A stretch of DNA of 64,000 nt from Betaproteobacteria bacterium (lineage in GTDB: Bacteria; Pseudomonadota; Gammaproteobacteria; Burkholderiales; CAIKXV01), in NCBI GenBank assembly GCA_947458265.1, contig CANGYF010000003.1, positions 248,001-312,000 on the forward strand, read 5' to 3'. Below, in pieces: positions 1 to 64,000 of this stretch. Below the pieces are notes generated by a model that was not told where the DNA came from, ran no database searches, and saw only the letters and a list, made by a program, of their open reading frames with translations. Both the position numbers and the translations under genes were made by a program. Position 1 is the stretch's first letter. Every line of letters starts with the position of its first letter.

Positions 1-644
1 CGCATGCGGCCTTCGTTGAACACGTCGATCGGCTTGCCGTCGAGGATGGCGCTCGTGAACAGCAAGGGCGCCATGTCGGGCCGGCCCCAGGGACCGTAGA
101 CGGTGAAGAAGCGCAGCCCGGTGGTCGGCAGCCGGAACAGGTGGCTGTAGCAGTGCGCCATCAGCTCGTTCGACTTCTTGGTCGCCGCGTACAGGCTCAC
201 CGGATGGTCGACGTCCTGTTCGACCCGGAACGGCAGGTCGGTGTTGTGGCCGTAGACGCTCGAACTGCTGGCATACACCAGGTGCTCGACCGCATGGTGC
301 CGGCAGGCCTCGAGCACGTTGACGAAGCCAGTCAGGTTGCTGGTGACATAGGCCTGCGGATTCTTCAGCGAATAGCGCACGCCCGCCTGGGCGGCCAGGT
401 TGACCACCCGCTGCGGGCGGTGCGTGGCGAAGGCCTGGTCGAGTGCGCCCGCATCGGCGATATCGAGCCGCTCGAAGCGGAAGGATGGATGGTCGACAAG
501 CCGCGCGAGCCGCGCCTGCTTCAGCGCGGGGTCGTAATAGTCGTTGAGGTTGTCGACGCCGACGACTTCATCGCCCCGGGCGAGCAGGCGTTCGCAGGTG
601 TGCATGCCGATGAAGCCGGCGCACCCGGTCAGGAGGATCTTCAT
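1..644 (-). CDS. NAD-dependent epimerase, UDP-glucuronate 4-epimerase-like (3' end outside window)
   Basis: Extended SDR nucleotide-sugar epimerase, probably interconverting UDP-glucuronate and UDP-galacturonate for capsule, O-antigen or LPS sugars in the cytoplasm. The product starts [13 protein letters not shown], which is the NAD-binding TGxxGxxG loop. A DNLNDYYD stretch near residue 33, common in the UDP-glucuronate epimerase branch, follows, then an SSSSVYG segment and a YAATK catalytic Tyr/Lys motif. About 214 codons are present and the C-terminal part lies beyond the window start. The ATG at 644 is preceded on its strand by only a weak purine run. It is divergent from waaC (777), so cell-envelope sugar genes flank this intergenic region. 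The family call is firm; the exact substrate is inferred from the N-terminal signature. Confidence 0.85.
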
Positions 645-776
645 TGGGTGGGAGCCGTGCCGGACGCCATTGCGGGAACCTCGTGGGGAGCCGCAGGGGT
701 CGCCACGGGCGTAGAGTCGAGCATGATTGCAGCCATGCCGATATTCTAGGCCGATCCATACTTCCGGTGCAGCCCT

Positions 777-1826
777 GTGTCCGCCCTGGTGTCCGCCTCG
801 TCTCCCGCTTGCCCCCCGGCGCCGCACCCGGCGTTGCGCAGAGTGCTGCTGGTGAAGACATCCTCGCTCGGCGATGTCGTGCACAACCTGCCGGTGGTCG
901 ACGACCTGCACCATGCGTTTCCGGGCATTGTCGTCGACTGGGTGGTCGAGCAGGCCTTCGCCGAAGTGCCGGCGCTGCATCCCGGCGTGCACGAGGTGAT
1001 CCCCTGTGCGCTGCGCCGCTGGCGCGCGCGGCCATGGGCGGCCGAGACCCGGGCCGGGTGGCGCACCATGCGCAGCCGACTGTCCGCGCAGCCGTACGAC
1101 CTGGTGGTCGATACCCAGGGGCTGCTGAAGAGCGCAGTGCTCGCGCGCCTGGCCGACGGCCCCCGGGCCGGCTTCGACCGTGCCAGTGCACGCGAACCGC
1201 TGGCCACGCGCCTGTACCAGCACCTGCACGCCGTGCCGCGCACGCTGCATGCGCTGGAGCGAAACCGCCAGCTGGTGGCGCAGGCCGCAGGCTACCCGCT
1301 CGACACGCCGCCCTCCTACGGCCTGCGTCTTCAGGCGCCCGGTCCTGGCGGCGCTGCCGCCGGCGCCGACTGGGACGGGCGCTCGCCGTTCGCCGTGCTG
1401 CTGCACGCGACTGCGCGCGCCGAGAAGCTGTGGCCGGAAGCGGCATGGATCGCGCTTGGCCGCGAACTGCATGATCGCCTCGGCCTGCGTGCGGTCCTGC
1501 CCTGGGGATCCGACGGCGAGCATGAGCGCGCCCGGCGCCTGGCCGATGCCATACCGGGGGCGCGGGTACCGCCGCGCACCGGGCTGGGCGAGCTCGCGCA
1601 CGGGCTTGCCCAGGCGCGCGTGGTGATCGGGGTCGACACCGGTCTGCTGCACCTGGCCTCTGCGGTCGGGGTGCGCTGCATCGGCATTTACGTTGCAACC
1701 GATCCGGCGCGTAACGGGCTCTATCCGGCCTCGGTCGGGCTCAATCTGGGTGGTGTGTCGATCGTGCCCGGTCCGGGCGAAGTGTTGGCGGCGGTGTCGC
1801 AGGTCACGGCCTGGCAGGCCGCATGA
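777..1826 (+). CDS. waaC: Lipopolysaccharide heptosyltransferase I
   Basis: GT9-family glycosyltransferase that adds the first heptose to the Kdo residues of the LPS inner core at the inner membrane. The 349-residue product has the N-terminal motif [17 protein letters not shown] (about residues 23-39) and the C-terminal [14 protein letters not shown] motif that binds the ADP-heptose donor, both diagnostic of WaaC. The start is a GTG at 777; a second in-frame GTG at 789 is also possible because neither has a clear Shine-Dalgarno sequence. The stop overlaps the waaA start by four bases, so the two LPS core genes are translationally coupled. Length is normal for the family. Confidence 0.93.
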
Positions 1827-3190
1827 GCGGGCTGGACGGCGCCGATCAGGCTGGTCAGACCGGTCAGGCCACCCAAGGGCAGTCCACGGGTGGCAATGCC
1901 CGCAGCCGCCGGCTTTACACGCTCGGACTGTGGCTGGCAGCGCCGCTGGTGCTGCTGCGACTTGCGCTGCGTTCGCGCCGCCAGCCCGGCTACCTGGATC
2001 ACCTGGGCGAGCGGTTCGGGCGCTACCCGGCGCCCGATGCCGGCAGCCCACCCGCCGTCGCCGGCTCGGAAGGCCGGCCTCCGCTCTACTGGCTGCACGC
2101 GGTGTCGGTCGGCGAGACCCAGGCGGCGCGGCCGGTGATCGAGGCACTGCGTTCGCGCCACCCCGCCGCGCGCTTCCTGCTCACGCACATGACGCCGACC
2201 GGACGCGCGACCGCACGCGAGCTGTTCGGCGACACGGTGCGGTCGGTGTACCTGCCCTACGACTTCCCGTTCGCGGTGCGGCGCTTCCTGCACCACTTCC
2301 GGCCGGATGTCGGGCTGATCATGGAGACCGAGATCTGGCCGAACCTGGTATCCGGCTGCCGAGGCTCCGGTGTGCCGCTGTACCTGGTCAATGCCCGGTT
2401 GTCGGAGCGCTCGGCTGCCCGCTACCGGCGCTTCCCCCAGCTCACCGCGGAGGCGCTGCGTGGCCTGGCCGGCGTGCTGGCGCAGACGGCCAACGATGCC
2501 GATCGTCTGCGCGCGCTCGGTGCGCCCGAGGTGACGGTCACCGGCAACGTGAAGTTCGATGCCTTGCCCGCCCCGGCGCTGGTCGCGCAGGGTGAGGCCT
2601 GGCGCGCCAGCTGGGCGGGACGCCCGGTGCTGGTCGCGGCCAGCACGCGCGAAGGCGAGGAGCGGCTGGTCCTCGAGGCGCTGCGCGCGATGCAGGTGCC
2701 GGGCCTGCTGCTGCTGCTGGTGCCGCGCCATCCGCAGCGCTTCGACGAGGTTGCCCGGCTGCTCGAGCAGGCGGGCCTGCGCCATGTGCGACGCAGCGCG
2801 CAGGACGCCATCGGGTCGCTGCGCGACCGGTCGGTGCAGGTACTGCTCGGGGACAGCATGGGCGAGATGGCCGCCTATTACGCGGCGAGCGACATCGCCT
2901 TCGTCGGCGGCAGCCTGCTGCCGCTGGGCGGGCAGAACCTGATCGAGCCGTGCGCGCTCGCGCGGCCGGTGCTGGTCGGGCCGCACACCTTCAACTTCCG
3001 CGAGGTCGCGGCGCAGGCGATCGAGGCGGGCGCAGCCCTTCGGGTCGCCGACCCCACCGCCCTCGCACACGAGGCGATGCGCCTGTTCGCCGATCCGGCA
3101 GCACGCAGCGCGATGGGCGAGGCCGGTGCGGCCTTTGCCCGGCACCATCGCGGCGCGACGGCACGCACTCTCGACCGGTTGCCGGGTTGA
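1823..3190 (+). CDS. waaA: 3-deoxy-D-manno-octulosonic acid (Kdo) transferase
   Basis: Transfers Kdo from CMP-Kdo to lipid IVA, the committed step joining lipid A to the core, at the cytoplasmic face of the inner membrane. The 455-residue product has a hydrophobic anchor near residues 35-48, the HAVSVGE motif with the expected catalytic Glu98, the METEIWPN motif and a late [15 protein letters not shown] donor-site motif. The N-terminus carries about 30 extra Gly/Gln/Ser-rich residues before the anchor, so an internal start is possible. The ATG at 1823 overlaps the waaC stop (ATGA), which supports that start. Length is slightly above the usual 420-430 residues because of this leader. Confidence 0.94.
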
Positions 3191-3195
3191 CCGGG

Positions 3196-3223
3196 CGCCA
3201 CGCGGGCCGGGTCCCGCGTGGCG
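3196..3223. terminator. Strong hairpin between convergent genes
   Basis: A perfect 11-bp stem (3196-3206 with 3213-3223) encloses a 6-base loop, beginning five bases after the waaA stop and ending 18 bases before the stop of the convergent gene at 3241. It has no T-run on either side, so it is not a textbook intrinsic terminator. Its position between convergent genes suggests a bidirectional terminator or transcript-end stabiliser. Confidence 0.55.
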
Positions 3224-3240
3224 GACGCTGCAGTGGCGCG

Positions 3241-4602
3241 CTACCGGCCGAACAGCCCGCGCAGTACGCCGCCCACGCCTTCCTTGATGACGTCGGTGAC
3301 GGTAGGCGACGCTGGCGCGCGCGGACCCTGGTCGGCATCGCCAGCCTCCGGCGCCGCCTGCCGGCCGCGTGCACCGGGCCGGCCGCTGGCTTCACCCTCG
3401 GCCAGCATCAGCATGCCGGTGGTGCGTTGGCGCACCTTGACCGCGTACTGTTGTTCCCAGGTCACGCGCAGATCGGTCGGCCGTGGCGGATGCACCACGT
3501 TCAGTTCGTCGCCATAGCCGACGAAGCTGAGCATCGACGCGCCGGCGTCGCGCACGACCTCGGCTGGCACGGTGCATTCGGTGGTCGACGGCGGCAGCAC
3601 GACCCGCTCCTTGATCAGGCGCGCGACCTCGCCCGGCGGCAGCCAGTTGTTCAGGCTCCAGCCCATGTCGGCGATCTCGCTCGACGACCAGATCACCATG
3701 TCCTGCTGGTCGTTGGCGCCGATCGCGGTCAGCGCATAGCCGGTGGCGTTCGGGATCGCCTGCCACTGCACCGACAGGCCGCCCCCGGCGGTACGCGTCA
3801 ACGGCTGGAACGCAGGGGCTTCCATGAAGTCGGTGCGTTCGCCGACGCTGAACCGGATGTCGGGCGAGTAGTTGCCCCTGACCAGGTGCTCGCCGCGCAG
3901 CGACGCATTGGCTGGCACCGTAGTGCGGGTCTCGATGTTCGGCCAGTCGCCATAGGTGCGGCTGCGCCCGAACGACGGGCCGCGCACGTTCGCGATGCGC
4001 ACCATCGGGAACTTCGGCACCTGACCCGCGGCCAGCTTGGCGAAGTCGATCACGATCGGCTGTCCGCTGCGCGCGGTGTCGCCGCAGCCCCAGTAGATCA
4101 GCATCCGGCCCTTTGGCCTCTCGAACTCGCGCGGCGGGGTGTCGTCGCCTTCCTCGCGCGGCTCGGGCGGTGCCTTGCGCGGCGTGAGCAGCGGCAGCGA
4201 GGGACCCATGTTCATGCCGGACGGGATCTCGTGCGCGGCGGACGGCTCGCCGGCAGCGCTGCGGGCCGAGCCCAGTTGCAGCAGCATCGAGCGTCCGCCC
4301 TGCAGGCCGGACGCGGCTCCGCCGCCGAACAGACCACCCAGCGCACCGGCCGCACCGGCCGCGCCGCCCGGCATGCCGGCCATCCCGCCGCGGGTCTCCG
4401 CGCTCACCCAGTACACCGCCACTGGGGGCGTGATCTTCTGCTGGTTCGTCTGTGCGAGCGCTGCCGGCAACGGACCGGCACACAGCGCAGTCGTTGTGGC
4501 TGCGGCCAGCAGGCGCGATGCGTGGTCAGCAGCGTCTCGTACCGGCGCCGGTTTCGCGGTCGCAGGGTGTGGCAGGACGGGCAGTCTGATGGCGGTTCGC
4601 AT
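3241..4602 (-). CDS. Hypothetical exported protein
   Basis: I do not recognise a family. The 453-residue product has an N-terminal region with a hydrophobic Ala/Leu/Thr core ending in an AALAQ-like signal-peptidase site near residue 51, so export to the periplasm is likely; an internal start nearer the hydrophobic core is possible. A Gly/Ala-rich low-complexity stretch (about residues 72-102), a proline- and charge-rich linker, and a globular part with many aromatic residues (about 160-400) follow. The C-terminus holds a GVGGVLRGLFGR segment resembling the Gly-rich part, hinting at membrane or self association. It is monocistronic, convergent with waaA and divergent from the Bug receptor at 4778. 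Good codon bias and a complete frame argue that it is real. Confidence 0.75.
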   Translation of the reverse strand: MRTAIRLPVLPHPATAKPAPVRDAADHASRLLAAATTTALCAGPLPAALAQTNQQKITPPVAVYWVSAETRGGMAGMPGGAAGAAGALGGLFGGGAASGLQGGRSMLLQLGSARSAAGEPSAAHEIPSGMNMGPSLPLLTPRKAPPEPREEGDDTPPREFERPKGRMLIYWGCGDTARSGQPIVIDFAKLAAGQVPKFPMVRIANVRGPSFGRSRTYGDWPNIETRTTVPANASLRGEHLVRGNYSPDIRFSVGERTDFMEAPAFQPLTRTAGGGLSVQWQAIPNATGYALTAIGANDQQDMVIWSSSEIADMGWSLNNWLPPGEVARLIKERVVLPPSTTECTVPAEVVRDAGASMLSFVGYGDELNVVHPPRPTDLRVTWEQQYAVKVRQRTTGMLMLAEGEASGRPGARGRQAAPEAGDADQGPRAPASPTVTDVIKEGVGGVLRGLFGR

Positions 4603-4777
4603 CGGGGTCCTCCTGGCTCGGAAGCATCATTATAGGAGCGGCGATCCAGCAGGACGGCTGGCGGTGCTAAAAGCGCTCACCAGGGCGTCACGAAACGGAA
4701 ACTCATCTGTCGTACCCTGAAAAACTGCACTCCATTCTGGATGCAGCAGTTACGCAGCAGTGACGCAGGAGACAGGG

Positions 4778-5743
4778 ATGCACGGTAAGGGCTTGATCGT
4801 CGCGGCAGCGTTTTCGATGGCCGTGGGCGAAGCGCTTGCGGCCGCGGCCTATCCGGTACGCCCGGTCCGCGTGATCGTGCCGCTGGCACCAGGCGGTGGC
4901 AGCGATATCGTCGCGCGCATCGCGGCGGCTGCGCTGGGCGAGGCCTGGGGCCAGACGATCGTCGTCGACAACCGGCCGGGTGCGGGCAGCGTGGTCGGTA
5001 CGTCCATCGCGGCCAAGGCGGTACCGGACGGCCATACGCTGCTGGTCTCGAGCTCGTCCCTGGCGATCTCGCCGGCGCTGTACAAGGACCTGCCCTACGA
5101 CCTGCGACGCGACTTCATGCCGGTGTCGCTGCTCGCCAGCCAGCCGAGCGTGCTGGCGGTGCATGCTTCCGTGCAGGCTGCGACGGTGCGGGAACTGCAG
5201 GCGCTGGCGAAGTCGCAGCCCGGGCGGCTGGCCTACGGTTCGGCCGGGCCGGGCAGCGCCACCCACCTCGGTTCTGAACTGTTCCGGCTGGCTGCCGGCA
5301 TCGAACTGCTGCACATTCCCTACAAGAGCGCCGGGCTGGCGACCGGTGCGCTGCTGTCGGGCGAGGCGCAGGTGCTGCTCACCAACACGGCGAGCGTCCT
5401 GCCGCACCTCAAGGGCGGCAAGGTGCGGGCGCTCGGCGTGACCAGCCTGAAGCGCATCGCCCTGGCACCCGACATCCCGACGCTTGCAGAATCCGGCCTG
5501 CCGAAGTTCGAGTACCTCACCTGGTATGGAATGGTGGTGCCGGCCGGCACGCCGAAGACGGTGGTCGACGTGCTCTACCGGGACACCGAGAAGGCGCTGC
5601 GGCAGCCCGCGTTCCTAGACAGGTTCACCCAGCAGGGGCTGGATGTGCTGGTGACCGCCCCGGCAGCGTTCGGTCGATTCCTGGAGTCCGAACTGCAGCG
5701 CTGGGACACGGTGGTCAAGAAGGCTGGCATCAAGGTCGATTGA
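4778..5743 (+). CDS. Bug/TctC-family periplasmic solute-binding protein
   Basis: Tripartite tricarboxylate transporter receptor of the Bug family, binding an organic acid or similar small molecule in the periplasm. The signal peptide (GLIVAAAFSMAVGEALAAA) is followed by the family signatures YPVRPVRVIVPLAPGG, VVDNRPGAGS, YDLRRDFMPVSL and IPYKS. I chose the ATG at 4778 because AGGAGA lies about six bases upstream; an in-frame GTG at 4760 has no such site. It is alone, with no TctA or TctB membrane partner nearby, as is usual for Bug paralogues, so the ligand cannot be inferred. One of seven such genes in the window. Confidence 0.9.
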   Translation: MHGKGLIVAAAFSMAVGEALAAAAYPVRPVRVIVPLAPGGGSDIVARIAAAALGEAWGQTIVVDNRPGAGSVVGTSIAAKAVPDGHTLLVSSSSLAISPALYKDLPYDLRRDFMPVSLLASQPSVLAVHASVQAATVRELQALAKSQPGRLAYGSAGPGSATHLGSELFRLAAGIELLHIPYKSAGLATGALLSGEAQVLLTNTASVLPHLKGGKVRALGVTSLKRIALAPDIPTLAESGLPKFEYLTWYGMVVPAGTPKTVVDVLYRDTEKALRQPAFLDRFTQQGLDVLVTAPAAFGRFLESELQRWDTVVKKAGIKVD

Positions 5744-5843
5744 CCCGCGCGGCACGCCCTTCGCTTCCGACCCGGTTCGGCAGCCAGGGGCCGCAACTGC
5801 TGATGCAGACGATCGGCGTTGCCGCCGTGCAGCGCTGACGCGG

Positions 5844-6422
5844 TCAGCGCGCGACAGGCACCGTGCTGTCCCATGAGAAGCCGAGCGGATCGATGATCCC
5901 CGACTGGGCCACCGCGAGTTCCGTGCGTTGCACGAAGATCGCTTCGCTCTCCACCACGGCCCCCATCGCGCCGGCCATCTCGGCCAGCCGGGGCTGACCC
6001 GAGATCGGCAGCGGGCGCGCGATTACCGGGCCTTCGGTGATCAGCGAGGCATGCGCCTGGTCAATCAGCCCGAACCGTTCGAAGCGCCCGGCATCGACCA
6101 CGGCCTGGTCGCGTTCCAGCGTGAACGCGCGACCGGCGCGCAGGTGGGATGCAACTTCATGCCGGGTGGCCAGCACCGCGAGCTTGCGTGCCGGCCCGGT
6201 CACGCGCACCACCGGACCAGTGGTCGCCTCGCCCAGTCGCGCGCGACCTGCCACCTTGACATCGTCGAACAGCGGGAAGCTCACCTGCAGTTCCGCCTCG
6301 GGGCTCAGGCTGTGCGTGTTGAACGCCATCACCGCGAACAGCAGGTCGCGGATCACCTGCTGCTCGCAGTCGGGCTGCATCACCAGGAAGTCGATGTGGT
6401 CGGCGCTGTGGTTGACGGGCAT
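5844..6422 (-). CDS. Conserved-looking hypothetical protein
   Basis: The 192-residue product has no family I can name. It starts with an acidic/aromatic segment (HIDFLVMQPD) and contains beta-strand-like runs such as LQVSFPLFDDVKVAG and GPVVRVTG. It has no signal peptide or transmembrane segment and is probably cytoplasmic. Third-position GC bias is consistent with coding sequence, and the reading frame fills the interval between the Bug receptor and the palindrome at 6505. The start at 6422 lacks an obvious ribosome-binding site. Whether it works with the cysteine hydrolase upstream on the same strand (start 7322, 156 bp away) is unknown. Confidence 0.6.
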   Translation of the reverse strand: MPVNHSADHIDFLVMQPDCEQQVIRDLLFAVMAFNTHSLSPEAELQVSFPLFDDVKVAGRARLGEATTGPVVRVTGPARKLAVLATRHEVASHLRAGRAFTLERDQAVVDAGRFERFGLIDQAHASLITEGPVIARPLPISGQPRLAEMAGAMGAVVESEAIFVQRTELAVAQSGIIDPLGFSWDSTVPVAR

Positions 6423-6489
6423 GGCTGCGACGCTTCAGCAAGGCGCCGCAGGGTAGCCGCAAACCCCGGACCGGGCCCGCACGGCGCGG

Positions 6490-6538
6490 CTGTCCACCAG
6501 ACCTGGGGTCAGACCCCGGGGCCCGCCCCCAAGGTCTG
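6490..6538. repeat. Nested GGGGTC-A-GACCCC palindrome
   Basis: A 13-base palindrome at 6505-6517 sits inside a looser inverted repeat whose outer arms read CAGACC and GGTCTG. It lies between two minus-strand genes, where it could act as a terminator hairpin. The core resembles the dispersed GTCAGACC-type repeats common in proteobacterial intergenic regions and is related to the palindrome at 33528. A short direct repeat (two copies of a 10-base ACAGTAAACG-like unit) follows at about 6547-6573. Confidence 0.5.
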
Positions 6539-6578
6539 CGTACAGTCAGCGCACAGTAAACGCACAGTAAACGCAGAA

Positions 6579-7322
6579 TCAGCGCTGGTTCGAGCCCGGC
6601 AGGTTCGGGAACAGTCCGGCCGGCAGCGACTGGATGAACGACAGCGATTCCTCCAGCTTGATCACGTCTGCGTACTTCGCATGCATGTCGCACAGGTTGA
6701 TGGCGTGGCTCGCCTGTGAACGGTCGAAGCAGCCTTCCTCGACGATCGACACGCGGAAGTTGTTCGAGAACGCATCGAGCACCGTCGCCCGCACGCAGCC
6801 GCTGGTGGTGGTGCCGGTGACGATCAGGCTGTCGGCGCCGAGCAGCATCAGCCACGACATCAGGTTGGTGCCGTGGAAGGCGCTGGGCTTCTGCTTGTAG
6901 ACGATCAGGTCGTTCGGGCCAGGCGCGATCTCGGGAACGATGGTGTTGCCGTCGGCCTGCATCCCGGTGGGGCGCACACGTTCGGCCGAGCGGCTGTTCT
7001 TCCAGGCCCAGGAGCCGGCATCCCAGTCGTCCTCGCGGCGCAGCCCGGTCGTGTAGAGGATGGGCAGGCCCTTCCCGCGGCCGGCGTCGATCAGTTTCCT
7101 GATCGCGGCGACGCCCTCCCAGGCTTCCGCGCCGCAGGAGTTGCGCCAGCGCTTGATCGACTCCAGGATCGGCTCCGGGCGGTCACCGCAGAAGTTGTAG
7201 TTGACGTCAATTACCAGGATCGCAGGACGCTTACCGAAGCCCTGAAGGGCGCCATAGCCGCTTGCCTCGAACACCTGGCGGTCGCGTTCGGTCAGGAAGG
7301 CATCCCAGATCGGCTTGGACAT
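6579..7322 (-). CDS. Isochorismatase-family cysteine hydrolase (N-carbamoylsarcosine amidase-like)
   Basis: Cytoplasmic amidohydrolase of the isochorismatase/CSHase fold. The Asp-Lys-Cys triad is visible as Asp39 (AILVIDVNYNF), Lys145 (VYKQKPSAFHGT) and Cys176 (TTTSGCVRATVLDA). The preceding cis-peptide region around the TTTSGC motif matches N-carbamoylsarcosine and maleamate amidases rather than true isochorismatases. The likely reaction is hydrolysis of a small amide or carbamoyl compound; the substrate is not determined. Length (247 residues) is slightly above the family core because of an N-terminal extension. A GGAGA site precedes the ATG at 7322. The gene appears monocistronic. Confidence 0.87.
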   Translation of the reverse strand: MSKPIWDAFLTERDRQVFEASGYGALQGFGKRPAILVIDVNYNFCGDRPEPILESIKRWRNSCGAEAWEGVAAIRKLIDAGRGKGLPILYTTGLRREDDWDAGSWAWKNSRSAERVRPTGMQADGNTIVPEIAPGPNDLIVYKQKPSAFHGTNLMSWLMLLGADSLIVTGTTTSGCVRATVLDAFSNNFRVSIVEEGCFDRSQASHAINLCDMHAKYADVIKLEESLSFIQSLPAGLFPNLPGSNQR

Positions 7323-7425
7323 CGTTGTCTCCAGTGGCGGAATACTGCAGGTGGTCGACGAACCGGCAGGTGCCAGTGCGCCACGGACGTTAGCAAATTC
7401 CGGTGCCCTGCGCCGATGCCGGCGG

Positions 7426-8277
7426 CTATCCCAGCCAGTCTTCGCTGCGCTGCCAGAGCGCCTCTGCCAGGGCGCGATCCTGCCCGGCCGGGAAGGGTGC
7501 CACCGGGCGGCACTCGCTGTAGTACAGGCTGCTCTCTCCGTCCACCGACGACGCGGTGGCGCAATGCAACGTGGTCAGCGCACCTGCCTCGTTCGAAATG
7601 CCGCGCAGCGCGATCAGCGGCCGCAACGGCCAGGGCAACTGGCGCCAGATGTCGGAGGCCACTACGCCCGGGTGCAGCGAGTACGTTGAGACGCCGCTGC
7701 CATGAAGCCGCCGTCCCAGTTCGGCGCTGAACAGCAGGTTGGCCAGCTTCGAGGTCGCATACTCGCGGATGCGGGTGAACGTGCGGGTCGGCTCCCGCAC
7801 GGCCTGCCAGTCGATCCCGTGCGCGTGGCGATGCGCGCGGCTGGAGACGGTGACGATGCGCGCCGGTGTCGACTGGCGCATGCGATCCAGCAGCAACTGC
7901 GTCAGCAGGAAATGGCCCATGTGGTTCACGCCGAACGCCATCTCGAACCCGGACGCAGTCAACCCCCGCGCCCCGGCGAGGCCTGCGTTGTTGACCAGCA
8001 CGTGCAGCGGCAGGCCGCGTTCCAGGAACAGGGTTGCGCAGTTGCGCACCGAGGCGAAATCGCCAAGGTCCAGTGGCAGCCACTCCACCTGTGCGCCCGG
8101 CGTTGCCGCGCGGATCTCGTCGAGGACCGGCCGGGTATGTTCCTCCGAACGACACGCCAGGAACACGTGCGCGCCGCGCCGGGCGAGTTGGCGAGCGGTC
8201 ACCCGGCCGATGCCGGTGTTGGCGCCGGTGACCAGCATCACACGGCCGGCCAGGCTGGAGTCGTCGGTGGGATTCAT
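7426..8277 (-). CDS. Short-chain dehydrogenase/reductase (retinol dehydrogenase-like)
   Basis: Classical SDR oxidoreductase using NAD(P)H. The 283-residue product contains the cofactor motif TGANTGIG (residues 17-24), NNAG (96-99), catalytic Ser in VTVSS (near 145) and YATSK giving Tyr173 and Lys177. The LACRSEE segment after the second strand suggests NADP preference, as in the retinol dehydrogenase-like WW-domain oxidoreductase group. The substrate is unknown. It lies between the cysteine hydrolase and the toxin-antitoxin pair with gaps of about 100 and 45 bases and is probably transcribed alone. Confidence 0.88.
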   Translation of the reverse strand: MNPTDDSSLAGRVMLVTGANTGIGRVTARQLARRGAHVFLACRSEEHTRPVLDEIRAATPGAQVEWLPLDLGDFASVRNCATLFLERGLPLHVLVNNAGLAGARGLTASGFEMAFGVNHMGHFLLTQLLLDRMRQSTPARIVTVSSRAHRHAHGIDWQAVREPTRTFTRIREYATSKLANLLFSAELGRRLHGSGVSTYSLHPGVVASDIWRQLPWPLRPLIALRGISNEAGALTTLHCATASSVDGESSLYYSECRPVAPFPAGQDRALAEALWQRSEDWLG

Positions 8278-8322
8278 GGCGGCATCGAAGGCGTAGTCGA
8301 ACGGGAGTAGTGTAGCTGCGGG

Positions 8323-8757
8323 TCAGGCAGTTCCCTCGACCCACGGATTCAATAGCGGGACGCGTGCGAGTCGGTAGTCTTCGACATCACGGGTCACGAC
8401 CGTAAGCCCGTGCCGCAGAGCCGTGGCAGCAATGATCAGGTCGGGTTGTGAAAAGGTATGGCCGACCTTTCGCCCCTCTTCGACGAGCAGGCGCCACTTG
8501 AACATCACCTCTTCCGAAACTTCGAGGATGCGCTGTTCGAACATGGGCCGTACCCGGTGGGTCAGCCAGTCATTCAATTCAGCACGGCGAATCGGATCGA
8601 TGACGCACTCGATGCCGAAGCGGACCTCGGCGATCGTGACCGCGCTGACGAAAAGATCGTCCAGGCGCTGAGCGCCGACAAACCGGCGCACAGCAGCGCT
8701 TGGGCGAGGCTTGCGCAATTCCGACAGCACATTCGTGTCAAGCAGCCAGCCGGTCAC
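8323..8757 (-). CDS. PIN-domain toxin, VapC/FitB type
   Basis: Predicted Mg-dependent endoribonuclease toxin. The 144-residue product has the PIN acidic residues: Asp7 in LLDTNVLSE, Glu in VTIAEVRFGIE (near 44), Asp in FSQPDLIIAA (near 107) and Asp in VTRDVEDY (near 124). Its frame overlaps the upstream antitoxin stop by four bases (ATGA), the usual coupled arrangement. All four acidic positions are present, so it is probably active, in contrast to the broken PIN gene at 20046. Confidence 0.9.
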   Translation of the reverse strand: MTGWLLDTNVLSELRKPRPSAAVRRFVGAQRLDDLFVSAVTIAEVRFGIECVIDPIRRAELNDWLTHRVRPMFEQRILEVSEEVMFKWRLLVEEGRKVGHTFSQPDLIIAATALRHGLTVVTRDVEDYRLARVPLLNPWVEGTA

Positions 8758-9053
8758 ACCTTGACCGTGCGCACAGGCATCGCTGACCGACGGGCTTCGA
8801 GATCGACCTCGCGATGGGGTGATGCCTGCAGCGCCTGGACCAACAATTCGCCTGTCCGCGCGCCTTCGAGTCGACTGAACGCTTCTGCATCGACGACTAC
8901 GACCGCATCGCGGCCGTGCAGTGTCACATGCTGCGGTCCGTCGCTGTGAGCCATCCGGACGAGTTCACTGAAGCGTGCCTTTGCGTCCTGAAGACGCCAG
9001 CGGCTTTGGCGAGGCCGCGATGACCTGGCCGGGGAAGAGGTGATTCTAGTCAT
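8754..9053 (-). CDS. Type II antitoxin, Phd/YefM family
   Basis: DNA-binding antitoxin that should neutralise the PIN toxin encoded immediately downstream and autoregulate the pair. The core WRLQDAKARFSELVRMA (about residues 19-35) is the Phd/YefM signature, followed by the VTLHGRDAVVVVDAEAF strand region and an acidic C-terminal toxin-binding tail. The first 18 residues are Arg/Ser-rich and may be an over-extended start, although no better start is evident. The 3' end overlaps the toxin by four bases. Confidence 0.87.
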   Translation of the reverse strand: MTRITSSPARSSRPRQSRWRLQDAKARFSELVRMAHSDGPQHVTLHGRDAVVVVDAEAFSRLEGARTGELLVQALQASPHREVDLEARRSAMPVRTVKV

Positions 9054-9144
9054 GGTGACTAGATCTTATCGGAATCCGTCTGCGATACGCCAGCCGCAGA
9101 ACCGTTGAGTCCGGTTGGAAACCCTGCTTGTGCCCGACTCGCCC

Positions 9145-10491
9145 TTATCGCACCATGCACGGCCGCTTCGCATCGAACGTCCACCCAGGCACCAGCGCCT
9201 GCATCGCGATCGCGTCGTTGCGTGCCCCGCCGCCCTGTGCGCGATACAGCGCGTGCGCTGCGTCCACCTGCGCCCAGTCGAGGTCCACGCCAAGCCCGGG
9301 ACGTTCCGGCACGTCTATGTGGCCGTCGACGATCGGCAGCGGCTGGCGCGTGAGTCGCTGGCCGTCCTGCCAGATCCAGTGGGTGTCGATTGCGGTCACT
9401 CGGCCGGGTGCGGCCGCGGCGACATGGGTGAACATGGCCAGCGAGACGTCGAAGTGGTTGTTCGAGTGCGAGCCCCAGGCAAGCCCGGCGTCGCGGCAGG
9501 TGGAGGCGACTTTCACCGCGCCTTGCATGGTCCAGAAGTGCGGGTCGGCGAGCGGGATGTCGACCGCGTGCAGGGTCAGGGCATGCCGCAGTTCGCGCCA
9601 GTCGGTCGCGACCATGTTGGTCGCGGTGGGCAGGCCCGTCGCGGCGCGGAACTCGGCCATGATCTCGCGTCCCGAGAAGCCGCCTTCGGCACCGCATGGG
9701 TCTTCGGCATAGGCGAGCACGCCGTGCATGTCGCGCATCAGCCGTACCGCGTCGTCCAGAAGCCAGCCGCCGTTCGGGTCGAGCGTGATGCGTGCCTGCG
9801 GGAAGCGCTCGTGCAGCGCGACCACCGCCTCGACCTCGTCCTCGCCACGCAGCACGCCGCCCTTCAGCTTGAAGTCGGCGAATCCGTAGCGTGCGTGCGC
9901 CGCTTCGGCCAGTGCGACCACGGCGCGGGTATCCATCGCCGGTTCGTCGCGCAGGTGCAGCCAGGCGTCGGCGTCTGAGGATGAAGGCCCCGCACGATAC
10001 GGAAGGTCGCTGCGCCTGCGGTCGCCGATGTAGAACAGGTAGCCCAGCACCTGCACCTTCGTGCGCGGTGCCGGTTCATCCGCGAGCTGTGCCAGCAGGT
10101 GTGCGACCGGCAGCCCGAGGTGCTGCCCGAGCAGGTCGAGCAGCGCCGATTCCACCGCAGTCATCGCATGGATCGCGACCCGCTGGTCGAAGGTCTGCTG
10201 GCCCCGGCCGCCGGCATCGAGTGCACTGAAGCGCTGCTCGATCATCCGCTTCACCGGGCCGAAATCGCTCACCGGTTGGCCGACCACCATCGGGATCGAC
10301 TGCTCGAGCGTCTGGCGGATCGCCTCGCCGCCTGGCACTTCTCCGACGCCGGTGCGTCCCGCGTTGTCGGTGAGCACCACCAGGTTGCGGATGAACACCG
10401 GTGCATGGGCACCGCTCAGGTTCAGCAGCATGCTGTCCTGCCCGGCGACCGGTATCACCCGCATCGCCGAGACGGTCGGGAACTCGTTCAA
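9145..10491 (-). CDS. gudD: Glucarate dehydratase
   Basis: Enolase-superfamily enzyme dehydrating D-glucarate (and L-idarate) to 5-keto-4-deoxy-D-glucarate. The 448-residue product carries the expected catalytic set, each shifted by three from the E. coli numbering: Lys208/Lys210 in FADFKLKGG, metal ligands Asp238 (LDPNGGW), Glu263 (YAEDPCG) and Asn292 (ATNM), Asp316 (LADPHF) and His342 (GSHSNNH). It ends a minus-strand cluster 43 bases after tcuB. That pairing with tricarballylate genes is unusual, because no glucarate transporter or 5-keto-4-deoxyglucarate aldolase is seen nearby. Confidence 0.93.
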
Positions 10492-10534
10492 TCCGCCTCC
10501 AGCGACCGGGCGCGGCGCGTGGAGCGACGCACGA

Positions 10535-11761
10535 TCAGTCGCTGCCCAGCCGCAGCCGGCTCGGCAGGCGCCGCTCGATCGACCACTTGAGCAGGGCCGC
10601 GCTGCGGAAGATGCCGTGCGCGAACTTGCCGTAGGGCAGGGTGACGAACAGTGCCATCACCACGCCCAGGTGCACCGCCAGCAGCAGCGCCATCGCGCCG
10701 GTGTCGCGCAGCACCAGCAGCAGCAGGCCGGTCAGGCTGACCAGGAACAGCAGCGCCAGGAAGCCATAGTCCATCGGGTTCTGGGCGCTGTCGCCGTGCA
10801 TCGGATGCCGCTGCGTCTTGAGCCGCCACAGGCCGACCGGCCCGATCAGCAGGCCGATGCCGCCCACCGTGCCGAGGATCACCGGCAGGCTGGTGTAGCC
10901 GTAAGGTGCCTGCCAGCCGAACGCATAGTGGTAGATCGTCGCGACGCTGGTCGATGCCAGGCACAGCATGAAGCCGTAGAACGTGAAGTGGTGGTACAGG
11001 CGGCGGGTGGTGTTGAACCGGTCATCCTCGTTGTGGCAACCCTCGCCATGTCCACCATCGAGATACTTCAGCTTCAGCGCGTTGTGCACCGCCTCGGCCG
11101 CCGCCGGTGCATTGCCGCCCTCGGGTACTTCGCCCGGCGACACGTTGCGCCAGAAGCGGATGACACCGATGGCGAGCGCCAGCATCGCGAAGCCGAACAC
11201 CGAGCCGAACATGCTGACCATCAGGTTGTGGGGGAACACCGCATAGAAGTTGCCCGCCAGCGGCTCGTGCCAGAGCCCGCCTTTCAGCGCGACCGCCAGG
11301 GCCAGGAACAATGTGAGGCCACCGGCTGTCGCCAGCGAAACCAGCAGCCCGTTGTGCCGGTACAGCGCGCCCAATGCCTTCGGGAACGCATAGTCGGAAT
11401 AGGTCTGGGCGCGCACGACCGCCATGGCCTTCGGGACGTTGATCGCGAACTCGTGCGGTGGCGCGTACTGGCAGGCGTGCAGGCAGGCGCCGCAGTTGTG
11501 GCACAGGTTGGCCAGGTAATGCACGTCGGCCTTGCCGAACTCGAGCCGGCGGGTCATCGCCGGGAACACGGCGCACGCGCCTTCGCAGTAGCGGCAGGCG
11601 TTGCAGATCTGCATCTGGCGCGCGACCTCGCCCTCGGCCTCGGTCAGCGGCAGCGCGTTGAACGCGGCCGAGGGTGAGACCGGCTGGCCGCCGGCGCCCA
11701 GATGGGCGGCCTCGCGGGTCAGTGCTTCAAGGGTGGTCGAGGCTGACTCAGGCGGCGGCAC
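10535..11761 (-). CDS. tcuB: Tricarballylate utilization protein TcuB (iron-sulfur/cytochrome membrane protein)
   Basis: Membrane partner that reoxidises the flavin of TcuA and passes electrons to the quinone pool. The N-terminal part has two cysteine clusters typical of 2x[4Fe-4S]: Cys53/56/59/63 and Cys87/90/93/97. It is followed by about six hydrophobic segments (roughly residues 145-370) with conserved His residues such as YHHFTFYGF that may bind heme. The 408-residue length fits TcuB/CitB. The start overlaps the tcuA stop by 14 bases, so the pair is co-translated. The family is known from Salmonella tricarballylate catabolism; that the substrate is the same here is inference. Confidence 0.9.
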
Positions 11762-13172
11762 TCAGGTCTCCTTCGGTGTTCTTCGGTTGTACGGGGGCGA
11801 GCGCGGCCTTCGCTGCGGAGGTGCCGGCGATGCGGCCGAACGCGGTGCCGATGGTCACGCCGATGCCGGCGAGGTAGCCCTTGCCAAGCACGTTGCCGGC
11901 ACTGACTTCACCGGCGGCGAACAGGTTGCGGCTGGGTACGCCGGAGAAATGCACGGCCGCCGTCTCGTCGATCTTCACGCCCAGATAGGTGAACGTTATC
12001 CCCGGGCGCAGCGCATAGCCATAGAACGGCGGAGTGTCGAGCGGCAGGGCCCAGTGCGTCTTGGCCGGTGTCAGCCCTTCGGTATGGCAGTCGTCGAGCA
12101 CGGCATGGTCGAAGGTGCCGACCTTGCAAGAGGCGTTGTAGGCATCGACCGTCTTCATGAAGTCGTCGGGGTCGATCCCGAGCTGGCGCGCCAGCGTCGG
12201 CAGGTCGTTCGCCTTTTCGCCGGGGAACACTGGCGGCATGAACCGGCCGACTGCCTTGGCATCGATGATCGAATAGGCGATCTGGTTCGGCTGGAAGGCG
12301 ACCAGCCGGCCCCAGATGGCATAGCGCTTGGGCCAGAAGTCTTCGCCTTCGTCGTAGAAGCGCCGGCCATCGCGATTGACGACGATGCCCAGCGACACGC
12401 AGTCGACCCGGGTGCAGATGCCACCGTCATACAGCGGCGCGCGCGCATCGATCGCCACTGCATGGCACTGCGCCGGGTCGCCGATCTTGTCCGCGCCCGC
12501 CTCGAGCATCTGCTTGAGCAGCACGCCGGTGTTGAAGCGGGTACCGCGGATGATGAAGTTGTCCGCCACCCACTCGCCCTCGTGCTGTCCCCAGGCCTCG
12601 CGCAGCCATTCGCGGTTCGATTCGAAGCCGCCATTGGAAATCACGCAGGCCTTCGCCTCGATGCGTTCGTTGCCCACATAGGCGGCGCGGAACTCGCCAT
12701 TGACCAGTTCCAGCCGGTCGACCGGCGTGTCGTAGCGGATCTCCACGCCCAGATTCTCTGCGCTGCGGAAGTAGGCATTGACCAGCGCCTTGCCGCCCCC
12801 GAGGAAGAACGCGTTGGTGCGCGACAGGTGCAGGGTGCCGGACAGCGAATTCTGGAAGCGCACGCCGTGCTTGATCATCCACGGGCGGCAGGTCGACGAA
12901 TGGCGGATCGCCAGCCGGGCGAGTTTCTCGTCGGTGATGCCGCCGGTGACCTTCAGCAGGTCCTGCCAGTATTCCTCTTCAGGGTAGGCCTCGGTCAGCA
13001 CGTCCTGCGGCTCGTCGTGCATGCAGCGCAGGTTACGGGTGTGGATCGAGTTGCCGCCGCGCCATTCCTTCGGCGAGGCCTCGAGCAGGAGCACGCTGGC
13101 ACCGGCTTCGCGCGCCATCAAGGCGGCGCACAGGGCAGCGTTGCCGCCGCCGATCACGAGCACATCGACCAT
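11748..13172 (-). CDS. tcuA: FAD-dependent tricarballylate dehydrogenase TcuA
   Basis: Flavoprotein of the fumarate reductase/succinate dehydrogenase superfamily that oxidises tricarballylate to cis-aconitate. The 474-residue product begins with the dinucleotide-binding loop [11 protein letters not shown] and the LLLEASP strand end. It has the GGNSIHTRN segment binding the FAD diphosphate and a C-terminal [20 protein letters not shown] motif. It is the first gene of tcuA-tcuB-gudD. The region upstream (13173-13269) carries the phased G-tract repeat annotated separately. Substrate assignment follows from the TcuA/TcuB pairing, since related flavoproteins act on other carboxylates. Confidence 0.9.
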
Positions 13173-13218
13173 GTCCGGGTATCCCCCTGAATTTCCGAGG
13201 GCGTAGGGTAACGAATTC

Positions 13219-13254
13219 GGGGCGGATCGGGGTGGATCGGGGTGTAGTGGGGGG
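13219..13254 (+). repeat. Four phased G-tracts upstream of tcuA, potential G-quadruplex
   Basis: Guanine tracts occur at 13219-13222, 13229-13232, 13239-13242 and 13249-13254, each starting exactly 10 bases after the last and separated by six-base spacers, three imperfect copies of a 10-base unit. The plus strand fits a four-tract G-quadruplex pattern with long loops. It lies about 47 bases upstream of the tcuA start, on the template strand for that gene, and 16 bases past the end of the methyltransferase gene. Confidence 0.6.
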
Positions 13255-13269
13255 ATGTGCGAGCGTCTG

Positions 13270-13809
13270 CTAGGCGCGCGGTGCCACCAGCACCCAGAAC
13301 CCCGGCCCCATCATCTGGTGCGCCTGCAGGTGCAGGATCTCGAACTCGTCGGTGAGCAGCTTCAGCCACCAGGAACTCGGCCGCTGGATCAGGTGCGCAT
13401 TGCGCCCGTCGGCGAGCACCTTGGCCGCCGGACCCATGTGCACGCTGAAGAAGCCGAACTTCGGCGTGATCGATGCCAGCTCCGATATCACGTTGCCGAC
13501 CAGTGCGGGTTCGATGTGTTCCAGCACGTCGATGCAGCAGACCAGGTCGGCCGGCTTCGGTTCGCCGTATTCCGGGAACACCGGGTCGTAGGGATAGTAG
13601 GCCGCAGGCTGGATGCCGGCCTGCTGCAGCCCCTTGAGCAGGTTCTGCTTGCCGGCGCCGTAGTCCGAGATCGTCGATGCGCCGGTCTGCCGTATCACGT
13701 CGGCGACGATCGGCGCGAACGACAGCGAGGCGATGCCGTAGTCAGGGTTCTCGTGCAGTTGTTTCTGCAGCCCGAGGTAGGCGTCGGAAATGGTTCGGGT
13801 TCGCTGCAT
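13270..13809 (-). CDS. Class I SAM-dependent methyltransferase
   Basis: The 179-residue product has the SAM-binding motif I as SDYGAGKQNLLKGL, an acidic strand-2 end (YYPYDPVFPEYG) and a motif IV-like VCCIDVLEHIEP, which is enough for a methyltransferase call. The acceptor is unknown. An upstream in-frame ATG would extend it into the CaiB-family gene; the ATG at 13809, eight bases past the TAG of that gene, is the better start and makes this the last gene of the 18590-13270 operon. It is small for the class, so accessory substrate-binding parts are minimal. Confidence 0.82.
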   Translation of the reverse strand: MQRTRTISDAYLGLQKQLHENPDYGIASLSFAPIVADVIRQTGASTISDYGAGKQNLLKGLQQAGIQPAAYYPYDPVFPEYGEPKPADLVCCIDVLEHIEPALVGNVISELASITPKFGFFSVHMGPAAKVLADGRNAHLIQRPSSWWLKLLTDEFEILHLQAHQMMGPGFWVLVAPRA

Positions 13810-13816
13810 AGGGTCG

Positions 13817-15067
13817 CTACCTTGGTGGGTGTTCTTCGAACGCGCAGCCTTCGGCCAGCAGCGCTTCGATCTCGGCTGCACTGTAACCGGCTTCGACGAG
13901 AACTTCGCGGGTGTGTTCCGCCTTGGCGGGCGGCGGACGCCGCGCGTCGAAGAAGCCGCCGTCGATCCTCAGTGGCGAGCCCATCGCACGCGCTGGCTGC
14001 TCGAGTCCGGTGTCGATCAGCGGCAGGCAGGCCGCTAGCGCCGGGTCGGCGAGCACGTCTGCCACGGTGTTGATCGGCCCGCACAGGATGTCGGCCGCGC
14101 GCAGCCGCTCCATCCAGTACTCCGAGGTGCCGGCGCGCAGCTGCGGCACGATGATCCGGTCGAGCGCGTCGCGGTTCTTCACGCGCGCTGCGTTGGTCGC
14201 GAAGCGCTCGTCGTCGGCCAGCCCATCGAGCGCCAGCGCCGCGCAGAACTTGTGCCAGTGCGAGTCGCGCAGCACGGCGATGGTGATGAAGCGGCCGGCC
14301 GCGACCTCGAACGCGCCCGCCGGGGCGAGCAGGCTGTTCTGGTTGCCCTGGCGCGGCGGCAGCTGGCTGGTGGCCATGTTCTCGGTGAAGCTGCCGCACA
14401 TCAGGGAGGCGGCCGCAGCCATCAGGCTCACGTCGATGTTCGCGCCGCCCTGGCCTGTGAGCCGGCCGTAGAGCGCGAGCAGCACGCCTTGCACCGCCTG
14501 GTTGGCCGCGGTCATGTCGATCAGCGGGAAGCCGACGCGCAAGGGCGCGCCGTCCGGTTCACCGACCACGCTCATCACGCCGCTCATCGCCTGCAGGATG
14601 GTGTCGCTTGCCGGCAGGCGCGAGTACTCGCCCTGCTGCCCGAAGCCGGAGATCGTGCAGTAGATGATGCCGGGACGCAGTTCCTCGCAGCGTGCATGGC
14701 CGAAGCCCAGCTTCGCCATCACGCCGGCGCGATAGTTCGACACCACCACGTCGGCCTTGGACACCAGGCGCTCGACGATCGCGCGTCCACCTGGCGTGTC
14801 GAGGTCGACGCCGATGTCGCGCTTGTTGCGGTTGAGTGCGATGAACTGCGCGTTGCCGACGCGTCCGGGTTCGCCGCGCCCGGAGCTGCGCTGCCAGTCG
14901 CCTTCGCGACGCTCGATCTTCACCACGTCGGCGCCCATGTCGCCGAGCAGCGTCGAGGCATACGGGCCGGCGACGCCTTCGGTCATGTCGACCACGCGGA
15001 TGCCGGCGAGCACCGGCCCCTTCGCCGCTGGACGGCCAGCACCGGCTGGCGGAGCCGCCATGCTCAT
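13817..15067 (-). CDS. CaiB/BaiF (family III) CoA-transferase
   Basis: Predicted to move CoA between an acyl-CoA and a free carboxylic acid. The 416-residue product has the N-terminal VVDMTEGVAGPYASTLLGDMGADVVKIE signature region, the EERREGD-like loop, and NRNKRDIGVDL typical of the family; the catalytic Asp is expected in the YCTISGFGQ-to-SGVMS interval. The ATG at 15067 overlaps the upstream Bug receptor stop by four bases; a second ATG at 15061 is possible. Together with the enoyl-CoA hydratase two genes upstream it suggests CoA-dependent catabolism of an imported organic acid. Confidence 0.9.
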   Translation of the reverse strand: MSMAAPPAGAGRPAAKGPVLAGIRVVDMTEGVAGPYASTLLGDMGADVVKIERREGDWQRSSGRGEPGRVGNAQFIALNRNKRDIGVDLDTPGGRAIVERLVSKADVVVSNYRAGVMAKLGFGHARCEELRPGIIYCTISGFGQQGEYSRLPASDTILQAMSGVMSVVGEPDGAPLRVGFPLIDMTAANQAVQGVLLALYGRLTGQGGANIDVSLMAAAASLMCGSFTENMATSQLPPRQGNQNSLLAPAGAFEVAAGRFITIAVLRDSHWHKFCAALALDGLADDERFATNAARVKNRDALDRIIVPQLRAGTSEYWMERLRAADILCGPINTVADVLADPALAACLPLIDTGLEQPARAMGSPLRIDGGFFDARRPPPAKAEHTREVLVEAGYSAAEIEALLAEGCAFEEHPPR

Positions 15068-16044
15068 TCCCGGCGCAGTCCGGCGGCCTTGACGACCGTG
15101 CCCCAGCGCTCGATCTCTGCCGCGAGGAAGCGCTTCGCTTCCTCGGGACGGCTGGCGACCACCTCGGCACCGTCGCCGGTCAGCCGCTCGCGCACCGCCG
15201 GCTGCGCAAGCGCCTCGGCCAGCGCCACCTGCAGACGGGACAGCACCGGCGCCGGCGTGCGCGCGGGTGCCATCACCATGTACCAGCCCACCGCCTCGAA
15301 GCCGGGCAGGCCGGACTCGATCATCGTCGGCACCTCCGGCAGATGGCGCGACCGCTTCGCGGAAGTGACTGCCACTGCGCGCAGGCGGCCGGTCTGCACC
15401 TGCGGCAGCGAGGACACCAGCGTCGCGAACATCACCTGCGCATGGCCGCCGACCACGTCGGTCAGTGCCGGGTTGGCACCCTTGTACGGCACATGGTTCA
15501 TGCGCACGCCGACCGCGCTGGAGAACATCTCGGCGACCAGTTGCGGACCGGTGCCAACGCCGGCGGACGCATAGGTGATCTCGCCCGGCCTGCCCTTGGC
15601 CAGTGCCGCCAGGTCGCGCACCGTCTTCACCGGCAGCGACGGGTTGACCACCAGCAGGTGCGGCTGCGTCGCCACCACGGTCACCGGCGACAGGTCGCGC
15701 AGCGGGTCGTAGGGCAGATTTGCCACCATCGCGGCATTGATCGCGTAGGCGAGGTTGGTGAACAGCAGGGTGTTGCCGTCGGGTGGAGACTTCGCCGCGA
15801 TGTCCACGCCGATCACCGAGCCCGCGCCCGGGCGGTTGTCGACGACTACCGTGCGTCCGATGGTCGTCGACAGCTGTTCGGATACCGTGCGCGCGATCAG
15901 GTCCACGCCCGGGCCGGGCGGGAACGGCACGATCAGGCGCAGCGGGCGTCCTTGCGCGACGGCTGCGGCGCTGGCGGTGGTCAGGATCGCCGCCAGGGCG
16001 AGGGCCGGGCCGGCGCCCGCGGAAAGACGGCGTGCGGATGCCAT
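15064..16044 (-). CDS. Bug/TctC-family periplasmic solute-binding protein
   Basis: Periplasmic receptor for an unknown carboxylate. The ATG at 16044 follows the enoyl-CoA hydratase stop by two bases and gives a proper signal peptide (hydrophobic LALAAILTTASAAAVAQ). Family signatures are LRLIVPFPPGPGVD, VVVDNRPGAGS, YDPLRDLSPVTV and HVPYKGANPAL. The longer in-frame version would add residues encoded inside the neighbouring gene and is rejected. Operon membership with a CaiB-type CoA-transferase and an enoyl-CoA hydratase suggests that its ligand is the substrate those enzymes degrade. Confidence 0.9.
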   Translation of the reverse strand: MASARRLSAGAGPALALAAILTTASAAAVAQGRPLRLIVPFPPGPGVDLIARTVSEQLSTTIGRTVVVDNRPGAGSVIGVDIAAKSPPDGNTLLFTNLAYAINAAMVANLPYDPLRDLSPVTVVATQPHLLVVNPSLPVKTVRDLAALAKGRPGEITYASAGVGTGPQLVAEMFSSAVGVRMNHVPYKGANPALTDVVGGHAQVMFATLVSSLPQVQTGRLRAVAVTSAKRSRHLPEVPTMIESGLPGFEAVGWYMVMAPARTPAPVLSRLQVALAEALAQPAVRERLTGDGAEVVASRPEEAKRFLAAEIERWGTVVKAAGLRRE

Positions 16045-16046
16045 GC

Positions 16047-16823
16047 TCAGGCCTTGCGTTCGTTGCGCGCGAAGCCCTCGAGCTTCTGCTTCCACTCGTC
16101 CGAGTGCATGCAGGCGACCCAGGCCTCGGTGTCGAAGCGAAGGCCTGCGGCGAGGCCGGCTTCCATCGAATGGTTCAGCGCGCGCTTGGCCTGGGCGACG
16201 CCGGTCGCCGGGAAGGTGGCGATGCGCAGGGCCATCTCCATTGCTTCGGCGACGACCCTGTCCTGCGGCACCACGCGGTTCACCATCCCGAGCGACTTCG
16301 CCTCGGCCGCATCCCAGCGCCGTCCGGTCAGCACCAGCTCGCGCGCCATCTGGTAGCCGATGAGCCGCGGCAGGCGCTGGCAGGCACCGCCTCCGGGGAA
16401 GAAACCGTGCGTGACTTCAGGCAGCGCGAAGATCGCGGTCTCGGAGGCGATCGAGATGTCGCACTGGAGCACCAGCTCGAAGCCGCCGCCCATGCAGTAG
16501 CCGTTGATCGCGGCGATCACCGGCTTGCCCACGCTGGCCAGGGCATTGGTCCATTTCGACATCACATGCCGGCGCTCGTCGATCATGTCCGCGGTGGTGC
16601 CGGCGCCGCGTTCCTTCAGATCAGCGCCGGTGCAGAACGCCTTGTCGCCGGCGCCGGTGATCACCAGCACTTTCACGGCCGGGTCGCAGTCGAGTCTCGG
16701 GAACAGATCCATCAGCTCGTGGCGCAGCGCCCGGTTCAGCGCGTTGTGCGACTGTGGACGGTTCAGGGTCAGCAGGGCAACGCCCTGGTCGATGCTCAGG
16801 GTATGCAGCGGCGCGTCGGCCAT
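16047..16823 (-). CDS. Enoyl-CoA hydratase/isomerase (crotonase) family
   Basis: Crotonase-fold enzyme, probably hydrating an enoyl-CoA made by the operon's CoA-transferase. The 258-residue product has the CoA-binding LNRPQSHNALN segment, GAGDKAFCTGADLKE oxyanion-hole motif, the GYCMGGGFEL motif with a Glu, and LPEVTHGFFPGGGA, where the second catalytic Glu is conserved. The ATG at 16823 has a GGAGG site seven to ten bases upstream; the same frame stays open further upstream but with atypical Arg-rich sequence that overlaps the ModA-like gene. The ModA-like gene lies 20 bases upstream. Confidence 0.9.
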   Translation of the reverse strand: MADAPLHTLSIDQGVALLTLNRPQSHNALNRALRHELMDLFPRLDCDPAVKVLVITGAGDKAFCTGADLKERGAGTTADMIDERRHVMSKWTNALASVGKPVIAAINGYCMGGGFELVLQCDISIASETAIFALPEVTHGFFPGGGACQRLPRLIGYQMARELVLTGRRWDAAEAKSLGMVNRVVPQDRVVAEAMEMALRIATFPATGVAQAKRALNHSMEAGLAAGLRFDTEAWVACMHSDEWKQKLEGFARNERKA

Positions 16824-16843
16824 CGAAGGTCTCCTCCCGCGGC

Positions 16844-17554
16844 TCAGCGGGTTGCAGGTTCCAGGCCGGTGGCCCGTATGTCGGCGGACGCTTCCGGCGA
16901 CGACAGGAAGCGGATGGCCCGGACGGCGGCCTCCGCATGCACTGCGCTCGCCGGTACCGCCGCGCTGTAGATCGTGAATTTCTGCAGTTCGTCGGGCAGC
17001 GGCGTGATGTGCGCGATGCCTTCGATCGGCATCAGTTCGCTCACCTGCTGGAAGCCGAGCTCGACCTCGCCGTTCGCGATGAAGGTACCCACGCGCTGGC
17101 CGTTGCCGATGAACAGGCACTTGGGCATCACCTCGTCATGGATGCCCAGCCGCTTGAACAGCTCGGTGGTCACGTAGCGACCGCTGACGCTGGCCGAGTA
17201 GCCGATGGAGGTCGCGCGCAGCAGGGTGGCGCGCATCGTATCCGGCGTGCCGATGTCCGGCGCTGGCGCTCCGGCACGCACCGCCAGCCCGACGCAGGAA
17301 CGCGCGAGTGGTGCCGCGCCTTCGGCCCGTGCCAGGCCTTCCTGGATGAAACCCTGCACGATGCTGTCGTCGCAGATCACGAGATCGGCCACCTCACCGC
17401 GCTTCAGGCGGTTGGGGATCGACGTATCGCCCGAGCCGATCGAGGTCGTGAGGGTCACAAGCTTCAGACCGGTGAGGCGTTCGACGGCGGGCAGCAGCCG
17501 CAGGTGAGCGGCGGTGAAGGCGCCCGAGGTCATGACGCGGAAAGGTTCAGTCAT
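16844..17554 (-). CDS. ModA-like substrate-binding protein without signal peptide
   Basis: Type II periplasmic-binding-protein fold resembling molybdate-binding ModA: an N-terminal VMTSGAFTAAHLRLLPAVE segment, ADLVICDDSIVQGFIQEG, a GYSASVSGRYVTTELF hinge region and GEVELGFQQVSELMP near the C-terminus. The 236-residue product begins directly with MTEPFRVMTSG and has no signal peptide or lipobox, so it may act in the cytoplasm, or its start may be wrong. No ModB/ModC partners are present. It sits between the alcohol dehydrogenase and enoyl-CoA hydratase genes in the same operon, which argues against a dedicated molybdate role. Confidence 0.78.
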   Translation of the reverse strand: MTEPFRVMTSGAFTAAHLRLLPAVERLTGLKLVTLTTSIGSGDTSIPNRLKRGEVADLVICDDSIVQGFIQEGLARAEGAAPLARSCVGLAVRAGAPAPDIGTPDTMRATLLRATSIGYSASVSGRYVTTELFKRLGIHDEVMPKCLFIGNGQRVGTFIANGEVELGFQQVSELMPIEGIAHITPLPDELQKFTIYSAAVPASAVHAEAAVRAIRFLSSPEASADIRATGLEPATR

Positions 17555-17570
17555 GGCGGGAGGGGCGCTG

Positions 17571-18590
17571 TCAGTTGGCGAAATCGTTCTTCAGCACGGC
17601 GCGGTAGCGCACCTTGCCTTCGCGCAGGCGGTCCAGCGCTTCGTTCACCCGTGACATCGGGAACATCTCCACCATCGGCTCGATCGAGTGCCGAGCGCAG
17701 AAGTCGAGCATGCGCGCGATCGCGGTCGGCGAGCCGGTGGGCGACCCGGAGACTTCCTTCTGGCCCAGTATCAGTGGGAACGCCTGAACCGGGATCGGCT
17801 CCAGCACCGCCCCCACGATGTGCAGCCGCCCCTTCGGGCCGAGCGCCGCAATCAGACCGTCCCAGTCGAGCGGCGCGTTCGCGGTGACGATGATCAGGTC
17901 GAGCTGGCCGGCGATGGCGGCGATTGCGTCGCTGTCGCGGCTGGACACCACACGGTGCGCGCCCAGACTGAGTGCCTCTGCAGCCTTGTCCGGGCTGGAA
18001 GTGAAGGCGGTCACCTCGCAGCCCCAGGCCCTGGCGAAGCGCAGTGCCATGTGGCCCAGCCCGCCGATGCCCACGACGCCGACGCGGCTGGTCGGCAGCA
18101 CCCGGTACTCGAGCAGCGGGTTGAATACGGTGATGCCGCCGCACAGCAGCGGGCCAGCCACCTCGGGCCGTACACCCTCGGGCAGCGGCACCGCCCAGGC
18201 CCAGTGGCTGCGGACCCGATCGGCGAACCCACCATGGTGGCCGACGATGGTGGGCTGGGCGGTGGCACACAGGTTGTGGTCGCCGCCCAGGCAGCAGGTG
18301 CAGTGCATGCAACTGGCGGCGGTCCAGCCGACGCCGACAGCCTGGCCGACGCGCAGGCCCTTCGCCTGGCTACCCAGCGCCACCACGCGGCCAACGACTT
18401 CATGGCCGGGCACCAGCGGCCACGCCGACATGCCCCAGGCGTTCTCGATCATGGACAGGTCGGAATGGCAGAGGCCGCAGTACTCCACCGCGATCTCAAC
18501 GTCTTCCGCGCCGAGCGGGCCCGGATCGTAATCGTGCCGCTGCAGCAGTGCGCCGGCGGACAGGCTGGCCCAGGCTCTGATGGTGCTCAT
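17571..18590 (-). CDS. Zinc-dependent alcohol dehydrogenase (cinnamyl-alcohol/YahK type)
   Basis: Medium-chain NADP-dependent aldehyde reductase/alcohol dehydrogenase. The product has catalytic-zinc ligands Cys and His in EYCGLCHSD and VPGHEVVG, the structural-zinc cysteine cluster in ASCMHCTCCLGGDHNLC, and the cofactor loop VGIGGLGHM. I start it at the ATG at 18590 (MSTIRAW), with GGGAG upstream, instead of the longer frame at 18617. It is the first gene of the 18590-13270 operon and is followed after 16 bases by the ModA-like gene. The substrate is probably an aliphatic or aromatic aldehyde/alcohol. Confidence 0.9.
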   Translation of the reverse strand: MSTIRAWASLSAGALLQRHDYDPGPLGAEDVEIAVEYCGLCHSDLSMIENAWGMSAWPLVPGHEVVGRVVALGSQAKGLRVGQAVGVGWTAASCMHCTCCLGGDHNLCATAQPTIVGHHGGFADRVRSHWAWAVPLPEGVRPEVAGPLLCGGITVFNPLLEYRVLPTSRVGVVGIGGLGHMALRFARAWGCEVTAFTSSPDKAAEALSLGAHRVVSSRDSDAIAAIAGQLDLIIVTANAPLDWDGLIAALGPKGRLHIVGAVLEPIPVQAFPLILGQKEVSGSPTGSPTAIARMLDFCARHSIEPMVEMFPMSRVNEALDRLREGKVRYRAVLKNDFAN

Positions 18591-18675
18591 GGCATGCTCC
18601 CTTTCAGTGAGCCCCATGATGCCAGCATCGAAGCGTCGACAGGCGGTCGGCTCCGCTCCCGCCAGATTGCGTAGG

Positions 18676-18751
<76 letters not shown>

Positions 18752-18854
18752 ATCGTTTCACGCATTCGCAGACCGGGGATTCCGGAAGGCAGTCGCGGAT
18801 TATAGCCAAATCGGTCGGCTTTGGTGCCCGAAGCTTGCACGACCCGCCTGCGGG

Positions 18855-20039
18855 TCAGGCGCCGGGCGATGCCGGCGAGGCGTCGCGATACAGCGCTTCC
18901 AGGGGCACGGCCTCGATTCCGGTGTCCAGTGCAAAGCGGTGGCGGCCTGGATATACGACATACAGCGCGTCGAGTTGCAGCAACTCGGCCGCGGTGCGCA
19001 TCGAGCGTGTGACCTGCGGCGTATGCGAACGCTTGAACTCGACGCCGACGCGGCGCTGGCCGCGCACCAGGAGCAGGTCGAGCTCTGGCCCTTGATGGGC
19101 GGCCCAGAACCACGCCTCGTCCGGCCGGGACAGCCGCAGAACCTGCTCGAGGGCGAATCCTTCCCAACTTGCGCCGCAGCGCGGGTGCGCCATCAACTGC
19201 CCGATGGTGGGGACGTCCATCAATGCGTGCAGCAGTCCCGAGTCGCGGAAGTACACCTTCGGCGCACGTACCTGCCGCTTGCCGAGGTTCTCGTGCCATG
19301 GCTGCAACTGCCTGACCATCATCGTCTGGGTCAGCGTGTCGAGATAGCGGCGCACGGTGGGTTCGGACACGCCGAGCGAACGGGCAGGATCAGCCGCGTT
19401 CCACACCTGTCCGTGCACGTGCGCGAGCATCCGCCAGAAGCGCAGCATCGCCGGTGCGGCCACGTTGATGCCGAACTGCGGCAGGTCGAACTCGACATGG
19501 CTGGTGATCGCTCCGAGTCGCCAGGCGAGGCTGTCGTCATCCGACGCAGCGAGGAACGACCGGGGATAGCCACCGCGCAGCCAGAGCCGATCGGCGCCGC
19601 CGTGGCCGGACACTTCGGCTTCCATCAGGTCGAACCCGCCGACCTCGATGCGCTCGACGCGCCCGAGCAGCGATTCGTCGGCACGCTTCGCGAGTGTCGG
19701 CGACGCACTGCCCAGCAGCAGGAACTGGCCGGGGCGATCGGATCGGTCGATGAGGACCCGGAGCACGGGAAACAGCTCGGGCAAGCGCTGTACCTCGTCG
19801 ATCACGACCAGCCCCTCGGGGCGTGCGAGCGCATCGAATGGCTGGGCCAGGCGCAGCGCATCGCGCGGATCCTCCGCGTCGAAGTACAACGGCGATCCGG
19901 CGGCGACCAGCTGCCGGGCAAGGGTGGTCTTTCCGGACTGCCTGGAGCCTGTCAGGACGACTGCCCTCGATCGGCCGAGCGCTTCGCGGATGCGGGAAAG
20001 CAGCGCCGGGCGTGCGACTGCAGACGGCGGAGTGATCAC
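18855..20039 (-). CDS. AAA ATPase with DUF4143 domain
   Basis: Orphan P-loop ATPase of the DUF4143 group; function is poorly known, and many are accessory genes. The 394-residue product has Walker A GSRQSGKTT (about residues 31-39), Walker B LVVIDEVQRLPEL (about 77-89), a sensor-like LLLGSASPTL, a winged-helix-like middle with SEPTVRRYLDTL, and a C-terminal restriction-endonuclease-like part (GASWEGFALEQVL, ELDLLLVRG, VEFKRS), in which a Glu, an Asp and a Lys fit a degraded nuclease core. The start is a GTG at 20039. The 45-bp inverted repeat begins three bases upstream, so the promoter or leader region is probably structured. Its arrival may have truncated the neighbouring PIN toxin. Confidence 0.85.
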   Translation of the reverse strand: MITPPSAVARPALLSRIREALGRSRAVVLTGSRQSGKTTLARQLVAAGSPLYFDAEDPRDALRLAQPFDALARPEGLVVIDEVQRLPELFPVLRVLIDRSDRPGQFLLLGSASPTLAKRADESLLGRVERIEVGGFDLMEAEVSGHGGADRLWLRGGYPRSFLAASDDDSLAWRLGAITSHVEFDLPQFGINVAAPAMLRFWRMLAHVHGQVWNAADPARSLGVSEPTVRRYLDTLTQTMMVRQLQPWHENLGKRQVRAPKVYFRDSGLLHALMDVPTIGQLMAHPRCGASWEGFALEQVLRLSRPDEAWFWAAHQGPELDLLLVRGQRRVGVEFKRSHTPQVTRSMRTAAELLQLDALYVVYPGRHRFALDTGIEAVPLEALYRDASPASPGA

Positions 20040-20041
20040 GG

Positions 20042-20086
20042 AAAGTCATGAAAATCGAACATGGCATGTTGGATTTTCATGACTTT
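20042..20086. repeat. 45-bp near-perfect inverted repeat
   Basis: Two 22-base arms (20042-20063 and 20065-20086) are complementary except at one position (20057 against 20071) around a single central base at 20064. The arms are AT-rich compared with the surroundings. The element starts three bases upstream of the GTG of the AAA/DUF4143 ATPase and covers the last codons of the truncated PIN gene. It could be an operator, an RNA hairpin over the ribosome-binding region, or the scar or end of a mobile unit. Confidence 0.8.
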
Positions 20087-20174
20087 TGACGGCTGCCGCA
20101 AGTCCGGCGGCCTTGAATGCACTCGTGTCGCGCGTCATCGCCTCCGAGACCACGTTGGTGTCGAGCAGAATCAT
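20046..20174 (-). pseudogene. Truncated PIN/VapC-type toxin gene
   Basis: The frame starts at an ATG overlapping the antitoxin stop by four bases and reads MILLDTNVVSEAM, the exact beginning of FitB/VapC toxins including the first catalytic Asp. It then diverges into unrelated sequence and stops after 42 codons instead of about 135-140. The remaining three acidic residues of the PIN active site are absent. The break point is near 20136, and the end lies inside the inverted repeat next to the ATPase gene. This is a remnant with no expected nuclease activity. Confidence 0.8.
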
Positions 20175-20425
20175 TCGAAATTCATCGGCTCGGCGGGACG
20201 CGTGTCACGGACCTGCTCAAGGGCCTTGACATCGGATCTGGTGACACCGTGCTTCTGTCCAATCTCAGCCAGGGCGGTGCCCAGCCGCAGCCTGCCCGCC
20301 GGCCGCACAGCGGCCTCGAGGATGGCGCGCATTTCCGCTTCCGCGCTGCGGTTGTGCTGGGCGGCGCGGACCTTCAGGGCGCGATGCGCCTCCTCGGAGA
20401 GGTTGCGGATCGTGACAGTGGCCAT
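20171..20425 (-). CDS. FitA-like ribbon-helix-helix antitoxin
   Basis: The 84-residue product begins MATVTIRNLSEEAHRALKVRA, the ribbon-helix-helix DNA-binding signature of FitA/StbC antitoxins, followed by NRSAEAEMRAILE and a C-terminal toxin-binding tail. I chose the ATG at 20425 because AGAGGA lies eight bases upstream; an earlier in-frame start adds an unrelated leader. The cognate toxin gene directly downstream is truncated, so this is an orphan antitoxin that may persist as a repressor or because related toxins exist elsewhere in the genome. Confidence 0.88.
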   Translation of the reverse strand: MATVTIRNLSEEAHRALKVRAAQHNRSAEAEMRAILEAAVRPAGRLRLGTALAEIGQKHGVTRSDVKALEQVRDTRPAEPMNFE

Positions 20426-20692
20426 GATGGCGTCCTCTTTGCAGTGCCTGCGTTGCAATCACAATATGCAAAGTGATGGCACGTTGCAAGAGTGCCGCAT
20501 CTACCCCGTTCGACCTTGGCGTGGAGTTCACAGACGCTGCTGCATCGCGCACCCGCGGCCAGAGGGTGACGGGCAGTTCGACTGGGGAGGACATCCGGGT
20601 CCATGGTTCTGCCATTGCGGATCGTGCTGATGGCGACCTGCGTGGTCTCCCTCAGCGTAGCCTCGTCGGCGGCCATGTGAGCCCCCGAATTG
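20426..20692. other. Intergenic stretch with no recognisable gene
   Basis: Together with the remnant that follows, this is the longest gene-poor interval in the window (20426 to 21014). Open frames exist on both strands but their translations have irregular composition and no motif I recognise, and G/C third-position bias is weaker than in neighbouring genes. It probably consists of decayed accessory sequence plus the antitoxin promoter near 20440-20470, where an AT-rich patch occurs. Confidence 0.4.
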
Positions 20693-20792
20693 AGTGCCCG
20701 ACAATCGCGTGGACGACATCGGCTCGAGTTCTTTGCAGGCGTTGCCCTCTTCATCGATGGAGCGATACAAAACTCAAGGCTCTGAATTGCCG

Positions 20793-20918
20793 AATTGCGG
20801 CGACGTAACCGTCGCTGCGCTGCCGGTGCCTGGAAGCGTTGCGCTACTGGCGGGAGGCCTGGCGTTGCTGGGCGTGGTGACGCGGCGACGTAGTCGCTTG
20901 GGGGCTTCGGAGGCTTAG
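20793..20918 (+). pseudogene. C-terminal fragment of a PEP-CTERM exosortase substrate
   Basis: The frame ends with LPVPGSVALLAGGLALLGVV followed by an Arg-rich tail (TRRRSR), which is the tripartite PEP-CTERM sorting signal: VPxP-like motif, hydrophobic helix and basic cluster. Upstream, the same frame has no signal peptide or sensible extracellular domain within about 100 bases, so only the anchor survives. Such proteins are exported and processed by an exosortase. A complete relative of the VPLPA subtype lies at 29162. Confidence 0.65.
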
Positions 20919-20932
20919 TACCTTTTTGGGGT

Positions 20933-20954
20933 GCAGGGGGCGGTCGCCCCCTGC
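20933..20954. terminator. Hairpin downstream of the PEP-CTERM remnant
   Basis: A 22-base palindromic block (10-bp arms 20933-20942 and 20945-20954) lies between the remnant and the convergent acyl-CoA synthetase gene, whose stop is at 21015. It has no T-run, so it is a candidate bidirectional terminator hairpin only. Confidence 0.4.
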
Positions 20955-21014
20955 CGACGCGGGGAAGTTCAAGCAGGTAGCGTCGATTTGCAGGCGGAAC
21001 GCGGGCGGGATGGC

Positions 21015-22568
21015 TTACCCCACCGTCCCAGCCCCCGCCAACTCCGCCATCGCCATCGCCGTCACCACCTTCCGGTCGATCTTGTTCGTGCCCGCCAGCG
21101 GGAACGCCTCGACGATCCACACCCGGCGCGGATGCATGTAGGCCGGCGCATGCTGCAGGCAGTGGCGCTTGAGTTCGTCTTCGGTCGCCGACTGCCCGGA
21201 CTTCAGCACCACGAAGGCGACCGGCTTCATGCCCTTGATCTCGTCCTCGACCGGGATGCAGCAGGCCTGTTCGACCGCGGTGTGGCGCTCAAGCAGCTTC
21301 TCGACCTGCCCGGGGTAGATGTTCTCGCCGCCGCACACGAACATGTCGTCGGCGCGGCCGACGAAGTAGTGGAAGCCGTCGGCATCGCGACGGAAGATGT
21401 CGCCGGTGATGTAGAAGCCGTCGTCGGTGATCGCCTTGCGCGTGGCCTCGGGCAGCCCGTGGTAGCCGTTGAGCATGGCCGGGCTCTTCATCTGCAGCAC
21501 GCCCTCGGCGGCGTCGAGGGCGTCGCCATCCACCAGTCGTAGCTCGACCGCGGGGTGCGGATAGCCGACTGACATCTCCGGCTGCGGCAGTCCCTTCGGA
21601 TGCGGGCCGAACACCACCATCGCCGCTTCGGTGGTGCCGTAGCCGTTCGCCACCACGGCCTGCGGGATCGCTTCATGGATGCGCGTCATCAGCGCCTCGC
21701 TCACCGGTGCCGAGCCCATGCGGATGAACTTCACCGTCGACAGGTCGGTGCGTGCCATCGCATCGCCTTCCTGCAGCATCATCGCCAGCATCGGCGGCAC
21801 CGCAGTGAGCCAGGTGCAGCGGTACTTCTCGATTGCGGCGATGTAGGCCAGGGTGTCGAACTGCGGCAGCAGCACGAGCGTCGCGCCGGCACGCATCGAC
21901 AGCTGGGCCATCGCCAGCCCGTTCATGTGGTAGAGCGGTGCGGCCACCAGCAGGCGGTGCTTCGAGTAGTCCTGGCCTTCGGTGCGCTTTCCTGTGACCC
22001 ACAGGTGGCTGGCATGCGACAGCACCACGCCCTTGGGGCGGCCGGTCGAACCGGAGGTGTAGAGGAAGATCGCCGGTTCGCGCACGCCGTCGACTACGGT
22101 CGGCTCGACGGCGGTGAACGGACCCGGGTCGAGCAGTGCGTCGAATCCATCAGGCCCGGGCGCGCCGAACTCGATCACCGGCAGGCCGGCTGGCACCTGC
22201 GCGCGGCGCGCGGCATCGCAGAACACCAGCTTCGCGCCGCAGTTGGCCGCGATGTAGTCGATGGTCTCCTGCGGGAACTTGTAGTTGACCGGTACGCAGA
22301 CGAAGCCGGCGCGCATCGCGCCGAACGCGGCGGCCATGAACTCGGCCGAGTTGGCAGCGACGATCGCGATGCGGTCGCCGCGTTCCAGCCCGAGCGAGGG
22401 CGCGCGCTTGAGCAGGCCGCGCGCGACGCTGTCGAAGTAAGCGTCAAGGCGGGCGTAACTCCATTCGCGCACCGGCGTGGTGGCGGGTTCGATCAGTGCG
22501 ATGCGCGCGTCGCCGGCGGCGACCAGCGCGGGGTCGATCAGCGCGCCGAGGTTGTACGGGTGTTGCAT
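21015..22568 (-). CDS. AMP-forming acyl-CoA synthetase
   Basis: ANL-superfamily ligase that activates a carboxylic acid with ATP and CoA. The 517-residue product shows the P-loop YTSGSTGRPKGVVLSH, the NGYGTTEAAM motif, the YITGDIFRRDADG hinge region, and the C-terminal GTNKIDRKV motif with the catalytic Lys that is acetylated in regulated members. The substrate class (fatty, aryl or short chain) cannot be assigned by eye. It is followed on the minus strand 28 bases upstream by a VOC-family gene (start 23439), so the two are probably co-transcribed with the VOC gene first. Confidence 0.92.
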   Translation of the reverse strand: MQHPYNLGALIDPALVAAGDARIALIEPATTPVREWSYARLDAYFDSVARGLLKRAPSLGLERGDRIAIVAANSAEFMAAAFGAMRAGFVCVPVNYKFPQETIDYIAANCGAKLVFCDAARRAQVPAGLPVIEFGAPGPDGFDALLDPGPFTAVEPTVVDGVREPAIFLYTSGSTGRPKGVVLSHASHLWVTGKRTEGQDYSKHRLLVAAPLYHMNGLAMAQLSMRAGATLVLLPQFDTLAYIAAIEKYRCTWLTAVPPMLAMMLQEGDAMARTDLSTVKFIRMGSAPVSEALMTRIHEAIPQAVVANGYGTTEAAMVVFGPHPKGLPQPEMSVGYPHPAVELRLVDGDALDAAEGVLQMKSPAMLNGYHGLPEATRKAITDDGFYITGDIFRRDADGFHYFVGRADDMFVCGGENIYPGQVEKLLERHTAVEQACCIPVEDEIKGMKPVAFVVLKSGQSATEDELKRHCLQHAPAYMHPRRVWIVEAFPLAGTNKIDRKVVTAMAMAELAGAGTVG

Positions 22569-22596
22569 GGGGTAACTCCGGCGGTTCGGTGTTGCT

Positions 22597-23439
22597 CTAT
22601 TCGATGAATTCGATCGTGGTGTTGCAGGCGAGGCTGGCCGCGACGATCACGCGCGAGCCCTGGTCATGCACGCCGCGTGCCGGAAGCGCGCGCAGTACGG
22701 TGCGCACCGCGTCCAGGCTGGTGCAGCGCAGTTCGATCGCCGCCATGTACGAAGCGCGCCCTTCGCCGTCGCAGGCCGATTCGCCGAGGCGGTGCTGAAG
22801 CAGGCCGGCGGTGATCAGGTCGACGCGAAGATGGCCGAGCGAGAGTTCGGCGCGCTCCGTTTCCGGCCGCATCGACGATTCGGCGAACAGCGGCGCCAGC
22901 CGGCTCGCCTCGGTGAACGGATCGGGCACCACGACGGTGATGCGGGTGATCTCGCGCGCGCTGTTCGGATGGTTGCGCAGGCCGTCGCGCCAGACCAGCT
23001 CTCGGGTCAGGTGTTCGCAGACGAACAGCCGTCCCCAGTCAACCGTCTCCGGCGGCAGGGCGACCAGCGCGAAGCGCGCATCCTGCACCGTATCGTCGAT
23101 GGCGACCGGTCGCGACAGCGACTTCAGCGGCTGCGGCATGAACTTCGCCTGCGCCAGCGCGGTGTGAGCGCCGGCGGCGCTGTCGGTGGCGAAGGCGATC
23201 GCATTGAGTCCGCGCGGGCTGCCGGCCAGCTCCGGGCGCAGCGCTGCGTTCTCCGGCGGTACGCCGATCAGTTCCAGGTAGTCGGGCCCGAGCATCATCA
23301 GGTGGTTCACCGAGCCGGTGCTGTGGAAGCCGCGCGGGGTGAGCCGGAAGCCCAGCCGGGCAAACTGATCCAGCGCATCGTCGATGCGCCCGGCGGTGTT
23401 GATCACGGCATGGTCGATGCCAAGGCAGTGGGGGATCAT
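22597..23439 (-). CDS. VOC-family protein with Glyoxalase_3-like domain
   Basis: The 280-residue product begins with GIDHAVINTAGRIDDALDQFARLGF, the pattern of the Glyoxalase_3-like vicinal-oxygen-chelate family, in which the early His is a potential metal ligand. DYLELIGVP and a second half starting at ITRITVVVPDP indicate two duplicated beta-alpha-beta-beta-beta modules. The reaction is unknown; family members are often encoded beside CoA ligases. It lies 28 bases upstream of the acyl-CoA synthetase on the same strand. Confidence 0.82.
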   Translation of the reverse strand: MIPHCLGIDHAVINTAGRIDDALDQFARLGFRLTPRGFHSTGSVNHLMMLGPDYLELIGVPPENAALRPELAGSPRGLNAIAFATDSAAGAHTALAQAKFMPQPLKSLSRPVAIDDTVQDARFALVALPPETVDWGRLFVCEHLTRELVWRDGLRNHPNSAREITRITVVVPDPFTEASRLAPLFAESSMRPETERAELSLGHLRVDLITAGLLQHRLGESACDGEGRASYMAAIELRCTSLDAVRTVLRALPARGVHDQGSRVIVAASLACNTTIEFIE

Positions 23440-23529
23440 GCTCGATGGACCCGATGGGCTCGCTCAGGGAAGCCGTGAGTGTAGCGAGAAGGCGGTTGCT
23501 GCAGTGGGGTCGGCGCGGTGTGCGAGGCT

Positions 23530-23811
23530 TCAGGACCCGGGGCCGGGCCCGGAGTGGCCGGGGCCGTGCGCGAGCCAGCCCACGATGAAGCCGAGGATGG
23601 CCATCACCGGTACGCCGATCAGCAGCAGCAGGTTGCGCATCCGTACGTGCGCGAGTTCGCGCCCGTCGGGCAGCACGACCATCCAGCCCTTCGCGTACAG
23701 GTACAGCTCCGCGACCATGTAGGCGATCAGCACCACCAGCGCGGTGGCGATCGCGAACAGCAGCGCCAGCGTGCCGGCGTAGATCGTCCTGCCGAGCCGG
23801 GCGGCGCTCAG
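23530..23811 (-). CDS. Small two-helix membrane protein (possible CTG start)
   Basis: The frame encodes about 93 residues with two clear transmembrane segments (roughly residues 14-34 and 61-79) separated by a short VLPDGRELAHVRMRN loop, and a Gly/Pro/His-rich tail. No ATG or GTG occurs before the first helix. The CTG at 23811 overlaps the TGA of the upstream acyl-CoA synthetase (CTGA, four bases) and would be an unusual coupled start; other candidates lie inside the first helix. No family is recognised. The strongly hydrophobic, coherent translation supports a real protein. Confidence 0.55.
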   Translation of the reverse strand: MSAARLGRTIYAGTLALLFAIATALVVLIAYMVAELYLYAKGWMVVLPDGRELAHVRMRNLLLLIGVPVMAILGFIVGWLAHGPGHSGPGPGS

Positions 23812-25916
23812 CGAAACACCATCACGCAGTCGACCGCCACCGCAGCATCGGTCGACAGCAGCACCGGGTTGAGGTCGAGCTCCTCCAGCCGGTCTCCGGC
23901 AGCGGCGCCGAAGCGCGATACCGCGCACAGCAGCTCGACCAGCGCCGCGCGGTCGACCGGCGGCTTGCCACGCGCCCCGGACAGGATCGCCCGGCCGCGC
24001 AGTTCGTCGAGCATCGCACCGGCCTCGAATGGCGTCACCGGGCAGCGGCGGAACGCGACATCCTTCATCACCTCGACCAGGATGCCGCCCAGGCCGGCCA
24101 TCAGCACCGGGCCGAACGACGGGTCGTTTTTCAGGCCGATCACGAACTCGACATGGCCGCCGGCCATCTTCTGCACCACGACGCCGTCGATGCGGGCCTG
24201 CGGGTCGTAGGCTTTCGCGGCCGCCAGCACCAGGGCTGCGGCGGCGCGTACCGCCTCGGTATCGCCCAGGCCCAGCTTCACGCCGTCGGCCTCGGTCTTG
24301 TGCAGGATGTCGGGCGATTCGATCTTCACCGCCACCGGCCAGCCAAGCGTCGCGGCTGCGCTGGCCGCAGCCGTTGCATCCTGCGCCAGTGCGATCGGTG
24401 CCGACGACACGCCGCAGGCCTCGAGCAGCCGTGTCGCCTCGATCGTGCCGACCACGCCCGGTGCGGGCAGCGACAGTGCCGGCAGCGTCACCGCGGCGCG
24501 CGCCGCGCGATCGGCGAGCCAGGCGCGCCGCGCCTGCGCATAGCCGATCAGCCCGGCCACCGCATCGACTGCCGGCTCGGCCCCGCGCAGCACCGGGATG
24601 CCGGCCTCGCGGCACAGCTTCAGGGCCTGGTCGGACGCAGCCACCCAGCACAGCACGAACGGCTTGTCGGTCTCCGCCTTCACCGTGCAGAACAGGTCGA
24701 CCAGCATCTGCGCATAGGGATCCATCGAAAGGATCCAGACGATGCCCACATGCACCGACGGATCGGCCAGGGTCAGGCGCAGCCCGTTCAGCAGGATCTC
24801 CGGCTCCGCGATGAACTGCGCGGTGACATCGACCGGGTTGGCGCCGGAACCGAACGCGGGCAGCACCTCGCGCAGCTTCGCCTGCGTCTCGTCGGACAGC
24901 GTCGGCAGCGACAGGCCGAGTTCCTCGGCGCGGTCGGCGATCAGTACGCCGGCACCGCCAGACTGGGTGACCAGCCCGATGCCGCTGCCCTCGGGCAGGT
25001 TGCAATGCGCGAGCACGTCGACCATGTCGAGCATGTGCTCTTCGTTTCGTGCGCGGATGATGCCGAACTGCCGGGCCAGCCCGTCGAACACTCGGTCTTC
25101 GCCGGCGAGCGAGCCGGTGTGCGAGGCGGCGGCGCGTGCGCCGGCCTGACTGCGGCCGACCTTGGTCACCACGATCGGTTTGCCGGCTTCCAGTGCACGC
25201 TCGGCCAGCGACAGCAGGCCGCCACCGTCCTTGAAACCCTCGATGTAGCCGCAGCCGACGCGGATGCGCGGGTCGGCCAGCACCTCGTCCATGATCTCGA
25301 CCAGGGTCGCATCGCATTCGTTGCCGGTGTTGACGAAGTAGCCGAGGCCGAGGTGGCGCCGGCGCGCCAGCGTCGCGATCGCCGAGCCGAACGCGCCCGA
25401 CTGCGTGACGAAGCCGACCGGCCCTTCCAACACGTCGCCGCTGCCGTACTGGCTGAAGGTCGCGATCACCTTGTCGAACGAGTTGACCAGGCCCAGGCAG
25501 TTCGGCCCGCACAGTCGCACGTTGCCCTCGCGCGCGACCGCGACCAGTTCGTCCTCGAGCGCATGGCCCTTCTCGCCCATCTCGCCGAAGCCGGAGCTGT
25601 AGATGATCGCGGCTGGCACGCCCTTCTTCCCGAGTGCCCGCACCTGCTCGATCACGAAGCGCGCCGGCACGGTGATGATCGCCATGTCGACCGGTCCGGG
25701 GATGTCGCCGACCGTCGGGTAGCAGCGCAGGTCGCCGCCCGGGTGGGCGATATGGTCGTACTTCGGGTTGACCGGGTAGATGCTTCCGCCATAGCCCTTG
25801 TCGACCAGGAATTTCAGCGTGCGGCCGTTGAGTTTCTGCAGGTCGTTCGATGCACCGAGGATGGCGATCGAGCGCGGGGCGATGAGGGCGCGGATGGCTG
25901 GGTTCATGACCGTCAT
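23808..25916 (-). CDS. ADP-forming acyl-CoA synthetase (acetate-CoA ligase family)
   Basis: NDP-forming acyl-CoA synthetase with fused alpha and beta parts. The 702-residue product has an N-terminal CoA-binding domain (RSIAILGASND, about residues 15-25), a succinyl-CoA-ligase-like region with GFVTQSGAFGSA, the SHTGSLAGED loop whose His is the expected phosphorylated residue (near 263), and a C-terminal ATP-grasp domain (VAVKIESPDILHKTEADGVKLG). It converts an acyl-CoA, ADP and phosphate to acid, CoA and ATP, or the reverse. Two starts are possible, 25916 and 25907. It is divergent from leuC with a 134-bp shared upstream region. Confidence 0.9.
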   Translation of the reverse strand: MTVMNPAIRALIAPRSIAILGASNDLQKLNGRTLKFLVDKGYGGSIYPVNPKYDHIAHPGGDLRCYPTVGDIPGPVDMAIITVPARFVIEQVRALGKKGVPAAIIYSSGFGEMGEKGHALEDELVAVAREGNVRLCGPNCLGLVNSFDKVIATFSQYGSGDVLEGPVGFVTQSGAFGSAIATLARRRHLGLGYFVNTGNECDATLVEIMDEVLADPRIRVGCGYIEGFKDGGGLLSLAERALEAGKPIVVTKVGRSQAGARAAASHTGSLAGEDRVFDGLARQFGIIRARNEEHMLDMVDVLAHCNLPEGSGIGLVTQSGGAGVLIADRAEELGLSLPTLSDETQAKLREVLPAFGSGANPVDVTAQFIAEPEILLNGLRLTLADPSVHVGIVWILSMDPYAQMLVDLFCTVKAETDKPFVLCWVAASDQALKLCREAGIPVLRGAEPAVDAVAGLIGYAQARRAWLADRAARAAVTLPALSLPAPGVVGTIEATRLLEACGVSSAPIALAQDATAAASAAATLGWPVAVKIESPDILHKTEADGVKLGLGDTEAVRAAAALVLAAAKAYDPQARIDGVVVQKMAGGHVEFVIGLKNDPSFGPVLMAGLGGILVEVMKDVAFRRCPVTPFEAGAMLDELRGRAILSGARGKPPVDRAALVELLCAVSRFGAAAGDRLEELDLNPVLLSTDAAVAVDCVMVFR

Positions 25917-26050
25917 TCTAACCGCCGGTTATCCCACCGGCGACCACCCGCGGCCGCGGCCCGGCAGCGTGCCGGCGGGCCGTGTGCACTGCCGCATCCG
26001 CGAATTCGGCGAGAATCGCGGCTTCCTGCCTCCTGACGCGAGCGTCCCCG

Positions 26051-27481
26051 ATGCCAGCCGAACCCGCCTCCAACCAGCCCTCGACGCTGTTCGAGAAGAT
26101 CTGGAATGCGCATGTGATCGAACAGGGCAGCGCCGACGATGCGCTGCTGCATGTCGACCAGAACTTCCTGCACGAGGGCGCATTCCTGGCCTTTGCCGCG
26201 CTGCGCAAGGAAGGGCGCACGGTGCGCCGCCCGAAGCAGCACTTCGCGGTGGCCGACCACTACGTGCCGACGCTGGGGCGCGAAGCCGGCATCGCCGGCA
26301 TCACCGACCCCGAGGTCCGCGGGCTGATCGACCTGCTCGAGCAGAACGCGGCCTGGGGCGGCATCGATTACGCCGGCATCGACGATCCGCGCCAGGGCAT
26401 CGTGCATGTGATCGGGCCCGAACTGGGCCTGACCCATCCCGGCATGGTGATCACCTGCGGCGATTCGCACACTTCGACGCACGGCGCGTTCGGCGCGTTC
26501 GCGTTCGGCATGGGCGCCTCGCAGGTCAAGCAGGTGCTGGCCACGCAGTGCCTGTGGCAGCGCAAGCCGAAGCTGCTGCGCATCACGATCGATGGCACGC
26601 TGGCACCCGGCCTGTCCGGCAAGGACGTGATCCTCGCGGTGATCGCGCAGATCGGCGCGGCCGGTGCCACCGGGCATGTGATCGAGTACGCCGGCAGCAC
26701 CATCCGCTCGATGTCGATGGAGAACCGGCTGACCGTGTGCAACATGTCGATCGAGGCGGGCGCACGCGCCGGCATGATCAGCGCCGACGACACGACGTTC
26801 AACTACCTGCACGGCCGTCCGTTCGCGCCGAAGCATCAGCACTGGGACGCGGCGGTTGCCTACTGGCGCACGCTGAAGACCGACGAGGGCGCGACCTTCG
26901 ACCGCGAGGTGCGGGTCGACGCCGGTGCGCTGGTGCCGATGGTGACCTGGGGCACCAGCCCCGGACAGGGCCTGCCGATCACCGGCCGCGTGCCCGACCC
27001 GGCGGCGCTGTCTGGCGATGCGCGGCGCGCGGTCGAATCCGCGCTGGCCTACATGGGACTGCAGCCCGGGCAGGCGATGGATGGCCTGCCGGTCGACCGC
27101 GTGTTCATCGGCTCGTGCACCAACAGCCGGCTCGACGACATCCGCGCCGCGGCCGCGGTGGTGCGCGGACGCAAGGCGAAGATCCCGGCGTTCGTGTCGC
27201 CCGGGTCGACGCAGATCAAGCGCGAGGCCGAGGCCGAGGGACTCGACCGGGTGTTCATCGAGGCGGGCATCGAATGGCGTGCGTCTGGCTGCTCGATGTG
27301 CGTCGGCACCAACGGCGACCTGCTCAAGCCGGGCGAGCGTTCCGCGTCGACCTCGAACCGCAACTTCGAGGGACGCCAGGGACGCGGCGCGCGTACCCAC
27401 CTGGTGAGCCCCGCGATGGCCGCCGCCGCCGCGGTCACCGGTACCCTGACCGACGTGCGCCGGCTGCTGGCTGCAGGCTGA
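26051..27481 (+). CDS. leuC: 3-isopropylmalate dehydratase, large subunit (LeuC family)
   Basis: Aconitase-superfamily isomerase subunit carrying the [4Fe-4S] cluster. In the 476-residue product the three cluster ligands are Cys356 (GSCTNSR) and Cys414/Cys417 (SGCSMC). GDSHTSTHGAFGAFAFG is the conserved substrate/cluster region. I use the ATG at 26051 (MPAEPAS) because the longer frame upstream has an unrelated leader. It is followed by leuD after 11 bases. No leuB or leuA occurs in the window and a 2-hydroxyacid dehydrogenase follows, so a catabolic methylmalate or citraconate isomerase role is an alternative to leucine synthesis. Confidence 0.92.
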   Translation: MPAEPASNQPSTLFEKIWNAHVIEQGSADDALLHVDQNFLHEGAFLAFAALRKEGRTVRRPKQHFAVADHYVPTLGREAGIAGITDPEVRGLIDLLEQNAAWGGIDYAGIDDPRQGIVHVIGPELGLTHPGMVITCGDSHTSTHGAFGAFAFGMGASQVKQVLATQCLWQRKPKLLRITIDGTLAPGLSGKDVILAVIAQIGAAGATGHVIEYAGSTIRSMSMENRLTVCNMSIEAGARAGMISADDTTFNYLHGRPFAPKHQHWDAAVAYWRTLKTDEGATFDREVRVDAGALVPMVTWGTSPGQGLPITGRVPDPAALSGDARRAVESALAYMGLQPGQAMDGLPVDRVFIGSCTNSRLDDIRAAAAVVRGRKAKIPAFVSPGSTQIKREAEAEGLDRVFIEAGIEWRASGCSMCVGTNGDLLKPGERSASTSNRNFEGRQGRGARTHLVSPAMAAAAAVTGTLTDVRRLLAAG

Positions 27482-27492
27482 GGAGAGACACG

Positions 27493-28104
27493 ATGCAACC
27501 GTTCACCACCTTCACCGCGGTCGCCGCGCCGCTGGACATCACCAACGTCAACACAGACATGCTGATCCCGGCGCGCTTCCTGCGAAAGCCGCGCGACGAG
27601 CGCTACGGGACCTACCTGTTCCACGACCTGCGCCATGACGAGGACGGCCGCCTGCGCGACAGCTTCGTGCTGAACGAAGAGGTCTACCAGGACGCGAAGA
27701 TCCTGGTCGCCGGCGCCAACTTCGGCTGCGGCTCGTCGCGCGAGAGCGCGGTGTACGTGCTGCTCGACTCCGGCTTCCGCTGCGTGATCGCGCCCTCGTT
27801 CGGCGACATCTTCTTCGGCAATGCGCTGCAGAACGGCGTGCTGCCGGTGGTGCTGCCCGAGGCCGAGTGCATCGAGCTGCGGGCCTTTCTCGATGCCAAC
27901 CCGGGCGCGACGATCACCGCCGACCTGCAGGCGCAGACCGTGGCGGCCGGCGACGGCAAGGTACGACGGTTCGCGCTCGATCCGCTGCGTCGCGAACGCA
28001 TGCTGAAGGGGCTGGACGAGATCGGGCTGACGCTGACCCGGCTGCCGGCGATCGAATCCTTCGAGCAGGGCTACGCGGCGGCGCGGCCGTGGCTCGATCG
28101 CTGA
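27493..28104 (+). CDS. leuD: 3-isopropylmalate dehydratase, small subunit (LeuD family)
   Basis: Swivelling substrate-specificity subunit partnering LeuC. The 203-residue product has DITNVNTDMLIPARFL, the FGCGSSRESAVYVL motif and SFGDIFFGNALQNGVLPV, all standard for LeuD. An AGGAGAG site lies about seven bases before the ATG at 27493. The gene ends 11 bases before the hydroxyacid dehydrogenase start, consistent with one transcript for all three genes. Confidence 0.93.
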   Translation: MQPFTTFTAVAAPLDITNVNTDMLIPARFLRKPRDERYGTYLFHDLRHDEDGRLRDSFVLNEEVYQDAKILVAGANFGCGSSRESAVYVLLDSGFRCVIAPSFGDIFFGNALQNGVLPVVLPEAECIELRAFLDANPGATITADLQAQTVAAGDGKVRRFALDPLRRERMLKGLDEIGLTLTRLPAIESFEQGYAAARPWLDR

Positions 28105-28115
28105 GGCCCGCCCCG

Positions 28116-29105
28116 ATGCCGACGCTGCTGGTATCGACACCTTTCGAACGCGAGTTCGGCGCCGAACTGCGCACGTTTGCGGCCGGCCATGGCATCGCGC
28201 TCGAGCTCGTGCTGCTGCCCGAGGACGCGGACGCCCGCGTCGGCGCCGAGGACACCGCGCGCATCGACGCTGCGCTGTTCTCCGGAGACATCCATCCCGG
28301 ATGGTCGCGCTCCTTCTATTCCACGCTGCGCAAGGCGGCAGGGCTCAAGTGGCTGCATGTGTTCAATGCCGGCGTCGATGCGCCGATCTTCACCGAGCTG
28401 ATGCAGCGCGGCGTGCGCCTGTCGACGTCCTCGGGCACCAATGCCGAGGCGGTGGCCAATTCCGCGCTGGCCGGGCTGCTCGCCCTGTCGCGCGGCCTGC
28501 CGGGGTGGATGCAGTTGCAGCGCGAGCGACGCTGGCGCAAGCGCACGCGTGCCGAGGCGCCGCCGGACCTGCGCGGACAGACGATGCTGCTGCTGGGCGC
28601 AGGCGCGATCGGCGGCCACATCGCCACGGTGGCGCGCGCGATCGGCCTCCATGTGGTGGTGGTCCGCCGCAGCGCTGCGCGCGAGGGCGATCCGGCGCAC
28701 GAGACGCATCCGCCGTCCGCGCTGGCCTCGCTGCTGCCGCGCGCCGACTGGCTGGTGATCGCCTGTCCGCTGACGCCGGAAACCCGCGGCATCATCGATG
28801 CGGGTGCTCTTTCATTGCTGCCGGCCGGCGCGCACCTGGTCAACATCGGCCGCGGCGAAGTCGTCGACCAGCCGGCGATGATCGATGCGCTCGCGTCCGG
28901 CCGCCTGGCCGGTGCCTATCTCGACGTGTTCGATCCGGAGCCCCTGCCGCCCGAGTCGCCGCTGTGGGACATGCCCAGCGTGATCGTGTCGCCGCACGAC
29001 GCAGCGAGTGCCGCGGGCAACGACCGGCGGGTGTTCGAGCTGTTCCGGGAGAACCTCGGGCGCTGGCAGGCGGGGCAGGTGCTGGAGAACGAGGTACGCG
29101 ACTGA
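28116..29105 (+). CDS. D-2-hydroxyacid dehydrogenase family protein
   Basis: NAD(P)-dependent D-isomer 2-hydroxyacid dehydrogenase, 329 residues. It has the Rossmann loop LLLGAGAIGGHIATVARA, a CPLTPETRGIIDAGAL segment, VNIGRGEVVDQPAM with the catalytic Arg region, DVFDPEPLPPESPLW with the Glu, and SPHDAAS with the active-site His. The ATG at 28116 follows leuD by 11 bases. The combination leuC-leuD-dehydrogenase suggests that the product of the isomerase is oxidised here, although the dehydrogenase belongs to the glyoxylate reductase-like branch rather than LeuB. Confidence 0.88.
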   Translation: MPTLLVSTPFEREFGAELRTFAAGHGIALELVLLPEDADARVGAEDTARIDAALFSGDIHPGWSRSFYSTLRKAAGLKWLHVFNAGVDAPIFTELMQRGVRLSTSSGTNAEAVANSALAGLLALSRGLPGWMQLQRERRWRKRTRAEAPPDLRGQTMLLLGAGAIGGHIATVARAIGLHVVVVRRSAAREGDPAHETHPPSALASLLPRADWLVIACPLTPETRGIIDAGALSLLPAGAHLVNIGRGEVVDQPAMIDALASGRLAGAYLDVFDPEPLPPESPLWDMPSVIVSPHDAASAAGNDRRVFELFRENLGRWQAGQVLENEVRD

Positions 29106-29161
29106 CGGGCATGGTTCATGCGGGCGCCCCTGGGACATCAGACTGTCTACCAGGAGCGCCC

Positions 29162-29779
29162 ATGAACGGTACGAGGCTCGCGAGGCTCTTCTTTGTTTCA
29201 GCCGTGCTGCTCGGCTCGATGGCGGGTGCCGAGGCCCGAGCGCAACAGGTCACGGTCGATTTCGATTCGGCCGCACTGACCTCCCTGTCCTCCGCGGACT
29301 ATCTGGAGGACGGGTTCCTGATGCAAAGGCTCTCCGGTCATTACGACATCCTGGCGCCTGGTCTCAACGCATTCATCACGCCCTACCTCAGCCTGGACAT
29401 CCGGCCGCTGGCGGGCGAGACGGTCAGTGCGGTCCGCTTCAGCTTCACCGGTGGCCGGTTCGATCTTCGGTCGCTCGATGTGAGCGATGCCACGAGCCCG
29501 GGGTTCGGCGAGCAGTTGATCGCGTCCTCCGCGGGAGGGCAGCGATCCCTCGAGTCCGCTGGCACCGAGACGTTCTCGGGCCTGCTCTGGAGCGATCTCG
29601 ACTGGATCATCCTGTCCGGATCGGTGCCCATCCTGGGTCCCGGTTTCGACAATCTCGTGTTCCAGCCGGTGGTGCCGTTGCCTGCCGCGGCGCTGCTGGC
29701 CGTTTCGGGGCTGGCCGTGATGTGTGTCGTGGCGGGCCGGCGGCGCCGTCCGATATGGGAGGATGGCGTCGAGCAGTGA
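29162..29779 (+). CDS. VPLPA-CTERM exosortase-sorted exported protein
   Basis: The 205-residue product has a signal peptide (LFFVSAVLLGSMAGAEARAQ), a beta-rich middle resembling a small carbohydrate-binding or adhesin-like domain (VDFDSAAL, AVRFSFTGGRFDLRSLDV, DWIILSG), and the C-terminal sorting signal VPLPAAALLAVSGLAVMCVV followed by a basic cluster. VPLPA-CTERM/PEP-CTERM proteins are processed by an exosortase in bacteria that make extracellular polysaccharide. The start has a CAGGAG site. The extra residues after the basic cluster (PIWEDGVEQ) are unusual. No exosortase gene is in this window. Confidence 0.82.
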   Translation: MNGTRLARLFFVSAVLLGSMAGAEARAQQVTVDFDSAALTSLSSADYLEDGFLMQRLSGHYDILAPGLNAFITPYLSLDIRPLAGETVSAVRFSFTGGRFDLRSLDVSDATSPGFGEQLIASSAGGQRSLESAGTETFSGLLWSDLDWIILSGSVPILGPGFDNLVFQPVVPLPAAALLAVSGLAVMCVVAGRRRRPIWEDGVEQ

Positions 29780-29791
29780 GCCGGCGTCCTG

Positions 29792-30637
29792 CTAGCCGGC
29801 CTTGATCGCCACCACGCCGGCGCACACCACGCTCACCGAAACGATCCGTACCCAGCCGAAGCGCTCGCGCAGCACCAGTGCGGCGATCAGCAGGCCGAGG
29901 ATGACCGACACTTCGCGCAGTGCGGCCACGAGCGATACCGGCGCGTGCTTCATCGCCCACAAGGTGATGCCGTACGAGATCGCGGTGCAGGCGCCGCCGA
30001 GCAGCGCGATCTTCCAGGTCGTGCGGGCGGTCGACCAGAGCAGCGCGGGCCCGCGGGTGGCGAGGCCGATGGCGAGCATGCCGGGTGCGATCAGCAGCAG
30101 CAGCCAGGCCAGATAGGCACCGGCATGGCCCGATGCGCGGGCACCGAGTGCATCGTTCAGCGTGTAGGCGACGACCGTGGCGGCGACGACCAGCACGACC
30201 GCGAACGCACGGCGATCCAGCGCGCCGCTGCGCGAGGACTCGGCCAGCAGCGCCAGCACGCCTGCGCTGACCAGGGCGATGCCGGCCAGCCCGAGCGGGC
30301 TCACCGCTTCGCCCAGCCAGGCGATCGCCAGGGCGGTCGTGGCCAGCGGCGGCAGGCCGCGCATCAGCGGATAGGCGACCGACAGGTCGACCCGCGCATA
30401 GGCGAGGCCGACGAAAGAGAAGTAGAACAGATGGATCAGCACCGACTGCGCGAGGAAGCGCCAGCTCTCCGGCGACGGGGCCGGCAGCAGCAGTACCGCC
30501 GGGATCGACCATGCCCCGGCGGCGCAGCAGACCAGCACGGTCAGCGCCAGCTTGTCGGCCGAGGCCTTGACCAGCGTGTTCCAGGTCGCGTGCAGCAGCG
30601 CACCGAACAGGACGGCGAGGGCGACATCGGTGTGCAT
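29792..30637 (-). CDS. EamA/DMT-superfamily permease
   Basis: Inner-membrane drug/metabolite transporter with two tandem EamA repeats. The 281-residue product has about ten hydrophobic helices, starting with DVALAVLFGALLHATWNTLVK and ending with a helix terminating in AGVVAIKAG; the charged LRERFGWVR loop before the last helix is typical. The transported molecule cannot be read from sequence. It ends 12 bases from the convergent VPLPA-CTERM gene and is probably expressed on its own. Confidence 0.88.
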   Translation of the reverse strand: MHTDVALAVLFGALLHATWNTLVKASADKLALTVLVCCAAGAWSIPAVLLLPAPSPESWRFLAQSVLIHLFYFSFVGLAYARVDLSVAYPLMRGLPPLATTALAIAWLGEAVSPLGLAGIALVSAGVLALLAESSRSGALDRRAFAVVLVVAATVVAYTLNDALGARASGHAGAYLAWLLLLIAPGMLAIGLATRGPALLWSTARTTWKIALLGGACTAISYGITLWAMKHAPVSLVAALREVSVILGLLIAALVLRERFGWVRIVSVSVVCAGVVAIKAG

Positions 30638-30733
30638 CGGTTGCTGGCTGGGGCCGTGACGACAGGGTGTACGCTGCGATGACCGATGGTACGGTCATCG
30701 ACCCTTGCGTGACGCCTGCGAGCGCTGCCCCCG

Positions 30734-31423
30734 TCAGTAGCTGACCAGGATCTCGTTTCGGCGCAGGAACGGGATCGACCACGGCGGGTTATAGCGCGCG
30801 AGCTGTGGCGGCGCGGACGGCTGCAGGCCGCGTCCCTTCATCCAGCCGAGCAGCAGTGCGGTCTCCTCGCGCACCCGATCCTCGGTGACGAAACCCGAGA
30901 AGGTGCGCACCGCTGTGCGCTGGGCTGGCACTTCGCGCAGCGACACCGTCGGGTCTTCCGGCACCGGCAGCGTCGCCATCGTGTACTGCGCGGGCATCAC
31001 GAAGTGCATGCGCCACTTGCCGCCGCTGGCGGGTGCGCGCGGATCGGTCGCCGCTTCCGTCGTGACCGGTGCGGTCATCGCGATCTTCTGCCCTGCGCCG
31101 GGTTGCATGGTTACCGGCACCGTCATCGCGATCTTCTCGCTGCCCTCGGCGGTGCGCGAGCGGTTGCGGCCGAAGATGTAGCCGGCGATACGGCGGAAGC
31201 CGGCGTTGGAACCCTCGCCGAGCGATCCCTCGACCCAGGTCTCGGCGACGATCATCGGTGCGTACAGGCGCAGCTCGAACGCGCCTTCGCGCTCGACGGT
31301 CTCGAACTTCGGTTCTTCGGTGGCCATGGCGACGGGGGCGAACGAGGCGGTCAGGACGAGCAGGGCTGCCAGCAGCAGGGCAGTGGGGGCGGCGGCGGGC
31401 AATCGGAAGGATGGCATGGGCAT
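30734..31423 (-). CDS. SOUL heme-binding family protein, exported
   Basis: The 229-residue product has a signal peptide (ALLLAALLVLTASFAPVAMA) and a SOUL domain: EPKFETVEREGAFELRLYAPMIVAET, GFRRIAGYIFGRNRS and twice-occurring KIAMTxPV stretches. Family members in animals bind heme; bacterial exported versions are of unknown function. The ATG at 31423 is one of two close starts (31417 the other). It is divergent from the Bug receptor at 31518, sharing a 94-bp upstream region. Confidence 0.86.
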   Translation of the reverse strand: MPMPSFRLPAAAPTALLLAALLVLTASFAPVAMATEEPKFETVEREGAFELRLYAPMIVAETWVEGSLGEGSNAGFRRIAGYIFGRNRSRTAEGSEKIAMTVPVTMQPGAGQKIAMTAPVTTEAATDPRAPASGGKWRMHFVMPAQYTMATLPVPEDPTVSLREVPAQRTAVRTFSGFVTEDRVREETALLLGWMKGRGLQPSAPPQLARYNPPWSIPFLRRNEILVSY

Positions 31424-31517
31424 CGCGGGAGGTCGATCTGCAGGATGGGCCTGCGCGTTCGCTGGACGCACCGGATGGCCGGCGGTAGTCTCGCGGCAGA
31501 ACCCTGGAGGAGGGAAG

Positions 31518-32501
31518 ATGGAACCCAGAAAAACCATATTCGGGATCGCCGTCCTGTGCGTCGCATTCGGCGCTGCGGGCAGTGTACTGGCCGCCGACGC
31601 ACCGATGTCGCGGCCGCTGCGTGTCGTGGTGCCGTATCCGCCCGGCGGCACGTCGGATGCGCAGATCCGCATCATCGGGCCTAAGCTCACCGAGTCCATC
31701 GGCCAGCCGGTGCTGGTCGACAATCGTCCCGGTGCCTCCGGCATGCTGGGCGCCGAGCTGGTGGCCCGCTCCAACCCGGACGGCCATACGATGCTGATGA
31801 CCGACGTCGGCAACCTGATCATGACCGGCATCGTGCATCCGAACGCACCCTACGTGGTCGCGCGCGACTTCGCGCCGGTCACGCTCGTGTCGTTCACGCC
31901 GCACCTGCTGGGCGTGTTCCCCGGGTTGCCGGTGCAGTCGATCGCCGACCTGGTCAAGCACGCACGCGCCAACCCGGGCAAGCTCAACTTCGCCACCAGC
32001 CTCGGCGGTGCCACGCATTTCGCCGGGCTGCTGTTCTCGCAGCACTTCGGCATCAAGTGGGTGGAGATCCCGACCAAGGGCGGCACCGATTCGATCACCC
32101 AGGTGATGGGTGGCCAGTCCGACCTCGTCTTCAACAGCATGGTGTCGATGATGCCGCAGGGCAAGGCCGGCAAGCTGCGCATCCTCGCGGTCACCAGCCC
32201 GAAGCGTGTGCCGCAGTGGCCCGAGATGCCGACGATGGTCGAGGCCAGTGGCATTGCCGGCTTCAGCACCGGATCGTGGCAGGGTGTGCTGATGCCGGCT
32301 AAGGTGGCGCCGGCGATGGCGGCGCGCGTCAACCAGGAACTGGTCCGTGCGCTCGGCCTGGCCGAGGTTCGCGACCGTTTCTTCGCGCTCGGGACCGAGA
32401 TCGTCGGCAACACGCCGGCGGAGTTCGGCAGCTGGCTGCGCGAGGAGGATGCGCGCTGGACGGTGGTCGCGAAGAAAGCGAACCTGAAGGTCTCGTTCTG
32501 A
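31518..32501 (+). CDS. Bug/TctC-family periplasmic solute-binding protein
   Basis: 327-residue receptor with signal peptide (TIFGIAVLCVAFGAAGSVLAA) and family motifs VVVPYPPGGTSD, VDNRPGASGML, VARDFAPVTLV and EIPTKGGTDS; the last replaces the common VPYKG, so the binding loop is atypical. A GGAGGAGGGAAG-like purine run precedes the ATG at 31518. It is followed after eight bases by a second, only distantly similar Bug gene, making a tandem pair likely expressed together. Confidence 0.9.
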   Translation: MEPRKTIFGIAVLCVAFGAAGSVLAADAPMSRPLRVVVPYPPGGTSDAQIRIIGPKLTESIGQPVLVDNRPGASGMLGAELVARSNPDGHTMLMTDVGNLIMTGIVHPNAPYVVARDFAPVTLVSFTPHLLGVFPGLPVQSIADLVKHARANPGKLNFATSLGGATHFAGLLFSQHFGIKWVEIPTKGGTDSITQVMGGQSDLVFNSMVSMMPQGKAGKLRILAVTSPKRVPQWPEMPTMVEASGIAGFSTGSWQGVLMPAKVAPAMAARVNQELVRALGLAEVRDRFFALGTEIVGNTPAEFGSWLREEDARWTVVAKKANLKVSF

Positions 32502-32509
32502 CGGAGGCG

Positions 32510-33478
32510 ATGATGGACAGGCAGGCCATCCTGCTCGCGCTGCTGGCGGTGGCGGCAGCAGGGACTTCCATCGACGCATCGGCGCAGGCCGGCTGGCCGT
32601 CGCGTCCGGTGCGCCTGCTGGTGCCGGCACAGCCCGGCGGCAGTACCGACACGCTGGCGCGCATCGCCGGGCAGAAGCTCGGCGATGCACTCGGTCAGAC
32701 ATTCGTGATCGACAACCGCAGCGGGGCGGGTGGCACCGTCGCCGCCGAGACGCTGATGCGCGCCGCCCCGGACGGCTATACGCTCGGCGTGGCCTACACC
32801 GCGCTGACCGTGAACGCGGTGCTGCAGAAGGTGCCGTACGACACGCTGCGCGACTTCACCCCGATCTCGCTGATCTCCACTTCGCCGCTGGTGCTGGTAG
32901 TGGGCGCTAACTCGCCGGTGCGCGCCGTCAAGGACCTGGTGCAGATGGCGAAGGCGAAGCCGTTGTCCTACGGCAGCGCAGGCATCGGCAGCGGCGGCCA
33001 TGTCTGCGGCGAACTGCTCAACCTGATGGCCGGCATCAAGGCGGTGCACGTGCCTTACAAGGGCGCCGGCCCCGCATCGGCCGATGTGGCGGCCGGGCAG
33101 ATCGAGTTCCAGTTCGGCGCGCAGATCACCACCCAGGGGCTGGTCAAGGCCGGCCGCCTGCGCATGGTCGCGGTGACCAGCGCGAAGCGCGCGTCCACGT
33201 TGCCCGAGGTGCCGACGATGGCTGAGTCAGGCCTTCCGGGCTTCGAGTTCAACAACTGGTTCGGCGTACTCGGCCCGGCCGGGATGCCCGCACCGCTGGT
33301 CGCCCGCCTCAACGCCGAGCTGGTGAAGATGATGGCCCTGCCCGACGTGCGCGAGCGCATCACTTTCGACGGCGGCGAACCCGCGGCCGGCCCCCCGTCC
33401 GAGTTCCGTGCCCTGCTCGCCAGCGACCTCTCCAAGTGGAGCAAGATCGCCCGCGAACTGCGCATGCAGCCCAACTGA
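32510..33478 (+). CDS. Bug/TctC-family periplasmic solute-binding protein (second of tandem pair)
   Basis: 322-residue receptor with a short signal peptide (AILLALLAVAAAGTSIDASA) and the motifs VRLLVPAQPGGSTD, VIDNRSGAGGTV, YDTLRDFTPISL and HVPYKGAGPAS. The TAEA/YTALTVNAVLQKVPYD stretch matches the family. Starts at 32510 and 32513 are equivalent. Being downstream of another Bug gene in the same transcript, with no membrane components, it may provide a receptor of different specificity for a shared TctAB encoded elsewhere. Confidence 0.9.
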   Translation: MMDRQAILLALLAVAAAGTSIDASAQAGWPSRPVRLLVPAQPGGSTDTLARIAGQKLGDALGQTFVIDNRSGAGGTVAAETLMRAAPDGYTLGVAYTALTVNAVLQKVPYDTLRDFTPISLISTSPLVLVVGANSPVRAVKDLVQMAKAKPLSYGSAGIGSGGHVCGELLNLMAGIKAVHVPYKGAGPASADVAAGQIEFQFGAQITTQGLVKAGRLRMVAVTSAKRASTLPEVPTMAESGLPGFEFNNWFGVLGPAGMPAPLVARLNAELVKMMALPDVRERITFDGGEPAAGPPSEFRALLASDLSKWSKIARELRMQPN

Positions 33479-33505
33479 AATCCGGGTCAGAGACGATTTT
33501 CCCGG
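33478..33505. repeat. Partial copy of a REP-like element
   Basis: Starting at the stop codon of the Bug gene, a stretch beginning AATCCGGGTCAGA repeats one arm of the palindrome found 50 bases further on and continues into GACGATTTTCCCGG. The pair of related, oppositely readable units resembles the REP-type repeats mobilised by RAYT transposases, though no such transposase is in the window. Confidence 0.5.
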
Positions 33506-33527
33506 TGGTGTCCGTCCGGGGCTGAGG

Positions 33528-33555
33528 TAATCCGGGTCAGATCTGACCCGGATTA
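33528..33555. repeat. Perfect 28-bp palindrome between convergent genes
   Basis: The arms 33528-33541 and 33542-33555 are exact reverse complements with no central spacer and read TAATCCGGGTCAGA on the left. It lies between convergent Bug genes ending at 33478 and 33563, so it could end transcription from both sides. The same GGGTCAGA core appears at 33481 and a related GGGGTCAGACCCC at 6505, indicating a dispersed family. Confidence 0.75.
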
Positions 33556-33562
33556 TCCAACG

Positions 33563-34540
33563 TCAGTCGATTGTTGCGCCGCTCGCGCGGGCGAGCTTCG
33601 CCCACTTTGGAGCTTCCTGCTGCTGGAACGCGGCGAACTCGGCGGGCGAGGCATGGGTGAACGGCTCCTGGCCGATCTGCGCCATTGCCGGTGTCGTCGC
33701 GGCGATCGCCTTCAGGCTCAGCTTGTGCAGCGTGGAGACGATCGGCTCCGGCACGCCGCGCGGCCCGGACAGGCCGAACCATGGCACCAGCTCGAAGCCA
33801 GGCACGCCGGCTTCGGCGATGGTCGGTACCTCGGGCATCAGCGGCGAGCGCCGGCTGGCGGATACGCCGAGCGCGCGCAGCTTGCCCGACTGCACGAACG
33901 CCACCATTCCGGCGATGCCGGGGAAGCCGACGCCGACCTGGCCGGCGAGCAGGTCGGCGGTGGCCGGGCCGCTGCCGCGATAGGGCACGTGCACCATGTC
34001 GATGCCGGCCATCGAGGCGAACAGCGAGCCTGTGAGGTGCTGCGTGCCGCCGTTGCCGGAGGATGCCCAGTTGATCGCGCCCGGGCGCTTCTTCGCCAGC
34101 GCGATCAGTTCCTTCACCGTGCGCACGCCCAGTGACGGGTGCACGACCAGGATGTTCTGCGCTGCGGTGAGCCCGGTGATCGCGGTGAAGTCGGCGATCG
34201 CGTCGTAGGGCAGCTTGCGGTGGATCGCCGCGGACACGTAGTGGGTGTTGCTGATCATGAACAGCGTGTAGCCGTCGGGCGTGGACTTTGCCGCGATCTC
34301 GGCGCCGAGCACCGAGCCCGCACCCGGGCGGTTCTCGACCAGCATCTGCTGTCCCGACAGCCGGTTGATCTCGGCGGCGAAGATGCGCGCCGGGCCGTCG
34401 GACGCGCCGCCTGCGGAGAACGGCACGATCATCCGGATCGGACGGGACGGGAAGGCATCAGCGGCCAGCGCGCTGCCGGCGGTGCAGCCGAGCACCAGCG
34501 CAAGGACGGCGGTCCTGCTCGACGATTCGATGTTGCGCAT
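33563..34540 (-). CDS. Bug/TctC-family periplasmic solute-binding protein
   Basis: 325-residue receptor with signal peptide (TAVLALVLGCTAGSALAA) and motifs IRMIVPFSAGGASD, VENRPGAGSVLG, YDAIADFTAITGL and HVPYRGSGPATA. The ATG at 34540 (MRNIES) has GAGGAA about ten bases upstream; an ATG at 34558 lacks a site. It is divergent from the alpha/beta hydrolase at 34652 and convergent with another Bug gene. Ligand unknown. Confidence 0.9.
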   Translation of the reverse strand: MRNIESSSRTAVLALVLGCTAGSALAADAFPSRPIRMIVPFSAGGASDGPARIFAAEINRLSGQQMLVENRPGAGSVLGAEIAAKSTPDGYTLFMISNTHYVSAAIHRKLPYDAIADFTAITGLTAAQNILVVHPSLGVRTVKELIALAKKRPGAINWASSGNGGTQHLTGSLFASMAGIDMVHVPYRGSGPATADLLAGQVGVGFPGIAGMVAFVQSGKLRALGVSASRRSPLMPEVPTIAEAGVPGFELVPWFGLSGPRGVPEPIVSTLHKLSLKAIAATTPAMAQIGQEPFTHASPAEFAAFQQQEAPKWAKLARASGATID

Positions 34541-34651
34541 GTTCTGGTTTCCTCGCATTTCTATAAACTCGGACGCGTTCGCGCGGGCATCGTCGACTGT
34601 CCTGTTGCGACGATGCAATGCCGCACTATTGAAACTCTGGGAGCAGCAGCC

Positions 34652-35533
34652 ATGCCATTCGCTACCGCGGACGGACTGAAACTGTACTGGGAAGAGACCG
34701 GCAGCGGTACCCCGATCGTGTTCGTGCACGAGTTCGCCGGCGACCTGCGCAGCTGGGAGCCGCAGGTGCGCTTCTTCTCGCGCCGGTTCCACTGCATCAC
34801 CTACAACGCGCGAGGCTACCCGCCCTCGGACGTCTCCACCAGCTTCGAGCAGCATTCCCAGGAGCAGGCGGCCGACGACATCCTGGTGGTGATGAAGGCT
34901 GCCGGCATCGAGCGTGCGCACATCGTCGGATTGTCGATGGGTGGCTATGCCGCGATCCACTTCGGGCTGCGCCATCCTCAGCATGCACTCTCGCTGACCG
35001 TGGCCGGCGCCGGTTTCGGTTCCGACCCGGACAAGCGCGCGCAGTTCCATGCCGACACCGACGCCTTCGCCTCGCACCTAGAGACCGTCGGCATGGCCGA
35101 AGGCATCAAGGACTACGCGATCGGACCGGCGCGGGTGCAGCACCTGAACAAGGACCCGCGCGGCTTCGCCGAGTTCCATGCCCAGTTCGCCGCGCACGAT
35201 GCGACCGGTTCGGCCAATACGCTGCGCGGTTTCATGCGCCGGCGGGATCCGATCCAGGCGTTCGAAGCGGGCCTGCGCGAGATGCGGGTGCCGACCCATG
35301 TGATCACCGGCGACGAGGACGACAACTGCCTCGAGCCCGGCATCTGGATGAAGCGGGTGATCCCGGGCTGCGGTCTGACCGTGATGTGCAACACCGGCCA
35401 TGCGGTCAATCTCGAGGAGCCCGACCAGTTCAACCGGCTGGTGCTCGACTTTCTCACGCTGGTCGACGGTGGCCGCTGGCAGCCGCGCGACCCGCGGTCC
35501 TACGGAAAGTCGACGCTCGCGAACAAGGCGTGA
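34652..35533 (+). CDS. Alpha/beta-fold hydrolase
   Basis: 293-residue hydrolase of the 3-oxoadipate enol-lactonase/epoxide hydrolase-like group. It has the oxyanion motif FVHEFAGDLRSWEPQ, the nucleophile elbow GLSMGGYAAIH (catalytic Ser about residue 97), an acid in ITGDEDDN and a catalytic His in NTGHAVNLEEP. The HE instead of HG after FVH is a mild oddity in the oxyanion loop. The start at 34652 has GGGAGCAG upstream. Its stop overlaps the TauD-like gene start (GTGA), so the two are co-expressed and probably act in one pathway. Confidence 0.88.
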   Translation: MPFATADGLKLYWEETGSGTPIVFVHEFAGDLRSWEPQVRFFSRRFHCITYNARGYPPSDVSTSFEQHSQEQAADDILVVMKAAGIERAHIVGLSMGGYAAIHFGLRHPQHALSLTVAGAGFGSDPDKRAQFHADTDAFASHLETVGMAEGIKDYAIGPARVQHLNKDPRGFAEFHAQFAAHDATGSANTLRGFMRRRDPIQAFEAGLREMRVPTHVITGDEDDNCLEPGIWMKRVIPGCGLTVMCNTGHAVNLEEPDQFNRLVLDFLTLVDGGRWQPRDPRSYGKSTLANKA

Positions 35534-36555
35534 CCGGGGCGGCGTCCTCGGTGGTCCTCACCACGCCGGTGCAGGATGCGTCGGCGTGGACCGGCGCCCG
35601 GCTGCGCGCGGGTCCAGAGGACTGGGTATGGAACCTGGCGCCGGCCACCCTGTCGGAGATCGATCGCGCCCTCGCTTCGGTGAAGCAGGCCGGCCGGCTG
35701 CTCGAGTCGGTGACCCGGGACGACTTCGCGCTGCCGTCGCTGTCGGCCGAGTTCGCGCGCATCGCCGATGCGCTGGAGCATGGACGTGGCTTCGTGCAGA
35801 TCCGCGGCCTGGATGCCCGGCGCTACGATGCCGATGACCTCGCCATCATCTTCTGGGGCGTTTCCGCGCACCTCGGCACCGCGATCTCGCAGAACGCGCG
35901 CGGCGACCTGCTCGGCTACGTGCGCGACGAAGGCCGCGACATGGCCGACGGTCGCACCCGCCTGTACCAGACCAGCCTGCGCCAGCGTTTCCACACGGAC
36001 ATCGGTGCCGACGTGGTCGGCCTGTGCTGCGTTCGTCCGGCGCGAGAGGGCGGACTCAGCATGGTCGCCAGCTCGGCTGCGGTCTACAACGCGATGCTCG
36101 AGCGGTATCCGTACCTGGTGGGCGTGCTCTACGACCGCTTCAACCTCGACTGGCGAGGCGAGCAGCCGCCTGGCGAGCCGGGCTGGTACAGCGAGCCGGT
36201 GTACGCATGGCACGATGGCAAGCTCTCCTGCCGCTTTTCAGCGACGCTGATCGAGAGTGCGCAGCGGGTCAGCGGCGAGGCATTGACGCCGGTGCAGCGT
36301 GAGGCACTGCAGCGCGTGGAGGAACTCGCGGAAGAGCTCTGCATCCAGGTCTCCTTCCGGCCGGGCGACATGCAGTTCATCAGCAACTACCGGGTGCTGC
36401 ACGACCGCACCGCGTTCCGCGACGATGGCGATCCGCAGCATGGCCGGCTGCTGTATCGGGTCTGGCTGACCCTGCCCGAGGCACGGTCGCTGCCGGAAGA
36501 ATGGGCAGGCGGCCGGGTGCGCAGCGGCATCGCGCGCCAGGAACGACCCGCCTGA
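35530..36555 (+). CDS. TauD/TfdA-family Fe(II)/2-oxoglutarate-type dioxygenase
   Basis: 341-residue member of the TauD/TfdA (clavaminate synthase-like) family. The iron facial triad is visible as RFHTDIGADVVGL (His and Asp) and NYRVLHDRTAF (distal His), and RLLYRVWL provides the arginine that would bind 2-oxoglutarate. GLDARRYDADDLAIIFW and GDLLGYVRDEG match the subgroup of larger TauD-like proteins. The start is a GTG at 35530 overlapping the hydrolase stop. Substrate unknown; pairing with an alpha/beta hydrolase and a downstream Bug receptor suggests catabolism of an imported compound. Confidence 0.85.
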   Translation: MTGAASSVVLTTPVQDASAWTGARLRAGPEDWVWNLAPATLSEIDRALASVKQAGRLLESVTRDDFALPSLSAEFARIADALEHGRGFVQIRGLDARRYDADDLAIIFWGVSAHLGTAISQNARGDLLGYVRDEGRDMADGRTRLYQTSLRQRFHTDIGADVVGLCCVRPAREGGLSMVASSAAVYNAMLERYPYLVGVLYDRFNLDWRGEQPPGEPGWYSEPVYAWHDGKLSCRFSATLIESAQRVSGEALTPVQREALQRVEELAEELCIQVSFRPGDMQFISNYRVLHDRTAFRDDGDPQHGRLLYRVWLTLPEARSLPEEWAGGRVRSGIARQERPA

Positions 36556-36660
36556 CCGACAACAGGTTCCGGACGAAGATTCGGAACGGAACTTGCTCGG
36601 TATCGACGGCAATGCCGTTGCCTGGCAGGTTCATTCGAACAACGAAAAGGGGTGGTCGAC

Positions 36661-37677
36661 ATGGGGATCAAGGTCAACGGGGACGAACCGATGTGCCTGG
36701 CGCGCACTGCGGCAGCATCCATTCTCGGCATCGCCGCGGCGTGTATCACGCTGCCGTCCGACGCTCTGGCCCAGGTCTGGCCGGCGAAACCGGTGCGCTT
36801 CATCCTGGGCTTCCCGCCCGGCGGCGGCTCGGACATCCTCGGCCGCATCGTCGCGGCGAAGATGCAGGAGCAGATGGGGCAGACCGTGGTGATCGAGAAC
36901 CGCCCCGGCGCATCGGGGAACATCGCAGCCGAGCAGGTGGCGAAGTCGGCGCCCGACGGCTACACGGTCTACCTCGCGCAGATCGCCGCGGTCGCGATCT
37001 CGCCGTCGCTGTTCCCGAAGCTCGGCTACGACCCGCTGCGCGACTTCGCACCGATCTCGCTGATCGCGACCGGTCCGAACGTGCTGGTCGTGCATCCTTC
37101 GCTGCCGGTGAAGAACGTGAAGGAACTGATCGCGCTGGCCCGCCAGCAGCCGGGGCAGATGAACTACGCCTCGGTCGGCCCGGGCAGTATCCAGCATCTG
37201 GCCGGCGAATCCTTCAACCTGCTCGCCGGCGTGAAGACGGTGCATGTGCCGTACAAGGGCAGTTCGCCCGCGGGCCTCGACCTGATGGCCGGGCAGGTGG
37301 CCTTCATGTTCGATTCCACGCCGCCGATCACAGCGTTCATCAAGTCCGGCCGGATGCGTGCGCTGGCGGTGACCACCGCGAAGCGCTCGCCGCTGCTGCC
37401 TGAAGTGCCCACCGTGGCGGAATCCGGGCTGCCGGGCTTCGACTTCGCGACCTGGTGGGGCCTGATGGCTCCGGCGGGCACGCCACGTCCGGTCATCGAT
37501 CGATTGAACGCGGAGCTCGGAAAGGCACTCCAGCATCCCGATGTGCGCGAGCGTATCCTCGGCGTCGGCGCCGAACCGGCGCATACGACACCCGAAGCCT
37601 TCGGTGCGCTGATCCGCAGCGAGATCGCGCGCTGGGCCAAGGTGATCAAGGCTGCCGGCGTGAAGGTCGACGGCTGA
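36661..37677 (+). CDS. Bug/TctC-family periplasmic solute-binding protein
   Basis: Receptor with signal peptide (AASILGIAAACITLPSDALA) and classic motifs VRFILGFPPGGGSD, VIENRPGASGN, YDPLRDFAPISL and HVPYKGSSPAGLD. The ATG at 36661 has an AAGGGG run upstream; the in-frame GTG at 36652 is less likely. It lies 105 bases after the TauD-like gene and 66 bases before an enoyl-CoA hydratase gene on the same strand, so an operon across 34652-38517 is plausible. Confidence 0.9.
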   Translation: MGIKVNGDEPMCLARTAAASILGIAAACITLPSDALAQVWPAKPVRFILGFPPGGGSDILGRIVAAKMQEQMGQTVVIENRPGASGNIAAEQVAKSAPDGYTVYLAQIAAVAISPSLFPKLGYDPLRDFAPISLIATGPNVLVVHPSLPVKNVKELIALARQQPGQMNYASVGPGSIQHLAGESFNLLAGVKTVHVPYKGSSPAGLDLMAGQVAFMFDSTPPITAFIKSGRMRALAVTTAKRSPLLPEVPTVAESGLPGFDFATWWGLMAPAGTPRPVIDRLNAELGKALQHPDVRERILGVGAEPAHTTPEAFGALIRSEIARWAKVIKAAGVKVDG

Positions 37678-37743
37678 GCCTGCCGCGGCACGGCGCAGAC
37701 TCGTGGAAGCTGCGCCGGCCGCACGTTCCACGGAGAAGACACG

Positions 37744-38517
37744 ATGACTGACCCCGTATTGCTCGAGCGCCCCGCAGACCATGTCGCGGTGGTGCGCATC
37801 AACCGTCCCGACGCGCGCAATGCGCTCAACATGGAAGTGCGCCGGCTGATCGCCGACCACCTCGCCGCGCTCACCGAAGATGCATCGGTGCGCTGCGTGA
37901 TCCTGGCCGGCGGCGAGAAGGCGTTCGCCGCGGGTGCGGACATCCGCGAGATGGCCGAGGCCGATCCGATCGAGATGATGAAGCGCAACGCGTTCCGCCT
38001 GTGGCAGGCGATCGCGCTCTGCCCGAAGCCGATGATCGCTGCGGTGCGCGGCTTCGCGCTCGGCGGCGGCTGCGAACTCGCGATGCACGCCGATATCATC
38101 GTCGCTGGCGATAGCGCGAAGTTCGGCCAGCCCGAGATCCGCATCGGCATCATCCCGGGTGGCGGTGGCACGCAGCGGCTGCCGCGGGCGGTGGGCAAGT
38201 TCAAGGCGATGAAGATGCTGCTCACCGGCGACATCATCACCGCGCAGGAGGCCGATGCGATGGGCCTGGTCAGCGAGGTCGTGCCGGATGCCGAGGTCGA
38301 GGCGCGTGCACTGGCGCTGGCCATGCAGATCGCCCAGCTGCCGCCGATTGCCGCGCGCCAGATCAAGGAATGCGTGCTGGCTGGCCAGGACACTTCGCTG
38401 CATGCCGGCTTGATGCTCGAGGCGAAGGCGATCCAGTTGTCGTTCGCGAGCTTCGACCAGAAGGAAGGCATGGCTGCCTTCATCGAGAAGCGCAAGCCGG
38501 GGTTCGAGGGGCGCTGA
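37744..38517 (+). CDS. Enoyl-CoA hydratase (crotonase family)
   Basis: 257-residue crotonase with both catalytic glutamates: one in ALGGGCELAM and the other in QPEIRIGIIPGGGGTQRL, as in true 2-enoyl-CoA hydratases of beta-oxidation and phenylacetate catabolism. INRPDARNALN, EKAFAAGADIREM and the C-terminal FASFDQKEGMAAFIEKRKP are standard. It ends a possible operon beginning at 34652 and is convergent with a lipoprotein gene. Confidence 0.93.
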   Translation: MTDPVLLERPADHVAVVRINRPDARNALNMEVRRLIADHLAALTEDASVRCVILAGGEKAFAAGADIREMAEADPIEMMKRNAFRLWQAIALCPKPMIAAVRGFALGGGCELAMHADIIVAGDSAKFGQPEIRIGIIPGGGGTQRLPRAVGKFKAMKMLLTGDIITAQEADAMGLVSEVVPDAEVEARALALAMQIAQLPPIAARQIKECVLAGQDTSLHAGLMLEAKAIQLSFASFDQKEGMAAFIEKRKPGFEGR

Positions 38518-38585
38518 AGGCGGCGGCCGGCAGGGACCTTTCGGTCGGGTGCTGCGGGCGGACCTGCGTCAGCGACGGACGTGCG

Positions 38586-39314
38586 TCAGCGATGCTTCGG
38601 AAGGCTGCGCAGCACGGCATCGGCCGGAAAGGCGTCGCCTGACGCGCCGGCCCGGGCGAGTTTCGCCCAGGTCCATACGATGCGGTCTCCCCTGGGGATC
38701 GAAAAGAAGGTGACGTCCCCCCAGCCGACCGTCGCAGCCGGCTGAGGGATCACGACCTTCTGGCCGACCAGCAGCGCGCCGTCTTCGGTGATCGTCAACC
38801 GAGCTTCCTCGGTGCCGCCCCCAGCGGTCTGTATGCCGGTGTTGTAGTCGCGCGCGAGGCGCATCCACCCCTGGCTGCAGTCGAAGCCATGGAACTTCGG
38901 TTCCCATCCGTCCGGATACTGGCGCAGCCGCGCATCGAAACCCTGGCCGGGTACGCGTCCCTTCAGCGTGATGCGCCGTGCCTTCTCGTCGGGCGGAAGG
39001 ATCCAGAGCAGGGCATCGGGTCCCATCGCCAGCAGGAGGAAGCCGCCGGTGTAGCCTTCGGCGCGCGAGCCATTCTCGCGGTATCCGAACGCGCGGCCAT
39101 CGACGGGCGGCCAGGCATAGACGCCGGACAGTTGTGGACAGCCGATGCGCGTCCGGAGCGTGCCGAAGGTGGCGGGCGGGGTGTCCGACCCGACGGTCTC
39201 CTGCATCGGGCAGCCTGCAAGCAGCCCGGTCGTCGCGAGCAGCACGGCGATCGCCGCGTGCCTTGTTCGCAGGCCCTTCAGGAGGACATGCCTGTGCCAG
39301 CGTGCATGCCGCAT
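38586..39314 (-). CDS. Hypothetical lipoprotein
   Basis: I recognise no family. The 242-residue product has a hydrophobic stretch (AAIAVLLATTGLLAGC) ending in a lipobox with Cys35, so export and lipidation are likely; the 20 basic residues before it are longer than usual and an internal start is possible. The mature part contains a GTLRTRIGCPQLSGVYAWPP segment and aromatic/Gly-rich strands, and two further cysteines that could form a disulfide. It lies 16 bases upstream of nothing on its strand except the thioesterase gene (start 39726), which precedes it in the same direction. Confidence 0.72.
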   Translation of the reverse strand: MRHARWHRHVLLKGLRTRHAAIAVLLATTGLLAGCPMQETVGSDTPPATFGTLRTRIGCPQLSGVYAWPPVDGRAFGYRENGSRAEGYTGGFLLLAMGPDALLWILPPDEKARRITLKGRVPGQGFDARLRQYPDGWEPKFHGFDCSQGWMRLARDYNTGIQTAGGGTEEARLTITEDGALLVGQKVVIPQPAATVGWGDVTFFSIPRGDRIVWTWAKLARAGASGDAFPADAVLRSLPKHR

Positions 39315-39330
39315 GCGCTCGGAGCGGGTG

Positions 39331-39726
39331 TCACTGCTTCAGTGCCTCGAGCTTCGCTTTCACCCGTTCGTCGTACTTCGCAGGGTCGACGATGAAGCGG
39401 GTGTGGGTACCTTCACCGACCTTCTCGACTTCGTCGAACACCTCGACGCGGAACGACAGGCGCCGTCGGTCCACCTCGATCAGTTCCACTTCCGCGCGCA
39501 CCTGCTGCGCCGGGAACGACGGCGCGAGGTGGCGTATCTCGACCGCGGTACCCAGCGTGCGCTGCTCGGCCAGAAGGTAAGGCTCGATCGTGTGGATCGC
39601 CGCGCGCTCGACCAGCAGCACCATCGACGGTGTCGAGAACACCGGCACGACGCCGCGCGTCATGCACAGGTCCTCGGTCACCTGCCAGGAAAGCGATCCC
39701 TTGAGCCCAGCTTGGAGTCCGGACAT
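39331..39726 (-). CDS. Hotdog-fold thioesterase, FlK-like
   Basis: 131-residue single hotdog domain resembling fluoroacetyl-CoA thioesterase-type proteins: VFSTPSMVLLVERAAIHTIEPYL holds the Thr/Glu active-site region, GTAVEIRHLAPSFPAQQVRAE the substrate-gating His, and LSFRVEVFDEVEKVGEGTHTRFIVD the closing strands. It probably hydrolyses a small acyl-CoA. It is 11 bases downstream of the aldo/keto reductase on the same strand and 16 bases upstream of the lipoprotein gene. Confidence 0.86.
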   Translation of the reverse strand: MSGLQAGLKGSLSWQVTEDLCMTRGVVPVFSTPSMVLLVERAAIHTIEPYLLAEQRTLGTAVEIRHLAPSFPAQQVRAEVELIEVDRRRLSFRVEVFDEVEKVGEGTHTRFIVDPAKYDERVKAKLEALKQ

Positions 39727-39737
39727 GGTGTGCTCGC

Positions 39738-40712
39738 TCAGACCAGCACGCCCTTCAGCTGCGCCTCGGGATAGCGCGTGCCGGCGATGGCCGCCGGCGA
39801 GAACGTCTCCGACAGCGTCGCGATCTCATCGGCAGTCAGCGTGATCTCGGCAGCGCCGAGGTTCTCCTCGAGGAAGGTGCGGCGCTTGGTGCCCGGGATC
39901 GGCACGATGAACTCGCCCTGCGCCATCACCCAGGCGATCGCGACCTGCGACGGGGTCGCCTTGCGCTCCGCTGCGATGCGCTCGAGCGGGGCGAGCAGCG
40001 CGACGTTCTTCGCGACGTTCTCCGGCAGGTAGCGCGGATGCTGGCGGCGGCGGTCCTTCTCGATCAACGCGTCGAGCGTCTTGATCGTCGCCGACAGGAA
40101 GCCACGGCCGAGCGGGGCATAGGCCATGTAGCCGACGCCGAGTTCCTTGCAGGCGGCGATCAGGCCGTTCTCTGCATCGCGCGACCAGAGCGAGTACTCG
40201 GTCTCGACCATGTCGATCGTCGCCGACTTCATGGCCTTGCGCAGCGTGTCGGGACCGGCTTCGGACAGCACCAGGTAGCGAACCTTGCCCTGCTCCTGCA
40301 GCCGCTTCATCGCGCCCACCGTCTCTTCGATCGGCACGTTCGGGTCGACCCGATGCAGGCCGTAGATGTCGATCTCGTCGACGCCCAGCCGCTTCAGGCT
40401 CTTGTCGCAGGCCTCGACCGCGTACTCCGGCCGGCCGTTCACGCCACCACCACCCATCAGGTTGCCGAACTTCGTGCAGACGATCGCTTCCTTGCGCCGG
40501 CCCTTGATCGCCTTGGCGACCAGTTCCTCGTTGACGCCGTTGCCGTACGCATCGGAGGTGACCAGCAGGTTGCAGCCGAGGTCCATCGCGCGATGCATCG
40601 TGGCGATCGACTCTGCGTCGTCAGGCGTGCCGTAGGAGATCGACATGCCCATGCAGCCCAGGCCGATGGCCGAGACCTGCGGACCGTTTGCGCCGAGTTT
40701 GCGTTGCTTCAT
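39738..40712 (-). CDS. Aldo/keto reductase
   Basis: 324-residue NADPH-dependent aldo/keto reductase of the AKR13-like group. It has [20 protein letters not shown] at the N-terminus, the catalytic Asp/Tyr in [12 protein letters not shown], the Lys in VCTKFGN, the His in YGLHRVDP and the cofactor site [15 protein letters not shown]. The substrate is an unspecified carbonyl. It lies 45 bases downstream of the FAH-family gene, so it may be the second gene of the 41447-38586 minus-strand run. Confidence 0.92.
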
Positions 40713-40757
40713 CTGTCCAGCTCCCGGGGTGGTTGGTGACTTGAAGACGGCAGGAAG

Positions 40758-41447
40758 TTACTTCGCGTAGGTGACGAACAGGTCGTCGAAGCCGTCGACA
40801 TGGCCGTGCAGCGTGTCGCCCGGGAAGCACGGGCCGACGCCGGCCGGGGTGCCCATCATGATGATGTCGCCGGGGAACAGCTCGACCAGGTGCGACAGGT
40901 AGGAGATGGTCTCGGGCGTGTTCCAGATGTGCTGGTTCAGGTCGCCCTTCTGCTTCACCTCGCCATTGACCTTCAGCCAGATCGCGCCGCTGTCCGGATG
41001 CCCGATCTGCGCAGCCTTCTTCAGGCCGGTGCACGGGGCCGACTGGTCGAAGCCCTTGCCCATCTCCCACGGGCGGCCCATCTTCTTGGCTTCGCCCTGC
41101 AGGTCGCGGCGGGTCATGTCGAGACCGACACCGTAGCCGTAGACATGGTCCAGCGCCTTGTCCTGCGCGATGTTCTTGCCGCCGGTGCCGATCGCCACCA
41201 CCAGCTCGATCTCGTGGTGCAGGTCCTTCGTGCCGACCGGGAACGGGATGGTCTGGTTGTTCGGGACGATCGCGTCGGTCGGCTTCTGGAAGAAGAACGG
41301 CGGCTCGCGGTCGGGATCGTGGCCCATCTCGCGCGCATGGTCGGCGTAGTTGCGGCCGACGCAGTAGATCCGGCGGACCGGGAAGGTGGCGGTTTCGCCT
41401 TCCACCGGCAGCGAGGTGGTTTTCGGGACTTCGATCACGTAGCTCAT
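40758..41447 (-). CDS. Fumarylacetoacetate hydrolase family, fumarylpyruvate hydrolase-like
   Basis: 229-residue FAH-fold enzyme that should cleave a C-C bond in an acylpyruvate, such as fumarylpyruvate in the gentisate route. It has the IYCVGRNYADHAREMG motif, HHEIELVVAIG with the metal-binding glutamates, GVGLDMTRRDLQ with an Asp ligand, and PGDIIMMGTPAGVGP. The start at 41447 is preceded by an AAGGA-type site. Its size and N-terminal PVRRIYCVGRN pattern match NagK-type fumarylpyruvate hydrolases. The FAD monooxygenase at 46434 would fit the same ring-cleavage catabolism, though it is on another transcript. Confidence 0.88.
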   Translation of the reverse strand: MSYVIEVPKTTSLPVEGETATFPVRRIYCVGRNYADHAREMGHDPDREPPFFFQKPTDAIVPNNQTIPFPVGTKDLHHEIELVVAIGTGGKNIAQDKALDHVYGYGVGLDMTRRDLQGEAKKMGRPWEMGKGFDQSAPCTGLKKAAQIGHPDSGAIWLKVNGEVKQKGDLNQHIWNTPETISYLSHLVELFPGDIIMMGTPAGVGPCFPGDTLHGHVDGFDDLFVTYAK

Positions 41448-41676
41448 GCGATCCTCAAGGAGTGGCTGGACGGAACCCGGCATTCTGCCAGAGTCGTGGG
41501 CACTCCGAGCGCGCGCCGCAAACGGCCGTGTCGGCGCAGAGCCCGCGGTTCTTCCCGTTCGCCCCTGGATGCAGGCGTGGCGCCACAAGGCTCACGGCTG
41601 GTCTGGTGCGTGGCGGGTCCGTCAGCCAGCACGGGCGGCTGGACGCAGCCTTCAGGGTGCGTCCGCAGAGGGAGGC

Positions 41677-41753
41677 TGGCGCGCCCGGCGGGATTCGAAC
41701 CCACGACCCCAGGCTTCGGAGGCCTGTACTCTATCCAGCTGAGCTACGGGCGC
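41677..41753 (-). tRNA. tRNA-Arg (CCG)
   Basis: A 77-base cloverleaf on the minus strand runs from 41753 to 41677 with an encoded CCA. The acceptor stem GCGCCCG pairs with CGGGCGC, the D arm reads TAGCTCAGCTGGATAGAG, and the anticodon loop CTCCGAA between CAGGC and GCCTG gives CCG, reading the CGG arginine codon. The T arm has GGTTCGAATCC. Confidence 0.97.
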
Positions 41754-41909
41754 CAAGCTGCGCGAAGGATAGCCGTTTTCCGGGGGGCGGTCCAACCGGG
41801 GCCCGGATGACAGGCCGGGAGGCCGGTCTTTCGCGCTGCACGGCCGCCAGGCGCGTTGCAGCGCGTGCGTCGCAGAATCGCGCTATCGTTCCCGTCGGAG
41901 GAAACGAAC

Positions 41910-42776
41910 ATGCGCGAAAAACTCGAATCGATGCAGGCGGCCGCGGCCCGGGTGAAGTCGGGTACCAGCCTGGTGATGAGCGCCAACCTGGAACGGCCGC
42001 CGATGGCCTTCCTGCGCGAACTGGTCCGGCGCAAGGTGCGCGACCTGCGCGTGATCGGCGTGGTCGGTGGCGATCTCAACATCGATTTCCTGGTCGGGGC
42101 CGGCGCGGTCTCGGTGGTCGATACCTGCAGCGTGACCATGGGCGAGTTCGCGCGCACCGGTCCCAACTTCGCCCGGCATGTCCTGGACGCACGGGTAAGG
42201 GCCCTCGACAACACGTGAGGGGTGTTGTTCTCTCAGGCCCAGGCTGGGTCTATGGGTCTTCCGTACGTGCCGGTGATCGGGCTGGTCGGCACCGACCTGC
42301 TCGCCCGCCGCGACGACATGGTGGTTGCGCCCGATCCTTTCGGTGACGGCAAGAAGAGTGTGGTCGCGCGGGCGATGCGGCCCGACGTGGCGGTGTTCCA
42401 TGCGCAGTGCGCCGACCGTGCCGGCAACGTGTCGTTCGGCTACCACGTCGAGGCGGTGATGCTGGCCGAGGCGTCCGCGCAGGTGGTGGTGACGGTCGAG
42501 GAGATCGTCGATCGCGTGACCGAGAAGACGGCCGACGGTGCCTTCCTGCCGTCGATCCTGATCGATGCGGTGGTGCATGCGCCGTTCGGTGCGCATCCGG
42601 GCGGGCTTACGGGGCGCTACCCGGTCGATCGCGACGCAATGCGTGCGTATGCAGCAGCCGCGCAGTCGGACGAGACCTTCGCTGCATGGCTCGATGAACA
42701 CGTCTTGGGCGTCGACGACCAGGCCGACTATGTCGAGCGCTTCGTCCCCGATGCGATCCGCGGGGGCCGGCGATGA
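41910..42776 (+). CDS. CoA-transferase-fold alpha subunit with in-frame TGA at codon 103 (candidate selenoprotein)
   Basis: Alpha subunit of a class I CoA-transferase/IpdA-type enzyme. Codons 1-102 (from the ATG at 41910, GGAGGA seven bases upstream) encode the N-terminal half with PMAFLRELVRRKVRDL and GGDLNIDFLVGAGAV. A single TGA at 42216-42218 interrupts, and the same frame then continues with QAGSMGLPYVPVIGLVGTDLL to a TGA that overlaps the beta-subunit start. The sequence matches family members on both sides without a gap, so only this codon is abnormal. After it come rare codons for this genome (TTG, TCT, GCT, GGT, CTT) and a hairpin. I read the TGA as probable selenocysteine; a nonsense mutation or sequencing error remains possible. 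By memory-based alignment residue 103 corresponds to the active-site Glu of IpdA. Confidence 0.7.
42230..42256 (+). promoter_or_regulatory. SECIS-like hairpin downstream of the in-frame TGA
   Basis: The upper stem pairs 42235-42240 with 42246-42251 (six pairs, one G-U), closing the loop AGGCT at 42241-42245 with guanines at 42242 and 42243. Below it, 42230-42232 can pair with 42254-42256 across small bulges. The loop begins 22 bases after the TGA, inside the range I recall for bacterial SECIS elements, and a G among the first loop bases is the feature SelB-dependent elements share. Folding was done by eye. Confidence 0.5.
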
Positions 42777-43516
42777 GCGACCCGCGCGGTTACAACGACG
42801 ACGAGCTGATGGCAGTGCTGCTGTCGCGCGAGGTGCGCGACGGCGAGATCTCCGCCTGCGGTGCGCTGTCGCAGATCCCGGCCACAGGCCTGCTGCTGGC
42901 GAAGCATACGCATGCGCCCGACGCCGAGCTGATCATCCTGAACACGGTGTTCCGGCCGTTCCACACCTCGCGCCAGTTCCACTTCCTCGCGCAGCGCGGT
43001 GAACTCGGGCTGTTCTTCGTGAGCGGCGTGCAGATCGACCGCCGCGGCAACTACAACCTGCACCAGCTGGGCGAAGACCCCGACCATCCGACGATGCGCT
43101 TCCCCGGTGGCTACGGCGGCGGGATGATCTACTACTGTGCGCAGCGCACCGTGGTGTTCCGCACCGAGCACACCCGGCGTTCGCTGGTCGAGCACTGCGA
43201 CTTCGTGTCTGCCGCCGGCGCCACGCCGCCGGATGTACTTCGGCTCGGCGGCCCGAGCAAGGTGGTCACGCCGAAGGCGACGCTGGGTTTCGACGCCGGG
43301 GCCAGCGAACTGCGCCTGGACTCGGTGCATCCCGGCCACACGATCGACGAGGTGCGCGAGAACACCGGCTTCGACCTGGGCGACACCTCGACGGTGCCGG
43401 CAACCGGTGCGCCGACTTCGGAAGAACTGCGCGTGCTGCGCACGGTCGTTCGGCCGCTGATGATCGAGACCGGGACCTATGCGCGCTGGGCGGAACGGGC
43501 GATCGCGGCAGGGTGA
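42773..43516 (+). CDS. CoA-transferase-fold beta subunit
   Basis: Partner of the TGA-containing alpha subunit, starting at an ATG that overlaps its stop by four bases. The 247-residue product matches IpdB/GctB-type beta subunits: GALSQIPATGLLLAKHTHAPDAELI, VSGVQIDRRGNYNLHQLG, GGPSKVVTPKATLGFD and HPGHTIDEVRENTGFDL. The Glu of class I CoA-transferases expected shortly after the APD-xxLI strand (a GEA-like motif) is not there; the segment reads ILNTVFRPFHTS. The frame is intact throughout, which argues that the alpha subunit is also under selection. Confidence 0.88.
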   Translation: MSDPRGYNDDELMAVLLSREVRDGEISACGALSQIPATGLLLAKHTHAPDAELIILNTVFRPFHTSRQFHFLAQRGELGLFFVSGVQIDRRGNYNLHQLGEDPDHPTMRFPGGYGGGMIYYCAQRTVVFRTEHTRRSLVEHCDFVSAAGATPPDVLRLGGPSKVVTPKATLGFDAGASELRLDSVHPGHTIDEVRENTGFDLGDTSTVPATGAPTSEELRVLRTVVRPLMIETGTYARWAERAIAAG

Positions 43517-43554
43517 TAGCATCGACGCCTGATCTTCCTGCCCGGAGTGCCGAG

Positions 43555-44433
43555 ATGAGCGACAAAGTCTACCTGGACCTCGACCAGAAGGCGCTCGACG
43601 ACGCCTACGATCAGCAGGTCTGGGCGCCGAACTCGAAGCAGGTGAACGGCCGGCTGGCGGTGCTGAGCGAGCAGGTGCGCCAGCGCGTCGGCGCACCGAT
43701 GCGCGCGGCCTACGGGCCGACCGAGGTCGAGCAGCTCGATGTCTATCGCACGAAGGAGCCGAACGCGCCGGTGATGGTCTACGTGCACGGTGGCGCATGG
43801 AAAGGCCATCTGGCGCGCGACCATGCGTATCCGGGCGAGATGCTGGTGCGTGCCGGTGCACACATGGTGGTACCCGACTTCGCCCCGGTGCAGGACGTCG
43901 ATGGCAGCCTGTTCCCGATGGTCGACCAGGTGCGGCGCGCGATCAGATGGACCTGGGAGCATGCGAAGGACTTCGGCGGCAATCCCGATCGCATCTACGT
44001 CTGCGGCCGCTCTTCGGGCGCGCACCTGTCCAGCTGCGCGATGATCACCGACTGGGCTGGCGCATTCGGCGTGCCGGCCGACATCGTGAAGGGCTACGTG
44101 CTCCAGAGCGGCATGTACGACCTGCGCGGGCCGCGTCTGTCCAAGCGCGGTGCCTACGTGAAGTTCACCGACGAGATGGAACACCTGCTGTCGCCGATGC
44201 GCCACCTGGACCGCATCACGGTGCCGGTGTCGCTGCTGGTGGGCACCTTCGAATCGCCCGAGTTCCAGCGCCAGTCGCGCGACTTCGCGCAGGCGCTGAA
44301 GGACGCCGGCAAGGCGGTGACCTTCGAGGTGGTCGAGGGATACAACCACTTCGAGATCGCCGAGACCGCAGCCAATCCGTTCGGTGCCGCCGGGCGCGCG
44401 ATGCTGGCGATGCTCGGCCTGCAGCCGCGCTGA
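43555..44433 (+). CDS. Alpha/beta hydrolase, arylformamidase/esterase-like
   Basis: 292-residue hydrolase of the kynurenine formamidase/HSL-like group. It has the oxyanion motif VYVHGGAWKG, the nucleophile elbow CGRSSGAHLS with the catalytic Ser, an Asp/Glu region near LLVGTFESPEF and the catalytic His in GYNHFEIAET. CGGAG precedes the ATG at 43555, 38 bases after the CoA-transferase beta gene, so it probably belongs to the same transcript. It is convergent with the Bug gene at 44450. The likely substrate is a small amide or ester. Confidence 0.87.
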   Translation: MSDKVYLDLDQKALDDAYDQQVWAPNSKQVNGRLAVLSEQVRQRVGAPMRAAYGPTEVEQLDVYRTKEPNAPVMVYVHGGAWKGHLARDHAYPGEMLVRAGAHMVVPDFAPVQDVDGSLFPMVDQVRRAIRWTWEHAKDFGGNPDRIYVCGRSSGAHLSSCAMITDWAGAFGVPADIVKGYVLQSGMYDLRGPRLSKRGAYVKFTDEMEHLLSPMRHLDRITVPVSLLVGTFESPEFQRQSRDFAQALKDAGKAVTFEVVEGYNHFEIAETAANPFGAAGRAMLAMLGLQPR

Positions 44434-44449
44434 GGCTGCGCCGCGCCGC

Positions 44450-45463
44450 TCACTCGACCTTCAGCCCGGTCTCCTTGATCAACTTCGAGTAGACGGCCAG
44501 TTCACGGCGGATACGCTCGCCGAAGGTCTTCGGTGCCTCGTAGAGCACCTCGACCGACTGCCCGGCGAGCGCGGCCTGCGTCTGCTTGTCGCGCAGTGAG
44601 CCAGCCAGCGCGTCGCTCAGCCGGGTGATCGTCGGCTCGGGCGTCTTCGCCGGCGCCAGCACGCCGAGCCAGAGCGTGAACTCGTAGCCGGGCAGTCCGG
44701 ATTCGTCCACCGTCGGCAGGTTCGGGAAGCGCGGCAGCCGTGTGAGCGTGGTCACGCCCAGCGCGCGTACGCGGCCTGCCTCGATCAGCGAGTCGGCTAC
44801 CAGCATCGTGGTGAACACCATCGAGATGCGCCCGGCCACGGCGTCGGTGATCGAGGAGGCGCCAGACTTGTACGGGATATGGGTGAGTTCGGTGCTGGTC
44901 ATACGCGCGAACACTGCACCGGCGAGGTGCCCCGGTGTGCCGATGCCGCCGGATCCGTAGTCGATGGCGCCCGGCTTCCTGCGCGCCAGTGCGATCATCT
45001 CCTTCACCGTCTTCGCGGGCAGCGACGGATTCACGAGCATCACGTAGGGCGACACGCCGATCAGCCCGACCGGGGCGAAATCGCGTTCCGCATCGTAGGG
45101 CAGCTTGCGCAGGGCCGGGTTGATCGCATGGGTCGAGGTGGTGCCTACCAGCAGGGTGTAGCCGTCCGGGTTGGCGCGCGCGACGACCTCGCTGCCGACC
45201 ACGCCACCGGCGCCCGGGCGGTTCTCGACCAGCACCTGCTGGCCCAGCAGTTCACCCATGCGCGGGCCGACCGGCCGGATCACGCCATCGTTGCTGCCGC
45301 CGGCCTCGAACGGGGAGATGATGCGCACCGGCTTGACCGGGAACGATTGCGCATGGGCGCCCGAGGCAGCCAGCAGCGAGAACGCCGCGATACCGGCCAG
45401 TGCGGCGCGGTGGCGCAGGCCCCCGTGGGCAGGACGGACAGGCACATTGATCGGGTGAACCAT
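44450..45463 (-). CDS. Bug/TctC-family periplasmic solute-binding protein
   Basis: 337-residue receptor with an extended N-terminus and signal peptide (AALAGIAAFSLLAASGAHAQ), and motifs VRIISPFEAGGSND, VENRPGAGGVVG, YDAERDFAPVGLIG and HIPYKSGASS. The ATG at 45463 has GGAGA upstream. It is divergent from the IclR-type regulator with about 100 bases between them, a layout that suggests control by that regulator and uptake of the compound degraded by the adjacent enzymes. Confidence 0.9.
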   Translation of the reverse strand: MVHPINVPVRPAHGGLRHRAALAGIAAFSLLAASGAHAQSFPVKPVRIISPFEAGGSNDGVIRPVGPRMGELLGQQVLVENRPGAGGVVGSEVVARANPDGYTLLVGTTSTHAINPALRKLPYDAERDFAPVGLIGVSPYVMLVNPSLPAKTVKEMIALARRKPGAIDYGSGGIGTPGHLAGAVFARMTSTELTHIPYKSGASSITDAVAGRISMVFTTMLVADSLIEAGRVRALGVTTLTRLPRFPNLPTVDESGLPGYEFTLWLGVLAPAKTPEPTITRLSDALAGSLRDKQTQAALAGQSVEVLYEAPKTFGERIRRELAVYSKLIKETGLKVE

Positions 45464-45561
45464 TCTGCAGGTCTCCTCTGGTCGTATGCGGAACGCCGCC
45501 AGCATCATGCAGCGTCGCCGCCGGTTGGGCATGGCGCGCACTGGTGCACATACCGTGCCTG

Positions 45562-46440
45562 ATGGACAATCGAACAATGCCACGCAATGACCTTCGGCGC
45601 ACGAAGACGCCCGCCCAGAAGACCCGCAGTCCCGCGGCGGCTCGTGCCCCGGAGTCCGGTGCCGGTGCAGCCCGCTCCGCCGGCCTGCGGCGCGGGCTGG
45701 AGATACTCAGCCTGTTCTCTGAACTGCGCCCGGAACTGGGCGTGAGCGAGGTCGCGCGCGAACTGGGCGTGCACAAGAGCCGGGTGCATCGCGCGATCAA
45801 GACGCTCGAGGACATGTGCTACCTGCGGCGCGACCCGCGCTCGCGCCGCTACTGCCTCGGATACAAGGCGTTCGAGATCGGGGCGCTGGCTGGCCGGCAT
45901 TCGAACACGATGAGCTGGGCGCGTCCCCAGTTGCGCGAGCTGGCGTCGCGTTTCGATGCCAGTGTCTCGCTGCGGCTGGTGGACGACACCGACCTGCTGA
46001 TCGTGGACACGGTCGAGAGCGTCGACGATCCCGACCTGCACGTGCCCACCGGTGCGCGCATCCCGCTCAACTACGGTGCAGGCGGACAGGTGCGTGCCGC
46101 CTTCCTGCCCGATGCTCAGATCCGGGAGCTGATCGCGCTGCACGGATTGCCGCGCTACACGCTGAAGTCGATCACCAGCGAGGCGGAGTTCCTGAAGGCG
46201 GTGCATGCGACGCGCGAACGCGGCCATGCAGTGAGCGAGGGCGAGACGGTGCCCGGCTCGTTCAGCGTCGCCGCGCCTATCGTCGATCCGTCGGGCGTGC
46301 TCACCGCCGTGCTGGTCGGGTCGCGCCGCAAGACAGGCTTCACGCCGGCACGCGTCGCCGAGTTCGCACGGGCCGCCGTCGAGACGGCGAACCTGATCTC
46401 GGCACGCCTGCCGGTGCCTGAGCCGACCGACGGTCACTGA
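45562..46440 (+). CDS. IclR-family transcriptional regulator
   Basis: Regulator of about 292 residues with an N-terminal winged helix-turn-helix (LGVSEVARELGVHKSRVHRAIKTLE) and a C-terminal effector domain (GARIPLNYGAGGQVRAAFLP, GHAVSEGETVPGSFSVAAPI). IclR proteins commonly control aromatic or acid catabolism. Starts at GTG 45544, ATG 45562 and ATG 45577 are all in frame and none has a clear ribosome-binding site; the first 40 residues are Arg/Ala-rich. It is divergent from the Bug receptor and tail-to-tail with the FAD monooxygenase, with which it overlaps by seven bases at the 3' ends. Confidence 0.9.
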   Translation: MDNRTMPRNDLRRTKTPAQKTRSPAAARAPESGAGAARSAGLRRGLEILSLFSELRPELGVSEVARELGVHKSRVHRAIKTLEDMCYLRRDPRSRRYCLGYKAFEIGALAGRHSNTMSWARPQLRELASRFDASVSLRLVDDTDLLIVDTVESVDDPDLHVPTGARIPLNYGAGGQVRAAFLPDAQIRELIALHGLPRYTLKSITSEAEFLKAVHATRERGHAVSEGETVPGSFSVAAPIVDPSGVLTAVLVGSRRKTGFTPARVAEFARAAVETANLISARLPVPEPTDGH

Positions 46441-47654
46441 ATCGCGGCGACTTCCTCGAGGCTCTTCATCAGCGAGGTACGCAGGATGTATTCGCGCGCC
46501 CGCTTCGGATCGGCGGCCGTGTCGTGCAGCATGTCGTGGTTGCGCTTGCGCACTTCCGGGTCGCGTTCGTTGATCAGCTTCTTGTTGCGCTCGGTGATGG
46601 TCTTCACGTGGTTGACCGCCACGTGCTTGCGCTGCCGGGTGTAGCGGTCGAGCACCGACATGTCCATGCTGCCGTCGAGGATGCCGACCAGCTTCTCGCC
46701 CAGGTTGATCGAGTCGTGCACGCCGCTGTTCATGCCGACGCCGCCGATCGGGCTGTTCACATGGGCGGAATCGCCGGCGAGCAGCGCACGGCCGACGTTG
46801 AACGTGTCGGCGACCAGCTGGTGGCTGGAGTAGAGCTTGCGGTAGACGATGTCGTACGGCTGCGAATTGGGCAGGAACTTCTGCAGCTGCGCCTGGCAGT
46901 AGTCGTCCGACAGCAGCATCTCGGGGTCGTCGTCGAGGCTGGTCGGGAAGTGCACGCGCCAGCGCTCCGGCTGTCCCCACTTGAACAGGTTCGCCCACTG
47001 GTCGGGGTCGGACAGGTAGTTCCGGTACGAATACCCGTGCAGCTTGTCGAAGTCGTGCACCACCGACACGGTCAGCACCTGGTCGGGATAGGTATAGCCT
47101 TCGAACGCGATGTTCGACGCCTTGCGCACGACGCTGCGCGCGCCTTCGCCGCTGATGATGAACGAGCCCTGGATGCGCTCGGTCTCGCCGCCTTCATTGG
47201 TGACGATCGCGGTGACGCCGTCGGCGTCCTGTTCCATGTCTACCAGCGTGGTACCCATCCGGATCTTCACGTTCGGATACGTGCGCAGCATCTTCATTGC
47301 CTCTTCGGCGACCTTGATGCGCTCGCACTGCAGGACGAACGGGAAGCGGGTGTCGTCCTTCAGCACCGCATGGTCGAACTCGGCGATCATGCTGTCGGAC
47401 AGCCGGTCCCAGAACTGGAAGGTCGGGGCGATCAGGCCGCGCGGCTCGATGCGCTCGTACAGGCCGAGGTCGGCGAACATCTCGAGCGTCGACGGATGGA
47501 TGCTGCCGGTGCGCGGCGCCTGATCGAGGAAGTTGGCCTCGGTGAAGGTCTCGATCAGCAGCGTGTTCACGTCGTGCTGGGCGAGGTAGAGGGCGAGCGA
47601 GCAACCGGCGGGGCCGGCACCGACGACGATCACCGGGGCGTTCTTCGAGAGCAT
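46434..47654 (-). CDS. FAD-dependent aromatic-ring monooxygenase-like protein
   Basis: Group A flavin hydroxylase, 406 residues. It has the N-terminal GxGxxG loop (VIVVGAGPAGCSLALYLA), the RTGSIHPSTLEMFADLGL substrate/flavin segment, and the GDSAHVNSPIGGVGMNSGVHDSINL motif binding FAD and NAD(P)H, as in phenol, salicylate and 3-(3-hydroxyphenyl)propionate hydroxylases. It is shorter than PheA-type enzymes because the C-terminal thioredoxin-like domain is missing. A VOC-family gene precedes it on the same strand after a 103-bp gap that contains a hairpin. The exact phenolic substrate is unknown. Confidence 0.87.
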   Translation of the reverse strand: MLSKNAPVIVVGAGPAGCSLALYLAQHDVNTLLIETFTEANFLDQAPRTGSIHPSTLEMFADLGLYERIEPRGLIAPTFQFWDRLSDSMIAEFDHAVLKDDTRFPFVLQCERIKVAEEAMKMLRTYPNVKIRMGTTLVDMEQDADGVTAIVTNEGGETERIQGSFIISGEGARSVVRKASNIAFEGYTYPDQVLTVSVVHDFDKLHGYSYRNYLSDPDQWANLFKWGQPERWRVHFPTSLDDDPEMLLSDDYCQAQLQKFLPNSQPYDIVYRKLYSSHQLVADTFNVGRALLAGDSAHVNSPIGGVGMNSGVHDSINLGEKLVGILDGSMDMSVLDRYTRQRKHVAVNHVKTITERNKKLINERDPEVRKRNHDMLHDTAADPKRAREYILRTSLMKSLEEVAAIQ

Positions 47655-47702
47655 GTTGGAGTCCTGGATACGCGAGGGCTATGCAAGAGATGCGCAAGGA
47701 GA

Positions 47703-47722
47703 CCCGGCGCGCAGGCGCCGGG
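47703..47722. terminator. Hairpin between VOC and monooxygenase genes
   Basis: An 8-bp perfect GC-rich stem (47703-47710 with 47715-47722) closes a 4-base loop. On the minus strand it follows the VOC gene and precedes the monooxygenase by about 50 bases. It has no T-run, so it may attenuate rather than fully terminate read-through. Confidence 0.4.
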
Positions 47723-47757
47723 CGGGATGGGCGAGTCCGCGAGACGGTGCGGCAGCG

Positions 47758-48165
47758 TTACTCGGTCGGCTTCACTTCCTTCACTGCGCCCTTCCAGCCG
47801 CTGGCGGTGACGTCGAAGACGATGCCGTTCGGGTCCTTGTACTTCACCTCGTAGAAGCTTTTCGCAGCCGAGGTCGGGCGGCCGTAGAGGTAGGTGCCGC
47901 CGGCCTTCTCGACCTGCTTCTCGGCTTCCTCGAGGTTGTCCACCCACATGCCGAAATGCATCACGCCGTAGAACGGGCCGTTGGAATCGATGCCTTCGGC
48001 CTTGCCGTGCTTGTTGAGCAGCGCGACGTTGATCGTGCCGTCCGTGACGTAGACGCCGTTCTGGGCGTCGCCGGCCTTGGTCATGCCGAACGCTTCTTCA
48101 AAGAACTTCTGCGCGGCGGCGACATCGGGGACGGACAGGGCGATATGGCGGAGCTTCATGGTCAT
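47758..48165 (-). CDS. VOC-family (glyoxalase/bleomycin resistance-type) protein
   Basis: 135-residue single VOC unit: LRHIALSVPDVAAAQKFFEEAFGM at the N-terminus with the first metal His, HFGMWVDNLEEAEKQVEKAGG in the middle, and YEVKYKDPNGIVFDVTASGW with the acidic ligand near the C-terminus. The protein is more Lys-rich than its neighbours. The start at 48165 (MTMKLRH) is preceded by an AGGA site. It may be a ring-cleavage or isomerisation enzyme acting with the monooxygenase downstream. Confidence 0.87.
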   Translation of the reverse strand: MTMKLRHIALSVPDVAAAQKFFEEAFGMTKAGDAQNGVYVTDGTINVALLNKHGKAEGIDSNGPFYGVMHFGMWVDNLEEAEKQVEKAGGTYLYGRPTSAAKSFYEVKYKDPNGIVFDVTASGWKGAVKEVKPTE

Positions 48166-48186
48166 GGCGAGGGTCCTGTGCGAAAG

Positions 48187-48223
48187 GGACGGGAGGGCAA
48201 CTTCAGGACGGGAGGGCAACTTC
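48187..48223 (+). repeat. 18-bp tandem direct repeat
   Basis: Two identical 18-base copies (48187-48204 and 48206-48223) with a 19-base period lie 22 bases upstream of the VOC gene start, within its probable leader or promoter. They could be paired regulator sites or a simple slippage duplication. Confidence 0.7.
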
Positions 48224-48371
48224 GTTCCGTTATTGCGAACGAGTCTACCCGCGAACCATCGGCTTGTCATGCTGGTGCCGGGTGCCGGGTGCCTGCGGGC
48301 CGCACGCGCCGGGCGCGGCAGGTTGCCTGCCGCCGCCCCGCGCTGCGCACCCGTGCTAGATTCGCCGCACC

Positions 48372-49196
48372 ATGGCTACCTACGCGATCGGCGACATCCA
48401 GGGCTGCTACGACTCGTTGATGGAGTTGCTCGAAGTGGTCGGCTTCGAAGCCTCGCGCGACCGTCTATGGCTGGTCGGCGACCTGGTGAACCGTGGCAGC
48501 CAGTCGCTCGCAGTGCTGCGCTACGTGGCCGGGCTCGGCCCGCGCGCGGTGACCGTGCTCGGCAACCACGACATCCACCTGCTGATGGTCGCCTCCGGCA
48601 TGACGCGCAAGCGTGGCGGGGATACCTTCGACGACGTGCTCGAGGCACCCGACCGGGACGAACTGCTCGGCTGGCTGCGGCGGCAGCCGCTGCTGCATGC
48701 GGAAGACCGCCATGTGATGGTGCATGCCGGCGTGCTGCCCCAGTGGACGCTGTCCGAGGCGATCGCGCTCGCGCGCGAGACCGAGGCGCGGCTGGCTGGT
48801 CCGGGCTACCTCGACTTCTTCGCGCAACTCTACGGTAACGATCCGGTCGCCTGGCAACCGTCCCTCATCGGCCATGCCCGCGCGCGTTTCGTGGTCAATG
48901 CATTCACGCGCATGCGCCTGGTCGATTCGGCCGGCAACCTCGATTTCTCGCACAAGGGATCTCTCGAGCGGGCGCCCGCTGGCCTGGTGCCCTGGTTCGA
49001 TTCGCCGCTGCGCTCGCGCATCGAACCGCAGATCCTGTTCGGGCACTGGTCGGCACTCGGACTGGTCGAGCGGCGCGGCGTGCTCGGAATCGACACTGGC
49101 TGCGTCTGGGGGCGCCAGTTGACCGCCTGCCGCCTGGAAGACGGCAAGCGTTTCTCGATCGACTGCGTGGTGCAGTCGCCGATGGAGGCCGACTGA
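48372..49196 (+). CDS. apaH: Symmetrical bis(5'-nucleosyl)-tetraphosphatase (diadenosine tetraphosphatase)
   Basis: Metallophosphoesterase that hydrolyses Ap4A to two ADP. The 274-residue product has the metal motifs YAIGDIQGCYDSL (Asp8), WLVGDLVNRGSQS, VLGNHDIHLL and the late GHWSALG and GIDTGCVWG segments, all diagnostic of ApaH. It is divergent from the VOC gene with a 206-bp gap. It is not beside apaG or rsmA, its usual partners in enterobacteria. Confidence 0.95.
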   Translation: MATYAIGDIQGCYDSLMELLEVVGFEASRDRLWLVGDLVNRGSQSLAVLRYVAGLGPRAVTVLGNHDIHLLMVASGMTRKRGGDTFDDVLEAPDRDELLGWLRRQPLLHAEDRHVMVHAGVLPQWTLSEAIALARETEARLAGPGYLDFFAQLYGNDPVAWQPSLIGHARARFVVNAFTRMRLVDSAGNLDFSHKGSLERAPAGLVPWFDSPLRSRIEPQILFGHWSALGLVERRGVLGIDTGCVWGRQLTACRLEDGKRFSIDCVVQSPMEAD

Positions 49197-49229
49197 CTGG
49201 TCCCGGTGGCGCCGGCGCGGCGCGGTCGG

Positions 49230-49685
49230 TCAGCGGGTGACGCGGGAGACGCCGCCGCCGGAGAGCACGCGCACCCGATCGCCCGGCTTGAACTGCTCGT
49301 CGGCTTCCTGGGTGATCGCGATCATGTTGCCGTTGTCGAGCCGCACGGTGATCTCGAGCCCGTCCTTGCGGGTCACGCCCTCTTCGATCGCGGAGCCGGC
49401 GAGGCCGCCTGCGACCGCACCGATGACCGTGGCGATCGTGCTGCCCCGGCCGCCGCCGATCGTGCTGCCGGCCACGCCACCCACGACACCGCCGGCGAGC
49501 GTGCCAACCGGGGTGCGCGTGCCTTCCAGGCGTACGGTGCGTACGCCCTCGACGGTGCCCATGCGTACGCTCTGCTCGGTGCGCGCCTGGTTACGCGAAT
49601 AAGTGTTCGCGCCCTGGCCGGGTGCGCAGGCGGAAAGCACCAGCGCGGATGCAAGAGCAAGGGCCAATCCGTGGATTTTCTTCAT
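49230..49685 (-). CDS. SlyB-like glycine-zipper outer-membrane lipoprotein
   Basis: 151-residue lipoprotein with signal peptide and lipobox LSAC (Cys20), followed by the paired glycine-zipper helices GTLAGGVVGGVAGSTIGGG and IATVIGAVAGGLAGSAIEEG typical of the 17-kDa antigen/SlyB family. The C-terminal part DGLEITVRLDNGNMIAITQEAD and GDRVRVLSGGGVSRV is the conserved beta-rich end. Such proteins are induced by envelope stress and stabilise the outer membrane. The start at 49685 has a CAGGAG site. It is convergent with apaH. Confidence 0.92.
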   Translation of the reverse strand: MKKIHGLALALASALVLSACAPGQGANTYSRNQARTEQSVRMGTVEGVRTVRLEGTRTPVGTLAGGVVGGVAGSTIGGGRGSTIATVIGAVAGGLAGSAIEEGVTRKDGLEITVRLDNGNMIAITQEADEQFKPGDRVRVLSGGGVSRVTR

Positions 49686-49764
49686 GTCTGGAACTCCTGC
49701 AAGGGTTCGGCCCTGCCGGATGCATCCGTGTGGATCGTCCGGTGCAGGCCACTGCATGGCGGGT

Positions 49765-50697
49765 TCAGCCGAGGCTGGACCCGAACGCCTCACGGTAACG
49801 CACCGCGATCTCGTCGCGGGTGAACCGGTGGTTCTGTCCACCCCGGTGGCTGATCTTGATCGCGCCGATCAGCGATGCCAGCCGGCCGATCGTCGGCCAG
49901 TCCATTCCTGACGAGATGCCATGCAACAGGCCGGCGCGGTAGGCATCGCCGCAACCGGTCGGGTCGACCACCTCGGCCTTGACGCCGGGGATCTCGATGC
50001 GTTGGCCCCCGGTGTAGATGTGCGAGCCATTGCCACCCAGGGTGACGATCAGTGCCTTCACCTGCTTCGCCAGTGCCTCGAGGGTCTGTCCGGTGCGGTC
50101 CTGCAGCAGTTGCGCCTCGTAATCGTTGACCGTGACGTAGGTGGCGGCATCGATGAAGCGCATCAGGTCGGCGCCGTCGAACATCGGCAGGCCCTGGCCC
50201 GGGTCGAAGATGAACGGGATGCCGGCCTCGGCGAACTGTTGCGCGTGCTGGATCATGCCGTCGCGGCCGTCGGGCGAGATGATGCCCAGCTTCGTGCCGG
50301 CCGCATCGGACACCTTGTTCAGGTGCGAATGGTTCATCGCACCGGGGTGGAACGCGGTGATCTGGTTGTCGTCCAGGTCGGTGGTGATGAAGGCCTGCGC
50401 GGTGAAACTGTCGGGCACGGAACGCACGTGCGCGCGCGACAGCCCGAGCGAATCCAGCCGGGCGAGGTAGGGCGGTGCATCGTCGCCGACGGTCGCCATG
50501 ATCGTCGGCTCATCGCCGAGCATCTTCAGCGTGTAGGCGATGTTTCCGGCGCAACCGCCGAACTCGCGGCGCATGTCCGGCACCAGGAAGGCCACGTTCA
50601 GGATCTGGATCTTCTCGGGCAGGATGTGGTTCTTGAACCGGTCATGGAACACCATGATCGTGTCGAAGGCGATCGAGCCGCAGATGAGCGTGGACAT
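49765..50697 (-). CDS. PfkB-family sugar/nucleoside kinase (adenosine kinase-like)
   Basis: 310-residue kinase with the N-terminal CGSIAFDTIM, the substrate-binding EFGGCAGNIAYTLKMLG, and the catalytic DPTGCGDAYRAGLL motif with Asp251 as base. The family includes adenosine kinases and ribokinases; the NHSHLNKV and IPGVKAEVVDPTG segments are typical of the adenosine kinase-like proteins frequent in betaproteobacteria. It phosphorylates a nucleoside or sugar with ATP in the cytoplasm. It lies 79 bases upstream of the glycine-zipper lipoprotein on the same strand and is divergent from the Pro/Ala-rich gene. Confidence 0.9.
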   Translation of the reverse strand: MSTLICGSIAFDTIMVFHDRFKNHILPEKIQILNVAFLVPDMRREFGGCAGNIAYTLKMLGDEPTIMATVGDDAPPYLARLDSLGLSRAHVRSVPDSFTAQAFITTDLDDNQITAFHPGAMNHSHLNKVSDAAGTKLGIISPDGRDGMIQHAQQFAEAGIPFIFDPGQGLPMFDGADLMRFIDAATYVTVNDYEAQLLQDRTGQTLEALAKQVKALIVTLGGNGSHIYTGGQRIEIPGVKAEVVDPTGCGDAYRAGLLHGISSGMDWPTIGRLASLIGAIKISHRGGQNHRFTRDEIAVRYREAFGSSLG

Positions 50698-50904
50698 GTG
50701 CCGTGGATCCGAAGTGTGCGTGCGGCCGCGATGCCGACGCCGGGTTGGATGCGCTGCGCGTGCAGCGTGCAGGAGTTCGAGCACCGAAGTATACCGTCCT
50801 GCCACCGGTGCCCCCGGGCCGGCATGGGCACTGCCTGGCCGACGTCGGCCGGCCGGCGTGTCGGCTACCATCCGGAAATACCCTTCCGGAAGCCGCGCAC
50901 GATC

Positions 50905-51414
50905 ATGAACAGCCACCTGCCCTATCGCGCCACCACCGCGAACGGTGAAACGATCGATGTCACCTTCGACCTGCATGTCGAGACGCGCAGCGAGGTCGAC
51001 GTCAGCGCGCTGCTCACGGCGCTGCTCGACACGATCGATGCCCGCGTGGCCGACCGCGAAGGCGTCAGCAACGGCGACGTGCTGCAGGCGCTGACGATGG
51101 CCGTCGCGCTGCGGGTGGCGATGATCCCCGCGCCGCGTACTGTCACCGAGCCGCTGGCGCGCGACCTGCTCGACACCGCACTGTCCTGCGCCAGTTTCGC
51201 GCAGCGGGTGCCTGCGACCCCGCCCCAGCCGGTGCCCCCGCCAGCGGTGGCCGAGATTGCGGTCCCCGTGGTGCCCCCGGCGCCTGCGCCGGCCGTTGAA
51301 CCCGCGCCTGCGCCGGTCGTTGAGCCTGCGCCGGCACCAGCCGTTGCGTCGGCGCCTGCACCGGCCGTTGAACCAGCACCGGCACCGGCACCGTCACCGG
51401 CAGCCAAGGCCTAG
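50905..51414 (+). CDS. Hypothetical protein with Pro/Ala/Val-rich repeat tail
   Basis: 169-residue protein of unrecognised family. Residues 1-95 are globular and acidic (VDVTFDLHVETRSEVDVSAL-type sequence with helix-rich LLTALLDTIDARVADREGVS), with no signal peptide. Residues about 102-169 are a degenerate repeat of APAPAVEP-like units, predicted extended and disordered. The frame is supported by strong third-position bias in the globular half. It ends 55 bases before the exonuclease gene and may belong to the same transcript. Confidence 0.7.
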   Translation: MNSHLPYRATTANGETIDVTFDLHVETRSEVDVSALLTALLDTIDARVADREGVSNGDVLQALTMAVALRVAMIPAPRTVTEPLARDLLDTALSCASFAQRVPATPPQPVPPPAVAEIAVPVVPPAPAPAVEPAPAPVVEPAPAPAVASAPAPAVEPAPAPAPSPAAKA

Positions 51415-51468
51415 GGCGGCTCTCCCCGGGCGATCCGGGCGCGACGCACGACGGCAAGGAACGGCGCG

Positions 51469-52575
51469 ATGGCGGTGCTGGAGCTGAGACCGGCGGGTCT
51501 GTACTGCCCGGCCGGAGATTTCTACATCGATCCCTGGCGGCCGGTCGACCGGGCAGTGCTCACCCATGCGCATGCCGACCATGCGCGCCGCGGCCATGCG
51601 CGCTACCTTGCCCAGCGCGATGCGCTCGGCGTGCTGCGCACCCGGCTGGGACCGGTGTCGATCGATGCGGTCGGCTATGGCGAGGCGACGACGATCGGCA
51701 GCGCGCGCGTGTCGCTGCATCCGGCCGGGCATGTGCTCGGGTCTTCGCAGGTGCGCGTCGAGGTCGGTGGCGAGACCTGGGTCGTCACCGGCGACTACAA
51801 GCTCGACCCCGACCCGACCTGCGTGCCGTTCGAACCGGTGCGCGCGCATGTGCTGATCACCGAATCGACGTTCGGCCTGCCGATCTATCGCTGGGCAACG
51901 CCCGGCAGGCTGTTCGCGCAGATCGACGACTGGTGGCGCGGCAACGCGGCGGCCGGCCGGCCGAGCGTGGTCTATGCATATGCCTTCGGCAAGGCGCAGC
52001 GCATCCTGGCCGGCGTCGATGCGTCGATCGGGCCGATCGTATGCCACGGTGCGGTCGAACTGCTGAACCATCGTTACCGCGAGTCTGGCGTGGCCCTGCC
52101 GCCGACGCTCACCGTCAGCGGGCCGGCACACGCCGCCGACCGGGCGGCGCTGGCCGGCGCGCTGGTGGTCGCGCCGCCCTCGGCGCAGTCCACGCCGTGG
52201 CTGCGCCGCTTCCCCGACCTGAGCGATGCCTTCGCCTCGGGCTGGATGCAGTTGCGCGGCGCGCGGCGTCGGCGTTCGGTCGACCGCGGCTTCGTGATGT
52301 CCGACCATGCCGACTGGCCGGGGCTGCTGCGCGCGATAGCGGCGAGCGGTGCGCCCCGCGTCTATGCCACCCATGGCTACGCGGCGTCTCTGGCGCGCTA
52401 CCTGTGCGGGCAAGGGCTGGATGCGCGAACCTTCGACACGCGCGAGTTCGATGCGCAGTATTCGGGCGAGCAGGACGAGCCGCCGCTGGCCGGCGAGGGG
52501 GACGCCCCCGGCACCGCCCCCTCGGCAGTCAGTGACGGCACCGGGGATGGCACTGTGGACGTGACCGATGCGTGA
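51469..52575 (+). CDS. Ligase-associated DNA exonuclease (metallo-beta-lactamase/CPSF fold)
   Basis: 368-residue beta-CASP-type nuclease that accompanies bacterial ATP-dependent DNA ligases in a repair operon. The metal motif HAHADH is His33/His35/Asp37/His38, followed by PAGHVLGSSQVRVE, VTGDYKLDPD and VLITESTFGLP. MSDHADWPGLL and YATHGYAASL supply the later His ligands. The C-terminal 40 residues are acidic and Gly-rich. Its 3' end overlaps the ligase gene by eight bases. It acts on DNA in the cytoplasm, presumably trimming ends for the ligase. Confidence 0.93.
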   Translation: MAVLELRPAGLYCPAGDFYIDPWRPVDRAVLTHAHADHARRGHARYLAQRDALGVLRTRLGPVSIDAVGYGEATTIGSARVSLHPAGHVLGSSQVRVEVGGETWVVTGDYKLDPDPTCVPFEPVRAHVLITESTFGLPIYRWATPGRLFAQIDDWWRGNAAAGRPSVVYAYAFGKAQRILAGVDASIGPIVCHGAVELLNHRYRESGVALPPTLTVSGPAHAADRAALAGALVVAPPSAQSTPWLRRFPDLSDAFASGWMQLRGARRRRSVDRGFVMSDHADWPGLLRAIAASGAPRVYATHGYAASLARYLCGQGLDARTFDTREFDAQYSGEQDEPPLAGEGDAPGTAPSAVSDGTGDGTVDVTDA

Positions 52576-54175
52576 GTTCGCCGCGCTCTACCGCGCGCTC
52601 GATTCGACCACTTCGACGCTGGCCAAGCGTGCAGCACTGGCCGCGTACTTCCGTCAGGCACCGGCCGCCGACGCCGCCTGGGCGGTGTACTTCCTGTGCG
52701 GAGGTCGGCCCCGGCAGGCGGTGCCCGTGAAGCTGCTGCGCGCGATCGCCACCGAGCGGGCGCAGGTGCCCGACTGGCTGTTCGAGGAGAGCTACCAGGC
52801 GGTCGGCGACCTCGCCGAGACGATCGCGCTGCTGCTGCCTGCCACCGACGGCACCGGCACGCCCGTGCCGTTGCACGAGTGGGTCGAGCAGCGCCTGCTG
52901 CGACTGCGCGGCACTGCGCCGGAGGTGGTCGCGCCGCTGCTCGTCGGCTGGTGGGACGAACTCGATGCCCACGAGCGTTTCGTCTGGAACAAGCTGATCA
53001 CCGGCGGCTTCCGGGTCGGCGTCTCGCGCCAGCTGGTCGTGCAGGGGCTGGCCGAGGCCACCGGCCTGCCGACCCAGGTGCTCGCGGAGCGGCTCACCGG
53101 CGAATGGAAGCCCGACGCGGCCGCCTGGCAGCGGCTGGTCGATGCAGCCGAAGGCGCGGTGCCGCCCGGCCGTCCGTATCCATTCTTCCTGGCGCATCCG
53201 CTCCCCGGTCCGGTCGAGGCGCTCGGTGAACGTAACCATTGGGCGGCCGAATGGAAGTGGGACGGCATCCGCGCGCAGGTCGTGCGTCGCAATGGCGAAA
53301 CCTTCCTGTGGACGCGCGGCGAGGAGCTGGTGACGCCGCGCTTCCCGGAGGTGGCTGCAGCCGTGGCAGGCCTGCCCGAGGGCTGCGTGATCGACGGCGA
53401 GCTGGTCGCCTGGCGCGACGGCCGGGTGGCGCCATTCGCGCTGCTGCAGCAGCGCATCGGCCGCACGAAGTTGTCCGCCGCCGTGCTGGCGCGCGCGCCG
53501 GTGGCCTGCATCGCCTATGACCTGCTGGAACATGGCGGCACCGACCTGCGCCAGCTGCCGTTCGGCGAGCGCCGTGCGCTGCTGGAACGGGTGGTCGGTG
53601 CGCTCGGCCATCCGGCCGTGTCGGTGTCGCCGCTGGTCGATGCGGACGGCTGGCCGGCGCTTGGCGCGCTTCGGCTGGAGGCGCGTTCGCGCGGCGTGGA
53701 GGGCCTGATGCTCAAGCGCATCGACTCGGCCTACGGCATCGGCCGCACGCGCGCCAGCGCGCAGGGCGAATGGTGGAAATGGAAGGTCGATCCACTGTCG
53801 GTCGATGCGGTGCTGGTCTACGCACAGCGCGGCCACGGGCGCCGGGCGAGCCTCTACACCGACTACACCTTCGCGCTCTGGCACGAGGGTGCGCTGGTGC
53901 CGTTCGCCAAGGCCTATTCGGGACTGACCGATGCCGAAATCGCGAAGGTCGATGCCTACATCCGGCAGCACACGGTCGAGAAGTTCGGGCCGGTGCGCAG
54001 CGTCACGCCGAAGCTGGTGTGCGAGATCGGCTTCGAGGGCATCGCGGCCAGCCCGCGCCACAAGTCGGGCATCGCGGTGCGCTTCCCGCGCATCCTGAGG
54101 CTGCGCGACGACAAGCGGATCGAGGACGCGGACACGCTCGACCAGCTGCGCGCGCTGGCAGCGGCGCCGTCGTGA
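52568..54175 (+). CDS. ATP-dependent DNA ligase (LigC-like, repair operon type)
   Basis: 535-residue ligase with an N-terminal DNA-binding domain, the adenylation motif EWKWDGIRAQ where Lys230 is the AMP-accepting residue, IDGELVAW (motif III), EGLMLKR (motif IV), WWKWKVDPLSVDAVLVYAQ (motif V) and a C-terminal OB-fold domain. No polymerase or phosphoesterase domain is fused, unlike LigD. It is the core gene of the cluster with the exonuclease, DUF429 protein, DEXH helicase and PdeM, a known set thought to handle DNA damage outside the NAD-ligase pathway. Confidence 0.95.
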   Translation: MREFAALYRALDSTTSTLAKRAALAAYFRQAPAADAAWAVYFLCGGRPRQAVPVKLLRAIATERAQVPDWLFEESYQAVGDLAETIALLLPATDGTGTPVPLHEWVEQRLLRLRGTAPEVVAPLLVGWWDELDAHERFVWNKLITGGFRVGVSRQLVVQGLAEATGLPTQVLAERLTGEWKPDAAAWQRLVDAAEGAVPPGRPYPFFLAHPLPGPVEALGERNHWAAEWKWDGIRAQVVRRNGETFLWTRGEELVTPRFPEVAAAVAGLPEGCVIDGELVAWRDGRVAPFALLQQRIGRTKLSAAVLARAPVACIAYDLLEHGGTDLRQLPFGERRALLERVVGALGHPAVSVSPLVDADGWPALGALRLEARSRGVEGLMLKRIDSAYGIGRTRASAQGEWWKWKVDPLSVDAVLVYAQRGHGRRASLYTDYTFALWHEGALVPFAKAYSGLTDAEIAKVDAYIRQHTVEKFGPVRSVTPKLVCEIGFEGIAASPRHKSGIAVRFPRILRLRDDKRIEDADTLDQLRALAAAPS

Positions 54176-54182
54176 TGCAGCC

Positions 54183-55028
54183 ATGCTGAGCGCCTGGCGC
54201 CTGCTCGGCGTCGACTTCACCAGCGCACCGCGTCGGGCCAAGCCGATCACGGTGGCGCGCGCACACCTGGCTTCGTCGGGCACGCAGGTGCAGCTCGATG
54301 CGCTGGAGACGCTCGGCACGTTCGAGGCATTCGAGGCACTGCTCGCCGGGCCCGGGCCCTGGATCGGCGGTTTCGACTTCCCGTTCGGCCTGCCGCGCAG
54401 CGCCGTGGCCGACCTCGGCTGGCCGGCGGACTGGCGCAGTCTGGTGCTGGCGTGCGCGGCGATGCCGCGGCCCGCCTTCCGTGCCTGCCTGGATGAACAC
54501 CGGCAGGCACGGGCGGTCGGCGACCGCTACGCGCATCGCGCGGTCGACCGTCCCGCCGCCTCGCATAGCCCGCTGAAGCTGGTGAATCCGCCGGTGGCGC
54601 TGATGTTCCTCGAAGGCGCGGCCCGGCTTGCGCGTGCAGGCATCACGGTCGCCGGGCATGCGCCGGGCGACCCCGGGCGTATCGCGGTGGAGGCCTATCC
54701 CGGCTACCTGGTGCGCGCGATCACCCGCCAGTCGTACAAGAGCGACACCCGTGCGAAGCAGACGCCGGAGCGGCATTCGGCGCGCGCGCGCATCCTCGAT
54801 GCACTGTGCCGGGGCGACCATCCGCTGGGCATCCGCCTGTCCGGCGACGACCGGCTGCTCGAACGTGCGCTGGCCGATGGCAGTGGCGACACGCTCGATG
54901 CGATCGTCTGCGCCGTGCAGGCGGGCTGGGCGCTGCAGCAGCCCGCGTACGGCGTGCCTGCGGACGTCGATCCGATCGAAGGCTGGATCGTCGGCGTGCC
55001 GGCCGTGCCGACCGGGGACGCTCGATGA
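54183..55028 (+). CDS. DUF429-family predicted nuclease, inserted in the ligase operon
   Basis: 281-residue member of the DUF429 family, predicted RNase H-like nuclease. It has [10 protein letters not shown] at the N-terminus with an acidic residue (Asp10), [13 protein letters not shown] with a second Asp, [12 protein letters not shown], and [15 protein letters not shown], whose Asp pair completes a plausible metal site. It starts seven bases after the ligase stop and overlaps the helicase start by four bases (ATGA), so it is fully integrated in the operon. The usual form of this repair cluster that I recall lacks it. Confidence 0.85.
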
Positions 55029-57502
55029 GCGGCAGTGCATCCGCGCTGCGCATGCCGGCCGCACTGGTGGGCTGGTTCGAGCACCGAGGCTGGCGACCGT
55101 TCCCGTTCCAGCGCGAGGTCTGGCAGGCCTATGCCCGGGGCGACAGCGGCCTGCTGCATGCGACCACCGGTTCCGGCAAGACCTACTCGGTCTGGTTCGC
55201 GGCATTGATCGAGGCGCTGCGCGGGGGCGCACGGCGCCCGAAGTCGCGGCCGTACACCGTGCTCTGGATCACGCCGATGCGCGCGCTGGCATCGGACACC
55301 GCGCGTGCGCTGGCCGAGCCGCTGGCCGAGCTCGGGCTCGACTGGACCGTGGGCCAGCGCACCGGCGACACCGCCAGCGCCGAGCGTGCACGCCAGCAGC
55401 GCAGGCCACCGACCGCGCTGGTGACCACGCCGGAGAGCCTGTCGGTGATGCTGGCCCAGGCCGACGCTGCGTCGCTGCTGGGCAACGTGAAGCTGGTGGT
55501 TGTCGACGAATGGCATGAACTGCTCGGCAGCAAGCGCGGCGTGCAGGTGCAACTCGCGCTCGCGCGCATCGCCCGCTTCAGCCCCGGCGTGCGCATCTGG
55601 GGACTGTCGGCCACGATCGGCAACCTGGCCCAGGCGCGCGATGCGCTGCTCGGCTCGATTGGTACGATCGGTGCGGCCGGCGTGCTGGTGCAGGGCAAGG
55701 TGCCCAAGCGGGTGGTGGTCGATACGGTGATCCCGGATTCGCCGGAGCGCTTCCCTTGGGCCGGCCACCTCGGCATGCGCATGGTCGAGCCGGTCGCGCG
55801 CGAGATCGAGGCGGCCGCGACCACGCTGGTGTTCACCAACGTGCGCTCGCATGCCGAGCAGTGGTACCAGGCGCTGCTCGAGGCGCGGCCGCAGTGGGCG
55901 GGCCTGATCGCCCTGCACCACGGTTCGCTCGACCGGCACTTGCGCGACTGGGTCGAGCTCGGCCTCAAGGAAGGCCGCCTGAAGGCAGTGGTGTGTACCT
56001 CGTCGCTTGACCTGGGCGTGGACTTCCTGCCGGTCGAGCGGGTGATCCAGATCGGCAGCCCGAAGGGCATCGCCCGGCTGCTGCAGCGGGCCGGGCGTTC
56101 CGGCCATGCACCGGGCCGGGTGTCGCGCATCTCCTGCGTGCCGACGCACAGCTTCGAACTGATCGAGGCGGCCGCCGCGCGGGTCGCCGCCGGCGAGCGG
56201 CGGGTGGAGACGCGGTTGTCACCGGAAGCGCCGATGGACGTGCTGGTGCAGCACCTGGTCACCGTCGCGCTCGGCGGCGGGTTCGATGCCGATACGCTGT
56301 ACGCCGAGGTGCGCACCACCTGGGCCTACCGCGACCTCGACCGGGCCGCGTTCGACTGGGCGATCGACTTCGTCACCCGCGGCGGATCGCTGCACGCGTA
56401 TCCCGAGTACCGACGGGTCGAGCAGGATGCCGAGGGACGCTACCGGGTACCCGATCGCGCGATCGCACGCCGGCACCGGATGTCGATCGGCACCATCACC
56501 GCCGACAGCGCGATGGACGTGCGCTTCCTTGGGGGAGGCCGCATCGGCACCGTCGAAGAGTCGTTCGTGAGCCGCCTCAAGCCCGGGCAGGCCTTCCTGC
56601 TCGGCGGCCGGCTGCTGGCGCTGGTGCGCATCCGCGAGATGACGGCCTACGTGCAGCGTGCGAAGCCGGGCACGGCTGCGGTGCCGCGCTGGATGGGCGG
56701 GCGCAGTCCGCTGTCGACCGAGCTTGCCGATGCGGTGGTCGAGATGATCGGCCGCGCCGCGCAGGGCGATCGCAGTCAGCCCGAGCTGCGCGCCGTTTCG
56801 CGTCTGGTCGAACTGCAGCAGCGCTGGTCGGTCGTGCCCCGTCCCGGCGAACTGCTGGTGGAGACGGTGCGCACCCGCGAGGGCTACCACCTGTTCTGCT
56901 ACCCGTTCGCCGGCCGGCTGGTGCATACCGGCCTGGCCTCGCTGTTCGGATGGCGTGTCGCGCGCCGCGCGCCCAACACCTTCAGCGTGGCGGTCAGCGA
57001 CTACGGTTTCGAACTGCTGTCGCCGATCCCGGTCGACTGGAAGACGGCCTTCGCCGACGACCTGCTGGATGGTGCCGACCTGAAGGCGCACCTGCTCGAG
57101 AGCCTGAACGCAGGCGAACTCGCGCGCCGGCAGTTCCGGGAGATCGCGCGCGTGTCCGGCCTGGTGTTCACCGGCTTCCCCGGCCAGCCGAAGCGGGCAC
57201 GCGAGCTGCAGGCCAGTGCCGGGCTGCTGCACGATGTGTTCGAGCAGCACGACCCGGGCAACCTGCTGCTCGCCCAGGCGCGCGCCGAGGTGATGCGCGA
57301 TGAGCTCGACATCGAGCGGCTCACCGCGACGCTGGCGCGCATGCGCTCGATGACGCTGCAGCGGGTCGAGGTCGAGCATCCGACGCCGTTCGCCTTCCCG
57401 CTGATGGCCGCACGCATCCGGGAGAAGGTGTCGACCGAGAAGGTTGGCGACCGCATCGCGCGCATGGTCGCGGAGCTGGAACGCGCGGCGGAGGGCGGAT
57501 GA
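55025..57502 (+). CDS. Ligase-associated DEXH-box DNA helicase (Lhr-like)
   Basis: 825-residue superfamily 2 helicase with Walker [10 protein letters not shown] (residues 45-53), motif Ia [21 protein letters not shown] box in [12 protein letters not shown], motif [11 protein letters not shown] and the motif V-VI region [11 protein letters not shown] and [11 protein letters not shown] long C-terminal winged-helix and Lhr-core extension follows. This is the DEXH helicase typically encoded with bacterial ATP-dependent ligase and PdeM. The start overlaps the DUF429 stop and the stop overlaps the pdeM start by four bases. Confidence 0.94.
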
Positions 57503-58167
57503 CGGCAACGACCACGATCGCCGGCGAGCTGCTGCAGCTGTTGCCGCAGCGTGCACTGCTCTGGCCGGCACGACGCATGCTGATGGTGGCCGACGCCCAT
57601 TTCGGCAAGGCGGCGCGCTTCCGTACGCTCGGGGTCCCGGTACCGGCCGGCACCACGGCCACCAACCTGCAGGTGCTCGACGAGCTGGTGGTGCGGCATG
57701 CGGTCGAGCGCATCGTGTTCCTTGGCGACCTGATGCATGGACGGCTGTCGCCAGACGCCGCGACCTTCCGTGTACTGGTCGAATGGCGCGCGCGCCGGCC
57801 GGGGCTGTCGCTGGAACTGGTGCCGGGCAACCATGACCGGCATGCCGGCGACCTGCCGCCTGCGCTCGGCATCCAGGTCCATGCAGACCCGCACGATATC
57901 GGGCCGTTCGCGCTGCGCCACCACCCGGAACCGATCGAAGGCCGCTACGTGCTGGCCGGGCATGTGCATCCGGTGGTGACCCTGCACGGCAGCGGGCGCG
58001 ATCGCGTGCGTACCCCGTGCTTCGCGTTCGGCGAGGACGTCGGCCTGCTGCCCGCCTTCGGGGCGTTTACCGGCGGCTTCGCAGTGGAGCGCGCCGGAGC
58101 GGGGCGGGTGTTCGTGGTGGCCGGGGAGCGCGTGCTGGCGCTGCCGCCTGCCTTGCCGGCCGGATAA
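57499..58167 (+). CDS. pdeM: Ligase-associated DNA damage response endonuclease
   Basis: 222-residue calcineurin-like phosphoesterase. Metal motifs are [10 protein letters not shown] (Asp32, His34), [20 protein letters not shown] and [10 protein letters not shown]. It is the last gene of the ligase-associated operon (51469-58167) and overlaps the helicase by four bases. Family members act as manganese-dependent nucleases in DNA repair. Length is normal. Confidence 0.93.
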
Positions 58168-58218
58168 GGGCACGCTGCGGCATCTGCAGCAGCTCGCCGG
58201 CGATCGTGACCGTCGTTG

Positions 58219-58398
58219 TCAGCCGGCGCCGCCGCGCTGGCGGCAGCCGTCCGAGCAGTACTTCACCTGATCCCAGGTGTTGCGCCATCGCTTGCGCCAG
58301 GTCATCGGCCGGCCGCAGGCCGCGCAGGGCTTCTGCGGCAGCGACTGCTTGTTGCCCCTGAACGAAGCGTCCTTCGCCGTCGTGTTCCGGCTTGCCAT
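58219..58398 (-). CDS. DUF2256 zinc-ribbon protein
   Basis: A 59-residue protein missed by length filters. It has two CxxC-like pairs, [15 protein letters not shown] and [11 protein letters not shown], and the QVKYCS signature of DUF2256, a small zinc-ribbon family that is often encoded beside cryptochrome/photolyase genes. Here it follows an SDR and two photolyase genes on the same strand after 22 bases, matching that association. Function is unknown. Confidence 0.88.
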
Positions 58399-58420
58399 CG
58401 CGGTTCGTGCGCGCGCCGGC

Positions 58421-59170
58421 TCAGGCCTTGATCAGCGGCCGGATGGTGCTGAAGCCACCGTCGACCGCGATGACCTGTCCGGTCACCCGGCGCGCCGGCG
58501 TGGACAGCAGCCAGCCGACCAGCGAGGCCACCTCGTCCGGTTGTCCGATGCCCCCGACCGGATACTGCCGGGCGGCCGCCTGCCGGATGTTCTCGCTCGC
58601 CAGCAGCGGCGCTGCCATCGGCGTTTCCATCAGGCCCGGTGCAATCGCATTGACCCGGATGTCGCTCGATGCATAGGTCGCCGCCGCCGAGCGCACCAGC
58701 GCCTCGATCGCGCCCTTGGCCGCAGCCACCGCCTCGTGGTTGACGACGCCGATGCGCGCAACGATGGTCGAGAACAGCACCACCGAGCCGCCACCGGAGG
58801 CGGCCCCGGCACTGCGATGGACGTCGACGAAGGCGCGCAGCGAGAAGAAGGCGGTGTCGAGGTTCGCGGCCAGCACCGAGCGGTACTGCGCTTCGCTCGT
58901 GCGATGCATCGGCAGGATCAGCGTGCTGCCAGCGGCATTGACCAGCGCACCCGGCAGCCCGAAGCGCGCGGTGCAGTCGGCCAGCGCGGCGGTGGCACCG
59001 GCCTCGGTCGAGACATCGGCCTCGACCATGCCTCCGGTCCAGCCGGCGGCGGCGAGCTTCGCCGGCGAGCGGGTGGCCAGCACCGGCGTCCATGCCGAGG
59101 CTTCGAGCGTGGTGGCGATGGCGCGGGCGAGTCCGCCGGAGCCACCGGTGATCAGTACCGGTCGTGTCAT
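58421..59170 (-). CDS. SDR-family protein with altered catalytic tyrosine
   Basis: 249-residue short-chain dehydrogenase with the cofactor loop [14 protein letters not shown], the VNAAGS segment, a Ser134 in LFSTIVARI and the [11 protein letters not shown] and VDGG ends of the FabG-like family. The YxxxK motif is changed: Lys152 is present in AAAKGAIE, but the position four before it is Val148, with His145 nearby. It starts by overlapping the iron-sulfur photolyase stop by four bases. Either the reaction uses another acid/base or the protein is a non-catalytic NAD(P)-binding partner of the photolyase group. Confidence 0.85.
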
Positions 59171-60783
59171 TGCAGGAGGTCCTTGGGTCTGTGGTCGGGG
59201 GGTATGCCGTCGTTGGCGCGGATCGCGGTGGCTTGTGCGTCGATCGCTGCACGGGTGTGCGCATCGAGCCGCGTGAGGTTCTTCAGCTGCAGCGCCATGC
59301 GCGTGTTCTTCGACAGGCGCGGCTGGTGGCGCAGCAGGAAATCCCAGTAGAGGGTGGTGAACGGGCAGGCATCCTCGCCGGTCGATGCGCCCGGATCGAA
59401 GCGGCAGCCCTTGCAGTAGTTGCTCATCCGGTCGATGTAGCGGCCGGTGGCGGCGTAGGGCTTGGAGGCCATCACGCCACCATCGCCGTAGAGCGCCATG
59501 CCCAGCGTGTTGGGCAGCTCGACCCATTCGACCGCGTCCACGTAGACCGCGAGGTACCAGCGGTGCACCGCCTTCGGATCGACGCCCAGCAGCAGCGCAT
59601 ACAGCCCGGTGACCATCAGCCGCTGGATATGGTGGGCGTAGCCGAGTTCGAGCGTCTGCCCGATCGACTCGCGCAGGCAGGCCATCGGCGTGTCGCCGGT
59701 CCAGTAGAACGCAGGCAGCGGCTGCCGGGCGTCGAGCGCGTTCATCTCCAGGTAGCCGGGCATCGCGCGCCAGTAGATCGCGCGCACGTACTCGCGCCAG
59801 CCGAGTACCTGGCGGATGAAGCCTTCGACCGCCGGCAGCGGTGCACTGCCCGCGCGCCAGGCGCGCTCGGCCGCAGCGATCACTTCCCGCGGGTCGAGCA
59901 GCTTGAGGTTCAGGGCGGCCGACAGGTGCGCATGGTAGAGCCACGGCTCGCCGGTCCACATCGCGTCCTGGTGGTCGCCGAACAGCGGCAGCCGCTGCTC
60001 GACGAAGGCCGCGAGCGCCAGCAGCGCGTCGGCGCGGGTGACTGGCCAGGCGAAGCGGGCGAGTGCACCGGGCTGCGCAGGCAGCCGCTGTTCGATGCAG
60101 TCGATCACGCCGCGCGTGATCGCATCGGGTTCGAACAACATGGGCGCCGGTACCCCGCGCGGCCCGGTGGCCGGGAACGACTTGCGGTTCTCGGCATCGA
60201 AGTTCCACTGTCCGCCGGCCGGCTGGTCGTCCTCCATCAGCACCGAATGGCGCACCCGCATCTCGCGGTAGAAGAACTCCATCCGCAGCTGCTTGCGGCC
60301 CTTCGCATGCCGTTCGAAGTCTTCCGCGCTGCACAGGAAATGGCGGTCCTCCAGCAGCGAAGGAGCGCAGGCATGCCCGGCGAACGCTTCGCGCAGCCGG
60401 TACTCGCCGGGGGTGACCATGCACACCGACTGCGGTGCCAGGGCAGCGACCGCCTGCGCCAGCGCGGCGGGCAGGGAGGTGGCGCAGGCGGAGTCGTCGA
60501 GCCGGTTGTACCAGGTGCGCAGCCCGTCGTCGGCGGCCTGCTGGGCGAAGTGGCGCATCGCGGACAGGAACATGGCGGTGCGCGGCTTCGCGCTCCAGGC
60601 CTGGGTCGACTCGTCGATCGCCTCGGCCATGAACAGGGCATCCTGCGCCGGATCGAAACCGTCGAACGCCGCCGACCGGCGGTCGAGCTGGTCGCCGAGC
60701 ACGAACACCAGCCGCCGCACCGGTGGCGACGGCGGGCGTTCCGGCAACGCGGGCACGCTGAAGGCGGGCTTGCGGGTGGCCAT
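59167..60783 (-). CDS. phrB: Iron-sulfur bacterial cryptochrome/photolyase (PhrB/CryB type)
   Basis: 538-residue FeS-BCP family protein, related to (6-4) photolyases. The four cluster cysteines are Cys369, Cys457, Cys460 and Cys473, with the same spacing (88, 3, 13) as the four I recall for Agrobacterium PhrB. The N-terminal domain has the RRLVFVLGDQLD signature and FYREMRVRHSVLM. GWREYVRAIYWR and LGYAHHIQRLMV are FAD-site segments. A lumazine-type antenna is known in the family. It starts by sharing one base with the stop of the upstream photolyase gene (TGATG). Confidence 0.93.
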   Translation of the reverse strand: MATRKPAFSVPALPERPPSPPVRRLVFVLGDQLDRRSAAFDGFDPAQDALFMAEAIDESTQAWSAKPRTAMFLSAMRHFAQQAADDGLRTWYNRLDDSACATSLPAALAQAVAALAPQSVCMVTPGEYRLREAFAGHACAPSLLEDRHFLCSAEDFERHAKGRKQLRMEFFYREMRVRHSVLMEDDQPAGGQWNFDAENRKSFPATGPRGVPAPMLFEPDAITRGVIDCIEQRLPAQPGALARFAWPVTRADALLALAAFVEQRLPLFGDHQDAMWTGEPWLYHAHLSAALNLKLLDPREVIAAAERAWRAGSAPLPAVEGFIRQVLGWREYVRAIYWRAMPGYLEMNALDARQPLPAFYWTGDTPMACLRESIGQTLELGYAHHIQRLMVTGLYALLLGVDPKAVHRWYLAVYVDAVEWVELPNTLGMALYGDGGVMASKPYAATGRYIDRMSNYCKGCRFDPGASTGEDACPFTTLYWDFLLRHQPRLSKNTRMALQLKNLTRLDAHTRAAIDAQATAIRANDGIPPDHRPKDLLQ

Positions 60784-62459
60784 CAGGATGCCGTCCCGGC
60801 AGGCCCGCAGGCCGGTGCGTCGACCTCGGCCCAGAGGCTCTGCTGCCCGGATGCGGCTGCCGCCGTCGCGTCCTTCGAACGCCGGCTCCTGCTGCCCGCT
60901 GCTGCGGTCGACGGCCCACCGCGGCGGCTGCCGGGAGTGGTGGTCGGAGGCAGCCCGCTGCGCCGGCTGCCGTGGCGGCGCTGGATCTCGTCGGCTTCGG
61001 TGCGGGCGTCGGGGCGACGCCGGATGGCGGCGATGCGCTCACGGGCTTCGCGGAAGGCCGTCGCGTGGTCGACCACCGGGGCCGGATAGTCGCGGCCGAT
61101 GAGGCAGCCGGACTCGCGCTGCACCGACGCTGGCATCGTGTGCGGCTCGGCCAGGTAGCGCGCAGGCACCCGCGCCAGCGCCGGCAGTTCCGTCCGGATG
61201 AAAACCCCCTGCGGGTCGTGGTCGAGCACCTGCTTCGCCGGCGAGTAGATGCGGATCGTGTTGATGCCGGTGGTGCCCGACTGCATCTGGAACTGGCTGT
61301 AGTGGATGCCCGGCTCGAAGTCGAGGAAGGCGCGTGCCAGGAAGGGCGCGGTATGGCGCCAGTGCAGCCAGAGGTGGTAGGAGGCGAAGGACACCAGCAT
61401 CGCGCGCATGCGGAAGTTGATCCAGCCGCAGCGGGCGAGTGCGTGCATGCAGGCGTCGACCATTGGATATCCGGTCTCGCCGTGCTGCCAGGCGAGCAGG
61501 CGGGCAGCCGCCTCGCTGCCCGGCAGGATCGGCGCGGCGTCGCGCAGCGCATCGCAGACGCGCGCGAAGTTCTCGAACTCGATGCGCGGCTCATCCTCGA
61601 GCTTCTGCATGAAGTGGCAGTGCCAGCGCAGCCGCCCCTGGAACGAATGCAGCGACCCTGCCCAGCGTGGGTCGATCGGTTCACCGGCCGCGCGGCGCAG
61701 GCGCACGTCCAGCGCGCGCGCCGCGGCGGCCTGCGCGACCCGGCGCATCGAGATCGAACCCCACGCCAGATGCGGCGACAGGCGCGAGCAGCGTTCGAAG
61801 GCGTGCACCGGGCTCGACATGCCGCGCCGGTAGTCGACGCCGCGCACCGCCAGGAACTGGTCGAGGGTGGCCAGCGCGGCCGGTTCGCCGCCGCGCTGTG
61901 CATCGGGGCGGGTCGACCCGGCCAGCCCGAGTGCGCCCGGTTGCAGGCGTTGGCCGTGGTCCAGCCCGGCCGGACCGGCGAGCCGCCCGGGTACCTCGGC
62001 GATCGGCTCGGCCATCCGCTGTGACCAGCGCCGGGCCCATCCGTCGCGGGTCTTCAGCCGGCGTACCACGCCGGTCTGCGCGATCTCGGTCCAGGCGACG
62101 CCGTTCGACCGGCACCAGCGGCCGACCGCGAGGTCGCGGTCGAAGGTCAGCCGGTTACCGGTCTCCTCGTGGCTCCACAGGGTGTCGAAGCCGGTGGCCC
62201 GGCGCAGGGCGTCGAGCACCTGCGGCAGTTCGCCGATACGCAGCGTGAGTGCGATGCCGCGCCGGCGCAGCCCGTCGTCGAGCGCGGCCAGGCATTCGTC
62301 GATGAAACGCAACTGCGCTGGATCGAACTCCGGCGAGTGCAGCAGCGCGGGTTCGTGCACGTACAGCGCGATCACCGGCCCGCGCGCCGCGGCCAGTGCC
62401 AGCGGCCGATGGTCGTCGATGCGCAGGTCGCGCTTGAACCATACAACGGAAGGGGCCAC
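60783..62459 (-). CDS. Cryptochrome/DNA photolyase family protein with long disordered tail
   Basis: 558-residue protein with an N-terminal photolyase alpha/beta domain (VVWFKRDLRIDDHRPL) and a FAD-binding helical domain (SRLSPHLAWGSISMRRV, QGRLRWHCHFMQKL, TGYPMVDACMHAL, GWINFRMRAMLVSF). In the flavin/substrate region it reads GIHYSQFQMQSGTTG and INTIRIYSPAKQ where standard CPD photolyases have a WxxxxGTG-type segment, so it belongs to a distinct subgroup. The last 65 residues or so are Arg/Ser/Ala-rich and appear disordered. It is the first gene of the photolyase-SDR-DUF2256 operon. Confidence 0.87.
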   Translation of the reverse strand: MAPSVVWFKRDLRIDDHRPLALAAARGPVIALYVHEPALLHSPEFDPAQLRFIDECLAALDDGLRRRGIALTLRIGELPQVLDALRRATGFDTLWSHEETGNRLTFDRDLAVGRWCRSNGVAWTEIAQTGVVRRLKTRDGWARRWSQRMAEPIAEVPGRLAGPAGLDHGQRLQPGALGLAGSTRPDAQRGGEPAALATLDQFLAVRGVDYRRGMSSPVHAFERCSRLSPHLAWGSISMRRVAQAAAARALDVRLRRAAGEPIDPRWAGSLHSFQGRLRWHCHFMQKLEDEPRIEFENFARVCDALRDAAPILPGSEAAARLLAWQHGETGYPMVDACMHALARCGWINFRMRAMLVSFASYHLWLHWRHTAPFLARAFLDFEPGIHYSQFQMQSGTTGINTIRIYSPAKQVLDHDPQGVFIRTELPALARVPARYLAEPHTMPASVQRESGCLIGRDYPAPVVDHATAFREARERIAAIRRRPDARTEADEIQRRHGSRRSGLPPTTTPGSRRGGPSTAAAGSRSRRSKDATAAAASGQQSLWAEVDAPACGPAGTAS

Positions 62460-62619
62460 GGGCCGCTCGGCTCGGATCGGGTCGGGAGGGGGCCGAGTCT
62501 ATGCGTGCGCCGCACGGTCAGGCCTGCGCAGGTGCGTTGTCCGGGGGGCGGTGGCGCGCGTCGCGGCCCGAGTCGCGCTACCCTCCGGGTCCGTCCAATC
62601 CCTGCCGAGGAGCCCTGCC

Positions 62620-63165
62620 GTGCACAAACCGATCCGCCGTATCGTCACCGGACACGACGCGAAAGGCGTCGCCGTCGTCATCGAGGACCGCGACGCACCG
62701 AACGTGCGTACCGTCGAACTGCGCGGCGGCCTGACCATGAGCGAGCTGTGGGTGAGCGACCGTTCGCCGATGGCCATCGATGCGCCGGATGCGACCGCGT
62801 CGGTCAAGACCCTGCAGCCGCCGGCCGGCGGCAACGTGTTCCGCGTGGTGCGCTTCCCGCCGGAGAAGACCTTCATCCACAACCTGACCGGTGAGAAGGC
62901 ACGCGCCGCGTTCGGCGCGGTCGGTTCGGCCGAGGCCTCGCAGCATAGCGAGAACGTGCGCCATCCGCTGATGCACAAGACCAAGACCGTCGACTACGGC
63001 CTGGTTCTGGAAGGCGAGATCTGGCTCGTGCTGGACGACTCCGAGGTGCTGTGCCGGCAGGGCGACGTGATCATCCAGCGCGGGACCAACCATGCCTGGA
63101 GCAACCGTTCCGACAACGACTGCGCGGTCGCCTTCATCCTGATCGACGGCGAGCACGACAAGTAA
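62620..63165 (+). CDS. Cupin-domain protein
   Basis: 181-residue protein with a C-terminal single cupin: HKTKTVDYGLVLEGEIWLVLDDSEV holds the first cupin motif (Glu/His region), and QGDVIIQRGTNHAWSNRSDNDCAVAF the second with its His. The N-terminal half (RRIVTGHDAKGVAVVIED) resembles the leader of related small cupins of betaproteobacteria. It starts at a GTG with GAGGAG eight bases upstream. Reaction unknown; divergent from the photolyase operon and convergent with the phosphatase gene. Confidence 0.87.
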   Translation: MHKPIRRIVTGHDAKGVAVVIEDRDAPNVRTVELRGGLTMSELWVSDRSPMAIDAPDATASVKTLQPPAGGNVFRVVRFPPEKTFIHNLTGEKARAAFGAVGSAEASQHSENVRHPLMHKTKTVDYGLVLEGEIWLVLDDSEVLCRQGDVIIQRGTNHAWSNRSDNDCAVAFILIDGEHDK

Positions 63166-63180
63166 CGATCGGGCGCCCGG

Positions 63181-64000
63181 TCAGGCGACTTCCAGCAGTT
63201 CCTGCATCGGGCGCACCTCTAGCGTGATGCCTACCCTGCGCCACTGCGCGATCTCCTCGCGCAGCAGCGCGGCGGTCAACGGGTTCGCCGCGAGCCACTG
63301 CGGCTCCAGCTTCAGCCGGTACTCGCCGCGCTGCACGCGCGCCTCGATGGCCGGCAGTACGATGTCGGTGCGCGACCGGTGGAACATCGCAGCCAGGCGC
63401 AGCGCCATGGTCGAGGCGATGTCGGCTGGGGCCTCCAGCATGCCCTGCATCTTGTCGAGCGAGCCACGGTGGGCCAGCACGAGGGTGGCCAGGCGTGCCT
63501 GTTCGCTGCGCGAGAAGCCGGGCATGTCGGCATTGCGGACGATGTAGGCGGTGTGCTTGTGGTAGCCGGAGTGGGCGACCGTGATGCCGATCTCGTGCAG
63601 CCGCGCCGCCCAGTCCAGCAGCAGGCCAGCTCCGGCGGCCACGGCCGGCTCATCGGCCAGCAGGTCCTGCAGCAGCGAATGCGCGAGCGTGCCGACCCGC
63701 CGCGCCTGGGCCGCGTCGACGTGGTAGCGATGCATGAACTGCTCGACGGTGAGGTCGCGCATGTCGTGATGGTGGAAGCGACCAAGCATGTCGTAGAGAA
63801 TGCCCTGGCGCATCGCGCCGGTGGCCATCGCCATGTGCGGCACTTCCAGCGCCTCGAACACCGCCAGCATGATCGACAGCCCGCCGGGCAGCACCGGTAC
63901 CCGGTCGGCACGCAGACCGGCGAGCGCCAGTGCGTCGAGCCTGTCCATCGTACCGATGCGGATCATGTGCGCCTTCAGCCTCTGCAGGCCCTCGAGGGTG
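63181..64000 (-). CDS. ppx: Exopolyphosphatase/guanosine pentaphosphatase (Ppx/GppA) C-terminal part, cut by window end
   Basis: About 273 residues of the C-terminal half are present, beginning upstream of the window end. LRADRVPVLPGGLSIMLAVFEAL and MATGAMRQGILYDMLGR match the ASKHA-fold end of Ppx/GppA proteins. The HD-like C-terminal domain with LHEIGITVAHSGYHKHTAYIVRNADMPGFSR follows, where the His-Asp-type motif is typical of Ppx. It degrades inorganic polyphosphate or pppGpp in the cytoplasm. The catalytic N-terminal domain lies outside the window. Confidence 0.9.
   Translation of the reverse strand, partial: TLEGLQRLKAHMIRIGTMDRLDALALAGLRADRVPVLPGGLSIMLAVFEALEVPHMAMATGAMRQGILYDMLGRFHHHDMRDLTVEQFMHRYHVDAAQARRVGTLAHSLLQDLLADEPAVAAGAGLLLDWAARLHEIGITVAHSGYHKHTAYIVRNADMPGFSRSEQARLATLVLAHRGSLDKMQGMLEAPADIASTMALRLAAMFHRSRTDIVLPAIEARVQRGEYRLKLEPQWLAANPLTAALLREEIAQWRRVGITLEVRPMQELLEVA

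Follow-up and report, generated by a model that had tools for sequence, protein, structure and literature searches.

A probable new selenoprotein family with a glutaconate CoA-transferase fold, probably a non-redox acyl-CoA lyase or hydrolase

Most characterised selenoproteins perform redox work or bind metals. Known bacterial selenoproteins carry a hairpin in the coding region after the UGA codon, have relatives with Cys in place of selenocysteine (Sec) and come with the Sec machinery, and the locus described here is alike in these respects. The enzyme that it encodes belongs by fold elsewhere, since the solved structures that match its alpha subunit best are GctA, IpdA and AibA. GctAB (1poi) is a glutaconate CoA-transferase with a catalytic glutamate in its beta subunit; this glutamate is missing here, and GctA has Gln in the alignment column of the proposed Sec. 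IpdAB (6co6, 6coj, 6con) hydrolyses COCHEA-CoA in the degradation of steroid rings, and IpdA has Glu105 where the alpha subunit described here and its relatives have Sec or Cys. According to the extracts of PMC5380842, IpdB also lacks the transferase glutamate and a CoA-transferase activity of IpdAB was not detected. AibA/AibB is a 3-methylglutaconyl-CoA decarboxylase (5mzw) in which Cys56 of the beta subunit stands for the transferase glutamate, and replacing this Cys did not abolish activity (extracts of PMC7756340). Here, in contrast, beta has Leu-Asn at that place and the Sec or Cys sits in alpha, in a column where AibA has Gly. Pairs of the same two subunits with Cys instead of Sec in column 103 are found on plasmids of Sagittula sp. 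P11, Paracoccus methylovorus and Diaphorobacter sp. HDW4B, at 36.6-38.4% identity.

An earlier note on this DNA proposed a candidate selenoprotein of a family that it did not recall among the catalogued ones. In line with this, Table 1 of an inventory of May 2026, with 119 bacterial selenoprotein families and subfamilies, has no PF01144 CoA-transferase entry (PMC13188914), the deep-Sep paper has no occurrence of CoA (PMC12013277) and extracts of a further article contain no CoA-transferase selenoprotein (PMC9312934). Titles and abstract starts in the literature likewise gave none; many subscription papers and preprints lie outside that set, so that a report elsewhere is possible. We describe here what is probably a new selenoprotein family; its members are probably lyases or hydrolases that use Sec and act on acyl-CoA without redox chemistry. 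Three points go beyond the earlier note: a second Sec subfamily that stands apart, the correspondence with Glu105 of IpdA and the probable non-transferase nature of the enzyme. If true, a conserved Sec in an acyl-CoA enzyme extends selenium chemistry to CoA-thioester or C-C bonds. Gene finders that take UGA as a stop would split such genes.

The locus lies in the window, by which we mean the whole stretch of 64,000 nucleotides that was analysed, and comprises the following features:

41897..41902, + strand: GGAGGA, ribosome-binding site of alpha as read from the sequence, ending 7 bases 5' of the start
41910..42776, + strand: alpha subunit gene, PF01144 (CoA-transferase) fold, 288 residues with the putative Sec103
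42216..42218, + strand: in-frame TGA, probably read as Sec103 (from the conserved column, the Cys relatives and the model)
42235..42251, + strand: SECIS-like hairpin AGGCCCA[GGC]UGGGUCU within the coding sequence (from conservation and folding)
42773..43516, + strand: beta subunit gene, 247 residues, CoA-transferase fold by sequence, Leu56-Asn57 at the place of the transferase catalytic Glu
43513..44433, + strand: alpha/beta hydrolase (BD-FAE / Abhydrolase_3), third gene of an apparent operon

The alpha frame has a single internal TGA, at codon 103, and is otherwise open. This confirms the earlier reading of an intact gene with one in-frame TGA; the GGAGGA is present as described, and the alpha stop does overlap the beta start (ATGA, 42773-42776). 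The hydrolase gene in turn overlaps the beta stop if its GTG start is used. Relatives with TGA fall into group A, to which the window belongs, and the distant group B; of the 21 group A rows counted, 18 have a GGAG at most 16 bases upstream of the alpha start. The gene matches its family on both sides of the TGA: against PF01144 the C-terminal half scores 45.5 bits and the N-terminal half 21.5 bits, just below the 23-bit cut-off. Two CoA-transferase models of NCBIfam match alpha, both far below their cut-offs. The CoA-transferase fold, named in the earlier note for alpha, is borne out by its AlphaFold model (pLDDT 92.3, pTM 0.90) and the structural matches given above; the PF01144 fold is thus found in both subunits, in alpha by predicted structure and in beta by sequence only. 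With Rfam at its gathering threshold, two tRNAs and nothing else were found in the window.

In the model of alpha, helix 103-115 begins with residue 103. In a profile alignment the column of this residue holds Glu in 6co6, which is wild-type IpdA, and Ala in 6coj, the IpdA E105A mutant according to the entry title; Sec would thus occupy the IpdA residue that was picked for an active-site mutant. In AtoD-type transferases the same column corresponds to Gln in the motif PQG(S/T)L, which by counted offset would be Gln98 of CtfA. In CtfA of T. melanesiensis this Gln hydrogen-bonds acetate at 2.5 A, beside the catalytic glutamate (extracts of PMC12400318). Together with the match of the alpha fold to transferases, this alignment speaks for the alternative that the protein is a selenoprotein, yet an ordinary CoA-transferase in which Sec merely aids binding of the substrate carboxylate, like the AtoD/CtfA-type Gln. 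We regard this as unlikely because of the beta subunit: the transferase glutamate is absent in 21 of 21 group A loci, all with Leu56 at its place, and kept in 9 of 9 loci with a His-type alpha. Further, the Cys-type pair is directly followed by a gene for a family III CoA-transferase in all three named plasmid loci. These beta counts come from a multiple alignment covering 78 of 83 loci, those in which a beta protein was identified; one group B row, a spurious frame (L079), is left uncounted. The alignment has Leu, Val or Gly and no Glu at this place in 36 of 36 Cys types, and Val in two group B loci (L042, L082), the two of seven that were credibly aligned. In one Cys-type locus (L112, G491:C306) a beta Glu stands one residue past this place (LLES). 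Given the missing beta glutamate and the similar case of IpdAB, our preferred reading is an acyl-CoA enzyme that is no transferase and has Sec as its key residue; a non-transferase reaction of alpha-beta appears fairly likely. One active-site position that is filled by Glu, Cys, Sec, His or Gln offers a ready comparison between IpdA, the Cys relatives and the Sec forms.

Near the window operon are genes for TctC-type receptors, an enoyl-CoA hydratase, a thioesterase, a FAA hydrolase and an IclR regulator. Among 14 regions surveyed, the cluster of alpha, beta and BD-FAE hydrolase occurs only in the three of the own genus (L096-L098), and one other region (L103) has another BD-FAE hydrolase about 7 kb off; the hydrolase encoded at 43513..44433 is a possible pathway partner of alpha-beta. 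In family f6 an NDP-forming acyl-CoA synthetase gene lies at most about 0.6 kb 3' of beta in three of four regions (L099, L101, L102), and in family f46 four of seven regions have a family III CoA-transferase gene at a distance of about 2-6 kb from the Sec-type alpha gene (L103 and L105 for group A, L108 and L109 for group B). A separate enzyme nearby that makes the CoA ester would fit alpha-beta itself acting on acyl-CoA.

In the mechanism that we propose, SelA, SelB, tRNA-Sec and SelD of the host would decode UGA103 as Sec, with the hairpin after the UGA directing its insertion. Alpha and beta would make up an enzyme that shares the fold of glutaconate CoA-transferase but most likely does not have its activity. 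Sec103 would cap a helix where the C-C hydrolase IpdA has Glu105, and the beta subunit is devoid of the glutamate that carries CoA in transferases. Another enzyme, such as the family III CoA-transferase or the acyl-CoA synthetase encoded nearby in several relatives, would make the acyl-CoA, on which alpha-beta would most likely perform C-C cleavage, decarboxylation or hydrolysis; towards the acyl group, Sec may serve either as a nucleophile or in acid/base catalysis. We give even odds to the complete picture, namely a new class of selenoenzyme that works on acyl-CoA as a C-C lyase, decarboxylase or hydrolase with neither a cofactor nor redox chemistry, and whose helix-capping Sec in alpha replaces the catalytic glutamate of the CoA-transferase superfamily, with Sec arisen from Cys twice independently and groups A and B interchangeable.

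The reading that the alpha gene encodes a selenoprotein, with UGA103 decoded as Sec, has in our judgement a probability of about 0.9. The TGA column, the Cys relatives, the Sec machinery and the frozen codons after the TGA all support what the earlier note had proposed as a candidate. Column 103 is TGA in 40 of 40 group A sequences (window included, relatives 58-97% identical) and in 36 of 36 sequences of group B, the distant second subfamily with about 32-37% identity. The group A set comprises 37 genomes and 3 named contigs, which may overlap, and has 34 distinct sequences over 63 bases; that of group B has 35 distinct ones. In the own family all 11 genomes match alpha: nine, including that of the window, have the gene at 82-100% identity and two have only a relative at 32-33%, each with one TGA. 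Within the order sample 71 of 399 genomes matched alpha (E<=1e-20), and one TGA is present in each of the 18 full-length rows of group A, which include the window and have 64-100% identity. Family f46 (74 genomes) has group A in 24 genomes (58-73% identity) and group B in 34 (32-37%), with TGA in the column of residue 103 in all 58 rows, each of which was column-checked. For three group B loci (L078, L081, L082) pairwise BLAST shifts the TGA by one residue and the multiple alignment restores it to column 103. A search of public genome contigs found 12 places, every one with TGA in this column. Two assemblies titled Bordetella parapertussis (L021, L030) hold a group A gene at 95% and 66% identity; these labels look doubtful.

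Outside the two groups, column 103 is mostly Cys, and Trp does not occur in the columns checked. His, Glu, Gln or Gly (AibA) are seen in remoter subfamilies only, for example Glu in a relative from Simplicispira suum. Thus, where the earlier note had looked to homologues for Cys or TGA, close relatives have TGA throughout and the next ones mostly Cys, and the Gly, Arg or Trp that would have spoken against Sec is absent from the close relatives. The 74 rows of the tree set divide into 28 with Sec, 37 with Cys and 9 with His at this column (46 non-TGA rows). Profile searches with E<=1e-35 at class level (369 genomes) and phylum level (398 genomes), which for most genomes scored no more than six candidates, led to 20 fetched loci, 14 with Cys and 6 with His at column 103. 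Among the candidates scored in these searches, 12 TGA-containing rows besides the window were rejected, none having its TGA at column 103. Two order-level rows with TGA (G270, G186) were set aside as well; they have Cys at column 103, and their TGA lies close to where the match ends. A plasmid search yielded 32 records, all below 60% identity.

Selection acts on both parts of the gene. For group A (210 pairs) pN/pS is 0.162/0.528 upstream and 0.206/0.560 downstream of the TGA, and for group B (15 pairs of 6 sequences) 0.109/0.518 and 0.135/0.526, respectively. We show here by computation that alpha is under purifying selection on both sides of the TGA in both groups.

A true stop at the TGA followed by a restart, with two polypeptides making up a split subunit, could account for an open downstream ORF, and start codons are at hand: the window has a GTG 3 nt after the TGA, and an ATG follows directly in 30 of 35 distinct group B sequences. 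This start is, however, not conserved, as group A has GTG in 27 of 34 distinct sequences and GTA or GTT in 7, and five of the 35 of group B have ATA or ATC. The Cys relatives are uninterrupted, and a restart leaves unexplained both why Cys is the usual replacement and why the gene is linked to selA as described below, which makes it very improbable. The in-frame stop and the origin of all 12 public-contig matches in metagenome assemblies or an uncultured-bacterium bin might speak for a decaying gene in which the TGA is a nonsense mutation or a sequencing error. This reading has a negligible probability and is already refuted by the conservation of the TGA, since 76 sequences, the majority of them from separate assemblies, share the codon in that column. 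The ORF is also otherwise intact, purifying selection continues past the TGA and synonymous sites are frozen beyond it. Hardly credible, too, is decoding as another amino acid (Trp, or by general readthrough), which has the open frame and nothing further in its favour, since the own alpha frame ends in TGA in 29 of 30 group A rows, the common replacement is Cys and not Trp, and a dedicated Sec system is present.

The earlier note had pointed to a hairpin at 42230-42256 with a GG-containing loop 22 bases after the TGA. A hairpin is there, with corrected coordinates: it starts 16 nt downstream of the UGA, its stem is formed by 42235-42241 and 42245-42251, and its loop, GGC at 42242-42244, lies 23 nt from the UGA. 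It agrees with the SECIS model given in the legend of Fig. 2 of PMC13188914 (loop of 3-9 nt with G in the first two positions, stem of 4-16 bp, spacing of 16-37 nt, energy <= -7.5 kcal/mol), having the loop GGC, 7 bp, a spacing of 23 and -8.4 kcal/mol. Of the sequences tried, 13 of 21 in group A and all 7 in group B satisfy the model with its energy limit; the eight group A sequences that fail the strict limit have A-C as outermost pair. As background, 450 of 3000 random window positions (15%) pass too, as do 6 of 20 Cys relatives, which we ascribe to chance. Folding of the stretch after the TGA thus recovers the hairpin predicted earlier, but its energy is not significantly better than that of shuffled sequences (z -0.33 to -1.63 for the window, -0.07 to -1.10 for relatives). 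We therefore rejected folding energy as evidence, with z between -0.07 and -1.63 over the alpha stretches folded, and since random positions pass so often the hairpin alone is no evidence either.

What lifts the hairpin above chance is its conservation. All 34 distinct group A sequences share the same codons +6 to +10 after the TGA (CAG GCC CAG GCT GGG); the frozen bases are the six inner pairs and the loop; the outermost pair is A-U in 26, A-C in 6 and A-G in 2. Among 21 group A sequences, degenerate columns with an invariant residue use one codon only in 5 of 6 cases at +6 to +11, compared to 2 of 28 at -68 to -1 and 0 of 12 at +14 to +35. Pairwise codon identity at equal residues follows the same course, with 0.92 at +6 to +11, 0.68 at +1 to +5, 0.58 at -68 to -1 and 0.53 at +14 to +35. 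The RNA constraint that had been suspected from unusual codons around the TGA is hence evident as synonymous sites frozen at +6 to +10 between variable neighbours, a conservation beyond that of the protein. Group B has a conserved stretch of its own, GGG CUG CGU GCA GCC: all 35 distinct sequences have GGG and CTG, whereas CGT and GCA each occur in 33 of them and GCC in 31. Two members (L041, L042) have CGG GCC GCA GCC and retain eight pairs around a GGC loop, and two others have GCT, by which a G-U pair is retained. The case for a SECIS element rests on conservation and not on energy, and the frozen codons are the stronger sign.

The machinery for Sec insertion, which the earlier note had named as a check, was found complete and above cut-offs in the window genome (4.01 Mb in 33 contigs, 97.2% complete, 2% contaminated). 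selA (588 bits), selB (432 bits) and tRNA-Sec (72.9 bits, gathering score 47; anticodon tca by ARAGORN) adjoin each other on contig C18. selD (411 bits) lies at G000:C4:104922-105860 (L009, L111) and has itself an in-frame TGA at its Sec site (GGG-U-GCK); the genome therefore encodes at least two likely selenoproteins. Formate dehydrogenase is the commonest selenoprotein. A TIGR01553 search of the own genome found only partial matches below the cut-off and no formate dehydrogenase alpha above it, so this selenoprotein may be absent. As a control, 14 well-known genomes gave matches above cut-off for selA in 1, selB in 2, selD in 2 and tRNA-Sec in 5. A second match to the tRNA-Sec model (RF01852) in the own genome, just above cut-off, is a tRNA-Ser; with the five control matches, this indicates that the threshold alone is not specific.

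selA also follows the TGA gene across genomes. It is above cut-off in 70 of 73 TGA genomes overall, and in the order sample in 24 of 25 TGA genomes versus 13 of 41 others (Fisher p=1e-7, a value that ignores kinship). Within family f46 alone the link is weak, with 46 of 48 versus 11 of 16 in genomes tested together and 56 of 58 versus 11 of 16 overall. The three TGA genomes without selA above cut-off are 84% (G001), 84% (G1127) and 88% (G1142) complete. One genome with no selA match, G111, is 97% complete and has only an alpha remnant left, 81 codons of a group A gene (69% identity, minus strand, about 719-961 of L083, G111:C72:1-2400) that is broken before the Sec codon. This one case fits a loss of the alpha gene along with the machinery. 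The selA gene of one group B genome (G1114:C16:2522-3880) has one in-frame TAA over its length.

Groups A and B are separate in a tree of 74 alpha proteins in which Sec and Cys were masked (support 100/100 and 99/92), each beside Cys relatives, and a topology that holds them together is rejected (AU p=0.000524). Their hairpins are unlike in sequence. Sec was apparently gained from Cys twice. Six genera (g1, g46, g132, g142, g600, g602) have some members with A and others with B; no genome has both, neither among the 74 of family f46 (Fisher p=4e-9, again ignoring kinship) nor among the 11 of the own family. This distribution, in the same genera and never in the same genome, suggests that the two groups do the same job. 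A further Cys-type subfamily, with the motif KEGACQP and 38% identity, was seen in two genomes (L155/L185 in G1146:C18 and L186 in G1117:C440), both of which also encode a Sec form.
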